NCBI RefSeq assembly: GCF_000813825.1
Contig: NZ_JWTA01000015.1
Span: 248,001-312,000, forward strand
Direction: 5' to 3'
Length of the DNA stretch: 64,000 bases
From: Chryseobacterium taiwanense
GTDB lineage: Bacteria; Bacteroidota; Bacteroidia; Flavobacteriales; Weeksellaceae
In this document: piece after piece, positions 1 to 64,000 of the stretch
Numbering within the stretch: position 1 is the first letter of the stretch
Layout: each line of letters opens with the position of its first letter
The notes under the pieces: model-generated
Database searches by the model: none
What the model was told of the DNA's origin: nothing
The model's input: only the letters and a program-made list of their open reading frames with translations
Program-made: the position numbers and the translations under genes

Positions 1-1
1 T

Positions 2-1264
2 ACAACGACATCTTCAGACTTTGTCCGTCAGAATTTAAGATTAAAAACTTTTGAAGCGAACCATTCTGCAAACATTGGATTCTCTACAAAAGGATGGACA
101 TTTACTCCGGAGGTCGGATTTAATTTTAAATCGACAGATTTGGTTTCAGATTTATTCAATGTTAAATCAAAAGCTACAACCCCGCCTCCTGCGACACAAT
201 ATAGCAATGACCTTAGCTATACAACGGCTACACCATATGGAAGTCTGGGAGTAAATTATAAGAACGATTCTTGGATGTTATATGCTAACTTCCCTGTAAA
301 TTCTAATAATATTAAAGCAGAAGATCCTTTAAGATTGGTTTCAAGAGAATTGAATAAGGTTACTTTTGAACCGAGTGTTTTTGCTCAATACACTTTTGCT
401 TCTTTCTGGAAAGCTTCAGTAAATGCGAATATCAATAACAACTTTGGCGAAATTAATACTGCCTATTCAGGGTTCTTAATGACTTCACCGTCGGGGATTA
501 ATGTTATGGATGCTACAAACCCAATTCCTCAGAACAACAACAAGTCAGCCGGAACAAGATTAGAATATAGAAACCCACTGAATAATTTATTCTTTAATAT
601 CAATTACAGATACTCAGATGCCAAAAGGAATTTAATTGGTAGTCCGACTATCGAAAACGGATATACGGAAATGAAATATAAAGTGCAGGATAATAATGTG
701 TTGACTAATGCGTATAGTGTAGAAGCAGGGAAATATTTTCCGAAATTTAAAACCAATGCTTCATTAAGCTACAGCAATAGTACATCGAAATCTGATGCAT
801 TTCTAAATAATGACGCTTATACCAATAAGAATAATGGTCAGTCATATGGTGTGAAATTCAACAATACTTACTTTAGCTGGATGAGCTTGGACTATAATGC
901 AAGCTTTACAAGAACGAATCAGACCAGTGTAGGGGACGTTAATTCAGGTGCTAAAACCACAGGATTCAAGCATAATTTAGGAGTATTCTTTTATCCGATC
1001 GAAAATCATACAGTTGGATTCAACTGGGATCAGGTGAATTCAACTGTAACAGCTACCGATCAAAAATACCATAACGGATTCTACGATCTTTCCTATCAGT
1101 TTACATGGTCTAAAAAGAATATAGATTTTGAATTGAAATGGATGAATATCGCCAATAAAAAAGTATTCGAAAATTATGAAATTAATTCTCAAGGTACTTC
1201 TTTTACAAGAATACAACTTCGCCCAAGCCAGGTTATGTTCACAGTAAAATTCAACTTCAAATAA
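2..1264 (+). CDS. TonB-dependent receptor / outer-membrane beta-barrel protein, C-terminal part
   Basis: The reading frame is already open at the window edge, so the N-terminus (signal peptide, plug) lies outside. What remains, about 420 residues, alternates aromatic and polar residues with many Asn/Tyr-rich turns (for example FFNINYRYSD and VGFNWDQVN), as in the barrel of TonB-dependent receptors. It ends in a barrel-type aromatic terminus (MFTVKFNFK). The protein should lie in the outer membrane and import an unknown ligand. An internal ATG at 140 is not the start because the frame continues upstream. The family is well supported; the substrate is unknown. Confidence 0.8.
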   Translation, partial: TTTSSDFVRQNLRLKTFEANHSANIGFSTKGWTFTPEVGFNFKSTDLVSDLFNVKSKATTPPPATQYSNDLSYTTATPYGSLGVNYKNDSWMLYANFPVNSNNIKAEDPLRLVSRELNKVTFEPSVFAQYTFASFWKASVNANINNNFGEINTAYSGFLMTSPSGINVMDATNPIPQNNNKSAGTRLEYRNPLNNLFFNINYRYSDAKRNLIGSPTIENGYTEMKYKVQDNNVLTNAYSVEAGKYFPKFKTNASLSYSNSTSKSDAFLNNDAYTNKNNGQSYGVKFNNTYFSWMSLDYNASFTRTNQTSVGDVNSGAKTTGFKHNLGVFFYPIENHTVGFNWDQVNSTVTATDQKYHNGFYDLSYQFTWSKKNIDFELKWMNIANKKVFENYEINSQGTSFTRIQLRPSQVMFTVKFNFK

Positions 1265-1284
1265 AAAGTAGAATAATAAAATAT

Positions 1285-1314
1285 AAAAACCAATCTCCTT
1301 GAGATTGGTTTTTT
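1285..1314. terminator. Bidirectional intrinsic terminator
   Basis: A 13-bp inverted repeat (AAAAACCAATCTC / GAGATTGGTTTTT) with a 3-nt loop lies between two convergent genes. A T-tract follows on the plus strand and an A-tract precedes it, so it can serve the receptor gene and the DinB gene on the other strand. Confidence 0.85.
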
Positions 1315-1339
1315 GTTTGAGATATATTTAAAAAAGCTT

Positions 1340-1837
1340 TTAAAAGCTTTGGTCATCAGCGGAAGGTCCATAACTTCCCGGAAGAGCAATGTCGTTCAGT
1401 CTGTAATAAACACCAAGCTGAGCTCTGTGATGGGTAATTTGATTTAGGCTATGACGTATAGATCCATATTTGCTCCATTTTGCAAGTTCATGACCATTAT
1501 GTTTTAATGCCCATGTTTGATTTAAATCTTCTTCCTTAGCATTTTCTAAGGCCTCAACTCCTTGTTTGTAGTTTTCATCTAAAGCTTTTAGCAGATCTTC
1601 TTTTGTGGTGAATTTCTTTGGTTGATAATCATTATTGGCAAAATCCAGATCTGAGGTTTTAAGCATGGTATTCGGCCATTCAAAAACTTCTGCAATATGA
1701 GTCGCAAGAGGCATCATTTTCATACTTTTTTCATGAGGAGCAAAATCATTTTTTGTTTCAGGATAAATTTCAAAAAACTTTCTGGTTGTTTGATATTCTT
1801 CCTGAAGCTCATTTTTTAATTGTGATAAAGTGTCCAT
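1340..1837 (-). CDS. DinB family protein
   Basis: This 165-residue protein has the all-helical look of the DinB/YfiT four-helix bundle. His47 (in ATHIAEV) and the HH pair at 136-137 (ITHHRAQLG) match the metal-binding histidine triad of the family. The C-terminal pattern THHRAQLGVYYRL is especially typical. DinB-like proteins are metal-dependent, often of unknown substrate; some are thiol transferases. It is a single-gene unit convergent with the receptor gene and shares its terminator. The specific reaction cannot be read from the sequence. Confidence 0.8.
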   Translation of the reverse strand: MDTLSQLKNELQEEYQTTRKFFEIYPETKNDFAPHEKSMKMMPLATHIAEVFEWPNTMLKTSDLDFANNDYQPKKFTTKEDLLKALDENYKQGVEALENAKEEDLNQTWALKHNGHELAKWSKYGSIRHSLNQITHHRAQLGVYYRLNDIALPGSYGPSADDQSF

Positions 1838-1987
1838 ATCGTTTTGTTTTTTAGTGGATTAAAGTTAAATATTTCAGGGATAAAACTGTTTTAACGAAAT
1901 CATAAATTTTATTATACGAAAAATAAAACTCAAAAAACTGTAACAAAAATTAAGAACCACGAACTAATTATATAAACATTAGAAAAA

Positions 1988-2917
1988 ATGAAAAAGCTAT
2001 TTTCAATATTCTTTATTGCCCTTTTCGCTTTTGTAAGTGCTCAGGATAATGATTCAAAAGAAACAGCAAACCGATTTTTTTATGAGCTGACTTTTAAGCC
2101 AAGAAAAGACTCTGCAAAACTTGAAAAAGTAATCATGGCTCTTGATATTGTTAAAAACAGATCAATTTACAGAGACTTTACTGCAGTAGGACAAGATTCT
2201 ATTCTTAAAGTTCAGATTGAAGCGATGCAGAAAGCAGGAGTTTTCAAAGATATTTCTAAGTCTTTCAAAATGCCTAAGTTTTCTGAAAAGATCGTAAAAA
2301 CATATCCGGACATGAAGATGCAATATATCGACAGAATTGCAAGTGGATTTACTCCAATGAATATCGGATATAATGAAACCGTAAAATTCGATTGGAAAAT
2401 ATCTAACGAAAAAGCGAAAATCGGAGCATATAATGCACAAAAAGCAACAACGGAATTCGGAGGAAAAAAATGGACGGCTTGGTTTAGCCCAGATCTGCCT
2501 TTTCAAGACGGACCGTATAAATTTTCAGGTCTTCCGGGGCTAATTGTAAAGATTGAAGATGAAGGGAAAAACTATTCTTGGGTACTTCAGGGGAACAAAA
2601 AAGTTCCAAACTGGCAAGAGCTAACCGAAATGGAGAAGATGTCGAATGTAGGTTTAAAAGTAACCGAAATGCCAAGAGAAAAATTTGAGAAAACATTCAA
2701 TGAATTCAAAAAAGATCCTTTTGCAACAGCAAGACCAATGATGACGCAGGAAATTATGTCTAAAACAATTCCTGGAATGGATGGTACTATTGGAGATATG
2801 ATGAAAAAACAGGAGAAAATGTACAAAGACTTTTTTAATGCAAATGATAATCCAATCGAGCCTCCTTACGAAAAATTGAAAGTAGGTAACGTAGAAAAGG
2901 TAGGAAAAGAAAACTAA
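1988..2917 (+). CDS. GLPGLI family protein
   Basis: The 309-residue protein carries the family-defining hexapeptide GLPGLI at residues 181-186, preceded by the usual DGPYKFS context. Residues 1-19 (MKKLFSIFFIALFAFVSAQ) form a signal peptide, so it is exported. GLPGLI proteins are confined to Bacteroidota, are usually found near TonB-dependent receptors and have no established function. A receptor gene lies 0.7 kb upstream, separated by the opposite-strand DinB gene and a terminator, so co-transcription is unlikely. It ends at a strong terminator. Confidence 0.9.
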   Translation: MKKLFSIFFIALFAFVSAQDNDSKETANRFFYELTFKPRKDSAKLEKVIMALDIVKNRSIYRDFTAVGQDSILKVQIEAMQKAGVFKDISKSFKMPKFSEKIVKTYPDMKMQYIDRIASGFTPMNIGYNETVKFDWKISNEKAKIGAYNAQKATTEFGGKKWTAWFSPDLPFQDGPYKFSGLPGLIVKIEDEGKNYSWVLQGNKKVPNWQELTEMEKMSNVGLKVTEMPREKFEKTFNEFKKDPFATARPMMTQEIMSKTIPGMDGTIGDMMKKQEKMYKDFFNANDNPIEPPYEKLKVGNVEKVGKEN

Positions 2918-2950
2918 ACAAGTTTCTTATCAACTAAATTATATTGTGAG

Positions 2951-2988
2951 TCAACCCAAACGCAAATAGTGTTTGGGTTGATTTTTTT
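2951..2988 (+). terminator. Intrinsic terminator after the GLPGLI gene
   Basis: An 11-bp perfect stem (TCAACCCAAAC / GTTTGGGTTGA), 9-nt loop, followed by seven T residues. Confidence 0.9.
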
Positions 2989-3025
2989 CATAAGGACAGG
3001 TTATTTAGATTAAATTTAAATAACG

Positions 3026-3033
3026 TATATTTG
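3026..3033 (+). promoter_or_regulatory. -7 promoter element of the feo operon
   Basis: TATATTTG matches the Bacteroidota consensus TAnnTTTG and lies just before feoA. No clear TTG is seen at the -33 spacing. Transcription from here would begin only a few bases before the TTG codon at 3047. Confidence 0.55.
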
Positions 3034-3046
3034 CAAACACAAAAAA

Positions 3047-3307
3047 TTGGCTTTGAAACAGACGGATTTACATAAAATGAGTAGATTTCCCAGAAATAAA
3101 AAGGGAAAGATAGTTGGGTATGATAATGACGATCTGAAAATGCCTAATAAAATCATTGAAATGGGGCTTCTTCCGGAAACTTCGTTCAGGATTTTGTATC
3201 AAGCGCCTTTTAGCGGACCGATGTATATAGAATTTGGGGATGAAAAAAGTCGTATTGCTCTTCGTGAAGAAGAAGGAGATTATATCATTGTTGAAGAATT
3301 GAATTAA
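3047..3307 (+). CDS. feoA: Ferrous iron transport protein A
   Basis: This 86-residue SH3-like protein has the FeoA pattern: KIVGY strand, IIEMGLLPETSF, a central GPMYIEFGD segment and a C-terminal IIVEEL strand. FeoA is a small cytosolic partner of the FeoB iron(II) transporter. Its stop overlaps the feoB start by one base (TAATG), which implies coupled translation. Two starts are possible: TTG at 3047 (used here because LKQTDLHKM looks like the family's first strand) or ATG at 3077, which would give a more normal leader length from the TATATTTG element. Function is well supported; the start is not. Confidence 0.85.
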   Translation: MALKQTDLHKMSRFPRNKKGKIVGYDNDDLKMPNKIIEMGLLPETSFRILYQAPFSGPMYIEFGDEKSRIALREEEGDYIIVEELN

Positions 3308-5340
3308 TGCAGAATACTCAGAAGAAACAAATACTTTTAGTCGGAAATCCGAATGTAGGGAAGTCAACGGTTTTCAATGCACTTTGTAATAAGAAGCAGA
3401 AAACGGGGAATTATGCGGGGGTTACTGTTGCGAGTCATTCAGGAAATTACACATTTAAAAATGAGGATGTTGAGGTAATCGATTTGCCGGGTTCTTACAG
3501 TGTATATCCAAGTTCAGAAGACGAAGCTATCTTTTCTAAATTCCTTATTGATGAGCAGAAAAACTATGCAGGAGTTGTTTATATTCTTGAAGCATTAAGC
3601 TTAAAAAGAGGACTTTTATTATTCCAACAGATTCAGGATTTGGGAATTCCGATGATTTTGGTCGTGAATCAGATCGATCAGGCAGAAAGAAGAGGAATTA
3701 CTATTGATATTCAAAAATTCTCAGAAGCTTTAGGTATTAAGATCATTCAGACCAATGCTAAAGAAAATATTGGAATTGATGATATTAAAGAGGCTGTTTT
3801 AAATAATCAGTTTGTACAAACCAATACACCGTCATTCGAAATCCCTAATGAGCATAAAGACTTTATTCAAAAATTGGCTGCTCACAAAGGTTTTGACAAT
3901 GAATATAAAGCCTGGATGAGCCTTTCTTTAGGAACAGACTTAGGAAAGATAGAATCGATCATGGAGCTAATCAATGAGCCTGATTCTAAAAGCTTGGTTC
4001 CGAAAAGATTGCAGGTTCAGGAAACTGTAAGAAGATATCAGAATGTAGATAAGATTTTATCCGATGTAATCTCTAAAAAAACTCAGTTTAAAGAACTGTT
4101 GACAGAGAAATTAGATAAAGTTTTAGTCCATAAATTCTGGGGATATGTTGTCTTTCTGGCAATTTTATTAGTCATCTTCCAAAGTGTTTTCTTTTTGGCA
4201 GAATATCCGATGAACTGGATCGATGATTTATTTTCGTGGTTAACTGCTTTTACGACGGAACATTTGCCTGAAGGACCAATCAATTCGCTTATTTCAAATG
4301 GAATTGTTCCGGGAATCGGAGGAATTGTAGTCTTCGCTCCACAGATCGGGATATTGTTGTATTTCCTTTACCTATTGGAAGATTCCGGATATATGGCAAG
4401 AGTTGTTTTCCTGATGGATAGAATTCTAAGACCTTTCGGATTAAACGGGAAAAGTATTGTTCCATTAGTTTCAGGAACGGCTTGTGCGATTCCGGCAGTA
4501 ATTTCTACCAGAAATATAGAAAACGTAAAAGAAAGATTGTTAACGATTTTGGTAACACCTTTTATGACGTGTTCTGCAAGACTTCCGGTGTACAGTATCA
4601 TCATTGGATTAATCATTTCAGACGGAACATTTTTAGGAATAAAATACAAAGCATTGGTATTAATGGGAATGTATTTACTAGGTTTTTTAGTAGCGTTGCT
4701 TTCTGCCTCAATACTTAAAAGATTTATTAAAAATAAAGGAAAAACGTACTTGGTAATGGATTTACCGACTTATAAAAAACCACTTTTCGGATACGACTTT
4801 AAAATGGTTTTAGGTAAAGTTTGGGACTTCATTACAGGAGCGGGAAAAATTATTTTCATTGTAAGTATCATCATTTGGTTCCTGAGTTATTTCGGACCGA
4901 AACAAAAACCGGATCAGTTTGTGGCAACAGATGTTCATCTTGACCATTCTTACCTAGCAAAAATGGGTAAAGGAATTGAGCCTGTAATTGCTCCTCTTGG
5001 CTACGATTGGAAAATGGGAGTTGGGATTTTGACAAGTTTTGTGGCGAGAGAAGTTTTTGTAGGAACAATGTCTACATTATACAGCCTTGAAGATGATGCT
5101 CCGGAAGTGAAAGTAATTGATAAAATGAGACGAGATGTAAAACCTAATGGTGAAAAAGTTTTCAGTTTTGCAACGGGAATTTCAGTGCTCTTATTTTATG
5201 CATTTGCAATGCAGTGTGTTTCTACACTTGCAGTAGTCTACAGGGAAACCAAAAGCTGGAAATGGACCGGTTTACAGGTTGCTATGATGACAGGTTTGGC
5301 ATACTTTGTGTCGATGATAGTATATCAGATTTTGAAATAA
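3307..5340 (+). CDS. feoB: Ferrous iron transporter FeoB
   Basis: The 677-residue protein has an N-terminal GTPase domain with G1 GNPNVGKS (13-20), G3 DLPG (59-62) and G4 NQID (121-124), a helical spacer to about residue 270, then a polytopic membrane region with the two gate repeats around GYMARVVFLMD and VAREVFVGTM. The Cys in SGTACAIPAV and TPFMTCSARLPV are the conserved ones thought to line the path. It imports Fe2+ across the inner membrane, dependent on GTP hydrolysis. It follows feoA with a 1-nt overlap and runs into a small Cys-rich gene in the same way. Confidence 0.97.
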   Translation: MQNTQKKQILLVGNPNVGKSTVFNALCNKKQKTGNYAGVTVASHSGNYTFKNEDVEVIDLPGSYSVYPSSEDEAIFSKFLIDEQKNYAGVVYILEALSLKRGLLLFQQIQDLGIPMILVVNQIDQAERRGITIDIQKFSEALGIKIIQTNAKENIGIDDIKEAVLNNQFVQTNTPSFEIPNEHKDFIQKLAAHKGFDNEYKAWMSLSLGTDLGKIESIMELINEPDSKSLVPKRLQVQETVRRYQNVDKILSDVISKKTQFKELLTEKLDKVLVHKFWGYVVFLAILLVIFQSVFFLAEYPMNWIDDLFSWLTAFTTEHLPEGPINSLISNGIVPGIGGIVVFAPQIGILLYFLYLLEDSGYMARVVFLMDRILRPFGLNGKSIVPLVSGTACAIPAVISTRNIENVKERLLTILVTPFMTCSARLPVYSIIIGLIISDGTFLGIKYKALVLMGMYLLGFLVALLSASILKRFIKNKGKTYLVMDLPTYKKPLFGYDFKMVLGKVWDFITGAGKIIFIVSIIIWFLSYFGPKQKPDQFVATDVHLDHSYLAKMGKGIEPVIAPLGYDWKMGVGILTSFVAREVFVGTMSTLYSLEDDAPEVKVIDKMRRDVKPNGEKVFSFATGISVLLFYAFAMQCVSTLAVVYRETKSWKWTGLQVAMMTGLAYFVSMIVYQILK

Positions 5341-5492
5341 TGGACTCTTCATTAATTTTACAATACGTAATTGTTTTACTCATCGTTGCATTTGCCTGTT
5401 ACTCTTTATTCAAGGTATTCAGGAAAAATTTTGCACCGAAGAAATTTAGCTCCAAAAGAACAAACTGCGACAAAGACTGCGGATGTTCATAA
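5340..5492 (+). CDS. FeoB-associated Cys-rich membrane protein
   Basis: A 50-residue protein that begins at the ATG overlapping the feoB stop (TAATG, one base shared). It has one N-terminal membrane helix (LILQYVIVLLIVAFACYSLF), a basic stretch, and a Cys-rich end (NCDKDCGCS). This matches small FeoB-associated Cys-rich proteins, thought to fill the role of FeoC in other phyla. The in-frame sequence upstream belongs to feoB in another frame and is not part of the gene. Its biochemical role is unproven. Confidence 0.85.
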   Translation: MDSSLILQYVIVLLIVAFACYSLFKVFRKNFAPKKFSSKRTNCDKDCGCS

Positions 5493-5521
5493 CTTTCTGA
5501 GGTAGTGTGATAAATAATATC

Positions 5522-5529
5522 TAATTTTG
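5522..5529 (+). promoter_or_regulatory. -7 promoter element before glmM
   Basis: TAATTTTG fits TAnnTTTG and lies 48 bases before the glmM ATG. No matching TTG is seen at -33. Confidence 0.45.
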
Positions 5530-5577
5530 CTTAGTTTTTAAAAAATAAATTAGAATTAAACACATAAAACACTCAGA

Positions 5578-6960
5578 ATGTCATTAATAAAAAGTATTTC
5601 AGGAATCCGAGGAACCATTGGAGGAAAAGTAAATGATAACTTGACTCCGCTTGATGTGGTAAAATTTGCTTCGGCATTCGGAACCTGGTTACAGAATAAT
5701 AAAAATAAAAAAGATTTAACGTTAATCATCGGAAGAGACGCCAGAATTTCCGGGCAAATGGTTTCTTCTTTGGTTACGGCAACATTGCAAGGTCTTGGAA
5801 TCAACGTGGTTGATTTAGGACTTTCTACGACTCCTACCGTTGAAATAATGGTTCCGGAATTGAAAGCAGATGGCGGAATTATCTTAACCGCTTCTCACAA
5901 TCCAAAACAATGGAATGCGCTGAAATTATTAAATGAAAAAGGAGAGTTCATTACCGGAGAAAATGGAGCAGAAGTTTTAGCATTGGCTGAAAGTGAAGAT
6001 TTCAACTATGCAGAAGTAGATGATCTGGGAAAATATGAAACAAGAGACGATGCTTTTGATATTCATATTCAGCAGATCCTTGATTTACCAATGGTAGATG
6101 CTGAAGCTATTAAAGCTAAGAATTTCAAAGTGGTTTTAGATGCTGTAAATTCTACAGGAGGTATCGCTATTCCCATGTTGTTGGATAAATTAGGTTGTGA
6201 AACCGTAAAATTATATTGTGAGCCTACAGGTCATTTCCCGCACAATCCTGAACCGTTAAAAGAACATTTAGGAGATATTTGTGAATTGGTGAAAAAAGAA
6301 GGAGCTGATTTTGGAATCGTGGTAGATCCGGATGTTGACAGATTAGCTTTGATCGATGAGAAAGGTGAAATGTTTGGAGAAGAATATACGTTGGTTGCTG
6401 TTGCAGATTATTTATTGAAACATAAAAATGGGGTAGCAATTTCAAATCTTTCTTCTAGCCGTGCATTGAGAGATGTTGCGCACACTCACAACTCAGAATA
6501 TTTTGCAAGTGCTGTAGGAGAAGTGAACGTGGTTACGTTAATGAAAGAGAAAAACGCTGTAATTGGAGGAGAAGGAAATGGAGGAATTATCTATCCTGAT
6601 TTACATTACGGAAGAGACTCTTTAGTAGGTATTGCATTATTTTTAACCCATTTAGCAAAGGAAAATAAAACGGTTTCTGAGCTGAGAGCAGGATATCCAA
6701 GCTACTTCATGGGTAAAAAGAAAATAGAACTGACTCCGGAAATTAATGTAGATGATATTTTAACTAAAATGGAAAAAGAATATCAAAATGAAGAGGTTTC
6801 TACCGTAGACGGAGTTAAAATAGATTTTGAAAATAATTGGGTACACCTTAGAAAATCTAATACGGAACCAATTATCAGAATCTATACAGAGGCTAAATCT
6901 CAGGAGGAAGCTGATAAATTAGGTGATGAAATGATAGCTAAAATCAATAGTTTGATTTAA
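5578..6960 (+). CDS. glmM: Phosphoglucosamine mutase (alpha-D-phosphohexomutase superfamily)
   Basis: The 460-residue enzyme has the four-domain phosphohexomutase layout: the active-site phosphoserine loop TASHNPKQWNALK with Ser106, the metal loop DPDVDR (250-255), the sugar-specificity loop GGEGNGG and the phosphate-binding loop KSNTEPIIRIYTEA near the end. It should convert glucosamine-6-phosphate to glucosamine-1-phosphate on the way to UDP-GlcNAc, feeding the wall pathway encoded at 31-47 kb. The SNTEP form of the phosphate loop also occurs in phosphomannomutases, so the sugar specificity is a family-level inference. It appears monocistronic. Confidence 0.85.
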   Translation: MSLIKSISGIRGTIGGKVNDNLTPLDVVKFASAFGTWLQNNKNKKDLTLIIGRDARISGQMVSSLVTATLQGLGINVVDLGLSTTPTVEIMVPELKADGGIILTASHNPKQWNALKLLNEKGEFITGENGAEVLALAESEDFNYAEVDDLGKYETRDDAFDIHIQQILDLPMVDAEAIKAKNFKVVLDAVNSTGGIAIPMLLDKLGCETVKLYCEPTGHFPHNPEPLKEHLGDICELVKKEGADFGIVVDPDVDRLALIDEKGEMFGEEYTLVAVADYLLKHKNGVAISNLSSSRALRDVAHTHNSEYFASAVGEVNVVTLMKEKNAVIGGEGNGGIIYPDLHYGRDSLVGIALFLTHLAKENKTVSELRAGYPSYFMGKKKIELTPEINVDDILTKMEKEYQNEEVSTVDGVKIDFENNWVHLRKSNTEPIIRIYTEAKSQEEADKLGDEMIAKINSLI

Positions 6961-7084
6961 TAAAATTAACATCTATTTCATCATTTTAAAAAGAATTATT
7001 ATTAAATTTATAGTACTAAGATTTTCAGAACAGAGTATTTGTATATCTCATATCTCAAGTCTTAAATCTTAAAACTGTTTTATA

Positions 7085-8464
7085 TTGGAAGAATATTTTG
7101 GAAATGAACTTGTAAAAAAGTTCGAGGAAATGATGGAAAACAATGATGAATTCTACTTTGATACAGAAGAGTTAGAAGACATTATTGTTTATTATTTGGA
7201 GCTGGGAGACTTTAATTATGCCGATACAGCGGTTAATTATGGTTTAAAGCTTCATCCCAATTCTTTAGATATCAAGATCAAAAAACTTGAAATTTTATTA
7301 GAATGGGAAGAATATACTACGGCAAAGGAGCTTATTGATGAGCTGAAGGGGTCTTCTATGGAAAACACAGACTTTTTGGTTTGCTACGCCAAGTATTATT
7401 CTAATTTAGGGAACCCTAGAAGATCTATTGATATTTGTAAAAAAGCATTGGAACTGAAAGAAGAAGAAAACTTCCTTCACAACTTTATTGCAGATGAATA
7501 TGTAAACCTGGGTGATCCGTTTAATGCCCTTAAACATTACAGGAAAGCTCTTAAAGAAGACCCTACAGATGAATATTCGTTAGAAAACTGTATGGTTTGC
7601 TTTGCTGATCTGAATAAGAACGAAGAAGCAATAGCTTTTCTAAATGAATATTTAGATGAGTTTGCCTATTCAGAAGTTGCTTGGTTTGAATACGGACAAT
7701 TTTATTTCAACAGAAAGAATTATGAAGAAGCCATAAAAGGATATGACTATTTATTGGCGATCAATTCAAGTTCTGTAGGAGTCTATGCTAATAAGGCAGC
7801 TTGTTATGAAGCTTTAGGTCAATACAAAAAGGCTATAGAAGTCTATGAAGAAATGCTGGAGTTAGAATATACGAAAGCATTTACATTCTATAAAATCGGA
7901 CTTTGCTATAAAGCATTAAAACAGCCGATTATGGCACTGAATTCTTTTCAGAAATCGTTGAGAGAAGATCCGCAATTCTATCTTGCGATGATGGAGCAGT
8001 CTTATCTTTACGAAGAAATGGGAGGAATGTCTGAAGCGTTGCATTTTGCAAAAGAAGCAACCCATCTGAATGAAAATAATCTTGATTATCAGAAAAGATT
8101 GGCGTTTTTATTTATTGATTCAGGAAAGTTTGAAGAAAGTCTTTCTTGCCTGAAAAAATTGGTAAATACAGAACCATCAAGATTTTATAATTGGTATGCC
8201 TATTCGGAAGTATTGATGCTTTTAGGTGAATACGAAGATGCGATAGTGGTTTTAAACAAAGCATTAAAAGCCCATTATAGAGCTGAATTGTTCTATCAGT
8301 TGAGTAACTGTTATTTTAATCTGAAAGAGCAGGAAAAAGGCGTAGAGTCTCTTCAGCAGGCATTAGATTTAGATCCTACTTTGGTAACAGATATGCAGAA
8401 AAAATATCCGTTCATTAAAGATGAGGTGAAAAAGGCTAAAGCTAAGGTTAAGAAGAAAAACTAA
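7085..8464 (+). CDS. Tetratricopeptide repeat protein
   Basis: A 459-residue cytosolic protein made almost entirely of about eleven TPR units (for example ALKHYRKALKEDPTDEYSL and AIEVYEEMLELEYTKAFTFY), with an acidic N-terminus and a Lys-rich C-terminus (KKAKAKVKKKN). No signal peptide or membrane helix is seen. It is probably a protein-interaction scaffold of unknown partner. The start is a TTG (7085); the first ATG would lose about 15 residues of an otherwise well-formed helix. It follows glmM by 124 bases of AT-rich DNA and ends at a shared terminator. Confidence 0.75.
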   Translation: MEEYFGNELVKKFEEMMENNDEFYFDTEELEDIIVYYLELGDFNYADTAVNYGLKLHPNSLDIKIKKLEILLEWEEYTTAKELIDELKGSSMENTDFLVCYAKYYSNLGNPRRSIDICKKALELKEEENFLHNFIADEYVNLGDPFNALKHYRKALKEDPTDEYSLENCMVCFADLNKNEEAIAFLNEYLDEFAYSEVAWFEYGQFYFNRKNYEEAIKGYDYLLAINSSSVGVYANKAACYEALGQYKKAIEVYEEMLELEYTKAFTFYKIGLCYKALKQPIMALNSFQKSLREDPQFYLAMMEQSYLYEEMGGMSEALHFAKEATHLNENNLDYQKRLAFLFIDSGKFEESLSCLKKLVNTEPSRFYNWYAYSEVLMLLGEYEDAIVVLNKALKAHYRAELFYQLSNCYFNLKEQEKGVESLQQALDLDPTLVTDMQKKYPFIKDEVKKAKAKVKKKN

Positions 8465-8498
8465 TAAGGTTGAAAAAATCTTAAAGTAAAATCAAATA

Positions 8499-8529
8499 AA
8501 AATCCTGCAGAGATGCAGGATTTATTTTT
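8499..8529. terminator. Bidirectional terminator between TPR and DMT genes
   Basis: A 10-bp stem (AAATCCTGCA / TGCAGGATTT) with loop GAGA, T-tracts on both strands. It overlaps the stop codon of the leftward DMT gene. Confidence 0.85.
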
Positions 8530-9412
8530 TTATAACGTTTGGTTTTGCCCTTAAAAAGATTAATCCGGCGATAATGACCACTGCTCCTACAAATTGTAAA
8601 GAACTCAGTTTTTCACCATCCAGAAAGCCCCAAATGATTGCTACAATCGGCATTAGTAATGTAACGGTAGATGCAAAAAGGGGTGAAGATACTTTCAATA
8701 AACGATAATTCATCATCATGGCTAAACCTGTCCCGAAAATTGATAATAAACTTACGAACATCAATCCCGTTAAATTATTTTCATTAAGACTAAATGTTGA
8801 AAAGAATCCAGTCCATGTTAAGGCAATAACTGATGGGAAAAATAAAACAAAAGAGAATACAAAAGCAGATAAAACAGTAGAGGAGACTTCCATCAATTTA
8901 GATTTTACCGTAGTTGTACTCATTGCATAGCATAACGTTGCCAACAATAACAGTAAAATAGGGATTAACTTAAATTTTCCTCCTTCACCGTCTCCGCCGA
9001 AAGCCAATAAGCAAACTCCTGTAAAACTAATTAAAGTTCCAAAAATCTGCTGTTTTGTCGTCTCAAACTTCCAGACCAAAGCTCCGACAATAATCACGAA
9101 AATAGGCATCATAGAATTAATGATTCCTGCAATACTGCTGCTGACTTCCGTCTCGGCAATAGGAAATAAAAACATAGGAATGAAATTTCCTGTAAATGCA
9201 GCGAGAATAAGCCATTTTAAATGCTTTTTCGGAAATAATTTATATTTTGAAATCGCAATAGGCATTAAAATAATTCCTGCAATCAGAACTCTTAAAGCGC
9301 CGACCTGATACGGGCTGAAATGTTCTAAAGATTTTTTAATTAAAATAAAAGAAGATCCCCAAATAATACTCAGGATAATCAAAAGAATCCATTTTTCTTT
9401 ATCTGCGTTCAT
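8522..9412 (-). CDS. DMT-superfamily (EamA) transporter
   Basis: The 296-residue protein is built of two EamA repeats of about five membrane helices each. The first begins with IIWGSSFILIKKSLEHFSP and contains the typical RVLIAGIILMP segment; the second ends near FVGAVVIIAGLIFLRAKP. Such proteins export metabolites or amino acids through the inner membrane; the substrate cannot be predicted. Its start overlaps the end of aat by 14 bases, so the two genes are co-transcribed leftward. Confidence 0.9.
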   Translation of the reverse strand: MNADKEKWILLIILSIIWGSSFILIKKSLEHFSPYQVGALRVLIAGIILMPIAISKYKLFPKKHLKWLILAAFTGNFIPMFLFPIAETEVSSSIAGIINSMMPIFVIIVGALVWKFETTKQQIFGTLISFTGVCLLAFGGDGEGGKFKLIPILLLLLATLCYAMSTTTVKSKLMEVSSTVLSAFVFSFVLFFPSVIALTWTGFFSTFSLNENNLTGLMFVSLLSIFGTGLAMMMNYRLLKVSSPLFASTVTLLMPIVAIIWGFLDGEKLSSLQFVGAVVIIAGLIFLRAKPNVIKK

Positions 9413-10049
9413 TGTTGTGGTGTAAAATTTTTAAAAACTCTTTTTTAGGAATCATCTTCGCTCCCATACTTTCAAGATGCTCTGTATGAGATTGACAGTC
9501 AATTAATTCTAAATTTTTATTTGTTTCGATAAAATGAATAAATCCGGCTTTGGAAGCATTGCTTACTTTGGCAAACATACTTTCACCACAGAATACATTT
9601 CCTATTTGAAGTCCATAAAATCCACCAACCAATACTTCGTTTTGCCAGACTTCAATACTTCTTGCCAAGCCGTATTCATGCAGCTGAATGAAAGATTCCA
9701 TGAGTTCATCCGAAAGCCATGTTCCGGTTTGTCCTTTTCTGCTGACTTCCTGACAATTTTTAATGACTTCTCTGAAATTTTGATTTTCTGAAAAGGTAAA
9801 AACATTTCTGTTCAATATTTTTCTCATCGATTTTGAAACTTTCAGCTCGTCAGGAAATAAAACAAATCTCGGATCGGGGCACCACCAAAGAATTTCTTCC
9901 CCCGGATTGTACCAGGGAAAAATACCCAACTGATAAGCAAACCAAATCCGTTCTATAGAAAGGTCACCACCAAAAGCAATAATACCTTCGTGGCCATCAT
10001 AGATTTCAGGATCGGGAAATGAAATCTCATTTTCGTCTAATCGAATCAT
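9399..10049 (-). CDS. aat: Leucyl/phenylalanyl-tRNA-protein transferase
   Basis: The 216-residue protein has the Aat signature FPWYNPGEEILWWCPDPRFVL and the later GGFYGLQIGNVFCGESMFA block. It transfers Leu or Phe from aminoacyl-tRNA to N-terminal Arg/Lys of proteins, marking them for ClpS/ClpAP degradation in the N-degron pathway. I start it at the ATG giving MIRLDENEISFPDP, which fits the family; an upstream ATG would add seven hydrophobic residues that overlap the preceding terminator region. It overlaps the DMT gene downstream. Confidence 0.93.
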   Translation of the reverse strand: MIRLDENEISFPDPEIYDGHEGIIAFGGDLSIERIWFAYQLGIFPWYNPGEEILWWCPDPRFVLFPDELKVSKSMRKILNRNVFTFSENQNFREVIKNCQEVSRKGQTGTWLSDELMESFIQLHEYGLARSIEVWQNEVLVGGFYGLQIGNVFCGESMFAKVSNASKAGFIHFIETNKNLELIDCQSHTEHLESMGAKMIPKKEFLKILHHNNERR

Positions 10050-10056
10050 ATTTAGG

Positions 10057-10085
10057 AAAAAAAATCCCACTTAAAAAGCAGGATT
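10057..10085 (-). terminator. Intrinsic terminator after the DUF3127 gene
   Basis: Read leftward, AATCCTGC pairs with GTGGGATT (two wobbles), followed by a run of T. It lies between the DUF3127 gene and aat. Confidence 0.65.
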
Positions 10086-10110
10086 AATATTTTTCAGTAT
10101 TATCTTTTAA

Positions 10111-10488
10111 TTAAAAAGGTAAATCATCATCGTCATCTCCAGCAAAAGGATTCTCATTTGAAACCGGAGCTGCAGCATGTGACGGAGCTGCTTGTGTAGG
10201 CTCTGAACCGTTATCAAAAACTTTTTCTACTCTCCATCCTGTAATAGAGTTGAAGTATTTAGTCTCTCCTTGAGGAGAAACCCATTCTCTTCCTCTGATG
10301 TTGATTCCCACCTTTACATTTTCTCCTTCTTTCAGATTATCCAATAAACTGATCTTATCAGACAAAAATTCTATGTTTATTGGTTGCGGGTATTGTTCCT
10401 GAGTTAAAATAACCATTTCTCTCTTTTGGAAGCCGCTCGCAAATGTCTGAGCATCAAATATTTTCTTTACCGTTCCTTGTAATTCCAT
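10111..10488 (-). CDS. DUF3127 domain protein with SSB-like acidic tail
   Basis: This 125-residue protein has a single OB-fold-like domain (about 1-95, opening MELQGTVKKIFDAQTFASG) typical of DUF3127, a Bacteroidota family. A flexible Ala/Pro/Ser linker follows, then the C-terminus DDDDDLPF. That tail resembles the conserved acidic tip of single-stranded DNA-binding protein (consensus DDDIPF), which recruits repair proteins. This suggests DNA binding and recruitment of SSB partners, but that role is my inference. It lies alone, upstream of aat and on the same strand. Confidence 0.85.
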   Translation of the reverse strand: MELQGTVKKIFDAQTFASGFQKREMVILTQEQYPQPINIEFLSDKISLLDNLKEGENVKVGINIRGREWVSPQGETKYFNSITGWRVEKVFDNGSEPTQAAPSHAAAPVSNENPFAGDDDDDLPF

Positions 10489-10586
10489 ATCGTAATTATT
10501 AACACGGTAAAAGTAAGAAAATCAATCGTAATAAAGGGTACAGGAGAAAAAAAATGTAAAAATTTTAATTTTTTTTCGTGAAAAGT

Positions 10587-10616
10587 TTGGAGGTAAAAGA
10601 ATTTATCCTATCTTTG
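10587..10616 (+). promoter_or_regulatory. Promoter of the tRNA operon
   Basis: TTG (10587-10589), exactly 19 bp, then TATCTTTG (10609-10616): a perfect match to the Bacteroidota -33/-7 consensus. The first tRNA begins 63 bases downstream of the -7 element. Confidence 0.9.
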
Positions 10617-10678
10617 CACCACTGAAAACGGAAAACGAAACAAGTTCTTTAAAAATAAGTTTTCAGATTAACAACAAC

Positions 10679-10760
10679 GCGGATGTGGTGTAATTGGTAG
10701 CCACGCCAGACTTAGGATCTGGTGCCGAGAGGCGTGGGGGTTCGAGTCCCTTCATCCGCA
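10679..10760 (+). tRNA. tRNA-Leu (anticodon TAG)
   Basis: The acceptor stem GCGGATG / CATCCGC, an anticodon loop CTTAGGA (anticodon TAG), a variable arm (GCCGAGAGGC) typical of the long-armed leucine tRNAs and a T arm GTTCGAGTCCC are all visible. The discriminator base is A10760. It is the first of three tRNAs in one transcript. Confidence 0.95.
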
Positions 10761-10766
10761 CAGTAT

Positions 10767-10839
10767 GCGAAAATAGCTCAGCTGGTAGAGCACAACCTTG
10801 CCAAGGTTGGGGTCGCGGGTTCGAATCCCGTTTTTCGCT
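10767..10839 (+). tRNA. tRNA-Gly (anticodon GCC)
   Basis: A 73-nt cloverleaf: acceptor GCGAAAA / TTTTCGC, D arm AGCTCAGCTGGTAGAGC, anticodon stem CAACC / GGTTG around TTGCCAA (anticodon GCC), T arm GCGGGTTCGAATCCCGT. The 3' CCA is encoded (10840-10842). Only six bases separate it from the preceding tRNA. Confidence 0.96.
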
Positions 10840-10848
10840 CCACTCCAT

Positions 10849-10932
10849 GCCCTGGTGGTGGAACTGGTAGACACGCAGGACTTAAAATCCTGTGCCTCTT
10901 TTGGCGTGCGGGTTCAAGTCCCGCCCGGGGTA
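10849..10932 (+). tRNA. tRNA-Leu (anticodon TAA)
   Basis: Acceptor GCCCTGG / CCGGGGT with wobbles at positions 1 and 5, anticodon loop CTTAAAA (anticodon TAA), an extended variable arm (TGCCTCTTTTGGCG) and T arm GCGGGTTCAAGTCCCGC. The discriminator is A10932. It is the last tRNA before the terminator. Confidence 0.94.
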
Positions 10933-10934
10933 CT

Positions 10935-10969
10935 AAAACCCTCTGTAATTTAATTACGGAGGGTTTTTT
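10935..10969 (+). terminator. Terminator of the tRNA operon
   Basis: A 15-bp stem with one wobble (AAAACCCTCTGTAAT paired with ATTACGGAGGGTTTT), tiny loop, followed by TTTTTGTTTTT. Confidence 0.93.
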
Positions 10970-11080
10970 GTTTTTATGCCCTTTGTAAAAAACCATCTAT
11001 TTTCTCAATACATTTATTTATTGAATCTGTATCCATAAAAATACAAACTTCTGTATCTGTGTCTAAAAAAGAATAGTCTA

Positions 11081-11088
11081 TAACTTTG
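11081..11088 (+). promoter_or_regulatory. -7 promoter element before the 121-aa gene
   Basis: TAACTTTG matches TAnnTTTG and lies 20 bases before the ATG at 11108. No TTG at -33. Confidence 0.45.
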
Positions 11089-11107
11089 CTGAAGTAAAGC
11101 AAGTAGA

Positions 11108-11473
11108 ATGAAAACGACTCTTCAATATCAGGATCGACTTCACTATGCTGAAGTCTATGCATCAGACATTTTAGAACTGAAAAATATTTTTCTTCAACAA
11201 TTAAACCTTAATAAGATTAATAAAAACTTTGGAATTCCTTTTCTTTTGGTTAGAAAAGGGAACAAAATTATGGCATTTGCAAGTCTTATTATTAATCAGG
11301 AGAATCAGATTGATTTTGAAATTCATGGGAAATTTGATTTACGAATCAATGAAAGGGAAGATTTTATGAGTAAGGCTAAAGATTACTGTATAAGAAATAC
11401 ATCAGATAATTTTAGAAATCCGGATGAACTGCAATACAATATTCAAAGGATGGTTGATTGGCTGAATAATTAA
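11108..11473 (+). CDS. Protein of unknown function (121 aa)
   Basis: I do not recognise this protein. It is soluble and mixed alpha/beta, with a central pair of strands (FLLVRKGNKIMAFASLII) that resembles the start of a GNAT or SCP2-like sheet, and an amphipathic C-terminal helix (YNIQRMVDWLNN). It has no signal peptide. A good -7 element precedes it and a MocR-type regulator gene starts 41 bases after it in the same direction, so they may be co-expressed. Coding potential is supported by a clean frame, a well-placed start and local codon use. Confidence 0.65.
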   Translation: MKTTLQYQDRLHYAEVYASDILELKNIFLQQLNLNKINKNFGIPFLLVRKGNKIMAFASLIINQENQIDFEIHGKFDLRINEREDFMSKAKDYCIRNTSDNFRNPDELQYNIQRMVDWLNN

Positions 11474-11514
11474 AAGAACGGCTTAAAATTGTAACTTTAC
11501 TTAAACAGATCTTT

Positions 11515-12930
11515 ATGTCCAAAGATGTTCTATACCTGAAAATTGCAAACTCTGTAACAGAACAGATTCATAGTGATACTCTACAATTTGGAGACCGATT
11601 GCCTTCATTAAGAAGTGCTCAGAAACTCTATAATGTAAGCTTGAATACAGTAAAACAAGCTTATATGGAGCTTGAGAGCCGGTCTTTAATAGAAGCGCGT
11701 CCTAAATACGGGTATTTTGTAAGTCAGACTTCTCAAAGAAAACTGGCGCTTCCTTCCATTGCAAAAATTAAGGATTCTGTCATTGAGAAATCACCTGAAG
11801 ATCTTATCGATAAGGTTTTTGGAACAATTTCTGGAAAAGATGTTACACAGTTTGCATTAGGAATTCCGGGTGAAAGTTTTCTTCCGTTGGCAAAGCTGAA
11901 GAAAAGCATTAACAATGTCATTAAACGAAAAAATGATAGCGGAACAGATTACGAACCTGTGCAAGGAAGTGAACATTTACGACGTGAGATTGCGAAATGG
12001 GCATTGGTTTTAGAAGGAAAAATTACGGAAGATGATTTAGTAATTACGTCGGGAGCGATGAATGCGGTTTACAATTGCTTGATGGCGGTTACAAAACCCG
12101 GAGATTCGGTAGCAGTGGAAAGTCCGGTTTATTTTGGGATTTTGCAGGCGATAGAATTATTGGGACTTAAAGCCGTGGAAATTCCCACGCATCCCATTCT
12201 TGGAATTGACTTGGATGAGTTGAAAAAAGCGCTTCCAAAATTGTCAGCCTGCTGCTTTGTGACGAATTTTAATAATCCTCTTGGATTTCAGATGCCTGAT
12301 GATAATAAAAAGGAATTGGTAAGATTAATTACGGAATACAATGTTCCTTTGATTGAAGACGACATCTACGGAAACGTTTATTTCGGGTCAGAAAGACCGA
12401 AACCTTGTAAGTTTTATGATGAAGCAGGATTGGTGATGTGGATTGGCTCTGTGACCAAAGTATTGGCTCCGGGATACAGAATCGGGTGGGTTGCTCCCGG
12501 AAAATTTAAAGATAAAATTATTCGTCAGAAATTGGTGCAAACGGTTTGTAGTCCTTCGCTGTATTCGGATGTGATTGCCGATTTTTTGGAATATGGAAGA
12601 TATGACCATCATTTGAGGACATTCCGAAATAAACTACACGCCAATTATCATCAAATTCAAAAGTCGGTGGCGGCTTATTTTCCAGATAATACTAAGATTT
12701 CTGAGCCAAAAGGAGGTTTTATGCTTTGGTTGGAACTGGATAAGCGGATTTGCACGGAAGATTTGTATGATGAAGCCTTCAGTCAAAAGATCAATTTTGC
12801 GCCGGGAAGAATGTTTTCACAATATAACCAGTACCAGAATTGTATGCGATTAAATTATGCTTTAGAATGGACAGATCGTGTAGAAAGTGATCTGGAGAAG
12901 TTGGGGAAAATGATTAAAAATAGAATTTAA
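11515..12930 (+). CDS. MocR/GntR-type PLP-dependent regulator or aminotransferase
   Basis: The 471-residue protein joins an N-terminal GntR winged helix (about 1-72; GDRLPSLRSAQKLYNVSLNTVKQAY) to a fold-type I aminotransferase domain. The PLP lysine is Lys315 in SVTKVLAPGYRIGWV; the Asn/Asp that hold PLP lie in NFNNPLG and EDDIYGN. MocR proteins usually sense PLP or an amino-compound and control a nearby gene; here the candidates are the flanking 121-aa gene and the GNAT gene 13 bases downstream. Whether it retains enzyme activity cannot be judged. Confidence 0.92.
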   Translation: MSKDVLYLKIANSVTEQIHSDTLQFGDRLPSLRSAQKLYNVSLNTVKQAYMELESRSLIEARPKYGYFVSQTSQRKLALPSIAKIKDSVIEKSPEDLIDKVFGTISGKDVTQFALGIPGESFLPLAKLKKSINNVIKRKNDSGTDYEPVQGSEHLRREIAKWALVLEGKITEDDLVITSGAMNAVYNCLMAVTKPGDSVAVESPVYFGILQAIELLGLKAVEIPTHPILGIDLDELKKALPKLSACCFVTNFNNPLGFQMPDDNKKELVRLITEYNVPLIEDDIYGNVYFGSERPKPCKFYDEAGLVMWIGSVTKVLAPGYRIGWVAPGKFKDKIIRQKLVQTVCSPSLYSDVIADFLEYGRYDHHLRTFRNKLHANYHQIQKSVAAYFPDNTKISEPKGGFMLWLELDKRICTEDLYDEAFSQKINFAPGRMFSQYNQYQNCMRLNYALEWTDRVESDLEKLGKMIKNRI

Positions 12931-12943
12931 TACCAATAAAACA

Positions 12944-13429
12944 ATGAACGATAATAATAATGAAGTGAAAATTGTTGATTATGATTCAAAATATCAGCTG
13001 GATTTCAGGAATTTAAATGAAGAATGGATCAGTAAATTTTTTAAAATGGAAGCAAGCGACTACAAAATACTTGACAATCCGGAAGATTACATAATCAATA
13101 AAGGTGGACATATTGTTTTTGCTCTTTTAAACGAAGAGGTTGTAGGGACGTGTGCGCTCATAAAAACATCTGAGGAGCCTTTGATTTTTGAATTGGCAAA
13201 AATGGCAGTGAGCCCGAAAGCACAAGGGAAAAAGATTGGATATTTAATTGGTGAAGCATTGATTGCTAAAGCCAAAGATGTAAAAGCTAAAGAAATTTTT
13301 CTTGAAACCAATTCTTCGCTCGTTCCTGCGATTAAACTCTATGAAAAGTTAGGTTTTCAACATATTACGGTGACCGACTCTCCTTATGAGCGTTGTGATA
13401 CAAAAATGTTGTTGGAACTCAATTTTTAG
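12944..13429 (+). CDS. GNAT family N-acetyltransferase
   Basis: This 161-residue protein shows the GNAT fold: strand GHIVFALLNEEVVGTCAL, strand LIFELAKMAVSP, the acetyl-CoA pyrophosphate loop KAQGKKIGYLIGEAL (R/QxxGxG/A form) and EIFLETNSSLVPAIKLYEKLGF. It probably acetylates a small molecule or an amino terminus. It follows the MocR gene by 13 bases and ends at a terminator, so it is likely in that operon. The substrate is unknown. Confidence 0.9.
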   Translation: MNDNNNEVKIVDYDSKYQLDFRNLNEEWISKFFKMEASDYKILDNPEDYIINKGGHIVFALLNEEVVGTCALIKTSEEPLIFELAKMAVSPKAQGKKIGYLIGEALIAKAKDVKAKEIFLETNSSLVPAIKLYEKLGFQHITVTDSPYERCDTKMLLELNF

Positions 13430-13455
13430 ATATATTTCAATTTTGTTAAAGAGGA

Positions 13456-13486
13456 AGCACACTGATTTTTTCAGGGTGCTTTTTGT
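13456..13486 (+). terminator. Intrinsic terminator after the GNAT gene
   Basis: AGCACACTGA pairs with TCAGGGTGCT (one mismatch), loop TTTTT, followed by TTTTGTTTG. Confidence 0.85.
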
Positions 13487-13550
13487 TTGTAAGCTTTTAT
13501 GATTTGGTTTTCTGCTTTTAACCTCTTCTTCTCAACCCAAATAAATTTTC

Positions 13551-13558
13551 TATTTTTG
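13551..13558 (+). promoter_or_regulatory. -7 promoter element of the two-component operon
   Basis: TATTTTTG matches TAnnTTTG and lies 17 bases before the response-regulator ATG. Confidence 0.5.
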
Positions 13559-13575
13559 TCTAATTCCTTATTTCA

Positions 13576-14286
13576 ATGAAAAAAATAATCCTCATCGAAG
13601 ATGAAATGAGTGTGGTGTCCTTTATAAAAAAAGGATTACAGGAGAACGGGTATGAAGTTTCTGTGGCTTTTGATGGGCGCACCGGTGTACAGTTGGTGCA
13701 GGCAAACGATTTTGATTTGGTGGTTCTGGATATTATGTTGCCCGAAATGAACGGACTTGATGTTTGTAAGGAGATCAGAAAAACCAATCAGCATGTTCCT
13801 ATTTTATTTCTGACGGCATTGGGAACTTCTGAGAATATTGTGCTTGGACTGGAAAGTGGTGGTGATGATTATTTGGTGAAGCCATTTAAATTCATTGAAC
13901 TTGTGGCTCGAGTGAAATCTTTACTGAGACGAAGTAATAATGGTGGATCGGCTCCGGAAATTATAGAACCTGAAGTTGATAATGAACATGTTTTCCAGTT
14001 TTCAGATTTGATTTTAAATGACTACACGAAGAAAGTTACGCGTGGAGGAGAGGAAATTTCACTGACTTCAACGGAGTATAAATTATTAATGTATTTCTTA
14101 AATAATCCTGAAAAAGTAATCTCTAGGACAGAAGTTTTGGAAGCAGTTTGGGGAGTGAACTATGAATTGGGAACCAATGTTGTGGATGTTTACGTGAATT
14201 ATTTAAGAAAAAAATTAGATAATCAAGAAGATAATAAGTTGATTCATACTGTGATAGGGATGGGTTATGTATTGAAAAAATCATAA
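13576..14286 (+). CDS. OmpR-family response regulator
   Basis: The 236-residue protein has a receiver domain (1-120) with acidic pocket E8/D9, phospho-acceptor Asp52 (VVLDIMLPEMNG) and Lys102 in DYLVKPF, followed by an OmpR/PhoB winged helix (about 135-234; SLTSTEYKLLMYFLNNPEKV, VDVYVNYLRKKL). It binds DNA when phosphorylated by the kinase encoded three bases downstream. The signal and regulon are not visible; nearby UspA-like and YoaK genes are possible targets. Confidence 0.95.
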   Translation: MKKIILIEDEMSVVSFIKKGLQENGYEVSVAFDGRTGVQLVQANDFDLVVLDIMLPEMNGLDVCKEIRKTNQHVPILFLTALGTSENIVLGLESGGDDYLVKPFKFIELVARVKSLLRRSNNGGSAPEIIEPEVDNEHVFQFSDLILNDYTKKVTRGGEEISLTSTEYKLLMYFLNNPEKVISRTEVLEAVWGVNYELGTNVVDVYVNYLRKKLDNQEDNKLIHTVIGMGYVLKKS

Positions 14287-14289
14287 TGA

Positions 14290-15699
14290 ATGTTTAATAA
14301 AGTTATCACAAATCAGACCAAAACGATGGTGCTTTTGATGTTGGTTTTTACCGCCATCATATTGCTGTTCAGTGGTTTGGTTTATTTTTCGATTGTCAAC
14401 TTTTCCCATCAGAGGTTTTATGAATTATTAAAAATCCGGGCAACTACCATTGTTCAGATTGAAAAAAGTAAAGATGATCTCGATCTTCCTGAAAATTATA
14501 TTTTAAACAGTCTGAATGATGAGGAGCTTCCAATGGAGCGAGATTATGTTTTTGCGATTCCTTCGGATTCTAATTTTAACAAAATATCACACGAAGTTCA
14601 TATTCCGGATTATTTCTTCAAAAGCATAGCGAAAAATGGGGAGGCCAACTATAATGATAAAGAATTCTATTATATTGGAAAATCCTTTAAACACGATGAT
14701 AAAAATTATATTGCGATAGCTTCTGCCAAAAATCATTATGTAGTTTACTACCTAGGATTCTTGAAGCGAACATTGATAACGTGTATCGTGCTGTCATTGT
14801 TTTTCAGTATGATCTTCTCTTTTTATTTATCGAAGACCTTATTTAGACCTATTTTAAAAATCACGGGAAAGGTAAAAGAAATAAGCTCAGAAAATCTTCA
14901 TTTACGTCTTGAATCTCAACCTGATAATAAGGAGCTGAACGAGTTGGTTGATACTTTTAATGATATGCTCAACCGTATCGAAACTTCTTTCGAAACTCAA
15001 AATCACCTGATCGGAAACGTTTCTCATGAGTTGAGAACACCTTTAACGTCCATTATGGGGGAAGCAGATGTCGCGCTTTCTATTTCCAGAACCAATGATG
15101 AGTATAAGGAAACCTTAGGAATCATTTTAGATGAAGCTGAAAAATTAGACAAGAAAATCAAAGCTTTGCTGATGATTGCGCAGACCGGTTTTGATGGAAA
15201 GATCCAGAAAATGGATAAGGTGAGAATTGATCAGCTGCTTTGGGATGTTATTGAAACCTTACGAAGAATTGATTCCAGGAATAATATCTATCTGGATATA
15301 AGTATGTTACCGGATAATCCGAAAAAACTGAAAGTTCAAGGGAATGAACAATTGCTTCATCTTGCCGTTACAAATATTATTCAGAATGGCTGTAAATATT
15401 CTAATTTTCAGCAGGTTAAAGTTTCGTTGGGAGCGACAGATATGGATGTCTACATCATCATAAAAGACAACGGAATCGGAATTCCTGAAGAGGAAATGAA
15501 TAAAATCTACGATCCGTTTTTCCGTGCGTCTAACACGAAAAACTATGAAGGCTATGGAATCGGGCTCCCATTGGCAAGAAATATCGTAAGAATGCATCAT
15601 GGTGAACTGATCGTTAGTTCTCATGAAAATCAGGGAACGACGGTACAACTACGTTTTCCTAATTTTTATAGTACATTGAAAGAAGAGAAGTTGGATTGA
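14290..15699 (+). CDS. Sensor histidine kinase
   Basis: A 469-residue inner-membrane kinase with two membrane helices (about 13-37 and 159-181) that bracket a periplasmic sensor, then HAMP (184-236), HisKA with phospho-acceptor His246 in GNVSHELRTPLTSIMGE, and a HATPase domain with N box (NIIQNGCKYS), G1 DNGIGIP and G2 GYGIGLPLA. It is the partner of the OmpR-type regulator just upstream, and the pair forms a two-gene operon. The ligand is unknown. Confidence 0.95.
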   Translation: MFNKVITNQTKTMVLLMLVFTAIILLFSGLVYFSIVNFSHQRFYELLKIRATTIVQIEKSKDDLDLPENYILNSLNDEELPMERDYVFAIPSDSNFNKISHEVHIPDYFFKSIAKNGEANYNDKEFYYIGKSFKHDDKNYIAIASAKNHYVVYYLGFLKRTLITCIVLSLFFSMIFSFYLSKTLFRPILKITGKVKEISSENLHLRLESQPDNKELNELVDTFNDMLNRIETSFETQNHLIGNVSHELRTPLTSIMGEADVALSISRTNDEYKETLGIILDEAEKLDKKIKALLMIAQTGFDGKIQKMDKVRIDQLLWDVIETLRRIDSRNNIYLDISMLPDNPKKLKVQGNEQLLHLAVTNIIQNGCKYSNFQQVKVSLGATDMDVYIIIKDNGIGIPEEEMNKIYDPFFRASNTKNYEGYGIGLPLARNIVRMHHGELIVSSHENQGTTVQLRFPNFYSTLKEEKLD

Positions 15700-15757
15700 T
15701 GAGTTCTGCATTACAATTCTAATCTAGCTGTTTATTTTTCTATATATTTTTTAGCGA

Positions 15758-15786
15758 TGTCATGCCGAGCGAAGTCGAAGCACTCA
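15758..15786. repeat. Single arm of a flavobacterial GTCATnC-GAGCGAAG element
   Basis: ATGTCATGCCGAGCGAAGTC and the following GAAGCACTC resemble one arm of the palindromic GTCATTCTGA..GAAGGAATC elements common between genes in Bacteroidota. The second arm is not seen here. The rest of the 278-bp gap shows only AT-rich DNA and a promoter element. Confidence 0.5.
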
Positions 15787-15928
15787 TTCCTTTATTAAGG
15801 GTAGTATAGTAAGAGTTCTGTTTAATTGTTGTTCCAATATTAATTCCTCTTAACAATTTTCTAATCTCATTCTAATCTCTTTAATGACATTTTAATTCCA
15901 TTCCAAAGAGCTTCTAATTTGGTCATTC

Positions 15929-15936
15929 TAGTTTTG
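15929..15936 (+). promoter_or_regulatory. -7 promoter element before the UspA-like gene
   Basis: TAGTTTTG matches TAnnTTTG; it lies 41 bases before the ATG at 15978. Confidence 0.5.
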
Positions 15937-15977
15937 TATCATCAAAATAAGATAACACAAAACTAAATCTTAAAGAT

Positions 15978-16466
15978 ATGACTAAAACAATTTTAATAGC
16001 GACAGATTATTCTCTTGAGTCTCTACATATATTAAAGGAAGTTCTTAAAGAAAAAAATGCTTCTGAAGACCAAAACCAGTATACTATCTTTTTAGTTTCA
16101 GGTTATGAAATGGGAGATTCTATTCGAGACCTTCTCTTTAATACCAAGAGTACGATTTTTAATAAAATTAAACCGCAGGAGTTTAATGATGCCTACGAGA
16201 TTATCAAAAACAAATACCCGCATCTGATAGAAAAGATTATCTGTGATGTTTTTACAGGGAGTTTTCAGAGAACCTTCGATAATTACATCAAGGCAGGGCA
16301 TATTGAAGAAGCTTACTATAGCTCATCAATAAAAAGTAAAGGAAAAGGGAAGTTTGATCTTATTCCTTATATCAAAAAATGTAAAAATATTCAATCTCAG
16401 GAAATTGCGATTGAAACTCACGAGAGACTTCCGGAAAGAGGAAGACTTGCTGAGATTTTTGCATAA
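15978..16466 (+). CDS. UspA-like protein of unknown function
   Basis: This 162-residue soluble protein opens with MTKTILIATDYSLESLHILK, close to the first strand and helix of universal stress proteins (ILVATDFS). The nucleotide-binding G-2X-G-9X-G(S/T) motif of ATP-binding Usp is not evident, and the C-terminal 50 residues (KKCKNIQSQEIAIETHERLPERGRL) do not look like Usp. It may be a divergent Rossmann-like domain. It is followed by a YoaK gene 24 bases later and preceded by a two-component operon, suggesting a stress or envelope context. Confidence 0.6.
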   Translation: MTKTILIATDYSLESLHILKEVLKEKNASEDQNQYTIFLVSGYEMGDSIRDLLFNTKSTIFNKIKPQEFNDAYEIIKNKYPHLIEKIICDVFTGSFQRTFDNYIKAGHIEEAYYSSSIKSKGKGKFDLIPYIKKCKNIQSQEIAIETHERLPERGRLAEIFA

Positions 16467-16490
16467 TTCTAATTTTCTAAAAGATAAAAA

Positions 16491-17318
16491 ATGTTAAGAA
16501 ATTATAGTAACAGCAGAACGTTGGGAGATAACATAAAATTGGGAACGCTGACTGCCTTCACGGCAGGGACTATAAATATTGCTTCTCTATTGATATTTCT
16601 CTCATTTACGTCGAATGTAACGGGACACTACGCTATTTTAGCAGCGGAAATAAGTAAAGGAAACTGGACTCAGGTAATGGCAGTTGGAGGATGGATCTTC
16701 CTGTTTTTCTTCGGAAGCTTTCTCTCTAATTTTATTGTTATTAACTTTAATAAAAAGAGTAAATATTTTGCTCATGCATTGCCTATTGTCTTAGAGATCA
16801 TCTGTCTATTGTTTGTGGGGGTGTATGGTCAGTTTTTTTATCAGAAAACATTGGCTGAAACAGAATCATTGGTTGCTTTAATGTTATTTGCGACAGGGCT
16901 TCAGAATGGTTTAACGGCAAGTATTTCCAATTTCTCGGTGAAAACAACCCACCTTACCGGAACAACAACCGATCTTGGAATTTTGTTTTCGATGTTTACC
17001 CAGAAAAAGTATAGAAAGAATCCGGAATTGATTGCAAGAGCTAAATTATTGATGAGTATTATGCTGGCTTATGTTTTAGGAGCTGTATTTTCCGGGCTTA
17101 CGTATTATTATCTGGAATTTAGAGTGTTTTATGTTATAAGTCTATGTCTTTTGGTTGTCATAGGATATGATGCTTATAAAATTCATGTAAGACATTTTAA
17201 TACCAAATACAGATATTCAAAAATCTATAAAAGACCAAATTTGTTGGCATACCTATATGATAAAATCCATGGAATCCCCAAAAGAAAAGAAAAAAGAAAA
17301 CTTGCTTTTGAAGACTAG
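16491..17318 (+). CDS. YoaK (DUF1275) family membrane protein
   Basis: The 275-residue protein has about six membrane helices and the DUF1275 hallmarks: an N-terminal AFTAGTINIASLLIFLSFTSNVTGH region and the later GLQNGLTASIS..VKTTHLTGTTTDLG segment. Function is unknown; it is an inner-membrane protein. The C-terminus is basic and cytosolic (GIPKRKEKRKLAFED). It is probably co-transcribed with the UspA-like gene. Confidence 0.88.
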   Translation: MLRNYSNSRTLGDNIKLGTLTAFTAGTINIASLLIFLSFTSNVTGHYAILAAEISKGNWTQVMAVGGWIFLFFFGSFLSNFIVINFNKKSKYFAHALPIVLEIICLLFVGVYGQFFYQKTLAETESLVALMLFATGLQNGLTASISNFSVKTTHLTGTTTDLGILFSMFTQKKYRKNPELIARAKLLMSIMLAYVLGAVFSGLTYYYLEFRVFYVISLCLLVVIGYDAYKIHVRHFNTKYRYSKIYKRPNLLAYLYDKIHGIPKRKEKRKLAFED

Positions 17319-17372
17319 TGGTAGAAAAATAAAAATACTTCAGTATTAATTTTGTGTAAACAAGCTGTGAAT

Positions 17373-17410
17373 CAATCCTCTAATTGTATAATGCGATTAG
17401 GGGATTGTAT
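17373..17410 (+). terminator. Terminator-like hairpin after the YoaK gene
   Basis: CAATCCTCTAAT pairs with ATTAGGGGATTG (12 bp, one wobble, 10-nt loop) and is followed by TATTTTAAG. The T-tract is weak. Confidence 0.6.
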
Positions 17411-17532
17411 TTTAAGAAAATATCATTGGAGTGTCACTTTGGCTAACGTGTAAAACATGGCTAGGTTGTTGATATGTTAATAATTAAATTGTAATTCGGG
17501 GATAGAAAGTTTTTATTCCCATTTTCATTACT

Positions 17533-17540
17533 TATTTTTG
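17533..17540 (+). promoter_or_regulatory. -7 promoter element of mutL
   Basis: TATTTTTG fits TAnnTTTG and lies 22 bases before the mutL ATG. Confidence 0.5.
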
Positions 17541-17561
17541 TAAGTTGATTTTAAGTTTTTT

Positions 17562-19355
17562 ATGTCAGATATTATTCAGCTTTTACCGGATCATGTAGCC
17601 AATCAAATTGCGGCAGGAGAAGTCGTGCAGAGACCAGCGTCTATTGTGAAAGAACTTTTGGAGAATGCAATAGATGCAGAGGCGACTAAAGTAGAATTGA
17701 TTATAAGAGATGCCGGGAAAAATCTTATTCAGGTAGTAGATGACGGAAAAGGAATGTCAGAAACAGATTCCCGACTGGCTTTTGAAAGACATGCAACTTC
17801 TAAGATCAGAGGAACAGAAGATATATTTAAAATTGCGACAAAAGGTTTCAGAGGTGAAGCTTTGGCTTCAATTGCAGCCGTTTCTCAGGTTGAATTGAGA
17901 ACAAAGCAAAAAGACGCTACGATAGGAACAAATATTTATATTGAAGGTGGAGTTTTCCAGTTTCAGGACCCTATTCAAACCGCAGACGGATCAAATTTTT
18001 TAGTTAAAAATCTTTTTTACAACGTTCCGGCAAGAAGAAAATTTCTGAAAAATAATAATATTGAATTCAGACATGTAATTGATGAATTTCAAAGAGTTGC
18101 TTTAGCCCATGAAAACTTGGAATTCTCTTTGTTTCACGATGACGAAGCGGTTTTCAGATTGAGAAAAGGAAGTCAGATGCAGCGTATTGTAGATATTTTC
18201 GGCAGGAAACTGCAACCGCAATTGATTCCGATAAAAGAAGATATTATCTGGTGTAAACTTCACGGATTTGTTGCTAAACCTGAAGGCGCTAAAAAAACAA
18301 GAGGTGAACAATTTCTTTTCGTTAATGGAAGATACTTTAAAAGTCCGTATTTCAATAAAGCCGTTCAGGAAGCATTTGAAGGACTGCTTTTACCAGGATA
18401 TATTCCAACATTTTTCCTTTTCTTAGAACTTGATCCTGAGAAGATAGACGTCAATATTCATCCTCAAAAAACTGAGGTTAAATTCGAAGATGAGCATCTT
18501 ATATTTGCCTTGTTGCGTTCCACGATTAAGAGATCGTTAGGAATTTATAATGTAGCCCCAAGTCTTGACTTCGAGAAAGATCCGCATTTGGATGAAATAC
18601 TACAAAAAACGTTTCCAAGCAAAAGTAACAGTGGAGGAGGAAGCGGATTTATTAAAATGCCGGAAATCATTGTAGATAGAGATTACAATCCGTTTTTGGA
18701 AGAACGAGGAGCAATAAAACAAGCTGAAATTCAGAATCTGGCAGAAATGTATCATCAGAATATAGCTGCAGAACCTTCAAAAATCAATTTGTTTGAAGAT
18801 GAAGACTTTGATGAAGATCTGATGAGGTTACCGAATGGATATTGGTTGTTCAATAAAGGAGACAGAACTTTGATGCTGGATTTGGGAAGAATGCATAGAT
18901 TAACGGTTTCGGAAACCAATAAATCTGACAAAAAAGGATCAACTTTGAGTCATGCCCTTCTTTTCTCTCTTGAATATCACATGAATGAAATTGAGAAAAA
19001 CAAATACAAATCAATAAAAAAATACCTTCCCGAACTTGGATTTGAAATGAGTATTGCTCATGAAAACGTCTTGAGAATAGATGCTGCTCCTGAAGGATTA
19101 AAGGAAACTCAGGTAATGAAGTTTTTAGAAAACCTTTTTGATATTCTGGAATATAAGACAGAAGAAGAATTTATGCAATTCTATCAAAATCAATGGAATA
19201 AAATGCAGTCTAAATCCCGCTTCGATTTTATTTATAAAAAAGATGCGGAACAGCTTATCAGAGACTTTACAGCATTAGGTTTCCCGGAATTTCTTCCTAA
19301 TGGAAAAAGATGTTTTTATGAAATACCATTTAATGATTTTAAAAACAAATTTTAA
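17562..19355 (+). CDS. mutL: DNA mismatch repair protein MutL
   Basis: The 597-residue protein has the GHKL ATPase core: motif I ELLENAIDAEATKVEL, motif II VVDDGKGM, motif III KGFRGEALASIAAVSQ, followed by the transducer domain (GRYFKSPYFNKAVQEAF, DVNIHPQKTEVKF). MutL couples mismatch recognition to strand removal. The C-terminal dimerisation domain lacks the endonuclease DQHA..E motif: the equivalent position reads LMLDLGRMHRLTV, and the terminal zinc-type CPHGRP is replaced by LPNGKRC. Nicking activity is therefore doubtful. The rhomboid gene starts two bases after it. Confidence 0.95.
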   Translation: MSDIIQLLPDHVANQIAAGEVVQRPASIVKELLENAIDAEATKVELIIRDAGKNLIQVVDDGKGMSETDSRLAFERHATSKIRGTEDIFKIATKGFRGEALASIAAVSQVELRTKQKDATIGTNIYIEGGVFQFQDPIQTADGSNFLVKNLFYNVPARRKFLKNNNIEFRHVIDEFQRVALAHENLEFSLFHDDEAVFRLRKGSQMQRIVDIFGRKLQPQLIPIKEDIIWCKLHGFVAKPEGAKKTRGEQFLFVNGRYFKSPYFNKAVQEAFEGLLLPGYIPTFFLFLELDPEKIDVNIHPQKTEVKFEDEHLIFALLRSTIKRSLGIYNVAPSLDFEKDPHLDEILQKTFPSKSNSGGGSGFIKMPEIIVDRDYNPFLEERGAIKQAEIQNLAEMYHQNIAAEPSKINLFEDEDFDEDLMRLPNGYWLFNKGDRTLMLDLGRMHRLTVSETNKSDKKGSTLSHALLFSLEYHMNEIEKNKYKSIKKYLPELGFEMSIAHENVLRIDAAPEGLKETQVMKFLENLFDILEYKTEEEFMQFYQNQWNKMQSKSRFDFIYKKDAEQLIRDFTALGFPEFLPNGKRCFYEIPFNDFKNKF

Positions 19356-19357
19356 AG

Positions 19358-20095
19358 ATGTTTAATAGTATACCACCAATTACAAGAAATATTATCATTA
19401 TCAATGTGCTTGTTTTTATTGTGACATTTTTTATGATGCCGCAATTATACAATACATTGTCGGGGTTTTATCCCTTCTCTCCAAACTTTAAATCTTGGCA
19501 GATTATTACGCATATGTTTATGCATGGTGGTTATATGCATATTATCTTTAATATGTTGACATTGTTTAGTTTTGGACCCATTTTGGAACAATCATTAGGA
19601 GAAAAAAGATACCTTATTCTATATTTTTTAAGCGGTTTAGGGGCATTCTTTTTATTTAATCTTTGGAGCTTTATCGAAGTTCAGCAGATTGTTTCTGGAT
19701 TGGAAAACTTAGGATTAAATGTGTCTGAAATATATGCAAAAGCAGCAATCGGATATTCAGGTGATATGAATATCAGTGCAACAACTCAAGAAGGAAAAGA
19801 ACTTTCACAGCAGCTTTATGATGTGCTAAGAACCCCTATGGTTGGAGCTTCTGGTGCAATCTTTGGTGTTGTGACGGCGTTTGCAACATTGTATCCTGAT
19901 GCAAAAATTGGAATTATGTTTATTCCGGTTCCTATGAAAGTAAAATATGTGATGCCCATCGTAATTGTTATTTCTATTTATTTAGGGGTTTCAGGAAGTG
20001 GAGGTGGAATAGCTCACCTTGCCCACGTTGGCGGAGCTTTGGTAGGCTGGGTTCTTGCCCGAATTTGGAGAAAACATTTGTATAGATTTAATTAA
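19358..20095 (+). CDS. Rhomboid family intramembrane serine protease
   Basis: The 245-residue protein has six or seven membrane helices with the catalytic dyad Ser165 (VGASGAIFG, GxSG motif) and His223 (HLAHVGGALVGW), plus the family's HMFMHGGYMHIIFNM segment at 52-66. It cleaves membrane proteins within the bilayer. Its start is two bases after mutL and the next gene begins nine bases after its stop, so it sits within a four-gene run with mutL and two EEP genes. Confidence 0.95.
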   Translation: MFNSIPPITRNIIIINVLVFIVTFFMMPQLYNTLSGFYPFSPNFKSWQIITHMFMHGGYMHIIFNMLTLFSFGPILEQSLGEKRYLILYFLSGLGAFFLFNLWSFIEVQQIVSGLENLGLNVSEIYAKAAIGYSGDMNISATTQEGKELSQQLYDVLRTPMVGASGAIFGVVTAFATLYPDAKIGIMFIPVPMKVKYVMPIVIVISIYLGVSGSGGGIAHLAHVGGALVGWVLARIWRKHLYRFN

Positions 20096-20104
20096 AATCA
20101 TTCT

Positions 20105-21091
20105 GTGAAAGTTTTTCGTCTCATCCTTTTCATAATACATATAGGAATATTCATTCTCTTATTAGGAGTACTGATGAACAGTTTTGTTCCGCCTCAAGTA
20201 TTTCCTTGGTTCAATTTACTCTCTTTAGGATTTCCTATTTTAATTAGCGCATATATTCTCATTACTTTTTTCTGGATTATAAGTTGGAAAAAACGAGCTT
20301 TTATATTTATTTTGTTGGGGTTATTGTTTTTTAAACCGGTTATAAGATGGGTGAATTTTACTTCAAAAAAAGATGAAATAGCAAACCTTAAAATTGTTTC
20401 TTTAAATACAAAAGGTGGGAAATTAGGAGTAGAGAATATTGAAAAATATATCAATCAGCAAAATGCAGATTTGGTTCTTTTACAAGAAGATGGCGACTTG
20501 AATTATCAATTTGAAGGATTAGAAAGACAAAAGAAAGTACCTGTCGTTTCTTTTTATTCAAAATTTAAAATAATAGATCATAAAGACCTGCAACTTTATC
20601 AAAAGTTTAATGCATTTGCGGAACGTATTGATATTGAAATAAAAGGAAAAAATTATAGATTCATCAATATTTACTTACAGCCATTTAAGTTTGAGAAGAA
20701 CATGGTAAAATTAAATGGGAATAGTGATGAAGATGAGGCTAAGATTAAAAATATAATAAAGAGGCTAATTCCAACTTTTAAAGACCACCAAGAGCAAATT
20801 GATATTATAAAACAAGAAATCGACAACTCTCCTTATCCTGTATTTGTTGTTGGAGATTTTAATTCTGTTCCTAATTCTTATGAATATTATAAAGCTTCAG
20901 AAGGTCTTAATGATACTTTTGTAGAAGTTGGAAGAGGAAGTGGAACGAGCTTCCATGATTATAAATTTCCTTTACGTATCGATTATGTTTTTACTTCAAA
21001 AATAATACAGCCAATAAGTTACAGAGTAGATCGTAACGTAAATATTTCTGATCATTTTCCGGTAATATCTACCTTTAAATTAACAGATTAA
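20105..21091 (+). CDS. Endonuclease/exonuclease/phosphatase-fold membrane protein, copy 1
   Basis: The 328-residue protein has three N-terminal membrane helices (1-85) and an EEP-fold domain after them. Catalytic landmarks are NTKGG, LLQED (metal-binding Glu), VVGDFNSVPNSYEYY and SDHFPV. The domain should hydrolyse phosphodiester or phosphoester bonds, probably at the outer face of the inner membrane; the substrate is unknown. The start is a GTG nine bases after the rhomboid stop. The next gene is a paralogue of the same layout. Confidence 0.85.
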   Translation: MKVFRLILFIIHIGIFILLLGVLMNSFVPPQVFPWFNLLSLGFPILISAYILITFFWIISWKKRAFIFILLGLLFFKPVIRWVNFTSKKDEIANLKIVSLNTKGGKLGVENIEKYINQQNADLVLLQEDGDLNYQFEGLERQKKVPVVSFYSKFKIIDHKDLQLYQKFNAFAERIDIEIKGKNYRFINIYLQPFKFEKNMVKLNGNSDEDEAKIKNIIKRLIPTFKDHQEQIDIIKQEIDNSPYPVFVVGDFNSVPNSYEYYKASEGLNDTFVEVGRGSGTSFHDYKFPLRIDYVFTSKIIQPISYRVDRNVNISDHFPVISTFKLTD

Positions 21092-21164
21092 AATCATAAA
21101 AAACGTTAAATAAAATCAATTGGTAGGGTTTTTGTTAAAACAAATGTGATTACACCGTTTTTTA

Positions 21165-22136
21165 ATGAAGCCGAACCAGATATTGTTGTTTTCCCATATC
21201 CTTGTTGCGATTCTATTGTTATGTACTTTAGGAAATGCTTGGATTGCTCCTAATTTATTGGGTAATTTAAATCTACTTTCTCTAGCATTTCCGTATCTTA
21301 TTATTGTTCATATTTTATTTACCATCATTTGGTTTTTTAAAAGAAAGAAAGTTGCCTTACTATTTGCTTTGGGAACTCTTGTTTTTTTTAATCCCATTCG
21401 AAGATGGATCAATTTTTCTCCTAAAACGGATAATGTCAGAAGTATAAGAGATATCAAAGTATTGACTTTTAATGTGAAATACGGAGATTTTGGATGGGAT
21501 AAAGTAAAAAAATACATCACCGATCAAAATGCGGATATTATATTGGTTCAGGAAAAGGATACGAATAGAGCTTTGAGAAAAGACATGGTAAAATATCCTA
21601 CCGTAATATTAAAAACAAAACATAGAATTGTAAGACAAGAAGAACTGATTACCGATAAATCGCGAGGAAATTCCTTTTATGCGGATGTCGATATCAATGG
21701 AAAAATTATTCGTGTGGTAAACGTATATCTGGAACCTTTTAGACTAAATAAAGCGATGTTTAATTTGGCTGATTTTGGAAAAGAAAATAAGATAAGTGCG
21801 CTGCTTTCACATATGATTCCTACGTTTCAGGCGCATGAAAATCAAATAAAAAAGATTCGTAAAGTGGTTGATCTGTCTCCTTATCCTGTGATTTTGGCGG
21901 GTGACTTTAATTCTGTTCCTAATTCCTATGAATATTATAATCTGGGAAAAGACCTTCAAGATGCTTATTTAACGGCAGGAAATGGCAGCTCTACCAGTTT
22001 TCATGACTATAAAGTTCCGCTTAGAATTGATTATATATTTAGCTCAAAATCAATTATTCCTCTTAGCTATAAAGTAGATCATTCGGTTAAATTGTCGGAT
22101 CATTATCCGGTAATTGCAGAATTTCTGCTAAATTAG
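21165..22136 (+). CDS. Endonuclease/exonuclease/phosphatase-fold membrane protein, copy 2
   Basis: The 323-residue paralogue of the preceding gene shows the same three N-terminal helices and EEP motifs: TFNVKYGD, LVQEKD, LAGDFNSVPNSYEYY and LSDHYPV. The stretch GDFNSVPNSYEYY is identical in the two proteins while flanking sequence differs, which points to an old tandem duplication. A 73-base gap separates them. Two small lipoprotein genes follow closely. The phosphoester substrate is not identifiable. Confidence 0.85.
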   Translation: MKPNQILLFSHILVAILLLCTLGNAWIAPNLLGNLNLLSLAFPYLIIVHILFTIIWFFKRKKVALLFALGTLVFFNPIRRWINFSPKTDNVRSIRDIKVLTFNVKYGDFGWDKVKKYITDQNADIILVQEKDTNRALRKDMVKYPTVILKTKHRIVRQEELITDKSRGNSFYADVDINGKIIRVVNVYLEPFRLNKAMFNLADFGKENKISALLSHMIPTFQAHENQIKKIRKVVDLSPYPVILAGDFNSVPNSYEYYNLGKDLQDAYLTAGNGSSTSFHDYKVPLRIDYIFSSKSIIPLSYKVDHSVKLSDHYPVIAEFLLN

Positions 22137-22140
22137 TTCC

Positions 22141-22497
22141 ATGAAAAATATTTTCTCGGCAATCCTTCTTTTATTCATTTTTTGTGCTTGTTCAAAAAAA
22201 GAACCGGTGTATGTTGACAATGTGCAAGATCTACGACCTAGATATGATACTACGGCAATAGATTCCTTTTCTGCAGGAGCAACTTCTGAAGCAGTGATTA
22301 TGAAAATAAGAATGTCTTCACAGAAATATCAGGATTCGGTAAAAGAAGCTATAAGACTTCAGGCGGAAGAAAAAAGAATTGAAGAGGAATTAGTAAAAGA
22401 AAATAAGAAAAAGGAGGAAGAGGAAAAGGAAAAGAAGAAAGCCAATGAAGAAAAAAAACAAAAAGCATTGGAATCTACAGAAGTAAAAACAGAATAG
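22141..22497 (+). CDS. Small lipoprotein with Lys/Glu-rich tail
   Basis: This 118-residue protein starts with a lipoprotein signal (MKNIFSAILLLFIFCACSKK; lipobox Cys17). The mature part ends in a highly charged helix of EK repeats (residues 75-118), likely an extended single helix or coiled coil. It begins four bases after the stop of the EEP gene, so it is in that operon. No family is recognised; a periplasmic or envelope structural role is a guess. Confidence 0.8.
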   Translation: MKNIFSAILLLFIFCACSKKEPVYVDNVQDLRPRYDTTAIDSFSAGATSEAVIMKIRMSSQKYQDSVKEAIRLQAEEKRIEEELVKENKKKEEEEKEKKKANEEKKQKALESTEVKTE

Positions 22498-22514
22498 AAC
22501 TAAAAATATAAAAT

Positions 22515-22883
22515 ATGAAAAACCAAATTTTATCTGCAGTGGCTATCTCCATTCTAGCAGTTTCTTGTACCAAATCTACTACGAAAACAGAACAGGTAGA
22601 AAATCCGGACGGATCCGTAACAACAACTACCACTACAGTTACTGAAACTTCTGCAGGAGTGGATTCTACAAAAATCAATGAAACGAAAAAAGAAATACAC
22701 GAAAAAGTAGAAGAAACAGGCCAAAAACTGGATAATACAACTCAAAAGGCTAAAGAAGATATTCATAATGTTGGAAAAGACATCAAACAAGGAGCTCAGG
22801 AAATTGGTAAGGATGTAAAAGATGCAGTAGCAAAAGGAGCTGAAAAAGTAGAAACTGGAGCTAAGAAACTGAAAGAAGACTAA
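22515..22883 (+). CDS. Small lipoprotein with amphipathic helix repeats
   Basis: The 122-residue protein has a lipoprotein signal (MKNQILSAVAISILAVSCTK; Cys18), a Thr-rich linker (VTTTTTTVTETS) and a long helix of roughly 11-residue repeats (KEDIHNVGKDIKQGAQEIGKDVKDAV) similar to LEA-like or apolipoprotein-like amphipathic helices. Such proteins often respond to envelope or osmotic stress, but that is inference. It lies 17 bases after another small lipoprotein gene and ends at a terminator. Confidence 0.8.
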   Translation: MKNQILSAVAISILAVSCTKSTTKTEQVENPDGSVTTTTTTVTETSAGVDSTKINETKKEIHEKVEETGQKLDNTTQKAKEDIHNVGKDIKQGAQEIGKDVKDAVAKGAEKVETGAKKLKED

Positions 22884-22924
22884 AAGAAATAGATTTATAT
22901 TTCTTTGTACATGAAAAATATAGA

Positions 22925-22951
22925 AAAAGCTCCAATTTCTGGAGTTTTTTT
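22925..22951. terminator. Bidirectional terminator between convergent genes
   Basis: Stem AAAGCTCCA / TGGAGTTTT, loop ATTTC, with T-tracts on both strands. It serves the lipoprotein operon and the leftward AraC/TPR gene. Confidence 0.85.
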
Positions 22952-22988
22952 ATGTTTTTATTGAAAAACAGCTTAAAATTATTAGATA

Positions 22989-24800
22989 TTAAGCTGTTTC
23001 AAAATATTCTCTTGGCGTTTTTCCGAACCTTTCTTTAAAAGCTGTAGCAAAAAACTCAGGTGTTCCAAAACCCAGATATTTGGCAATTTCTTTTATTTTT
23101 CTTTCTTTAAAGTCGAGATCACTTTTTAGCAGGCTTTCAAGATGCTTGAAGCGAAGATCATTGATGTAATTGTTAAACGTCTTTCCCGTTTTTACTTTAA
23201 TGATACGACTCAGGTATTTATCATTGGTATTAAACCTTTCAGCTAGTGTATTTAATCTTAGATCTGAAGCAAGGTATTTGTTTGATTTTTCAAAATCATC
23301 TAAACTTTTGAGAAGTTGCTTAACTGTAAATTTATTGATCGGAAGATAAGCTTCATAATCGATTTCAGAAGTGTTGTTCTTTTGTTGATTTTGTGAACTG
23401 TAAACAATGGAAATTTCTTCTTCAGAAGGTGTTTCCAATGGACCATTGCTTTCTTTTTTTTCAGTAATAAAGTTACTCTGTATTCTAGGTATTTCTTCGT
23501 TTTTATTTTGAGTATTACTATTCGAGTATTCTATGTTCTCTAATTCTTTTAGAACGTTAGTTTGAAGTGAAGAATGTATCTTCTTATTCTTTTTATTTTG
23601 GTACATGAAGAATCCTGTAGCGGAAATAATTCCTAAAATTCCAATACTAATGAAGCTCCAACGTTCTTTTTTTTGGTCAGAAAGTAAATCTTCTTTTTCT
23701 TCTAGGAGTCTTTTTTCATCATAATCCGTTTTCAGCTTTTGAGTAATGTTTGCTTGATCTGCTTTAAATTTTTTCTCATATCCTAAAAGTTCATCTACTG
23801 CATTAAGTAGTTTCTCTCTATTCCCATTTTTCTTATAATACTCTATAAAAAACTCGAATGCCGGACGAAATTCTAAAGAAATTTTTTCTGTTTTTTTATA
23901 ATTGTCAATGATTTCTTGAAAAAAGGGAAGCGCTTTTTCATCTTGTTTCAATTTCCAATAAGACATTCCTATATAATATTTTTCATAGAAATGAGTTTCT
24001 GTATCATTATGTAGTTTTAAAGCAGCTGTAAGTTTTTGTTGTGCATTGACAAAATGTCCTTGCGAATAATCATTGAATGCATCGACAGAGATAAAACCAG
24101 GTTTATAAAGTATCATATCCCGATTTTCTGAAAGAAAAGAATAACCTTCTTTTATGAGATTTTTATTTTCTTGAACTCTTTTGAGTACTGCATTGACTTT
24201 AATTAAAGCCATTAATGAAAAGATATACTCATTTCTGTTAGAGAATGTTTTTACATTATCTTTCTTCCATCTGAAATAGATAACAACATCATCAAGAATT
24301 TTTTTTGAATCTTCATAGTCCATTAATAGAAATTTTATATTGCCTATTAATGATTTAACGCTATTAATATATTCCTTGCTACTATTATCGTTTTTTAGGT
24401 AATCATAGGCAATTAAGCTGTTTTCAAGAGAACGACTGTAATTGTTCGTTGAAAAAAAGAGACTTGAAGAATTAGAATAGGCCAGTCCTATATAACGGTC
24501 GTCTTTTGTTTGAATGGCCACTGTAATAAGACTGTCCGCATATTTTTCTTTCTCGTTATTGTTTACATATAATGGAGCAAGAGAGTATCCTGTAAATAGT
24601 TCGTCTATGTTTTTTTCATCTTTGGCTTTTTTTAAATATTTCTGTACATATGAAAAAGCTAATTTTTTATTTTTCCCTGAGTCTAAAATTCTCTTATATA
24701 GGTCTTCGTATTTCAACTCTTTCTGGTCCTGTCCCCAAGAGGATTGGAATAAAAACGTGAAGAAAACCATTAAAATGAAAAGACAATATTTTTTTCTCAT
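22989..24800 (-). CDS. TPR membrane-anchored AraC-family regulator, copy A
   Basis: The 603-residue protein has a signal peptide (1-23, ending SSWGQD), a periplasmic TPR-like helical region (30-370), one membrane helix (about 377-396, WSFISIGILGIISATGFFMY), a variable linker and a cytosolic AraC-type double helix-turn-helix (500-600; LNTLAERFNTNDKYLSRIIK and EIAKYLGFGTPEFFATAFKERFG). It should sense something outside and control transcription directly from the membrane. It is 12 bases downstream of a close paralogue. Residues 275-400 and the HTH are almost identical between the two, while the outer sensor differs. Confidence 0.88.
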   Translation of the reverse strand: MRKKYCLFILMVFFTFLFQSSWGQDQKELKYEDLYKRILDSGKNKKLAFSYVQKYLKKAKDEKNIDELFTGYSLAPLYVNNNEKEKYADSLITVAIQTKDDRYIGLAYSNSSSLFFSTNNYSRSLENSLIAYDYLKNDNSSKEYINSVKSLIGNIKFLLMDYEDSKKILDDVVIYFRWKKDNVKTFSNRNEYIFSLMALIKVNAVLKRVQENKNLIKEGYSFLSENRDMILYKPGFISVDAFNDYSQGHFVNAQQKLTAALKLHNDTETHFYEKYYIGMSYWKLKQDEKALPFFQEIIDNYKKTEKISLEFRPAFEFFIEYYKKNGNREKLLNAVDELLGYEKKFKADQANITQKLKTDYDEKRLLEEKEDLLSDQKKERWSFISIGILGIISATGFFMYQNKKNKKIHSSLQTNVLKELENIEYSNSNTQNKNEEIPRIQSNFITEKKESNGPLETPSEEEISIVYSSQNQQKNNTSEIDYEAYLPINKFTVKQLLKSLDDFEKSNKYLASDLRLNTLAERFNTNDKYLSRIIKVKTGKTFNNYINDLRFKHLESLLKSDLDFKERKIKEIAKYLGFGTPEFFATAFKERFGKTPREYFETA

Positions 24801-24812
24801 CTATTTGTAATT

Positions 24813-26621
24813 TTAGTACTGCTCAAAGTACTCTTTTGGTGTTTTTCCAAATCTTTCTTTAAAAGCCGTGGCAAAAAACTCTGGTGTTCCAAAGCCCAGA
24901 TATTTGGCGATTTCTTTTATTTTCCTTTCTTTAAAATCGACATCACTTTTTAGCAGGCTTTCAAGATGCCTGAAGCGAAGATCATTGATATAATTGTTAA
25001 AAGTCTTTCCTGTTTTTACTTTAATGATACGACTCAGGTATTTATCATTTGTGTTAAACCTTTCAGCTAGTGTATTTAATCTTAGGTCAGAAGTAAGGTA
25101 TTTTTTTGACTTTTCAAAATCATCTAAACTTTTAAGGAGCTGCTTAACTGTAAATTTATTAATAGGTAGATAGGCTTCATAATCGATTTCAGAAGTGTTA
25201 TTCTTTTGTTGATTTTGTAAGCTGTAAACGATAGGGATTTCCTCTTCAAAAGATGTTTTTAATGGATCATTACTTTCTTTTTTTTCAGTAATTATATTGC
25301 TTGGGATTGTAGATATTTCTTCACTCTTATTATTGGAAAATTCTGGGTTTTCCAATTCTTTTATAATATCGGCTGGAATAGAGGATTGTGGCTTCTTATT
25401 CTTTTTATTTTGATAGATGAAGAAACCTGTAGCAGAAATAATTCCCAGAAGTCCTATACTAATGAAGCTCCAACGTTCTTTTTTTTGATCGGAAAGTAGA
25501 TCTTCTTTTTCTTCTAGCAATCTTTTTTCATCATAATCCGTTTTCAGCTTTTGAGCAATATCTTTTTGATCTTCTTTAAATTTTTTCTCATATCCTAAAA
25601 GCTCATCTACTACATTAAGCTGTTTTTCCCTATTCCCGTTTTTTTTATAATACTCTATAAAAAATTCGAATGCTGGACGGAATTCTAAAGAAATTTTTTC
25701 TGTTTTTTTATAATTGTCAATGATTTCTTGAAAAAAAGGAAGTGCTTTTTCATCTTGTTTTAATTTCCAATAGGACATTCCCAGATAAAATTTTTCATAG
25801 AAATGTTTATCGGAATCATTGTATAAACTTAATGACTTTTCTAATTTTTGAATAGCAGAAGAATATTTTCTTTGAGAATAATCATTGAATGCATCGGATG
25901 ACATTAAATCACTCAAATAAAAACTAACATCAGAGTTGTTTTTTATAAATGAGTATCCTTCTTTGATGAGAATTTTATTTGTCGCGAAATTATTTGCTGC
26001 AGAATTTATTCTTATTAAATTACTTAAAACATACGTATAGGAAGCTCTGATACCAACAGTCTTTTTATTGTCTTTCTTCCATTTATAATATTCATATATT
26101 TCATTTGCTATCTTCTGAGCTTTTGTATTATCTCCAATTTTATTTTTGAGCCTAGCAATAGTAAACAGTCCTTCGTAAGCAAATTCTTTTGATGTATCAT
26201 TTTTGAGATAATCATCTGCAATAATTGCCATTTCTAATGCTTTTTTGTAATCGTAATTTTTAAAATTAGCATTAGCCGAGCTTGCGTATGCCATGCCTAT
26301 ATATCGGTTGTCTTTAGTTTTAACAGATTCTAGAATTAAGCTATCAGCATATTTTACTTTTTCATTATCTGGGGCAAATGTTGTTGCAAGACCATATCCC
26401 GCTATTAATTCATCAATACTATTAATACTTTTTGCTGCCTCTATATATTTTTTTGTTAAATGGAATGCTTGTTTTCGATCTTTAGAAATAAGAGCTATTT
26501 TATTTTGAAACTTTTCAAAATCAATTTTTTTTGAAGACAATTCATTTTGATTGATAAAAGAAGAACAAAATATGACCAGAATTATATTTAGTAAAAGTAA
26601 AAAGCCATATTTTTTTTTCAT
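24813..26621 (-). CDS. TPR membrane-anchored AraC-family regulator, copy B
   Basis: The 602-residue paralogue of the next gene has the same order: hydrophobic N-terminal signal (KYGFLLLLNIILVIFCSSF), TPR-like periplasmic region, membrane helix near 380, linker and AraC helix-turn-helix at the C-terminus (ending TPKEYFEQY). The N-terminal 270 residues differ strongly from copy A, consistent with distinct ligands feeding into the same DNA target. It is the promoter-proximal gene of the pair; a 355-bp gap containing divergent promoter DNA lies upstream. Confidence 0.88.
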   Translation of the reverse strand: MKKKYGFLLLLNIILVIFCSSFINQNELSSKKIDFEKFQNKIALISKDRKQAFHLTKKYIEAAKSINSIDELIAGYGLATTFAPDNEKVKYADSLILESVKTKDNRYIGMAYASSANANFKNYDYKKALEMAIIADDYLKNDTSKEFAYEGLFTIARLKNKIGDNTKAQKIANEIYEYYKWKKDNKKTVGIRASYTYVLSNLIRINSAANNFATNKILIKEGYSFIKNNSDVSFYLSDLMSSDAFNDYSQRKYSSAIQKLEKSLSLYNDSDKHFYEKFYLGMSYWKLKQDEKALPFFQEIIDNYKKTEKISLEFRPAFEFFIEYYKKNGNREKQLNVVDELLGYEKKFKEDQKDIAQKLKTDYDEKRLLEEKEDLLSDQKKERWSFISIGLLGIISATGFFIYQNKKNKKPQSSIPADIIKELENPEFSNNKSEEISTIPSNIITEKKESNDPLKTSFEEEIPIVYSLQNQQKNNTSEIDYEAYLPINKFTVKQLLKSLDDFEKSKKYLTSDLRLNTLAERFNTNDKYLSRIIKVKTGKTFNNYINDLRFRHLESLLKSDVDFKERKIKEIAKYLGFGTPEFFATAFKERFGKTPKEYFEQY

Positions 26622-26813
26622 TTTTTTGAACGTTTTTATTTAAAAATCGGGAAATATTTAAATTAAATGCGATTTTTAAATATGTAATTGACTATCAGTT
26701 GCATATTTTTTTATTATGCTTCTGCCTTTAAAATATTTTTCCTATTTACAAAGGTTTTGAAGAGGTTAAGCAAAGATATTTTAATTTTTTATATCCTGTG
26801 TAAAAAGGAAAAT
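26622..26813. other. AT-rich gap upstream of the regulator pair
   Basis: No gene is seen. The region should carry the leftward promoter of the regulator pair; I could not single out a convincing element. Confidence 0.4.
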
Positions 26814-26845
26814 TTGTTTTAAGAAAACTTGTGATGATATATTTG
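26814..26845 (+). promoter_or_regulatory. Promoter of the micro membrane protein cluster
   Basis: TTG (26814-26816), 21 bp, then TATATTTG (26838-26845), a good Bacteroidota promoter. It would give a leader of about 125 bases before the first 66-aa gene. Confidence 0.65.
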
Positions 26846-26906
26846 GAACAACAAAACAGAACACAATTCTAAACAATAAATTAATCTGTGTTTATTTTTA
26901 ATTAAA

Positions 26907-26987
26907 ATGAAAATTTTAAAGAAAATGAATAGAAATTTTTGGTTTAGAAATCACGAAGAAACAAACTTTAATCATTATGAAAAATAA
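26907..26987 (+). CDS. Possible 26-aa leader peptide
   Basis: ATG at 26907 opens a 26-codon frame (MKILKKMNRNFWFRNHEETN...) that stops by overlapping the start of the next gene by 11 bases. It is basic and aromatic. It could be a translated leader that couples to the first micro membrane protein, or chance. Evidence is only its position behind a good promoter and the overlap. Confidence 0.25.
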   Translation: MKILKKMNRNFWFRNHEETNFNHYEK

Positions 26988-27177
26988 ATTAACTGCTAAA
27001 AAAACTGTAATCTCAAGCTTAATGCCGCTTTCGTTTATGACCATATATAGCTTTTGGGTATTGTATAAAAACTTAGATACTCCGAGTGACTGGAAATTTT
27101 ATTGTGGTGCCATAAGTTTTTTATTTTTTAGCTCCTTTTTGGGATTTGGAATATTCAAGACCTTTAAAAATCAATAA
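26977..27177 (+). CDS. Micro membrane protein 1 (66 aa)
   Basis: An unrecognised 66-residue protein with two membrane helices (VISSLMPLSFMTIYSFWVLY and FYCGAISFLFFSSFLGFGIF) and basic ends, likely inserting as a hairpin in the inner membrane. It heads a run of three such genes spaced 3 and 8 bases apart, behind a good promoter, which supports it being real. Function is unknown. Confidence 0.65.
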   Translation: MKNKLTAKKTVISSLMPLSFMTIYSFWVLYKNLDTPSDWKFYCGAISFLFFSSFLGFGIFKTFKNQ

Positions 27178-27180
27178 CCG

Positions 27181-27399
27181 ATGAAAAAAGAAAACATTTC
27201 TATTCTAGCATTTGCTGCTGTATTAATTATTGCTCTTGTACGTTTTTTAGATTCATCTGTTTATACCGCTCTTTTTTCAGATCATGAAAATGTAATACAG
27301 GAGTATATAAAAAAGTCAATATGGTGGGGAGTATTTTTTGGAGGAAGTATTGCTGCTATAATTGTTCTTTTAACAAAATCATTAAAAAAAACTAAATAA
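27181..27399 (+). CDS. Micro membrane protein 2 (72 aa)
   Basis: A 72-residue protein with two hydrophobic helices (ISILAFAAVLIIALVRFL and WWGVFFGGSIAAIIVLLT) joined by a short acidic loop, and a Lys-rich cytosolic end. It starts three bases after the previous stop. No family is recognised. The shared two-helix design of the neighbours suggests they work together or arose by duplication, though their sequences differ. Confidence 0.65.
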   Translation: MKKENISILAFAAVLIIALVRFLDSSVYTALFSDHENVIQEYIKKSIWWGVFFGGSIAAIIVLLTKSLKKTK

Positions 27400-27407
27400 T
27401 TATATAC

Positions 27408-27578
27408 ATGAAAAAACTATTGTTAATCACATTTTTCTTTTTTATCGCTTCATTAGGAATGAATTACTTTTTTTATTCTGATTATGAAATCAGTATGAAA
27501 GGCATTTTTGTATCGCTTTCGGGAAGCATTCTGTTTGGAGTACTGATGTCTTTTTTTATAAAGAAAAAGGAATCATAA
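27408..27578 (+). CDS. Micro membrane protein 3 (56 aa)
   Basis: A short frame, ATG at 27408 to TAA at 27576-27578, encodes 56 residues: MKKLLLITFFFFIASLGMNY, a short YSDYEIS linker and a second helix (IFVSLSGSILFGVLMSFF) with the end IKKKES. It starts eight bases after the previous stop. The topology copies that of the two preceding genes, supporting a three-gene set. Function is unknown. Confidence 0.6.
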   Translation: MKKLLLITFFFFIASLGMNYFFYSDYEISMKGIFVSLSGSILFGVLMSFFIKKKES

Positions 27579-27664
27579 ATGTCTTTATGAAAGAAGATTA
27601 ACTGTGAGATGGTTATTCTAAATTAAACACAAATCAATTATATAAACTAAAATCATGAAAACCC

Positions 27665-27701
27665 AATATACTCCTTAAATCAAATTAAGGAGTATATTAT
27701 T
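27665..27701. terminator. Bidirectional terminator overlapping the GH3 stop codon
   Basis: A 14-bp perfect stem AATATACTCCTTAA / TTAAGGAGTATATT, loop ATCAAA. It lies between the micro protein cluster and the leftward GH3 gene, whose stop codon sits at the stem edge. Confidence 0.75.
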
Positions 27702-29211
27702 TATTCATTTCCAGTAAAGGATCTATATATTCTCTGTCATTACTCAATCTAGGAACTTTATTTTGACCGCCAAGCTTACCTTTTGATTCCAGCCAGTTGT
27801 AAAATAAATTTGTTTTTGCGATATGTACGATTGGCCTTTTTAAGGTCATATTATTATATCTTTTAGCCTCGTAATCAGAATTTATAGATTTTAAATGCTG
27901 GTCAAAAATATCTACAAACTGATCTAAATTATCAGGTTGTTCACGAAACTCAAAGATCCATTCATGGGCTCCGCTTTCATTATTTTTCATAAAAACGGGT
28001 GCTCCTGTAAACTCTGTGATCTTGGCGCTGGTGAGTTCACAAGCTTTGGTCAATGCAGATTCTACATTGGTGATCATAAGTTCTTCACCAAAAGCATTGA
28101 TATAATGTTTTGTTCTTCCTGTAATTTTTATTCTGAAAGGATTGATCGAAGTAAATACGACGGTATCTCCAATCAGATATCTCCATAAGCCACCATTGGT
28201 GGTAATAACCATAGCATAGTTTTTTCCTACTTCTACGTCTTCAAGGCTTACGACTTTAGGATTTGAGAAATGAAACTCATCCATAGGGATAAATTCATAG
28301 AAAATACCATAATCAAGCATAAGTAGCATTTCATCACTATTAGGCTTATCCTGAATCCCAAAGAACCCTTCAGAAGCATTATAAATCTCATAATAGTTAA
28401 TGTTCTTGCCTATAATCTGCTTGAACTGTTCTTTATAAGGCTTAAAGCTGATCCCTCCATGGAAAAATACTTCAAGATTCGGCCACAATTCGGAAATACT
28501 GCTGACCTCAGTTTCTTTTACAACTCTCTGCAAAAGGACCATCATCCAGCTCGGAACTCCTAAAATACTTCCTACATCTTCATTTTTAACTTCAGAAGTG
28601 ATGGCTCTAAGCTTACTTTCCCATTCACCCATCAAAGAAACCTTTTTACTTGGGGTGGTGGTTATTTCTACCCAAAACGGAAGATTATCAATTAAAATAG
28701 CCGATAAGTCGCCAAATTTTGTGTTAAAATCAGCGTATAATTCTGAACTTCCTCCTAAACGTAAGTTTTTATAATTGAAAAGCTGATTTTCTGGATGATT
28801 ATTGGCATAAATAGAAACCATGTCCTTTCCCGCCTTCATGTGGCAATATTCCAAACTTTCATCAGAAATAGGGATGAATTTGCTTTTAGCATTGGTTGTT
28901 CCGGATGATTTGGCAAAATATTTAATATATCCGGGCCAACTTACATCTTTTTGCCCTTGTCTTGCCTTTTCAATATAAGGTTCAAAATCTTCATACGTAA
29001 CAATCGGAACTTTATTTTTAAAATCCTGATAGCTTGATATGGAGTTGAACCCATACTTTTTACCATATTCAGTATCTTCAGCATGAAACAATTGAGAAAA
29101 AAGAATACCCTTCTGAGTCTCAATAGGATGATTCATGAAATTTTGAATCTGATCCATCCTTTGGCGGATGAACCAGTTGACTACAGTATTGAATAATGCC
29201 TTTGTTGCCAT
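27697..29211 (-). CDS. GH3 auxin-responsive promoter family acyl-adenylating protein
   Basis: The 504-residue protein has the GH3 fold of the ANL adenylating superfamily: phosphate loop YFAKSSGTTNAKSKFIP (SSGTT at 102-106), the middle motif YEIYNASEGFFGIQD (acid-binding loop) and the GLWRYLIGDTV segment ahead of the mobile C-terminal domain. Plant members conjugate amino acids to hormones; bacterial members are common in Bacteroidota but their acyl substrate is mostly unknown. It appears to be a single-gene unit on the minus strand. Confidence 0.9.
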   Translation of the reverse strand: MATKALFNTVVNWFIRQRMDQIQNFMNHPIETQKGILFSQLFHAEDTEYGKKYGFNSISSYQDFKNKVPIVTYEDFEPYIEKARQGQKDVSWPGYIKYFAKSSGTTNAKSKFIPISDESLEYCHMKAGKDMVSIYANNHPENQLFNYKNLRLGGSSELYADFNTKFGDLSAILIDNLPFWVEITTTPSKKVSLMGEWESKLRAITSEVKNEDVGSILGVPSWMMVLLQRVVKETEVSSISELWPNLEVFFHGGISFKPYKEQFKQIIGKNINYYEIYNASEGFFGIQDKPNSDEMLLMLDYGIFYEFIPMDEFHFSNPKVVSLEDVEVGKNYAMVITTNGGLWRYLIGDTVVFTSINPFRIKITGRTKHYINAFGEELMITNVESALTKACELTSAKITEFTGAPVFMKNNESGAHEWIFEFREQPDNLDQFVDIFDQHLKSINSDYEAKRYNNMTLKRPIVHIAKTNLFYNWLESKGKLGGQNKVPRLSNDREYIDPLLEMNK

Positions 29212-29267
29212 TCCAACAAATATAATGATATTTGGATTTCCTAAAAATTTTTTAAGATGATAAATAA

Positions 29268-29296
29268 AAAAACCGTTACAAATTTTGTAACGGTTT
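29268..29296 (-). terminator. Intrinsic terminator after the bacilliredoxin gene
   Basis: AAACCGTTACAAA pairs with TTTGTAACGGTTT; read leftward it is followed by TTTTTTATTTATC. Confidence 0.88.
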
Positions 29297-29317
29297 GATA
29301 TATAAGTTTATTGTTTC

Positions 29318-29728
29318 TTAGCAATACTCGTCGTAAGCAGCCTGAAGGTTTGCAGCAATTGCTCCTGCAGGGTTTCCTTCAATGTGGTGTCTTTCCAGCA
29401 TATGAACCAATTCTCCGTCTTTAAATAAGGCTACGCAAGGTGAGCTTGGAGGGAATGGAGCTAAGTGTTTTCTAGCCTCTGCTACTGCTTCTGTATCGAA
29501 ACCAGCAAAAACTGTTGTTAAATGATCAGGCTTTTTCTCTCCTGTCAAAGAATATACTACTCCCGGTCTTGCAGCTCCTGCAGCACATCCGCAAACAGAA
29601 TTGATCACCAATAGTGTTGTTCCTGATTGTTTTAATGCTTCCTCTACCTGAGTTGGAGTTGTTAAATCTTCGAAGCCTTTATCTGTAAGTTCAGCCTTCA
29701 TAGGCATTACTAAATCTGTTGGATACAT
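29318..29728 (-). CDS. BrxA/BrxB family bacilliredoxin
   Basis: The 136-residue thioredoxin-fold protein carries the CGC active site (Cys46-Gly-Cys48 in NSVCGCAAGAARPG) of the YphP/YqiW family. In Firmicutes these remove bacillithiol from modified proteins; many Bacteroidota also make bacillithiol. So a role in thiol redox repair is likely but not shown here. It is a single gene with its own promoter element and terminator. Confidence 0.92.
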   Translation of the reverse strand: MYPTDLVMPMKAELTDKGFEDLTTPTQVEEALKQSGTTLLVINSVCGCAAGAARPGVVYSLTGEKKPDHLTTVFAGFDTEAVAEARKHLAPFPPSSPCVALFKDGELVHMLERHHIEGNPAGAIAANLQAAYDEYC

Positions 29729-29751
29729 TTTTTGTTTTTTATAATTCTATG

Positions 29752-29759
29752 CAAATTTA
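29752..29759 (-). promoter_or_regulatory. -7 promoter element of the bacilliredoxin gene
   Basis: Read leftward the bases are TAAATTTG, matching TAnnTTTG, 23 bases before the ATG. Confidence 0.5.
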
Positions 29760-30071
29760 CAACATTTCTAAATGTTTCATTAATTTATAATAACTATCAT
29801 TCAATTTATTAAACAAAATAGTTGTTCAATCTAGGATATCAAAACTATAATAAATTTCATTAATGTTTGATTTATATATGTTAATATTGAAAAATATTTA
29901 TTAATTTTGAAAAGATTCTAAAAACAAGCTTCCATGAAAAAAAACTTATAATTATAATATAAGAATTATTATCAGTATAAACTACTGATTGATAGTGTAA
30001 TTCCCTCACCTTTGTTTTATCCGTACCAATGTTTTTAGAATTAACATCGGATTTTAATAAAGGACTATAAT
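29760..30071. other. Gene-free AT-rich stretch
   Basis: I see no convincing gene. An antisense frame of 89 codons at 29881-30150 crosses both downstream hairpins and is not credible. The region could hold a short rightward transcript that ends at the hairpin at 30073. Confidence 0.4.
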
Positions 30072-30072
30072 A

Positions 30073-30105
30073 AAAACCTGAAACAATTTGTTTCAGGTTT
30101 TTTAA
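30073..30105 (+). terminator. Strong intrinsic terminator without an assigned gene
   Basis: A 12-bp stem AAAACCTGAAAC / GTTTCAGGTTTT, loop AATT plus flanks, followed by TTTTAATTTTT on the plus strand. No rightward gene precedes it within 340 bases, so it may end an unannotated small RNA. Confidence 0.65.
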
Positions 30106-30135
30106 TTTTTGAAATATTATTTTTATAAATAAAAT

Positions 30136-30168
30136 GAAGCCCGGAACCATGGTTCCGGGCTTCTTTAA
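30136..30168. terminator. Perfect 28-bp palindrome, terminator-like
   Basis: GAAGCCCGGAACCATGGTTC and the rest to 30163 form a perfect inverted repeat with no spacer (14-bp arms), followed by TTTAATC. GC content is far above the surroundings. It could end transcription on either strand or be a protein site. Confidence 0.6.
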
Positions 30169-30269
30169 TCAAATCGATATGCAAAGGTTGAATATCCTAA
30201 AAAATAGAATTAATACACTATAATTGATGGATGATGATCAAACATCGACTATAATTTATCAATCCTGCT

Positions 30270-30716
30270 TTATGAAAGTAGCTTTTTAGCCATCTCGGAA
30301 ATACTTTTCCCGTCAGATTTTCCGGCTAATGTCTTTGATGCTACTCCCATTACCTTTCCTAAATCTTTTACAGATTCAGCGCCGGTTTCAGCGATAATGT
30401 TTTTCATTTCTGCTTCAAGCTCTTCTGCCGAAAGCTGTTTGGGTAAGAATTGCTCAATAATTTTCATCTGAGCTTCTTCTACTTCTGCCAAGTCATTTCT
30501 TCCTTGAGCTGTAAATTGATCGTAAGAATCTTTACGTTGTTTTACCATTCTCTGAAGAATAGCAATTTCTTGTTCTGCCGTAACTTCTACTCCTATAGCT
30601 TCTGTTTTTAGCAGTAATATTTGAGATTTTACAGCACGAAGAGAATCTAAAGCCACTCTGTCTTTAGCTCTCATTGCTGTTTTTATAGCTTCGCTGATTG
30701 TATTTTCTAAACTCAT
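30270..30716 (-). CDS. GatB/YqeY domain protein
   Basis: The 148-residue protein is a stand-alone YqeY domain: an N-terminal helical half (ISEAIKTAMRAKDRVALDSLRAVKSQI) and a C-terminal UBA-like tail (KDLGKVMGVASKTLAGKSDGK) similar to the tail of the GatB amidotransferase subunit, which binds tRNA. Its exact role is unsettled. It is read just after ftsZ, a neighbourhood I recall as recurrent in Bacteroidota, and could be co-transcribed with the division cluster through a hairpin-rich gap. Confidence 0.9.
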   Translation of the reverse strand: MSLENTISEAIKTAMRAKDRVALDSLRAVKSQILLLKTEAIGVEVTAEQEIAILQRMVKQRKDSYDQFTAQGRNDLAEVEEAQMKIIEQFLPKQLSAEELEAEMKNIIAETGAESVKDLGKVMGVASKTLAGKSDGKSISEMAKKLLS

Positions 30717-30720
30717 ATTG

Positions 30721-30808
30721 TTAATTTGAAAATTTGAAAATGGAGTAATTTGAAAATAGAATAATTGCTAATGAATTATAATTTTCAAATTCCCACATTC
30801 TCAAATTA
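30721..30808. repeat. Degenerate inverted repeat of TTTGAAAAT words (ftsZ-yqeY gap)
   Basis: The left arm repeats AATTTGAAAAT three times; the reverse complement of the right arm reads TTAATTTGAGAATGTGGGAA then TTTGAAAAT, matching the left arm over nearly its full length after an 8-base insertion. It fills the gap between ftsZ and yqeY. Confidence 0.75.
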
Positions 30809-30811
30809 AAT

Positions 30812-32695
30812 TTAGTCTACATCTTTATTTAAAAATCTGTTTTCTCTGACCTGCATATTTCCGTTATTGTCGGAAAGATAAGTGTTGATGTTCTGATCAG
30901 AGGCATTGGTTCCTTCAATAGAAATATTTTTTCTTTTGAAAGCCGGAACAGATTCGAATTCGCTTGAGCTATCAAAACTTTGATAACGGGAGTTGAATTC
31001 TTTTAATTTATTTCTTCTTTCAATCACTCTGTCCTGATCAATTGTTTTATTCACAAAGGTGAACTCTTCTTCTGCAGGTTTTGGAGTTTCGATTTCTGTT
31101 TTAATTTCTTCTTTGGGCAAATAGAATGTTTCAACTTTTGGAGCTGTTTCTTCAACGACAACATTTGTTGGAGTCTGGAAATCTGTTTTTGGCTGTCCAA
31201 AATCTATTTTAGGCTCATTTGCAGGCTCGTTTACAAAGAAACTAAACTCAACAGGTTTTGATTCTGAAAAAGAGTTGCTAAAAGAATCTTTCGTAGGTTC
31301 ATCTTTTTTCTCGAAATCAAAAGAAAAAGACTGGATTTCCAAATCATTTGGATCTTCTCCTTCTTCTTCGTCTGAAGAGAACAAGCTGAATGATTCTTCT
31401 TCCTGCAATTCTTCGTTTCTCCAAGCTTGAGTAGGTGTATTTACCGTATCTTCTTCTCTATCAGAGAATTTTATTTCAGTTTTTATTTCTTCCTCCTCAA
31501 TAATCATTTTTTTTTCAGTATGCGAAGATCCGAACTGTGGAGTATTGTTGTCTTCGTCATCTAATCTGAAAAGGTTTTTGCCTCCGAAATTGTAATCTTG
31601 CTCTGGAGCAGATTTTCTTTCTTCTCTTGTTTTAAAAGGTGATTCTTTTGGAGCATCAAAACTGTCATTTAAGCTAATTTTGATTTTTTCCGTAGGTCCT
31701 GCGAATTTTTTATCATCGTTTGAGAAACCTGTTGCGATAACAAGAACACTTACTGCATCTCCTAGTTCTTCATCTGCTCCAACTCCGAAAATAATATCAG
31801 CAGTATGTCCTGCTTCTTTCTGGATGTGGTCCATGATGATCCCGATTTCGTCCATGGTTACTTCTTCAGCACCGCTTCTGATCAGTAATAGTACATTTTT
31901 AGCACCAGTAATTTTGTTGTCGTTCAACAATGGAGAGTCAAGCGCTTTTCTTACTGCTTCTTCTGCTTTATTTTCACCTGAAGCTGTTCCAGTAGACATC
32001 AATGCCGTCCCGGAATTTTGAAGCACAGATTTAGCATCTCTAAAGTCAATGTTTACATCAAAATAACCCGTAATAACTTCTGCCATTCCTTTTGCAGCAT
32101 TTGTTAAAACTTCATCGGCTTTTGAGAACCCTTGCTTGAATCCAAGGTTCCCGAATTGTTGTCTTAATTTATCGTTGTTGATGACAATTAATGAGTCAAC
32201 ATTATTTCTTAATTTATCAAGTCCGGTTTCGGCTTGTTCTAATCTTCTTTTACCTTCAAAGCTGAAAGGAACGGTAACAATTCCTACGGTAAGGATTCCC
32301 ATATCTTTTGCTACTTTAGCAATAACAGGAGCAGCGCCGGTTCCTGTTCCACCACCCATTCCGGCAGTAATGAATACCATTTTGGTATTTTGTCCCATTG
32401 CCGCTTTGATGTCTTCAATGCTTTCGATAGCCGATTTTTCGCCTACTTCAGGATCTGCTCCTGCACCAAGACCTTCAGTGATGGTTGTTCCCAACTGTAC
32501 TTTGTTGGCAACCGGGTTATTGTCTAATGTCTGAGCATCTGTATTACATATCACGAAATCTACTCCGTGAATTCCTTTTTCGTACATGTGTTTCAGTGCG
32601 TTGTTTCCACCGCCACCTACACCGATTACTTTGATGATCGATGAATTTCCTTTTGGTAAATCAAATGAAAATCCTTGTGTACCTATATTTTCCAT
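30812..32695 (-). CDS. ftsZ: Cell division GTPase FtsZ
   Basis: The 627-residue tubulin homologue polymerises into the Z ring. The signature GGGTGTG lies at 114-120, with the GVGGGGNNALKHM nucleotide loop at 25-37 and the catalytic NxDxxD-type loop (NIDFRDAKSVL). After the GTPase core (to about 330) comes an unusually long acidic linker of roughly 240 residues, then VPAFKRKNI (583-591), which fits the conserved C-terminal peptide that binds FtsA, then a further 36 residues. I start it at MENIGTQGFSFDLP; a longer frame upstream would add 22 residues of repeat-derived sequence. Confidence 0.97.
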   Translation of the reverse strand: MENIGTQGFSFDLPKGNSSIIKVIGVGGGGNNALKHMYEKGIHGVDFVICNTDAQTLDNNPVANKVQLGTTITEGLGAGADPEVGEKSAIESIEDIKAAMGQNTKMVFITAGMGGGTGTGAAPVIAKVAKDMGILTVGIVTVPFSFEGKRRLEQAETGLDKLRNNVDSLIVINNDKLRQQFGNLGFKQGFSKADEVLTNAAKGMAEVITGYFDVNIDFRDAKSVLQNSGTALMSTGTASGENKAEEAVRKALDSPLLNDNKITGAKNVLLLIRSGAEEVTMDEIGIIMDHIQKEAGHTADIIFGVGADEELGDAVSVLVIATGFSNDDKKFAGPTEKIKISLNDSFDAPKESPFKTREERKSAPEQDYNFGGKNLFRLDDEDNNTPQFGSSHTEKKMIIEEEEIKTEIKFSDREEDTVNTPTQAWRNEELQEEESFSLFSSDEEEGEDPNDLEIQSFSFDFEKKDEPTKDSFSNSFSESKPVEFSFFVNEPANEPKIDFGQPKTDFQTPTNVVVEETAPKVETFYLPKEEIKTEIETPKPAEEEFTFVNKTIDQDRVIERRNKLKEFNSRYQSFDSSSEFESVPAFKRKNISIEGTNASDQNINTYLSDNNGNMQVRENRFLNKDVD

Positions 32696-32715
32696 AACTG
32701 TTCTTTTAATAGTTG

Positions 32716-32772
32716 ATAATTGATGAGTGATAATTACAGGTAAATCATTACTTTTTATCACCTACCATTTAT
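32716..32772. repeat. Degenerate inverted repeat of GATAATTGATG words (ftsA-ftsZ gap)
   Basis: Left arm ATAATTGATGAGTGATAATT resembles the reverse complement of the right arm, ATAAATGGTAGGTGATAAAA. The element occupies nearly the whole gap between ftsA and ftsZ. Confidence 0.6.
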
Positions 32773-32776
32773 ATTT

Positions 32777-34168
32777 TTACTCTACTTCCTCGAAGAATTT
32801 TTTTACTTTTTCCATAAGCGACTGGCCGAAAGTCAGTTTTGCCGCTCTTTTGCTTTCGCTCTGCTGATTGGCAACTTCTTGCTGCTGAACGGTTTCAATG
32901 GGTTGAACAGGTTGTTGTACTGTTTCCATTGGAGCCGCAACTGTTTCGGTTTTAGCTTGAGGCTGCTCTACAACGGGTTCTTCTTCTACAATAATAATCT
33001 TTTTATCTCTAATTTTTAAACTTTCCATTAATAATCCAATAGAAGTTGCAAATTCAGGTCCTTTAAGATATTGATTTTTATCGTTCGCAATATATTCATT
33101 TGCAAAACCGATTCTGCTGTCGAAGCCTGTTGTATAGTTAGCCAGCTGACGGAGATGTTTCAGATTTGAACCACCACCAGTCAAGACAATTCCTGCAATC
33201 AGTTTTTTCTTTTGTTCGAAAGCACCGTAAGCTTTTAATTCAGTGTTTACCATTTCCAAAATTTCTTCAACTCTTGCATTGATGATCTGTGCCAGAGTTT
33301 TTAATGAAATCTCTTTATCCGGTCTTCCATGAAGTCCAGGAATGGTAACGTATGTGCTGTCTTTTTCCAATTCAGGAACTGCAGAACCGAACTTAACCTT
33401 TAATTGCTCGGCATGCTTTTCAATAATTGAACAGCCCTCTTTTATGTCTTCTGTAATAATTCCTCCTCCGTAAGGAATGACGCAGGTATGACGAATGATA
33501 TTGTCTTTAAATATAGCAATATCCGTTGTTCCACCACCGATATCTACGATAGCTACTCCTGCTTCTTTTTCTTCTTTTGTAAGAACAGCTTCTGAGGATG
33601 CTAAAGGCTCCAAAGTAAGTGCTTCCATCTCTAATCCGGCTTCACGGACGCATCTTGCAATGTTTCGGATGCTTCCCATTTGCCCGACTACAACGTGGAA
33701 ATTGGCCTCTAAACGTTTCCCGTGCATTCCGACAGGTTCTTGAATTTCACCTTCGGAATCTACTTTATATTCTTGGGGAAGTACATGGATAATTTCTTCA
33801 CCAGGAAGCATTACCAGTTTTTTCACCTGGTCTTTCAATGCTTCAATGTCGTCATCTGTAATGAATTTATCCGGATGTTCACGCATAATATAATCGGAGT
33901 GCTGCAGAGAACGGATGTGTTTCCCTGCAATTCCCACCGTTACTTTACGGATAGGAACTCCAGCGCTGGACTGTGCTTCAGAAACAGCAGCTTTGATTGA
34001 ATTAATGGTCTGCGAAATATTATTCACAATACCTTTGTGAACACCAAGACTCTTAGCCTTCCCTACACCGAGAACTTCTATTTTCCCGTGTGCATTCCTC
34101 CTTCCGACAATGGCGACAATCTTCGTTGTCCCAATGTCCAGACCTACTGAATACTCTTGATTTTCCAT
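32777..34168 (-). CDS. ftsA: Cell division protein FtsA
   Basis: The 463-residue actin-like protein has the phosphate-1 motif VGLDIGTTKIVAIVG near the start, the FtsA-specific 1C domain (VTVGIAGKHIRSLQH), phosphate-2 VAIVDIGGGTTDIAIF and adenosine motif VLTGGGSNLKHL. The C-terminus holds a Gln/Val/Pro-rich linker and an amphipathic helix (GQSLMEKVKKFFEEVE) that anchors it to the membrane. It tethers FtsZ filaments and recruits later divisome proteins. It lies between ftsQ and ftsZ as usual. Confidence 0.97.
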   Translation of the reverse strand: MENQEYSVGLDIGTTKIVAIVGRRNAHGKIEVLGVGKAKSLGVHKGIVNNISQTINSIKAAVSEAQSSAGVPIRKVTVGIAGKHIRSLQHSDYIMREHPDKFITDDDIEALKDQVKKLVMLPGEEIIHVLPQEYKVDSEGEIQEPVGMHGKRLEANFHVVVGQMGSIRNIARCVREAGLEMEALTLEPLASSEAVLTKEEKEAGVAIVDIGGGTTDIAIFKDNIIRHTCVIPYGGGIITEDIKEGCSIIEKHAEQLKVKFGSAVPELEKDSTYVTIPGLHGRPDKEISLKTLAQIINARVEEILEMVNTELKAYGAFEQKKKLIAGIVLTGGGSNLKHLRQLANYTTGFDSRIGFANEYIANDKNQYLKGPEFATSIGLLMESLKIRDKKIIIVEEEPVVEQPQAKTETVAAPMETVQQPVQPIETVQQQEVANQQSESKRAAKLTFGQSLMEKVKKFFEEVE

Positions 34169-34190
34169 TTGTTTATATCGATTTGATTTT

Positions 34191-35147
34191 TTACTCTATT
34201 TTAACTTTTGCTTTAGGCTTTGTAGCCGCTGCTTTTTTCTCTGTTTTCTTCGCTTCCTTTGGCTTGCTGGATGCTTTTGGTTTTGAAGAAGTGGAGCTCG
34301 GTTTCTTTACTGCCGCCGTTTTGGGAAGAACTTCTACTGTTTTCCTGACAGAAGACGGGGTAGTTGAGGCTTTTGCCAATTCTTTGTTTCCTACATTCAG
34401 AATACTGTCATTTTCTTTAAAATAAGGATTCAAAGTGGTGACAATCTGATTCTGATATTTTACAGAAACCTTACTGTATTTCTGAGGATCCTGATACACC
34501 AGATATTTTTCTACGAAGGCCTTAAATCCTTTTACTTTAAATTCAATATTGTCTAAGTCCCCAATTTCTACTTTATAATTTCCTTCACTGGTCAAAAGGT
34601 TGTAACTTCCTTTATGGTCTTTTGAAATTCCGATGAAATATTTTTTACTGAAATCGTCTTTATCAATTTTTTCAACCAGTTCAGCGAGCTTTTGATATTC
34701 ATTTTTTTGTACATCTCCGGTTACCAGCATACAAGGATGAGAATAGGTCTTTGAAATTGGAAATTCAGTTCCTTTTTCGTCTACATAAAAATCTCTTCCT
34801 TCTTTATTTAATCTGAAAATAGGTACTCTTTGCTTGATGTCTAAGTTTAATTTCCCATTTAAGTTTAAATAAACATTGGCACTGTCAACAGCCGGAAGAT
34901 TATTAATTTTCTTTTCCAGTGCCGGAATATTCAGATCACCAACTTTCCCTGAAGGATTTTCTTTTTTTACGATTTCACGGATATCTTTTTCATCAATGAA
35001 ATACACCGGAGTTTTTTCATTCATTTTTACAGAAATTTTATTGTCCGTAATCTTCTGACCGCTGAATTTCTTCAAAGAGAAACTCAACAGGAATCCTAGA
35101 ATGATTACTGTGATGGCAATTTTTAATATTCTGTATTTATTTTTCAT
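34191..35147 (-). CDS. ftsQ: Cell division protein FtsQ
   Basis: The 318-residue bitopic protein has one membrane helix (10-25, IAITVIILGFLLSFSL), a POTRA-like domain (about 45-110) and a beta domain, as in FtsQ/DivIB. The position between murC and ftsA supports the call. The C-terminal 60 residues are an unusual Lys/Ala/Pro/Ser-rich tail (SSTSSKPKASSKPKEAKKTE and beyond), which could contact the wall or nucleic acid. The family is recognised mainly from layout and context, as sequence conservation is low. Confidence 0.85.
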   Translation of the reverse strand: MKNKYRILKIAITVIILGFLLSFSLKKFSGQKITDNKISVKMNEKTPVYFIDEKDIREIVKKENPSGKVGDLNIPALEKKINNLPAVDSANVYLNLNGKLNLDIKQRVPIFRLNKEGRDFYVDEKGTEFPISKTYSHPCMLVTGDVQKNEYQKLAELVEKIDKDDFSKKYFIGISKDHKGSYNLLTSEGNYKVEIGDLDNIEFKVKGFKAFVEKYLVYQDPQKYSKVSVKYQNQIVTTLNPYFKENDSILNVGNKELAKASTTPSSVRKTVEVLPKTAAVKKPSSTSSKPKASSKPKEAKKTEKKAAATKPKAKVKIE

Positions 35148-35203
35148 AAATGAGTTTCGGGTTCTATGTTTTCTGTTCCGAGTTTTAATTTTCTTTAATT
35201 AAT

Positions 35204-35509
35204 CTATTTCAGAATTGATTTTACTTGATCAAAATCTTCAGCTAAAAAAGATTCATAAATAGATATTATTTCATCTATATTTTTAAATTTTCTTTTATAA
35301 TGGATATCATTATTATCTTCAAAAATTCCTACAATTTCAAGATTCTTATTCATTTCCAAAACATTTTCATCATTAATAATAATGCTTACCCAAAATGCTC
35401 CATGTTCATCGTCCATTGCAAGAGTTTCATTTATTGCATCTTTAATATCATTAATCGTGATATTATCAATACTATCTCCCCATGCTTTTTGTAAATAATT
35501 TTCTGACAT
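35204..35509 (-). CDS. Unknown acidic 101-aa protein inside the division cluster
   Basis: A soluble 101-residue protein with a mixed fold: N-terminal helices (DNITINDIKDAINETLAMDD), three strands (AFWVSIIIND, VLEMNKNLEIVGIF, DIHYKRKF) and a C-terminal helix (DEIISIYESFLAEDFDQVKS). I do not recognise it; the look is similar to small immunity-type proteins, but that is weak. Its ATG overlaps the murC stop by one base (TAATG), so translation is coupled to murC. It is not part of the usual dcw set. Confidence 0.75.
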   Translation of the reverse strand: MSENYLQKAWGDSIDNITINDIKDAINETLAMDDEHGAFWVSIIINDENVLEMNKNLEIVGIFEDNNDIHYKRKFKNIDEIISIYESFLAEDFDQVKSILK

Positions 35510-36870
35510 TATTCATTTTTACTTAACCACTCACAGATAGGATCATACAGTGTATCAATATTTCCTGCACCTACTGTAAGAAGGATGTCAAAATCTTTTT
35601 CTTTTATTTTCCTGAAAGCATCACTTAAAGTGGATACTTCTTTTTTATCTAAAGTCACTTTTTCCAATAACCAGTTTGAAGTAATGCCTTCAAAGTTTTC
35701 CTGAAGCTCTCTTGCAGGATAGATATCAAGCAAAATCAATTCATCTGACTGGCTTAAACTTTCCGCAAATCCGTCTGCAAAATCCCTCGTTCTGCTGAAA
35801 AGATGGGGCTGAAAAGCCACCAATAATTTCTTTTCCGGGTAAAAAGTTCGGATAGAGCTCATCACCGCATTGATTTCTGTCGGATGGTGTGCATAATCGT
35901 CGATATAGATTTTACCGTTTTCGTATCTGTGTTTGGTATATCTTCTTTTAATCCCTTTAAAATTGGCAATTGCCTTTTTCAATGTTTCGAAATCAACGCC
36001 CAGATTGTTTAAAATCGCCAACGCAACCGTTGCATTTTCAACATTGTGAATCCCTGGAATTTCCCAGATGAAATCTTTAATAGTTTCTGTCGGAGTATGG
36101 AAATCAAAATAGATTTTGTCATTCTCCATTCTTAGATTATCTGAGTAATAATCAGCTACTTCATTCACCGCATACGTCAGAGAAGGTCTTCCGATTTCAA
36201 TTCCTTTTCTTACAAAAAGCTGTCTGTCATTCGGAACTAAGGCTGCAAACTGTCTGAAACCTTCTTCAATATGGCTTTTATCTCCATAAATATCCAAATG
36301 ATCGGCATCTGTGGAAGTAATTACCGCCCAATCCGGAGAAAGGTTTAGAAAGCTTCTGTCGTATTCATCTGCCTCCACTACAGAATATTGTGAGCCATTG
36401 TACAAGAAATTTGATTTAAAATTCTCCGAAATTCCTCCTAAGAAACATGAAAAAGGCAAATCTGCTTCCTTGCACAAATGAGCAACCAAAGTAGAAGTTG
36501 TTGTTTTTCCATGAGTTCCTGCAACAGCAATACAATCTGTATTTTCTGTAATTAAACCTAAAACTTTTGCACGTTTTAATACCTCAAATTCATTAACAAT
36601 AAAATAATCTAAAATCCCTAATTTTTTAATCGCAGGAGTATAAATTACCAATGTATCTTCCTTTTGAAGTGAAATGATTCTTTCATCAATGACATCTTCA
36701 AAAACAATATCAATGCCTTCGCTCATCAAAGCCGTTGTCAATTTGGTGTTGGTTTTGTCGTAGCCCAACACTTTTTTGCCCGAAGCATGGAAATAACGCG
36801 CTAAAGCACTCATTCCTATACCTCCGATTCCAACGAAGTAAAAATTTTGATATGTTTCTAAATTGTTCAT
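35509..36870 (-). CDS. murC: UDP-N-acetylmuramate--L-alanine ligase
   Basis: The 453-residue Mur ligase starts with the UDP-binding loop FVGIGGIGMSALARYFHASG, followed by the ATP loop AGTHGKTTTSTLVAHL and the family motifs EADEYDRSFL and DDYAHHPTEINAV. It adds L-Ala to UDP-MurNAc in the cytosol, the first amino acid of the stem peptide. It lies downstream of murG, separated by an 87-base gap filled with an inverted repeat, and overlaps the small unknown gene. Confidence 0.97.
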   Translation of the reverse strand: MNNLETYQNFYFVGIGGIGMSALARYFHASGKKVLGYDKTNTKLTTALMSEGIDIVFEDVIDERIISLQKEDTLVIYTPAIKKLGILDYFIVNEFEVLKRAKVLGLITENTDCIAVAGTHGKTTTSTLVAHLCKEADLPFSCFLGGISENFKSNFLYNGSQYSVVEADEYDRSFLNLSPDWAVITSTDADHLDIYGDKSHIEEGFRQFAALVPNDRQLFVRKGIEIGRPSLTYAVNEVADYYSDNLRMENDKIYFDFHTPTETIKDFIWEIPGIHNVENATVALAILNNLGVDFETLKKAIANFKGIKRRYTKHRYENGKIYIDDYAHHPTEINAVMSSIRTFYPEKKLLVAFQPHLFSRTRDFADGFAESLSQSDELILLDIYPARELQENFEGITSNWLLEKVTLDKKEVSTLSDAFRKIKEKDFDILLTVGAGNIDTLYDPICEWLSKNE

Positions 36871-36884
36871 TTATATTAAATTAA

Positions 36885-36955
36885 AAGATTAAGAAATTAA
36901 GGCATTTAGAAATTCGCAATATCTTAATCTCAGAATTTCTAAATTTTTTAATCTT
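36885..36955. repeat. Degenerate inverted repeat (murG-murC gap)
   Basis: The left arm AAGATTAA...ATTTAGAAATTC (36885-36915) pairs with GAATTTCTAAAT..TTTAATCTT (36933-36955) apart from one insertion of about 8 bases. It fills the gap between murG and murC. Confidence 0.75.
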
Positions 36956-36957
36956 AT

Positions 36958-38061
36958 CTATTTTATTACTTTAAAAATCTCGTCTACAATCTCTTTTGCA
37001 GCATTGGGCTTGGCAAAATATTTAAGATTTTCAGACATTTCTTTTCTAATATTTTCATTTTCGCAGATTTCTGAAAGGGTATTCCAGAATTTTTCCTGCA
37101 TTTCAGAGTCTTTTACCATTCTGGCTGCATTTTTTTCAACCAGATTCATGGCGTTGATAGTTTGGTGGTCTTCCGCTGCAAAAGGGAAGGGTACCAATAA
37201 AACAGGCTTCTGTGCTACAGCCAACTCTGAAATGGCAATTGCTCCTGCTCTGGAAACGATTACATCTGCTGCAGAATAGGCTGTTTCCATATCTTTGATG
37301 AACTCTTTCAACTGAATTTGAGATCCTAGATCTGAAATTTGAGATTCATTGCTCAATTCTTTATAATCTAGTTTTCCGGTTTGCCAGATCAGTTGATAAC
37401 CTTTTTCTTTTAGGTTTTCTAAATTGTCTTTCCAGCCGTTGTTTAATGTTCTTGAGCCTAAAGATCCACCAACCGATAAAATGGTTAATTTATCCTGAGC
37501 CAAGCCCATTTTTTCTTTTGCCTGAGTTTTTTCCTGCATTCCTGAAACAATATTCTCACGAATCGGATTCCCCAGAAACTTTATTTTTTCAGCCGGAAAA
37601 CCTTCCACTTTCGGGTAGGCTGTAAACACAGCTTTTGCTTTTTTACTTAAAATCTTATTCGTTACACCTGCATGTGCATTTTGCTCCTGAATAAAAATCG
37701 GAATTCCAAGCTTGCTTGCTTCATACAGAGCGGGACCACTTGCAAAACCTCCTGTCCCTACTGCAAAATCAGGAGCGAAATTTTTAATGATCTTTTTAGA
37801 TTTAGATAAACTTTTTAAAATCTTAAAAGGCAAACCTAAATTTGAAAGCATATTTCCTCTGTCAATTCCGGCAATATCAATTCCTTCTATCTTATAGCCT
37901 GCCTGCGGAACTTTTTCCATTTCCATTTTTCCGTTGGCTCCAATAAACAAAAACTCTGTATCAGGAAATCTTTTCTTGATTTCGTCTGCAATAGCAATGG
38001 CAGGAAAGATGTGACCACCTGTTCCTCCGCCGGATAATAATACTTTTAGTTTTTTGCTCAT
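36958..38061 (-). CDS. murG: UDP-GlcNAc:lipid I GlcNAc transferase MurG
   Basis: The 367-residue GT-B glycosyltransferase shows the first glycine loop LSGGGTGGHIFPAIAIADE, the second glycine loop SVGGSLGSRTLN and the UDP-binding stretch VISRAGAIAISELAVAQKPVLLVPFP (seen as SRAGA and ISELA motifs). It adds GlcNAc to lipid I on the inner face of the membrane to give lipid II. It is two bases downstream of ftsW, so the two are tightly linked. Confidence 0.97.
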   Translation of the reverse strand: MSKKLKVLLSGGGTGGHIFPAIAIADEIKKRFPDTEFLFIGANGKMEMEKVPQAGYKIEGIDIAGIDRGNMLSNLGLPFKILKSLSKSKKIIKNFAPDFAVGTGGFASGPALYEASKLGIPIFIQEQNAHAGVTNKILSKKAKAVFTAYPKVEGFPAEKIKFLGNPIRENIVSGMQEKTQAKEKMGLAQDKLTILSVGGSLGSRTLNNGWKDNLENLKEKGYQLIWQTGKLDYKELSNESQISDLGSQIQLKEFIKDMETAYSAADVIVSRAGAIAISELAVAQKPVLLVPFPFAAEDHQTINAMNLVEKNAARMVKDSEMQEKFWNTLSEICENENIRKEMSENLKYFAKPNAAKEIVDEIFKVIK

Positions 38062-38063
38062 CG

Positions 38064-39302
38064 TTATGCTATATCGTTAATTTCTGCAATGCTTTGTTTT
38101 TTGCCCATTCCTTCTTCATCATAGATCTGAATTCTTGAGCTGATATTTAAGATAATTCCCAACTGCAAATACGTTACCAACATTGAGGTCCCTCCGTAAC
38201 TTATCAGAGGGAGAGGTTGCCCTGTTACAGGGATTAAATTCACTGCAACCGCAATATTTACAGAGAGTTGTATGAAAATCATCACACCGAGGCTGAGAAC
38301 GAGCAAAGATCCGAAAAATGCGGGCATCTTACTGGCTATCATTACGATACGAATCATCATGATTAAATATAAACTAATTAAAAAAGCAGCACCAATTACC
38401 CCATATTCTTCTACAATAACTGCAAAAATAAAGTCGGAAGCTGACTGCGGAAGCATTTGTTTTAAAGCACTTTTTCCCGGCCCCATTCCTGTAACTCCTC
38501 CATGAACGATGGCTGCTTTTGCCATCATTACCTGATAGTTTTTAGCTTTTACGCTTTCATCATCTACATCGGCTGTTTTGGCTTTGCTCGAGGTGAATGT
38601 TTCGATACGGCTCATCCATGTATGAACACGGTTTCCTCCGATGAGGTTGGTATTTAACGCAACTAATAAGAAGAGAACAATAGCAATAAATGATGAGGAA
38701 ATAAATCCTGCAATGTATTTCCAGTGTAGCTGACCAATAATTAAGACCACTACAGAAACCATTAAAATCATTAATGCGGTAGAACCGTTATCTTTTGCGA
38801 CCAATACAAAAACCAATAAGATAGGTCCGAAAATATACATAATGTTCTCAATCGGAAGCCTTTCTCTCGTTATTTTCTTGGTTAAATATCTGCACAGATA
38901 AATAATCAACATTAAAAAGGCGAACGATGAAGGCTGGAAGGAAATTGGTGTTCCTGGGATTTTCAACCATCTGGATGCACTTGCTCCGTCAATCGTTTGT
39001 CCGGTAAACATGGTGACAATCAGCAGAACAATCATTAACCCAAGCAGAATGCTGCTGAGCTTTCCGATATATTCGTATTTCACCATTCCGACTACCCGCA
39101 TAATTCCTAAACCTAAGACCACAAAGAACATATGTTTGATAACGTGACCTGTTGTAGTCCCATTATTTACAATATATTCCAGATTCGAACTTGCAGAGTA
39201 TACAGGGAAAATAGAGAAAATGGAGATCACAAGAATGACCATCCAAAGCACTTTATCGCCCTTTAGAAATTCAAATCTGTTGTCTGTGTCTTGTTCGTTC
39301 AT
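38064..39302 (-). CDS. ftsW: Septal peptidoglycan polymerase FtsW
   Basis: The 412-residue SEDS protein has about ten membrane helices. Landmarks are FQPSSFAFLMLIIYLCRYL, the KDNGSTALMI stretch with the catalytic-type Asp (AKDNGS), a large outer loop, and the C-terminal PLPLISYGGTSMLV motif shared by FtsW/RodA. It polymerises lipid II together with the FtsI transpeptidase encoded in the same cluster. Its neighbours murD and murG and this position distinguish it from RodA. Confidence 0.95.
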   Translation of the reverse strand: MNEQDTDNRFEFLKGDKVLWMVILVISIFSIFPVYSASSNLEYIVNNGTTTGHVIKHMFFVVLGLGIMRVVGMVKYEYIGKLSSILLGLMIVLLIVTMFTGQTIDGASASRWLKIPGTPISFQPSSFAFLMLIIYLCRYLTKKITRERLPIENIMYIFGPILLVFVLVAKDNGSTALMILMVSVVVLIIGQLHWKYIAGFISSSFIAIVLFLLVALNTNLIGGNRVHTWMSRIETFTSSKAKTADVDDESVKAKNYQVMMAKAAIVHGGVTGMGPGKSALKQMLPQSASDFIFAVIVEEYGVIGAAFLISLYLIMMIRIVMIASKMPAFFGSLLVLSLGVMIFIQLSVNIAVAVNLIPVTGQPLPLISYGGTSMLVTYLQLGIILNISSRIQIYDEEGMGKKQSIAEINDIA

Positions 39303-39309
39303 ATATTAT

Positions 39310-39350
39310 GCTCTTGGCTCTTGGCTTTTGGCTAATTGCCATTGGCTTTT
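39310..39350. repeat. TTGGC-word repeat running into the murD stop codon
   Basis: Words CTCTTGGCT, CTTGGCT, TTTGGCTAAT and TGCCATTGGC follow each other. The ATTGCCATTGGC part forms the last codons of murD (ANGN-stop). It covers the ftsW-murD boundary. Confidence 0.7.
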
Positions 39351-40669
39351 AATACTTGTTCTTTAAACTGACGGCCTCTGTCTTCATAGCTTTTGAATAA
39401 ATCAAAGCTTGCACAACAAGGAGAAAGTAAAACCGTATCTCCTTTTTTTGCCAGAGATTTTGAAATTTTTACAGCCTCTTCCATGCTTGAGGTATCATAG
39501 ATTAATTCTTTCTTATCTTTAAAGAAGTTTATAATCTTTTGGTTGTCAATTCCTAAGCAAACAATAGCTTTTACTTTTCTTTTAACTAACTCCTCAATTT
39601 CGGTATAGTCATTTCCTTTATCTAATCCTCCAACAATCCAAACTGTTGGATTTTTCATGCTTTCTAATGCGTAATACGTAGCATTAACGTTTGTTGCTTT
39701 ACTGTCGTTGATGTATTTTACTCCTTCAGCTTCAGTAACAAACTCTAATCTGTGTTCAACGGCCTGAAAAGTCATCAATGAGTTTCTAATGCTCTCATTG
39801 TTAATTTTCAGTATTTTACCAGCTATAGAAGCTGCTAAGCTGTTGGCTACATTATGATTCCCCAGCAATGATAATTCTTCAATTTTCATTGAGAATTTAT
39901 CCTGAAAATCCACTTCAATATTTTCTCCGTCAATAAAACCTCCTTCAGACAACTTTTCTTTTGTGGAGAAAGGGATCATTTTCGCTTTTATCTCAAGCTT
40001 TTCAAGAAGATTTTTACTCATCTCATCATCTTTGTTATAGATAAAGAAATTGTCATTCTCCTGATTTTCAGTAATTCTGAATTTTGCTAAAGCATATTCT
40101 TCATAATTATAGTTGTACTGATCCAAATGATCTTGTGACAAGTTTAATAACAAAGAAATATAAGGTCTGAAGTTCTGAATATCATCTAACTGGAAAGAGC
40201 TTACTTCCAATACATAATATTCATGGTTTTCATCGGCAACCTGTTTTGCAAAGCTGTATCCGATGTTTCCACCTAATCCTACATTTAATCCGTCATTTTT
40301 TAAAATATAATAGATTAAAGAGGTAGTCGTTGTTTTTCCGTTGCTTCCTGTGATTGCGATGATTTTTGCATCTGTAAACTCCGAAGCAAACTCAATTTCA
40401 GAAGAAAGTCTGATTCCTTTCTCATGAATCTTGTGAATGATTTCTGCTTTTTTCGGAATTCCCGGACTTTTTACAATCCAGTCTGCATTTAATATTCTTT
40501 CTTCATCGTGGTTTTCTTCTTCAAATTCAATATCATTCTCCGTAAGAAACTGCTTATAGTTATCCTTAATGGCTCCTTTGTCTGAAAGAAAAACTTCCAA
40601 ACCTTGTTTTTTAGCCAAATAAGCAGCTCCGCAACCACTTTCTCCTCCTCCTAAAACAACTATTTTCAT
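39332..40669 (-). CDS. murD: UDP-N-acetylmuramoyl-L-alanine--D-glutamate ligase
   Basis: The 445-residue Mur ligase has the N-terminal UDP loop VVLGGGESGCGAAYLA, ATP loop ITGSNGKTTTTSLIYY, the EVSSFQLDDIQNF motif and the C-terminal NDSKATNVNATYYAL and SPCCASFDLF segments typical of MurD. It adds D-Glu to UDP-MurNAc-L-Ala. The last residues (KANGN) are encoded by a TTGGC-type intergenic repeat that spills over the stop codon, so the C-terminal tip is probably variable among relatives. Confidence 0.97.
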   Translation of the reverse strand: MKIVVLGGGESGCGAAYLAKKQGLEVFLSDKGAIKDNYKQFLTENDIEFEEENHDEERILNADWIVKSPGIPKKAEIIHKIHEKGIRLSSEIEFASEFTDAKIIAITGSNGKTTTTSLIYYILKNDGLNVGLGGNIGYSFAKQVADENHEYYVLEVSSFQLDDIQNFRPYISLLLNLSQDHLDQYNYNYEEYALAKFRITENQENDNFFIYNKDDEMSKNLLEKLEIKAKMIPFSTKEKLSEGGFIDGENIEVDFQDKFSMKIEELSLLGNHNVANSLAASIAGKILKINNESIRNSLMTFQAVEHRLEFVTEAEGVKYINDSKATNVNATYYALESMKNPTVWIVGGLDKGNDYTEIEELVKRKVKAIVCLGIDNQKIINFFKDKKELIYDTSSMEEAVKISKSLAKKGDTVLLSPCCASFDLFKSYEDRGRQFKEQVLKANGN

Positions 40670-40680
40670 ATGTATTCTTT

Positions 40681-40750
40681 TGTAAAATGTAAAACGTAAA
40701 ACGTACAGTGTATTTGGTGTTTTTTATCTTAAGTACTTTTTACTTTTCAC
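40681..40750. repeat. Degenerate inverted repeat of GTAAAAC words (mraY-murD gap)
   Basis: TGTAAAATGTAAAACGTAAA followed by ACGTAC pairs imperfectly with GTACTTTTTACTTTTCAC near 40733-40750. It fills most of the gap between mraY and murD. Confidence 0.7.
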
Positions 40751-40755
40751 AAAAT

Positions 40756-41997
40756 TTATCTCATTTTTAATGTGATTAGACACACAATTGCCAAAATTAC
40801 TCCTATGATAATCATTCTGTTAACGATTTTACTCTCGTGGAAACCGCCTTTCTGATAATGATGGTGTAAGGGTGACATTCTAAATAACCTATTGTTTTGG
40901 GCATATTCCAACCCGAATTTTTTCTTTCTGTATTTGAAAACGATCACCTGTAGCATTACAGATAAGTTTTCAATTAAGAAGATTCCGCATAATACAGGAA
41001 TCAACAATTCTTTTCTTAAAATAATGGCTAAAACGGCAATAACTCCTCCTAACATCAAACTTCCGGTATCTCCCATGAAAACCTGTGCAGGATAGGTATT
41101 GTACCAGAAAAAACCAATTACCGCACCTACCATTGCGACTGCAAAAATGGTAGTTTCCCCCATATTCGGAAGGAACATGATGTTGAGGTAATCTGCAAAA
41201 ATGATGTTTCCAGATAAGTAAGCAAAAAGTGCTAAAACTAAGAGGATCACCGCACTGGTTCCTGCTGCAAGACCATCGATTCCATCGGTAATATTGGCTC
41301 CGTTTGAAACCGCTGTTACAATGAAAATCACAATAGGAATGAAAACAATCCATGCCCATTCGTGAGCGTCTTTATCATTCATCCAGAACAAAATTCCACT
41401 ATAATCGAATTCGTTATTTTTAGCAAAAGGAACGGTAGAAACAGTGATTTTTTCAGTAGGCATAAAGTTTTGCTCTACATTGTTTCTGTTCACTACTTTC
41501 GCATCTGCATATTTTCTTTTTACGGTAATATCAGGATGAAAATACATGGTAATTCCAATAATTAATCCTAATCCGACTTGTCCTATAATTTTGAATTTAC
41601 CACTTAAACCGTCTTTGTTTTTCTTGATTTTCTTTAAATAATCATCCAAAAAGCCAATCGCACCCATCCAAAGCATTGAAATCAAGAGAAGTACAATGTA
41701 AATATTTGTAATTCTGGTAAATAACAATACCGGAATAATGGTAGCGATGATAATGATAAGACCTCCCATTGTTGGAGTTCCTTCTTTTTGCTTCTGACCG
41801 TCTAATCCAAGGTCACGAACCAATTCACCCATTTGTTTTGATCTCAAATAGTTGATGATTCTTTTTCCATATACAAGAGCAATGATCAAAGAAAGCAAAA
41901 CAGCCATTCCTGCTCGGAAGGAGATGTATTTCAACATTCCTAATCCGGGAACATGAATTCCGTGATTGGTTAAATATTCGTATAGATAGTATAACAT
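40756..41997 (-). CDS. mraY: Phospho-N-acetylmuramoyl-pentapeptide transferase MraY
   Basis: The 413-residue polytopic enzyme transfers phospho-MurNAc-pentapeptide to undecaprenyl phosphate, giving lipid I. Visible motifs are [27 protein letters not shown] (Asp pair for Mg2+), [12 protein letters not shown] and the late [12 protein letters not shown]. It is longer than the roughly 360-residue enterobacterial enzyme because of an insertion around residues 150-205, which is usual in Bacteroidota. It lies between murE and murD; murF, often found here, is absent. Confidence 0.97.
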
Positions 41998-42043
41998 TTT
42001 CTTCTGGTTTAAGATGTAATAAGTTTTGTTTTAAATCAAATTT

Positions 42044-43504
42044 TTACTTACTCATTAATTTCCAAAGCTCATTGATTGTCTCTTTGTCGTCAAAATGATG
42101 TTTTACACCATTAATCTCTTGATATGTTTCGTGACCTTTTCCGGCTACAAGAACAATATCTTTAGGTTCTGCAAACTTGATCGCCATTTTTATGGCTTCT
42201 CTTCTGTCCGGAATTGAAGTGTATTTGCTGAAATTCTGAGGTTCAACGCCTGCTTCAATCTCTTTTATAATGGTTGTTGGATCTTCTGTTCTTGGATTAT
42301 CTGAAGTGATGATTGCCAATGTTGATTTTTTCGTGGCAATATTTCCCATTTCAGGTCTCTTTGAGTGATCTCTGTCACCACCACAACCAAAAACTGTAAT
42401 TAATCTTTCGTTTTTGGTTCTGATATCATTAATGCTGTCCAAAATGTTTTCTAAAGCATCCGGAGTGTGGGCATAATCTACAATGAAGAAAATTCCGCCG
42501 TCAGATTTAAAAGTCTCAAATCTTCCTGAAACTCTTTTCAGCTGACTGATGGCCTGAAGAATTTCATCCTGTTCAAACCCAAGTTCAGAAGCAATTCCGA
42601 AAACCAACAGCAAATTGTAAACATTGAATTTTCCTGTCAGTGTTGTCCAGAATTCTTTTCCGTTGAAATTCAACAGCATTCCATTGAAATCGACTTCCAA
42701 AAGCTTCCCGTGAAAATCTGCCATGGTTTTCAAAGCATACGTTCTTTTGGTTGCTTTTGTATTCTGAAGCATCACATTTCCGTTTTTATCATCCACATTG
42801 GTGATGGCAATGGCGGTACTTTCCAGCTGATCAAAAAATCTTTTCTTGGTCTTAAGATATTCATCAAATGTTTTATGATAATCTAAATGATCATGGGTAA
42901 GATTAGTGAAACCAGCTATTTTAAAATGTAATCCTTCAATTCTGTTTTGAGCAATTCCGTGAGAACTTACTTCCATGAAAGCAAATTCGCAACCTTCTTC
43001 CACAGCCTGAGCCAAAATTTTATTAATGGTAATTACGTCAGGAGTCGTGTGAGTCGCCGGAATAATCTGTTCTCCAATTCTGATTTCAACAGTAGAAAGT
43101 AAGGCTGAATCGTAACCTAAATTTTTGAAGACATCAAAAAGAAGTGTAGAAACAGAAGTTTTTCCATTAGTTCCCGTAACTCCGATTAATTTTAATTTTT
43201 CAGAAGGGTTTCCGTAGAAATTGGAAGCTAACTGTCCTAAAGCTTTTGACGAATCTTTTACTTTCACATAAGTAATATTTTCTTGTAAGCTTTCAGGAAA
43301 TTCTTCACAAACGATTGCTTTTGCTCCTTTTTCAATTGAAGATGCAATAAATGAATGCCCATCCACAACCGTTCCTCTCATTGCGATATACAAAGAGTTT
43401 TCCGTAACCTTTCTGCTGTCGAAAACCAATTCGGAAACTCCACGAGTATCGTTACCGTGAATTTCTAAAACTGGGATTCTTTTTAATAATTCAATTAATT
43501 GCAT
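42044..43504 (-). CDS. murE: UDP-N-acetylmuramoyl-tripeptide synthetase MurE (meso-DAP type)
   Basis: The 486-residue Mur ligase has the ATP loop GVTGTNGKTSVSTLLF (GTNGKTS at 111-117), the TTPDVITIN segment, FTNLTHDHLDYHKT and the C-terminal DNPR motif (402-405). DNPR marks enzymes that add meso-diaminopimelate, so the peptidoglycan should be DAP type. It lies 19 bases downstream of ftsI. Confidence 0.97.
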   Translation of the reverse strand: MQLIELLKRIPVLEIHGNDTRGVSELVFDSRKVTENSLYIAMRGTVVDGHSFIASSIEKGAKAIVCEEFPESLQENITYVKVKDSSKALGQLASNFYGNPSEKLKLIGVTGTNGKTSVSTLLFDVFKNLGYDSALLSTVEIRIGEQIIPATHTTPDVITINKILAQAVEEGCEFAFMEVSSHGIAQNRIEGLHFKIAGFTNLTHDHLDYHKTFDEYLKTKKRFFDQLESTAIAITNVDDKNGNVMLQNTKATKRTYALKTMADFHGKLLEVDFNGMLLNFNGKEFWTTLTGKFNVYNLLLVFGIASELGFEQDEILQAISQLKRVSGRFETFKSDGGIFFIVDYAHTPDALENILDSINDIRTKNERLITVFGCGGDRDHSKRPEMGNIATKKSTLAIITSDNPRTEDPTTIIKEIEAGVEPQNFSKYTSIPDRREAIKMAIKFAEPKDIVLVAGKGHETYQEINGVKHHFDDKETINELWKLMSK

Positions 43505-43523
43505 TTGTTTGATGCTTTATATT

Positions 43524-45515
43524 TTAATTCTGCAGAGATAAATAAATTCTCTGGTTTCTACTTATTGTTGTGCCTTCCAATGGGAATTGCTGGGTAATTT
43601 TCCCAACTCCTTTGAAATCGACGCGATAGCCTAAATTTTCCAATTGCGGGATTACATTTTTACCGATCAATCCTACCACATTAGGCATTTGTTTATTATT
43701 AACTGCTACTTTCACATTAGGTTCCACCATTTTGTTAAGGTCTACCTTGTTGCTAACGAGCATTTCTCTTTCAATATTTTGTGGTGTCTTCAGGAAAGTC
43801 TTTCCTGCAATTTCTTTAAACACCGGTGCTGAAACAGTTCCTCCGTAAAATCCTTTTGCTGTATTCGGTTCGCTGATCATCACATAACACGTATATTTCG
43901 GATTATCTGCCGGGTAAAAGCCTGCAAATGACGCACGATATTTCATGGGACCAGGCAACCAATACTCAAATCTTGCTGTTCCTGTTTTTCCTGCCATTTT
44001 CAAATTGGGTGTGAAAATACTTTTTCCAGTTCCTTTTTCTACGGCTTTTGTTAACGCATGAGTCATCATTTTAATAGCCTTTTCAGAGGCCATTTTATTC
44101 ACCATTACTTCCGGTTTTGCGTTGTACATCACCTTTCCGTCTTTCATGATTTTATCGATGAATAATGGCTTTAGCATTTTACCACCATTAGCAACTCCAT
44201 TGTAGAAAGTTGCTAATTGTAAAAGGTTGATATTTGAAGCGTATCCGTAAGCTAATGAAGCTAGAGCAGCAGGATTCCATCTTTTGCTTTCCGGAGTTAC
44301 AAATCTTGGTTTTGTGATTCCCGGAAGTTCTATGTCCATTTTATCGAATAGCTTCCAGCGTTTTAGATGATCCAGAAAAATCTGTGGATTATCTGAATAG
44401 TATTTTGTAATCAGTTTTGCAGAACCGACGTTGCTCGATTTTGCTAAAACATCACTGATATCATAAGTTCCGCCACCGTGGCCGTCTGAAATTCTTTGTT
44501 TTGCATACACCCAAACTCCATTGCCTACATCTACTGTTGTGTTTTCATCAATGAAACCGTCGTCCATTGCTGCTAATAATGAGATGGTTTTAAAGGTAGA
44601 GCCGGGTTCAATATTATCTTTTAAAGCATAATTGTAAGAATCTACATAGTTTCCATCATCGTCTCTTCTTAAATTAACCATGGCACGAACTTTCCCAGTT
44701 TCTACTTCCATTACAATGACCGTTCCGTGCTTTGCTTCGAAATTGATCAATTGCTTTTGAAGTGCAGAGTGTGCAATGTCCTGAATTCTAAGATCTAAAG
44801 TGGTGTAAACGTCTTCACCGTCAACAGGTTCCTGAACTTTCCAGAAATCAATTGGCTTCCATTGGGATGAGTTGATTCTCTGCTCTAATCTTTTTCCGTC
44901 GGTTCCTCTTAGATATTTTGAGAATGCTCCTTCAAGACCGGCTTTGTGTTCTCCATCATCCATTCCGATCGTTCCGGATCCGATTTCTGAAGTTGCCAAT
45001 TCTCTCTTATAATTTCTGTCTACAATGAAACCTCCTTTATTTTTTCCTTTTTTGAAGATTGGGAATTTTCGGATTCTGTCGTACTGGTCAAAATCCAGGC
45101 CTCTTGCAAGAGTGTAATATTGATTTTTCTTTTTTCTTTGTTCGTCGAATTTTTTTCTGAATTCACCTCTGGACTTTCCGAACATTTTGCTTAAAGAATC
45201 TGTCAACGCACCAATGTTGTTGGTGTAAACAGTGTCTTTCATTGTTTTGAAATCCAGATAGATGTCGTAGCGCATCACTGTTGTCGCAAGAATTGAACCA
45301 TCGGAAGCGAATAGGTTTCCGCGGGCAGCCTTCAGAGTGGCTTCACGATAGTTTTTATTAATGTAATCGTCTTTAATTTCCTGAACATTAGTATTTTGTA
45401 AGATAATAATTCTTGCCAAAAACATTACAAACACGCACAAAGCTACCACTGCGAAGAGGTAGCCCCATCTTAACGTTTTTTTACGTTTGTTGTCGTATTC
45501 ATTTGGCTTTTGCAT
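43524..45515 (-). CDS. ftsI: Septal transpeptidase, class B penicillin-binding protein FtsI
   Basis: The 663-residue protein has a cytosolic basic start, one membrane helix (19-40), a dimerisation domain and the transpeptidase domain with SxxK (Ser306-TFK309), SxN (Ser360-Ser-Asn362) and KTGT (510-513). A PASTA domain (about 603-663, MPNVVGLIGKNVIPQLENLG) closes the protein. It crosslinks septal peptidoglycan beside FtsW and is a beta-lactam target. It overlaps the ftsL-like gene by 17 bases. Confidence 0.96.
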   Translation of the reverse strand: MQKPNEYDNKRKKTLRWGYLFAVVALCVFVMFLARIIILQNTNVQEIKDDYINKNYREATLKAARGNLFASDGSILATTVMRYDIYLDFKTMKDTVYTNNIGALTDSLSKMFGKSRGEFRKKFDEQRKKKNQYYTLARGLDFDQYDRIRKFPIFKKGKNKGGFIVDRNYKRELATSEIGSGTIGMDDGEHKAGLEGAFSKYLRGTDGKRLEQRINSSQWKPIDFWKVQEPVDGEDVYTTLDLRIQDIAHSALQKQLINFEAKHGTVIVMEVETGKVRAMVNLRRDDDGNYVDSYNYALKDNIEPGSTFKTISLLAAMDDGFIDENTTVDVGNGVWVYAKQRISDGHGGGTYDISDVLAKSSNVGSAKLITKYYSDNPQIFLDHLKRWKLFDKMDIELPGITKPRFVTPESKRWNPAALASLAYGYASNINLLQLATFYNGVANGGKMLKPLFIDKIMKDGKVMYNAKPEVMVNKMASEKAIKMMTHALTKAVEKGTGKSIFTPNLKMAGKTGTARFEYWLPGPMKYRASFAGFYPADNPKYTCYVMISEPNTAKGFYGGTVSAPVFKEIAGKTFLKTPQNIEREMLVSNKVDLNKMVEPNVKVAVNNKQMPNVVGLIGKNVIPQLENLGYRVDFKGVGKITQQFPLEGTTISRNQRIYLSLQN

Positions 45516-45864
45516 CTGTACTGTCCAGTTTTATTAGCAGTTTATGAGGATGGTTTTCCAAGGTCATCAAAGAATCCCGTGCAACTTCTTTCCCCAGTTC
45601 CGATTCCATTTTTACTTTTATCAGCTTACTTTGTGCGTAAGCATTTCTCGATTTATATTCTTCTGTTTCTTCTTTTAAAGCATTAACAATCTTTATCTTT
45701 TTATTGACGAGATGGTTACTGTAAATCATACTCATCATTAGGATAAACAACAGGAGGAAATACTTATAATGTATTTTGATCTCATCGCGATTCAGGAAAT
45801 TTCCTTTTATAATATCTATAAAAGTTAATTTTTTCTGAGGACGATTTGTTGTTCTTTTTGCCAC
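45499..45864 (-). CDS. FtsL-like cell division protein
   Basis: The 121-residue bitopic protein has a basic cytosolic start (MAKRTTNRPQKKL), one membrane helix (about 33-50, YKYFLLLFILMMSMIYSN) and a coiled-coil outer region (VNALKEETEEYKSRNAYAQS). Size, topology and the place between rsmH and ftsI fit FtsL, which with FtsQ and FtsB activates FtsWI. Sequence identity to FtsL is too low to be certain by eye. It overlaps ftsI by 17 bases. Confidence 0.8.
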   Translation of the reverse strand: MAKRTTNRPQKKLTFIDIIKGNFLNRDEIKIHYKYFLLLFILMMSMIYSNHLVNKKIKIVNALKEETEEYKSRNAYAQSKLIKVKMESELGKEVARDSLMTLENHPHKLLIKLDSTDAKAK

Positions 45865-45872
45865 GCTTTATA

Positions 45873-45936
45873 ATTGATGATTAATAAATGATAATCGATG
45901 CTTGAGATCATTTATCACTTATAGTTTATCATTTAT
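45873..45936. repeat. Degenerate inverted repeat of ATAAATGATAA words (rsmH-ftsL gap)
   Basis: ATAAATGATAA at 45884-45894 pairs with TTATCATTTAT at 45926-45936, with further GATGATT / ATCATTTATCA words between. The right end covers the rsmH stop codon. Confidence 0.7.
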
Positions 45937-46826
45937 ACTTTTATTCCTGTTCTCATTTTAGCACTTCTGGCTCTTGAGTTTTCTTCGATCTCCTGGTCGT
46001 CCGGAATGATCGCTTTGCTCTTTACCAGTTCAAATGCTTTTTTATAGTTTCCGTAAATGTCTCTTTCAGGTTCTCCTTCAAACATTCCGTTTTTCAAAAA
46101 TCGTTTTACCAGTCTGTCTTCTAGAGAGTGGTAAGAAATAACAACCAGTCTTCCTTCCGGTTTTAAAACATTGTACGCCTGAACAAGCATTTCTTTTAAA
46201 ACTTCAAGCTCTTGGTTTACTTCAATTCTTATTGCTTGAAATAATTGAGCGTAAAACTTGTTCACTTTATGTGGCGGAAGATAACTGAATAATTTTTTCA
46301 GATCTTCTGTTGTATCAATGCTTTTGGTTTTTCTATGATGAACGATGTCTCGGGCTAATTTTCTGGCTTCTCTCAGTTCGCCATAGTAATAAAAAATATC
46401 AGCAAGCTGTTCTTCTTCATAATCGTTGATGACTCTTTTGGCATCAAGACCTTGCATCACATTCATTCTCATATCCAATGGAGCGTTGCTTCTTGTAGAG
46501 AAACCTCTTTCTGCTTCATCGAATTGATGAGAAGAAACTCCCAGGTCAGCGAGAACTCCGTCAATCTGAGAAATTCCATACATTAATAAAGAGTTTTCCA
46601 GAAATCTGAAATTCTGATTAATTAATGTAAATCTCGGATCGTCAATTGTATTTTTTAGAGCGTCTAAATCCTGATCAAAACTGAACAATCTTCCTTTGTC
46701 TGAAAGTCTGCTCAATATTTCTCTGGAATGACCACCTCCTCCAAAAGTACAGTCCACATATATTCCGTCTGGATTCGTTACCAAATCATCTACACTTTGC
46801 TTCAACAAAACGGGGTTATGATACAT
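45933..46826 (-). CDS. rsmH: 16S rRNA (cytosine(1402)-N(4))-methyltransferase
   Basis: The 297-residue SAM-dependent enzyme shows YVDCTFGGGGHSREIL (SAM loop), VLADLGVSSHQFDEAERGFS, the DMRMNVMQG stretch and VVISYHSLEDRLVKRFLK, all RsmH hallmarks. It methylates C1402 in the ribosomal P site. Its place directly after mraZ at the head of the dcw cluster is conserved across bacteria. Confidence 0.97.
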   Translation of the reverse strand: MYHNPVLLKQSVDDLVTNPDGIYVDCTFGGGGHSREILSRLSDKGRLFSFDQDLDALKNTIDDPRFTLINQNFRFLENSLLMYGISQIDGVLADLGVSSHQFDEAERGFSTRSNAPLDMRMNVMQGLDAKRVINDYEEEQLADIFYYYGELREARKLARDIVHHRKTKSIDTTEDLKKLFSYLPPHKVNKFYAQLFQAIRIEVNQELEVLKEMLVQAYNVLKPEGRLVVISYHSLEDRLVKRFLKNGMFEGEPERDIYGNYKKAFELVKSKAIIPDDQEIEENSRARSAKMRTGIKV

Positions 46827-46866
46827 ACTTAAGTTGTGTTTTTTTTCGCTTTAATAATCAGCGTAA

Positions 46867-47325
46867 TTATTCTTCATCGAAAGAGCCCATTACATCTTCG
46901 GCAAGACTGGCGAAATCGGCTTCATTGGTAGAAATTACCTTTTCGTAGGCTTCTTTGTCCCAAATTTCAAACAATTCTCCAGCGCTTGTAATGACAATGT
47001 CTTTCTGAAGATTTGCAAAATGAGTCAGATCTTTAGAGATCTGTAATCTTCCTGCGTTGTCCAGTTCCACTGTTTTTACTCCTGCCGTAAACATTCTAAT
47101 GAAATCAGCATTCTTTTTAATGAATCTGTTAAGTTTATTAATTTTGCCCATCACTTTATCCCATGCATTCATAGGGTAAACTTCCAGGCAAGGTTGGAAC
47201 ACAGATCTTTTGACTACAAACGCCTTGTCGTCGAAGTTTTCCATCTGTTTGATTAAAGATGAAGGAACTTTTAAGCGGCCTTTGTCGTCAATTTTACACT
47301 CATATGTCCCAATGAAACTTTTCAT
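46867..47325 (-). CDS. mraZ: Transcriptional regulator MraZ
   Basis: The 152-residue protein has two SpoVT/AbrB-type half-repeats: KSFIGTYECKIDDKGRLKVPSSL at the start and TVELDNAGRLQISKDL in the second half, each with the DxxGRxxxP/S signature. MraZ forms ring oligomers that bind direct repeats ahead of the dcw operon and repress it. I start it at the ATG giving MKSFIGTY; a longer frame would add 13 residues encoded by the operator region itself. Matching repeats lie 24-58 bases upstream. Confidence 0.95.
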   Translation of the reverse strand: MKSFIGTYECKIDDKGRLKVPSSLIKQMENFDDKAFVVKRSVFQPCLEVYPMNAWDKVMGKINKLNRFIKKNADFIRMFTAGVKTVELDNAGRLQISKDLTHFANLQKDIVITSAGELFEIWDKEAYEKVISTNEADFASLAEDVMGSFDEE

Positions 47326-47331
47326 TTGGAG

Positions 47332-47339
47332 CAAATTTA
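47332..47339 (-). promoter_or_regulatory. Candidate -7 element of the dcw operon
   Basis: Read leftward the bases are TAAATTTG (TAnnTTTG). It ends only six bases before the mraZ ATG, so the transcript would have almost no leader, or the real promoter lies farther upstream. Confidence 0.4.
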
Positions 47340-47348
47340 TATAATAAT

Positions 47349-47383
47349 TTCCAAAATTTCCCACTTTTTCCCACTTTTTCCCT
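47349..47383 (-). promoter_or_regulatory. MraZ operator: four direct repeats with 10-bp period
   Basis: Read toward mraZ, the pentamers AGGGA, TGGGA, TGGGA and TGGAA occur at 47383-47379, 47373-47369, 47363-47359 and 47353-47349, exactly one helical turn apart. The known MraZ box is a set of TGGGN repeats spaced by five bases upstream of mraZ. The match in sequence, spacing and place is close. Confidence 0.8.
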
Positions 47384-47567
47384 TAATGTTAATAAGTTTT
47401 ATCAAAGATTGAGTTTTAAGGGTTTAATTATTTGATATGAAGAGGGTTGTGATTGTTATTATTTGCGCCATAACAAAGAGAATTTCAAAAAAATAGCTAA
47501 AAAAAGGATTATTATGTTATTTTTATTTTAAATTAGAGTAATCAAAATATTTTTGAGGTTTAATTTG

Positions 47568-47575
47568 TATTTTTG
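47568..47575 (+). promoter_or_regulatory. -7 promoter element before the hydrolase gene
   Basis: TATTTTTG fits TAnnTTTG, 23 bases before the ATG at 47599. It is divergent from the dcw promoter. Confidence 0.5.
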
Positions 47576-47598
47576 CAAGGCTTTATTACAGGCATTAT

Positions 47599-48360
47599 AT
47601 GATATTTAGTACAAAAAAAGAAAAGAAATATACCTTTGTAGAAGCGGGGGAAGGACATCCATTGGTGTTGTTGCACGGTTTGATGGGTGGTTTGAGTAAT
47701 TTCGATAAGATGGTCGATTTTTTTTCAAACAGAGGTTACAAAGTATATGTTCCTCAGTTACCGATCTACGATTTGCCGGTACTCAATACCAATCTTACGA
47801 CTTTAGCAAAATATATTATAAAATTTATTGAAAGCCATGTTGGAGGTCCGGTAACAATTGTCGGAAATTCAATGGGAGGTCATGTCGGGTTAATTTTGAC
47901 TTTAGCAAGACCTGATTTGGTTAAAAATCTCGTTCTTACCGGAAGTTCTGGTTTATACGAAAGAACTTTTGGGGATAGTTTCCCAAGAAAAAACGACCGT
48001 TCTTATATCAGAAAGAAAACGGAAGAGGTTTTTTATGATCCTGCTGTTGCTACTGAAGACTTGGTAGATGAAGTTTTCGGAGTGGTAAATGACAGAATGA
48101 AGGGGATTAAAACCGTAATGTTGGCAAGAAGCGCCATCAAACACAATATGTTGAATGATTTGCCTAAGATTTTGACGCCAACGTGTCTGATATGGGGAAA
48201 ACAGGATAATGTAACACCTCCTGAAGTTGCAGAGGATATGCACAAGTTTATTCCAAATTCGGATCTGTTCTGGATTGATAAATGTGGTCATGCAGCAATG
48301 ATGGAAAAACCAGATGAATTCAATGAAATTCTTTATAGCTGGATAAAAGATAAAGTTTAA
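47599..48360 (+). CDS. Alpha/beta-fold hydrolase
   Basis: The 253-residue protein has the oxyanion segment LVLLHGLMGGLSNF, the nucleophile elbow VGNSMGGHVG with Ser91, an acid in IWGKQDNVTPP and the catalytic His in DKCGHAAMMEKPDEF. The full triad is intact and no signal peptide is present, so it is a cytosolic esterase or related hydrolase of unknown substrate. It is divergent from the dcw operon and ends at its own terminator. Confidence 0.92.
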   Translation: MIFSTKKEKKYTFVEAGEGHPLVLLHGLMGGLSNFDKMVDFFSNRGYKVYVPQLPIYDLPVLNTNLTTLAKYIIKFIESHVGGPVTIVGNSMGGHVGLILTLARPDLVKNLVLTGSSGLYERTFGDSFPRKNDRSYIRKKTEEVFYDPAVATEDLVDEVFGVVNDRMKGIKTVMLARSAIKHNMLNDLPKILTPTCLIWGKQDNVTPPEVAEDMHKFIPNSDLFWIDKCGHAAMMEKPDEFNEILYSWIKDKV

Positions 48361-48376
48361 ATTAAAATAAAAAATG

Positions 48377-48410
48377 ACCATTAAGAGCTTTTTCTTAATG
48401 GTTTGTTTTT
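48377..48410 (+). terminator. Intrinsic terminator after the hydrolase gene
   Basis: ACCATTAAGA pairs with TCTTAATGGT, loop GCTTTT, then TTGTTTTT. Confidence 0.85.
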
Positions 48411-48428
48411 CTAAAATATTCTATAAAA

Positions 48429-49052
48429 ATGGTTATTAAAACAGCAAACTTTGTAAAAAGTAGTGGAAAATGGCAAGATTGCCCGGAACCTACAATTCCC
48501 GAATATGCATTTATCGGAAGATCGAATGTTGGGAAATCTTCGTTGATTAATGCAATGATGAATCACAAAGATTTGGCTAAAACATCACAGACTCCGGGGA
48601 AAACACAGCTTATTAATCATTTCTTAGTCAATGAAAGTTGGTATTTAACCGATTTACCGGGGTATGGATATGCAAAGGTTTCAAAGTCAATCAGAAAAGA
48701 TTTTGAAAAGCTGATCACCAATTATATTTTAAACAGAAGAAACTTAGTGAATCTTTTTGTGTTGGTAGACTCCAGACATAAACCTCAGGCTATTGACTTG
48801 GAATTCATTCAATGGTGTGGGGAAAGTGGAGTACCGTTTTCAATCGTATTTACAAAAGTTGATAAGCTGAAACCAAATATTGCGATTAAAAATGTAGAGG
48901 ATTATAAAGCGGAACTTCATAAAACCTGGGAAGATCTTCCGGAGTTGTACGTGACTTCTGCGGAAAAGAAAACCGGAGGTGATGAAATTTTAAGTTTCAT
49001 TCAAAAAACCAATGAATTTTTGGCTAATAATAATGTAAGCTTCGATGAGTAA
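48429..49052 (+). CDS. engB: Ribosome biogenesis GTP-binding protein EngB (YihA/YsxC)
   Basis: The 207-residue TRAFAC GTPase has G1 GRSNVGKSS (30-38), G3 LTDLPGYGYA, G4 FTKVDKL and G5 TSAEKKTG. The GYGYAKVSK segment is specific to this family. It acts in late assembly of the 50S subunit. The next gene overlaps its end by eight bases. Confidence 0.96.
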   Translation: MVIKTANFVKSSGKWQDCPEPTIPEYAFIGRSNVGKSSLINAMMNHKDLAKTSQTPGKTQLINHFLVNESWYLTDLPGYGYAKVSKSIRKDFEKLITNYILNRRNLVNLFVLVDSRHKPQAIDLEFIQWCGESGVPFSIVFTKVDKLKPNIAIKNVEDYKAELHKTWEDLPELYVTSAEKKTGGDEILSFIQKTNEFLANNNVSFDE

Positions 49053-49494
49053 TATTATCTGGAAAATTAAAACTTTTGATGAGTTTACCGTTCCCGAGTT
49101 GTATGCCGTTTTAAAAGCAAGAATCAATGTTTTTGTCATTGAACAGAATTGTCCTTATCCTGATTTGGATGATTATGACCAAAAAGCAGTTCATATTTGG
49201 GCGGAAGAAGATGGAGAAGTACTTGCCAATTGCCGAATTTTCGATAAAGGGATAAAATACGACGAAACCTCAATCGGAAGAGTGTTGACGACTGAAAAAG
49301 CAAGAGGTAAAAACTTAGGAAGACAGTTGATAAAATATGCATTAGAAACGATTGAAAACCGTTTTCATACTTCTGAGATCAGAATTTCTGCACAGGATTA
49401 TCTATTGAAATTCTATTCTGAGTTCGGATTTGTAGATACTGGGAAAAAATATTTAGAAGACGATATTCCGCATACGGAAATGTTGAGAAAATAA
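49045..49494 (+). CDS. ElaA-like GNAT family N-acetyltransferase
   Basis: The 149-residue protein opens WKIKTFDEFTVPELYAVLKA and continues with RINVFVIEQNCPYPDLDDYD, which is typical of the ElaA subfamily. The acetyl-CoA loop is TTEKARGKNLGRQLIKYAL, followed by the conserved IRISAQDYLLKFYSEFGF. Substrate is unknown. It overlaps engB by eight bases and is probably co-translated with it; the palindromic terminator follows its stop by six bases. Confidence 0.92.
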   Translation: MSNIIWKIKTFDEFTVPELYAVLKARINVFVIEQNCPYPDLDDYDQKAVHIWAEEDGEVLANCRIFDKGIKYDETSIGRVLTTEKARGKNLGRQLIKYALETIENRFHTSEIRISAQDYLLKFYSEFGFVDTGKKYLEDDIPHTEMLRK

Positions 49495-49495
49495 A

Positions 49496-49529
49496 GAAAA
49501 GCGAGTAAATTAATTTACTCGCTTTTTTT
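49496..49529. terminator. Bidirectional terminator (22-bp perfect palindrome)
   Basis: GCGAGTAAATTAATTTACTC plus GC (49501-49522) is a perfect palindrome with T-tracts on both sides (TTTTTTTG rightward, TTTTCTTTATTTT leftward). It ends elaA and, on the other strand, would end the short transcript from the promoter at 49616. Confidence 0.9.
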
Positions 49530-49612
49530 GACAGTTTTATATGGAATGTGTTTTTATGGTTATTAGTTTAATTACATTCAGAACAATAAGATCTGTCAAC
49601 ATATTGTTTGCA
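49498..49612 (-). ncRNA. Candidate short transcript downstream of the response regulator (RNA or microprotein)
   Basis: Between a good leftward -7 element (49616-49623) and a perfect palindromic terminator (49501-49522) lies about 110 bases with no known gene. Upstream of the -7 element sits a copy of the TTACGG-N4-CCGTAA operator. The unit thus has operator, promoter and terminator. It could be a small RNA, or carry the 21-codon frame at 49537-49602. No family is recognised. Confidence 0.45.
49537..49602 (-). CDS. Possible 21-aa hydrophobic microprotein
   Basis: ATG at 49602 opens MLTDLIVLNVIKLITIKTHS and one further Ile, then a stop. It is short and hydrophobic, and its start falls 13 bases after the -7 element. 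It is offered only as an alternative coding reading of the short transcript. Confidence 0.2.
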   Translation of the reverse strand: MLTDLIVLNVIKLITIKTHSI

Positions 49613-49615
49613 GTT

Positions 49616-49623
49616 CAAAAATA
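49616..49623 (-). promoter_or_regulatory. -7 promoter element of the short transcript
   Basis: Read leftward the bases are TATTTTTG, a full match to TAnnTTTG, preceded by CATC. The operator at 49645-49660 ends 21 bases upstream, in the -33 position. Confidence 0.55.
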
Positions 49624-49644
49624 GATGGATAAAATTTAGTAACC

Positions 49645-49660
49645 TTACGGGTTTCCGTAA
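49645..49660. promoter_or_regulatory. Operator copy 1, TTACGG-N4-CCGTAA
   Basis: TTACGGGTTTCCGTAA is a 6-bp inverted repeat with 4-base spacer. A second copy occurs at 52612-52627. Both lie 21-22 bases from a TATTTT(T)G element that is preceded by CATC. Likely the binding site of the neighbouring response regulator. Confidence 0.55.
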
Positions 49661-49667
49661 AAAACAA

Positions 49668-49698
49668 AAAAACCTTTCAAAAAAATTGAAAGGTTTTT
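49668..49698 (-). terminator. Intrinsic terminator after the response regulator
   Basis: AAAAACCTTTCAA pairs with TTGAAAGGTTTTT; read leftward it is followed by TTTGTTTTTT. It separates the regulator operon from the short transcript unit. Confidence 0.88.
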
Positions 49699-49711
49699 AT
49701 TTAAAGCCAGA

Positions 49712-50377
49712 TTAAATAATTCCAATGTCCTTACAGAATGCGACCAATTGTTCGTTGCTCGTCACTTCAAGACCTTCTTTGAGACTATTTAATTTTTTCT
49801 CAACACTGCTTAAGCTATTAGGTTTGATTCCTTTTTCCTGGAGATGTATCGGAATGTATTTTTGCAATATTCCTTTGGATAATAATGAGACAAGAGTAAT
49901 ATCATAAGCGGTAAACTCATAGCTGTTAAGTTTTTTTACCTCATTTTTTAAATCAAATGATAAATAATCTTCATTAATAAAAACAGAAGCGATGGATTTT
50001 TTTAATTCTTTTGAATCGTTTCTGGCTTTACGAACATAACCATTGATTTGATAATCTTTGAAAAGAGTATCTATAATTCCGGACTTCTGTTCCCCGGAAA
50101 ATACAATAACTTTTAGGGAAGGATGAACTTCCTTTACTTTTTGAATCAAATCTTCTCCGCCTTTGATACGTTGTGTATAATGATCTTCTTCGAAAGAAAG
50201 ATCTGTGATCAACAGGTCATAAGGATCGTTCTCACGGATAGCTTTTTTTACTTTTGCCAAAGCATCATCACAATAATATACATAATCAACTTTTGGAATA
50301 TTAAGATCTTCTAATGTTTTTTGGACAGAGTAGCTACTCATTTCGTGGTCCTCGGCAATTAAAATTTTTTTAAACAT
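49712..50377 (-). CDS. Response regulator with degenerate LuxR-like C-terminus
   Basis: The 221-residue protein has a receiver domain (1-125) with E9/D10, phospho-acceptor Asp59 (LLITDLSFEED) and the switch Ser in VIVFSGEQ. The C-terminal 75 residues (ELTAYDITLVSLLSKG-like opening, LSSVEKKLNSLKE) keep the helix pattern of a LuxR helix-turn-helix but lack its usual core residues. It would act on DNA when phosphorylated by the kinase 11 bases upstream. The repeated operators nearby are its most likely targets. Confidence 0.88.
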   Translation of the reverse strand: MFKKILIAEDHEMSSYSVQKTLEDLNIPKVDYVYYCDDALAKVKKAIRENDPYDLLITDLSFEEDHYTQRIKGGEDLIQKVKEVHPSLKVIVFSGEQKSGIIDTLFKDYQINGYVRKARNDSKELKKSIASVFINEDYLSFDLKNEVKKLNSYEFTAYDITLVSLLSKGILQKYIPIHLQEKGIKPNSLSSVEKKLNSLKEGLEVTSNEQLVAFCKDIGII

Positions 50378-50388
50378 TTTTTTAGTTT

Positions 50389-57277: not shown

Positions 57278-60200
57278 ATGTACCACAAAATTAATTTTTT
57301 TAAGTTTAAAAAACTAATTCCGATTGCATTAATCTTCTTGGTGGCGAATCAGGCTCAAGCAGAAGAATTTTCGGTAAACTATTCTGTTTCTTCACAGGTA
57401 AATGAAACCATTACCGGAACAGTAACAGATCAAGACGGATCGAAGATAGAAGGCGCAAAAGTCACTGTCTTAGAAACCGGAGCAACAGCAATGACAGATG
57501 CTTCAGGAAATTTTTCTATTTCTGCATCTATCGGGCAAACATTATCCATTTCTTATGATGGATATGGATCACAAACGATGAAGATTTCAAGCACTTCCAT
57601 TTCGGTGAGCTTAAAATCTAAAAAAGAGGCAACTTCTATCGAAGAAGTGACTTTGGTAGGTTACGGTTCTCAGAAGAAATCAGATTTAACGGGAGCAATA
57701 AGCCAGTTGAAAGCTGAAAACTTCAAAGAAGGAATGAATATTTCCGTTGATAATCTGATGCAGGGAAAAGTAGCAGGAGTTCGTATCGTTCAGACGAGCG
57801 GTGAACCGGGAGCAGGAGTTAACGTTTCTATCAGAGGGATCGGTTCCATCAGAAGTGGAAGTACTCCTTTATTCGTTGTAGACGGCGTTCCGTTGAGTAA
57901 TGATGCAGTAAGCGCACAGTCTCCGAATGTCGGTCTGGGAAATACATCCGCAAAAAATCCATTAAACTTTTTAAATACAAGTGATATTGAATCTATTACT
58001 GTGTTGAAAGATGCTTCTGCAGCGGCAATTTATGGTGCAAGAGGTTCAAACGGGGTTGTCTTGGTAACGACAAAAAGAGGAAAGAAGGGTGAGCCAATGT
58101 TTACTTATGATACGTATTTAGGCTTTTCTTCTGTGATTAAAAAATTAGATTTGATGGCTGCGGATGAATATAGAGCTGCAGGAATCAATAAATTATATGA
58201 TCATGGCGGAAATACAGACTGGCAGGATGAGATCTACAGAAATGCCGTTTCATCCAATCATTCGGTGTCTTTTTCAAGATCTACGGATACAGGGAACTAT
58301 TTTGCCTCTCTTTCTCATCTGGACCAGGATGGGATCGTTCTAAACAGTGGATTTAAAAGAACAACAGCCCGTTTAAACGCTGAAGAATCTTTCTTTGATA
58401 ACAAGAGATTAAAAATTAAACTAAACCTTACGGCGAGTGATATTAAAGAAACAGGGATTCCAAATGGTGGAAATGCAGGATCTGACGGACAGGTAATTAT
58501 CCATGCTTTGATGGCGAATCCTACACGTTCTGTGTATGATGAAACTGGAGGTTATACCAATTTCAACATGAATGCTCACTACAATCCTCTGTATTTATTG
58601 AGCATCTATAATGATAAAACCAATACATTCAGAGTATTGGGGAATACAGAAGCAACGTTGAGAATCTTACCCGGATTAAATTATAAATTCAATTTGGGGA
58701 TTGATAAAACAATGTCGGAAAGAAATACAACTATCTATCCGAACGTTACCGACAGAACACCAAAAGGAATGTATGTTCAGGCAAATCTTGATTCTTACAA
58801 TGTGCTTTTAGAACATTATTTAACCTATGATTTTAATCTTAATAGACATAATTTTAATGTTTTAGGAGGTTTCTCTTATCAGAAGTTTAAATCTACAGGA
58901 ACATATTTCGGAGTAAAAGATATTGCTGCTCAAGGAGCGGGAATTGCTCCGGAACTGAATCCCGGATATTCAGGAACGGCATTTGTTCCGGGAGCGGGAT
59001 ATGCTCAGGAAAATGAATTACAATCCTATTTCGGAAGGGTAAATTATAATTTTGATAAAAAATATTTATTGACAGCTTCATTAAGAGCAGACGGTTCCAC
59101 ACGTTTTGGGAAAAACAACAAATATGGATATTTCCCTTCTGTAGCAGTAGGTTGGACGGTTTCTAATGAAAATTTCCTTAAAGATTCTCAATTGATTAAT
59201 GAATTAAAACTAAGAGGAAGTTGGGGACAAACCGGTAATCAGGAAGTACCGAACAAAATTACACAGGCAAGTTCTTCTTTAACTCAGGCTGCTGGATATT
59301 ATTTATATGACAATTTAAATTTGATCAATGGAGTTTCGATCAACAGAACCGTAAATCCCGATCTGAAATGGGAAGTTGTGGAACAAACTAACATTGGAGC
59401 TGATTTCAGTTTGTTGAAAAACAAATTGTACGGATCATTGGAATATTACCACAAAACAACAAAAGATCCTATTTTAAATATTCCTTCAAGACCTTTAAGT
59501 CCTACAAGTACCGTATGGAAAAATGTTGATGCAAAAATTGTGAACAAAGGTTTTGAATTCTCTTTAGGTTCAGAAATTATTAAAAATGAAAACTTCACCT
59601 GGAATTTTGATGTAAACGGAGCTACAGTAAATAACGTGGTGAAAGATCTTCCTGTTTCTGCCATTTATTCAGGGGAAGTTTCAGGACCTGGACTTTCCGG
59701 AGTTACAGCAAATATTTATAAGAATGGTTATGAGGCGGGATCTTTTTATATGTATAATTATTTGGGAGTTGATGCCAACGGAAAATATATTTATGAAGAC
59801 ATCAATGCAGACGGAAGAATCGATCAGAATGACAGAAAAATCTTCGAGGGGGCAATTCCTAACTTCACTTTCGGGATCAATTCTTATATGAAATACAAGA
59901 AATTTGATTTTGCGTTTTCATTTATTGGACAGACAGGAGGGTATTTGGTGAATAATACCGCATTGGATTTAAATATCAATAACTTGGCTTCGGATAGAAA
60001 CGTTTTGAAAAACTTCTATGATTCTGGAGCAAATTTCACAAACCAGCCGCAATTATCTTCTTTATATCTTGAAAAATCAGATTTTCTTCGTCTGAACAAT
60101 GTGAGATTAGGATATACTTTTGATATCAATCAATTGAAATTCCTGAGAAGCATTAATCTTTATGTGAGTGCACAGAATTTATTTACCATTACAAGCTACA

Positions 60201-60322
60201 CAGGGTATGATCCTCTTGTAGATACCAACAAACAGGTGGGAGGGAACCAATCGCTTGGAATTGATTATACGACATATCCGTCTGCGAAGACTTTCATTTT
60301 GGGAGCAACTGTTAAATTTTAA
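57278..60322 (+). CDS. SusC/RagA family TonB-linked outer membrane protein
   Basis: The 1014-residue receptor has a signal peptide (ending NQAQAEE), a carboxypeptidase-D-like regulatory domain (about 38-115; ITGTVTDQDGSKIEGAKV), a plug with the SusC signatures LMQGKVAGVRIVQTSGEPG and SIRGIGSIRSGSTPLFVVDG, and a large 22-strand-type barrel ending FILGATVKF. With its SusD partner it takes up oligosaccharides or peptides through the outer membrane using TonB energy. No glycoside hydrolase or protease gene adjoins it, so the substrate cannot be inferred. Confidence 0.96.
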   Translation: MYHKINFFKFKKLIPIALIFLVANQAQAEEFSVNYSVSSQVNETITGTVTDQDGSKIEGAKVTVLETGATAMTDASGNFSISASIGQTLSISYDGYGSQTMKISSTSISVSLKSKKEATSIEEVTLVGYGSQKKSDLTGAISQLKAENFKEGMNISVDNLMQGKVAGVRIVQTSGEPGAGVNVSIRGIGSIRSGSTPLFVVDGVPLSNDAVSAQSPNVGLGNTSAKNPLNFLNTSDIESITVLKDASAAAIYGARGSNGVVLVTTKRGKKGEPMFTYDTYLGFSSVIKKLDLMAADEYRAAGINKLYDHGGNTDWQDEIYRNAVSSNHSVSFSRSTDTGNYFASLSHLDQDGIVLNSGFKRTTARLNAEESFFDNKRLKIKLNLTASDIKETGIPNGGNAGSDGQVIIHALMANPTRSVYDETGGYTNFNMNAHYNPLYLLSIYNDKTNTFRVLGNTEATLRILPGLNYKFNLGIDKTMSERNTTIYPNVTDRTPKGMYVQANLDSYNVLLEHYLTYDFNLNRHNFNVLGGFSYQKFKSTGTYFGVKDIAAQGAGIAPELNPGYSGTAFVPGAGYAQENELQSYFGRVNYNFDKKYLLTASLRADGSTRFGKNNKYGYFPSVAVGWTVSNENFLKDSQLINELKLRGSWGQTGNQEVPNKITQASSSLTQAAGYYLYDNLNLINGVSINRTVNPDLKWEVVEQTNIGADFSLLKNKLYGSLEYYHKTTKDPILNIPSRPLSPTSTVWKNVDAKIVNKGFEFSLGSEIIKNENFTWNFDVNGATVNNVVKDLPVSAIYSGEVSGPGLSGVTANIYKNGYEAGSFYMYNYLGVDANGKYIYEDINADGRIDQNDRKIFEGAIPNFTFGINSYMKYKKFDFAFSFIGQTGGYLVNNTALDLNINNLASDRNVLKNFYDSGANFTNQPQLSSLYLEKSDFLRLNNVRLGYTFDINQLKFLRSINLYVSAQNLFTITSYTGYDPLVDTNKQVGGNQSLGIDYTTYPSAKTFILGATVKF

Positions 60323-60340
60323 TTTAAGTTAAAAGAAATC

Positions 60341-62107
60341 ATGAAATCTAAATTTTTAAATATTAATAAAATTGTTTTATCCATTGCCGTATTATCATTA
60401 GTGGGATGTACAAATCTGGATGAAAAAGTAATCGATGAGGTTTTGGGTTCTGAAGTTGCAGATCCTGAAGCGGCTTTGGCTGCAGCTTATAGTCAGTTGG
60501 GTGAAGGAACTTTTGTTGACCATGGAAGTGTTTTCGCTTTGCAGGAATATTCTACCGATGAAGCTATATTACCAACAAGAGGAAGTGACTGGGGAGATGG
60601 TGGAAAATGGAGAGCGATGCACGAATTCACTTGGGATGCAAACAGTGATGTTGTAAAAACAACCTGGAACCAATTGAATTTTGGAATTACAAAATCTTTA
60701 ACAGCTATTTCGAGTGCAAGCAAAAGTACAGGAACGAATAAAGCTTTATTTTTAGCAGAAGCGAAAGGATTGCTAGCGTTCTATACGTATACAACGATTG
60801 ATTTGTTTGGACAGGCTCCCTACAGAGATCCGGATAATATTAATGCTCCGATTCAAATCAGAAAAGCGGAAACTACAATTGATGATCTTATTAAAGAAGT
60901 AGAAGGAATTCTTCCGGATTTGGCAGATATTAAAACGAAAAATACACACGCCGGAAGATTTACAAAACAGGCGGCTTATGCATTTTTGGCAGATATGTAT
61001 CTGAACAGAGCCGTGTTGAAGAATAAAACTTCAGGGAATTTCAACTTTCTGGAGCAAGCGGTGAGTGGAAGTGGAACGGATATGGATAAAGTGATTATGT
61101 ATTCTGATCTGTTAATTAATAATTCAAATTTCAGCTTAGAATCTAATTATTTCCACAATTTTGATATCAATAACGATACGAGTAAAGAAATGATTTTTAC
61201 GATCGTTCAGAAGAAGATTGCCAACTCAGATAAAGGATCAGATAATGACTTGGCATATATGTCAATGGAAAGAATCCAGAAGCCTTCACCGGATAACAGA
61301 GGAACAAATGCAAACTGTGTTACCCCTGAATTCTATTATTCTTGGAACGGAAACCATGATGATCCTCGTTTCCAAAGAACGTATCAGTATGAAGACGGAA
61401 CGTGGTTCAGAAATGACGGGACAGATGTAAGTGTACCTTCAACAAGCAAAGTAGAGGGAACAGGAAAACCTTGGTTCCATTTTAACAGAGGATTGCAGGT
61501 GGGGCAACAATACGGTCCAAAAATTCTTGCTAACGGAAATTTTGATATGACTTCTGATGGAAGAATTAAAGTCTATAAATTATTTACAGAGAAAAATACA
61601 ACCCTAGCTGCGGATTTTACTCCTGAATTGAATTTTGATAATCCTTCAGAAGCGGTATTTACACAAGCTCAAATTAACAGAGGAGTAAGAAACTTTAAGT
61701 TTGAATTTGATCCAGGACTAGGAAATAACGGAACAAGTGGAATGGACGTTCCATTGTACAGGCTAGGAACGATCTACATGATGAGAGCAGAAGCGTATTT
61801 CAGAAACGGAAACGTAACGGCTGCTTTGGCTGATGTAAATAAATTAAGAACAAGCAGAACCAATGATGCTTTAAAAGGAAATACTTCAGGTGTTGCAATT
61901 ACTTCTTTGGATGCAAATACATTAGTAAAAGAATCCGGATTTGAATTGTATTGGGAATTGTACAGAAGAAAGGCATTGATCAGATTCGGAAAATTTGATT
62001 TGGCAGGAACTGCGAAACCAGCTTCTCAACCTTATAGAAGAATTTTCCCGATTCCTCAGGCAACTATTGATGCATCAAAGGATTTTACCCAGAATCCCGG
62101 ATACTAA
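60341..62107 (+). CDS. SusD/RagB family nutrient-binding outer membrane lipoprotein
   Basis: The 588-residue lipoprotein has a lipobox at LVGC (Cys23), the SusD TPR-like scaffold (AEAKGLLAFYTYTTIDLFGQAPY) and a RagB-type C-terminus (RAEAYFRNGNVTAALADVNK, ELYWELYRRKALIRFGKF, RRIFPIPQATIDAS). It is the surface lid that captures substrate for the SusC channel encoded 18 bases upstream. The two form one transcription unit that ends at the terminator at 62148. Confidence 0.96.
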   Translation: MKSKFLNINKIVLSIAVLSLVGCTNLDEKVIDEVLGSEVADPEAALAAAYSQLGEGTFVDHGSVFALQEYSTDEAILPTRGSDWGDGGKWRAMHEFTWDANSDVVKTTWNQLNFGITKSLTAISSASKSTGTNKALFLAEAKGLLAFYTYTTIDLFGQAPYRDPDNINAPIQIRKAETTIDDLIKEVEGILPDLADIKTKNTHAGRFTKQAAYAFLADMYLNRAVLKNKTSGNFNFLEQAVSGSGTDMDKVIMYSDLLINNSNFSLESNYFHNFDINNDTSKEMIFTIVQKKIANSDKGSDNDLAYMSMERIQKPSPDNRGTNANCVTPEFYYSWNGNHDDPRFQRTYQYEDGTWFRNDGTDVSVPSTSKVEGTGKPWFHFNRGLQVGQQYGPKILANGNFDMTSDGRIKVYKLFTEKNTTLAADFTPELNFDNPSEAVFTQAQINRGVRNFKFEFDPGLGNNGTSGMDVPLYRLGTIYMMRAEAYFRNGNVTAALADVNKLRTSRTNDALKGNTSGVAITSLDANTLVKESGFELYWELYRRKALIRFGKFDLAGTAKPASQPYRRIFPIPQATIDASKDFTQNPGY

Positions 62108-62147
62108 AGAACAAGTTTTCTTCATATAAACGATTATTTTTGCAAAT

Positions 62148-62187
62148 AACAAAGCGAAGGAGTTTTCTCTCTTCGCTTTGTTTTTAT
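62148..62187 (+). terminator. Intrinsic terminator after susD
   Basis: AACAAAGCGAAG pairs with CTTCGCTTTGTT, 11-base loop, followed by TTTATC. Confidence 0.88.
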
Positions 62188-62196
62188 CAATAGGAA

Positions 62197-62247
62197 TGGG
62201 CTTTAGCCCATTTCAAAATTCAAAATTCTTATTTGGCTTTAGCCAAA
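62197..62247. repeat. Two TTTA-loop hairpins
   Basis: TGGGC-TTTA-GCCCA (62197-62210) and TTTGGC-TTTA-GCCAAA (62232-62247) share the loop TTTA. They lie between convergent susD and msrA and are of a type repeatedly seen between genes in this group. Confidence 0.6.
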
Positions 62248-62265
62248 ACTTAAGATATTTAAAAA

Positions 62266-62820
62266 TTATTCCGCATTCAACATTCCTAATTCTCCGAAAT
62301 GTTTTTTAAACTTCTGAATTTTTGGGCCAACAACCGCGCTGCAATAAGGCTGCGTTGGGTTTTCATTGTAATATCCTTGGTGATATTGTTCTGCAGGCCA
62401 GAACTTATCGAATTTCGTTAATTCTGTTACATAAGTTCCTGCCCATCTTCCTGATTCGATCGAAACTTTGATCGCTTCTTCAGCTTTTGCTTTTTCAGCA
62501 TCATCTTTATAATAAATCACAGAACGATATTGCGTTCCGATATCATTTCCCTGTCTGTTTAACTGTGTAGGATCGTGAAGGAAGAAGAAAACATCCATCA
62601 ATTGCTCATAAGAAATAATCGAAGGATCGTAGGTAATTTGTACGACTTCTGCATGTCCTGTTTCTCCTGTGCAAACTTCCTGATATGTTGGATTATCTTT
62701 ATGTCCTCCGGAATATCCGGAAATAGCAGATTCTACCCCTTTCAGCATATTAAAGCAGCTTTCCACACACCAGAAACATCCGCCACCAAAAGTAATTTGC
62801 TCTAAATTATTGTTATTCAT
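62266..62820 (-). CDS. msrA: Peptide methionine (S)-S-oxide reductase MsrA
   Basis: The 184-residue enzyme has the catalytic motif GGGCFWCVE (Cys15 nucleophile; a second Cys at 18), the MsrA blocks SGYSGGHKDNPTYQEVCTGETGHAEVV (visible as GETGHAE) and QYRSVIYY, and a C-terminal YCSAVVGPKIQKFKK. It reduces methionine-S-sulfoxide in proteins. No signal peptide is present, so it is cytosolic. It is a single gene. Confidence 0.95.
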   Translation of the reverse strand: MNNNNLEQITFGGGCFWCVESCFNMLKGVESAISGYSGGHKDNPTYQEVCTGETGHAEVVQITYDPSIISYEQLMDVFFFLHDPTQLNRQGNDIGTQYRSVIYYKDDAEKAKAEEAIKVSIESGRWAGTYVTELTKFDKFWPAEQYHQGYYNENPTQPYCSAVVGPKIQKFKKHFGELGMLNAE

Positions 62821-63029
62821 TCTAAGTTGATTATGTATTTAATTGTTTTCTCTTTACAAGTTGATGTAACGAAGAAAAACCAATCAAAAATATGAAAAAC
62901 TTTTTCAATTAATGTCTATTCATATTTTCTAAAAATGAATTGTAATCATAGATGAGGCAAATTATTTTAGACTAAAAATAAAATATACCAATCAGCTTGA
63001 TCTGCACGATCTGCGAGATAAAATTTTAA
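62821..63029. other. AT-rich gap upstream of msrA
   Basis: Nothing coding is seen. It holds the leftward msrA promoter region and, at 63002-63019, the word CTGCACGATCTGCGAGAT. Confidence 0.4.
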
Positions 63030-63182
63030 ACACAAAGAATTTACTTTAAAATTGGATATTTCAAGTGGGCAAAGAAGAATCAACAAGTTGATTGGATGAA
63101 GCTATAACAGTAGCCTTGTGTAGCAAATTTATTTGCTTTTGCCTTCTACAAATTAAACGTTCAGTAATTGAAATCTTTGCGT
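63030..63182 (-). repeat. 153-bp dispersed repeat, copy 2 (inverted)
   Basis: Bounded by ACACAAAG and CTTTGCGT; it holds AATCAACAAGTTGATT (63078-63093) and AGCAAATTTATTTGCT (63122-63137), the exact reverse complements of the palindromes in copy 1, in reversed order. The overall sequence between is diverged. Confidence 0.75.
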
Positions 63183-63193
63183 TTAAAATAAAA

Positions 63194-63222
63194 ACAAAAA
63201 AAGCACCCTAAAAAGGATGCTT
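63194..63222 (-). terminator. Intrinsic terminator after the ROK gene
   Basis: Read leftward, AAGCATCC pairs with GGGTGCTT around a T/A-rich loop, then TTTTTGTTTTTATTTT. Confidence 0.8.
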
Positions 63223-63245
63223 AGTATTATTTAAAAATGTTTCAG

Positions 63246-64000
63246 TTATTTTTCCCAAACCAAAGCACTTGCTCCTAAAATGGCAGCGTCTGCTTCGTCT
63301 AGTTCACTGAAAACCAATTTTACTTTATTTCTGAAAATTGGAAGAAGGTTTCTTTCCATATGAAGTTTTGTCGGCTTTAAGATAAAATCTCCTGCTTTGA
63401 TGACTCCTCCAAACAAAAGAATGGCTTCCGGAGAAGAGAACATCACAAAGTTGGCTAAAGCTTCTCCTAATTTCTGTCCTGTATATCTGAACACTTCAAT
63501 AGAGATTGGATCTCCTTTTAGCGCACATTCATGTACTGTTTTAGAATTGATCGCCTCTTCAGGATATTGGTTCAGCATAGACTCCGGGAATTCTGCTCTC
63601 ATTTTCTTTGCGGTAATCGAGATACCTGTTGCAGAAGCATAGGCTTCAAGACTTCCTTCAGAACCTGTACTCCAATGTTTTCTACCGCCCGGTTTTACGA
63701 TCGTATGACCTAATTCTCCGGCAAAACCATCGTGTCCATAGATTAATTTACCTCCTGCAATGATTCCGCTTCCTACACCGGTCCCTAAGGTAATCATGAT
63801 AAAATCTTTCATTCCTCTTGCAGCCCCGAAAAGCATTTCCCCAATAGCAGCGGCGTTAGCATCATTGGTTATTGTACAAGGCAACCCAAATTTAGCTTTC
63901 ATCAGTTCTGCAAAAGGAATGACTCCTTTCCATGGTAAATTGGGAGCTTGTTCTATAGTTCCTGTATAGTAGTTGGCATTTGGAGCTCCTACTCCTATTC
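63246..64000 (-). CDS. ROK family sugar kinase or regulator, C-terminal part
   Basis: The frame remains open to the window edge, so the N-terminus is missing; the ATG at 63902 is internal. Visible are CTITNDANAAAIGE, the ROK phosphate motif IMITLGTGVGSGIIAGG, GFAGELGHTIVKPGG and the C-terminal ILGASALVWEK. The stretch after HTIVKP reads GGRKHWSTGSEGSLEAYAS, without the Cys residues that bind zinc in most ROK proteins. It lacks sign of a DNA-binding domain in the visible part; glucokinase-like activity is likely but not sure. Confidence 0.88.
   Translation of the reverse strand, partial: IGVGAPNANYYTGTIEQAPNLPWKGVIPFAELMKAKFGLPCTITNDANAAAIGEMLFGAARGMKDFIMITLGTGVGSGIIAGGKLIYGHDGFAGELGHTIVKPGGRKHWSTGSEGSLEAYASATGISITAKKMRAEFPESMLNQYPEEAINSKTVHECALKGDPISIEVFRYTGQKLGEALANFVMFSSPEAILLFGGVIKAGDFILKPTKLHMERNLLPIFRNKVKLVFSELDEADAAILGASALVWEK

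Follow-up and report, generated by a model that had tools for sequence, protein, structure and literature searches.

A putative small RNA unit, left by cargo loss, behind an RcsB/NarL-type response regulator gene in Chryseobacterium taiwanense

Small RNAs whose promoters are controlled by response regulators are known from several systems, among them RNAIII of agr, RsmY and RsmZ under GacA, and Qrr under LuxO. The unit described here lies in a 64,000-nucleotide stretch of the Chryseobacterium taiwanense genome (hereafter the window), and it resembles these systems in having a short predicted RNA with its own terminator and a promoter that seems to be under the positive control of a linked response regulator; with agr it also has in common an adjoining pair of variable peptide and kinase. 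No sequence similarity to RNAIII, RsmY/RsmZ or Qrr is claimed and, unlike in those systems, one promoter is followed either by a unit of this kind or by a cargo operon; the window unit is also, as far as seen, not a GGA decoy of the RsmA type. To our knowledge, no Hfq is generally known in the Bacteroidota. A further likeness is to small RNAs derived from 3′-UTRs, since the body of the unit matches the 3′ end of an operon together with its terminator, but here the operon is gone and its tail is fused straight to the operon promoter. The regulator recalls the RcsB/NarL family in its receiver and its divergent C-terminal region, which align with full-length RcsB, and in an inverted-repeat operator near −42; it departs from that family in the operator sequence, TTACGG-N4-CCGTAA, and in matching no curated HTH model, and it is a predicted DNA binder.

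Promoters of the sigma-A type (TAnnTTTG) and small RNAs have been mapped in Flavobacterium psychrophilum and Bacteroides thetaiotaomicron (PMC9723704, PMC7366714). The window unit has the same −7 box and is likewise short and intergenic, but it lacks an Rfam match and its locus is not described there. In Rfam no family reached the gathering threshold and the best scores were far below it, and in the literature, supplements aside, no description was found of this two-component system, operator, cargo or locus, the Riemerella PhoP/PhoR paper being concerned with an OmpR-type system. In Bacteroidota other than Bacteroides, only a handful of regulatory RNAs are understood, and how two-component systems control them has received little study. 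At this locus the sequences of dozens of species reveal the regulator, the operator, the promoter geometry and the predicted RNA output, natural alleles with and without cargo allow comparison, and the case would illustrate how a small RNA arises through deletion of an operon that leaves promoter, tail and terminator behind.

Promoter and terminator of the unit

The original prediction was a minus-strand unit of about 110 nt bounded by promoter signals and a terminator, and these signals are real (Table 1). The −7 element was found on the minus strand where it had been placed, and it fits the sigma-A consensus TAnnTTTG of the Bacteroidota (PMC9723704). The operator is a perfect palindrome; it had been assigned to −33, but its centre lies near −42 relative to the predicted start, which is the position of a class II activator, and no −33 TTTG element was visible at this promoter. 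Among 80 loci of relatives, which were fetched via the regulator protein, 74 have the operator behind the regulator gene; across these it is invariant, and its distance to TAnnTTTG is exactly 21 nt in each. At least one such composite (operator, 21 nt, TAnnTTTG) occurs in 156 of 173 congeneric genomes, against none for the reversed control pattern, and the window unit is the sole exact composite of its 4.1-Mb genome. Several genomes without a strong match to the regulator, or without an operator behind it, have no composite whatever (for instance G029, G031, G059, G066 and G087); the exception is G039 (87% complete), which has two composites without a strong regulator match. The promoter is a conserved device with the regulator site at a fixed position, and from this linkage we infer that the regulator binds the operator.

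Besides the second perfect operator within the window, further operator palindromes are found elsewhere in the same genome (L002 at G000:C13:27779, L003 at G000:C43:210616, L001, L004, L008 and L009), several of which precede genes, for example those of a 399-aa SIR2-like protein and of a lipoprotein. Together they possibly form a small regulon with looser −7 boxes.

At its other end the unit meets a converging GNAT gene (49045–49494), and since the terminator begins 2 nt past the stop codon of that gene, both units use one terminator. A perfect 22-bp palindrome had been predicted; the terminator itself stands, but the palindrome extends over 30 nt, with GCGAGTAAATTAATTTACTCGC as its 22-nt core. 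In C. gwangjuense the arms have changed, with the pairing largely kept and at least one change compensatory. The whole predicted transcript folds better than its shuffles (z = −5.6), an effect due chiefly to the terminator, and the arms of the predicted closing stem are invariant and therefore give no covariation evidence for it.

Table 1. Features of the locus, in window coordinates
Feature	Position	Strand	Remarks
Bidirectional terminator	49497–49526	both	perfect 30-nt palindrome with 15-bp arms; common to the converging GNAT gene
Conserved transcript body (predicted small RNA minus terminator)	49526–49611	−	near-identity to C. gwangjuense
Predicted 7-bp closing stem	UUGACAG 49593–49599; 3′ arm CUGUCAA 49528–49534	−	predicted fold
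21-codon ORF MLTDLIVLNVIKLITIKTHSI of the original prediction	49537–49602	−	chance frame of the fossil; unsupported as a gene
Core ACTAATAACCATAAAAACACA	49547–49567	−	common to cargo-free units of genus g3 and 3′ tails of cargo arrays
Fossil of a lost cargo gene (its final 15 codons with the stop), NCKQYVDRSYCSECN	49568–49615	−	relatives end in GGCYYYSGNSKQYVDRSYCSGCN and stop
Predicted transcription start	49609–49612	−	inferred; 4–7 nt past TTTG
−7 element TATTTTTG	49616–49623	−	fits TAnnTTTG
Operator palindrome TTACGGAAACCCGTAA	49645–49660	−	centred ~42 nt 5′ of the predicted start
Terminator of the response regulator gene	49668–49698	−	
RcsB/NarL-type response regulator, presumed activator	49712–50377	−	profile match to full-length RcsB
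TPR-lipoprotein histidine kinase	50389–52026	−	kinase half of NarX/NarQ type
64-aa variable peptide, probably exported	52092–52286	−	candidate kinase ligand
Second perfect operator	52612–52627	+	TTTG at equal spacing; 5′ of divergent ORF 52679–53554

The cargo operon and its remnant

In most Chryseobacterium the space between the regulator and GNAT genes is taken up by a variable cargo operon, which the same promoter drives and which comprises up to 17 ORFs over ~11 kb (L182–L221), encoding DUF1508 proteins, an HSDR_N-type nuclease-like protein, SH3, bPH/SHOCT and TM2-like proteins, an AAA ATPase and lipoproteins. This cargo is missing in the window and in C. gwangjuense. A gene ending in GGCYYYSGNSKQYVDRSYCSGCN is often present in the cargo and, when it is the last one, the first 48 nt of the window unit can be aligned to its end; in the window this frame, NCKQYVDRSYCSECN, lacks a start codon. 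The statement that no known gene explains the unit was thus only partly right: relatives still have an intact copy of the protein gene whose 3′ end survives as a fossil in the first 48 nt, and the remainder corresponds to the 3′ tail of the lost cargo operon. As judged by these alignments the window unit is a deletion remnant, made up of the promoter, 15 codons, the operon tail and the terminator.

The sequence of the unit is homologous to the operon 3′ end, as in small RNAs that derive from 3′-UTRs, and a related motif, AAACACTC..CATATA, precedes the terminator at 20 of the 32 cargo-bearing loci, versus 1.5% of shuffles. The small RNA is perhaps derived from the operon 3′ tail, which may already have had an RNA function, so that loss of the cargo would have exposed a stand-alone small RNA.

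Some arrays (L182, L186, L189, L204) have a second, internal operator-promoter. An interpretation of the arrays as attC/integron cassettes was dropped: the element at the cargo end consists of the 3′ end of one gene and the operon tail, and no repeat following each gene was apparent in the cargo arrays read. The cargo was also considered as anti-phage islands, which would be a tentative reading at most, the only similarities being to AAA (IetA-like) and HSDR_N proteins and falling below or outside the system definitions.

Conservation of the transcript body and its explanation

Conservation outside the terminator had been named as a check on the unit, and the comparison did not go against the unit. 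Between the window and C. gwangjuense, 86 of 87 positions are identical at 49520–49606, and the body as a whole has 1 difference per 91 sites, whereas the fourfold sites of the flanking genes differ at 91 of 254 (36%; histidine kinase excluded); with 20 of 37 fourfold sites as the reference the contrast gives P = 2e-12 (Fisher). The promoter spacer differs at 5 of 21 positions and, like the flanking genes, diverges normally. In a second kind of cargo-free unit, type b, which is carried by at least six Chryseobacterium species (including C. sediminis, C. panacisoli and C. aquifrigidense), most pairs show 0–1 differences over about 63–64 positions against ~45–46% at fourfold sites (P~1e-10), and a pair from Pedobacter (L087, L088) differs at 1 of 82 positions versus 22 of 48 fourfold sites (P = 1e-10). 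In g3, a second Weeksellaceae genus, a 24-nt core, CAGATTAATAACCGTAAAAACACAA, shows 0–1 differences per 24 positions versus 47–66% at fourfold sites; it is also recognisable in the window as ACTAATAACCATAAAAACACA, and it resembles an ordinary translation-start context, CTAATAACCATGAAAACT, of which the genome has several copies. Over the lineages, P in the Fisher test ranges from 1e-5 to 2e-12. The bodies are very different from lineage to lineage and show no covariation within them, and the type a body of the window was found in two species only. The Pedobacter body, of ~85 nt, is unrelated; it has a 7-bp stem, AGTTCAA/TTGAACT, and lies behind the same operator downstream of the regulator gene.

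A 21-residue hydrophobic peptide had been offered as one product of the unit, and a small mRNA for it would account for an open frame that begins near the predicted 5′ end and that differs from C. gwangjuense at 1 of its 21 codons. The ORF exists, but it is not in the ancestral frame, the sequence at its place is ATG-TAG in most relatives, and the leader and the downstream tail are conserved to an equal degree. Neither a conserved frame nor an excess of synonymous changes was found: the two species having the ORF show no synonymous change, despite 36% at fourfold sites. Frame-breaking indels in type b leave no common frame of any kind, and ATG is missing from the Pedobacter body; what is constrained is therefore not a peptide, and the peptide gene was rejected; a small mRNA is the most improbable of the explanations weighed here. 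Nearly as improbable is an operator decoy or a simple autoregulatory sink for the regulator with an inactive RNA, which would suit the sole exact composite of the genome, adjoining the regulator gene as it does, but leaves the conservation downstream of the −7 box unexplained.

The near-identity might instead belong to an inert deletion scar, a fusion of promoter and terminator around a functionless body that owes its low divergence to recent transfer or short-tract gene conversion. Fossil codons and varied cargo arrays do indicate gene gain and loss at this locus, but the low divergence starts near the predicted transcription start and stops at the terminator arms, edges with which gene conversion is hard to invoke; moreover, divergence is not locally lowered in the flanking genes, and a like pattern occurs in four separate lineages with unlike bodies. 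Such a scar is unlikely, and a body constrained far beyond neutral in all four lineages argues that the unit is not one. Constraint on the DNA itself, as a second regulatory site or as a recombination or insertion site at the cargo boundary, would fit the position of the element exactly at the start and end of the cargo and the recurrence of the core in array tails and in genus g3. On the other hand, 60–90 nt are conserved without symmetry, the cargo lists read contain no recombinase gene, and the conserved edges coincide with those of the predicted transcript, all of which makes a DNA-level element a rather improbable explanation.

A small RNA, the other product proposed at the outset, is the favoured reading, since in four lineages the body has been conserved far more strongly than neutral change would allow. 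As in small RNAs controlled by response regulators, the unit has a regulator site at a fixed position, an intrinsic terminator of its own, and a body under selection without coding constraint. It is probably best read as an untranslated small RNA of ~110 nt, activated by the response regulator and kept by selection, with transcription itself deduced from these signals. According to the mechanism proposed here, the regulator would activate, via the operator near −42, a sigma-A promoter without a −33 element, which in most relatives would drive the variable cargo operon ending at the shared bidirectional terminator. In an ancestor of the window species and C. gwangjuense, the cargo would have been deleted, leaving only its final 15 codons with the 3′ tail and terminator behind them, and the promoter would now yield the RNA of ~110 nt, selected and working untranslated, possibly as a descendant of the 3′-tail RNA of the operon. 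The RNA would most likely act in trans and would have a mainly single-stranded AU-rich body (CUAAUAACCAUAAAAACACA), with a possible closing stem (UUGACAG/CUGUCAA) and the terminator hairpin. When base-pairing targets were sought among the 54 genes of the 64-kb window, duplex energies were no better than for shuffled sequences, and matches to the reverse complement of the core in its own genome were at control level and mostly in ordinary ATG contexts.

The adjoining peptide and kinase

The gene of the 64-aa peptide lies directly 5′ of the kinase gene, and its product has a hydrophobic start, a variable body and the end G(N/D/E)(T/S)GQ-PP. Over 48 loci, mean identity is 41% for the TPR half of the kinase, 66% for its kinase half and 77% for the response regulator. 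The divergence of the TPR half is nearly decoupled from that of the regulator (r = 0.25 against 0.84), and the peptide correlates with the TPR half when the regulator is controlled for (partial r = 0.43; 0 of 1000 permutations). This pattern is what would be expected of a ligand-receptor pair with exchangeable types, for which peptide and kinase are candidates. Tentatively, and with more doubt than attaches to the small RNA, the locus might represent a pherotype-type peptide quorum-sensing system of the Bacteroidota, with a variable exported peptide, a periplasmic TPR kinase whose hypervariable sensor matches it, and an RcsB-like regulator, the output being an exchangeable cargo operon or, where the cargo is lost, a conserved small-RNA effector. 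If peptide and kinase are indeed ligand and receptor, the unit would be the RNA output of a peptide-signalling system, and peptide signalling in the phylum would be open to direct test; the locus would then be functionally comparable to agr with RNAIII, though unrelated in sequence.

In one cargo array (L185, 2270–2754), two genes at the array end resemble the kinase-adjacent peptide (MIQ..., GGNTGQ-PP), and the peptide family is therefore found among the operon outputs as well. The non-coding stretch 5′ of the peptide gene (52290–52420) is 92–95% identical to C. gwangjuense, above the neighbouring coding DNA, and holds hairpins such as CTCGGAATATTGATTCCGAG; it is possibly a leader RNA.
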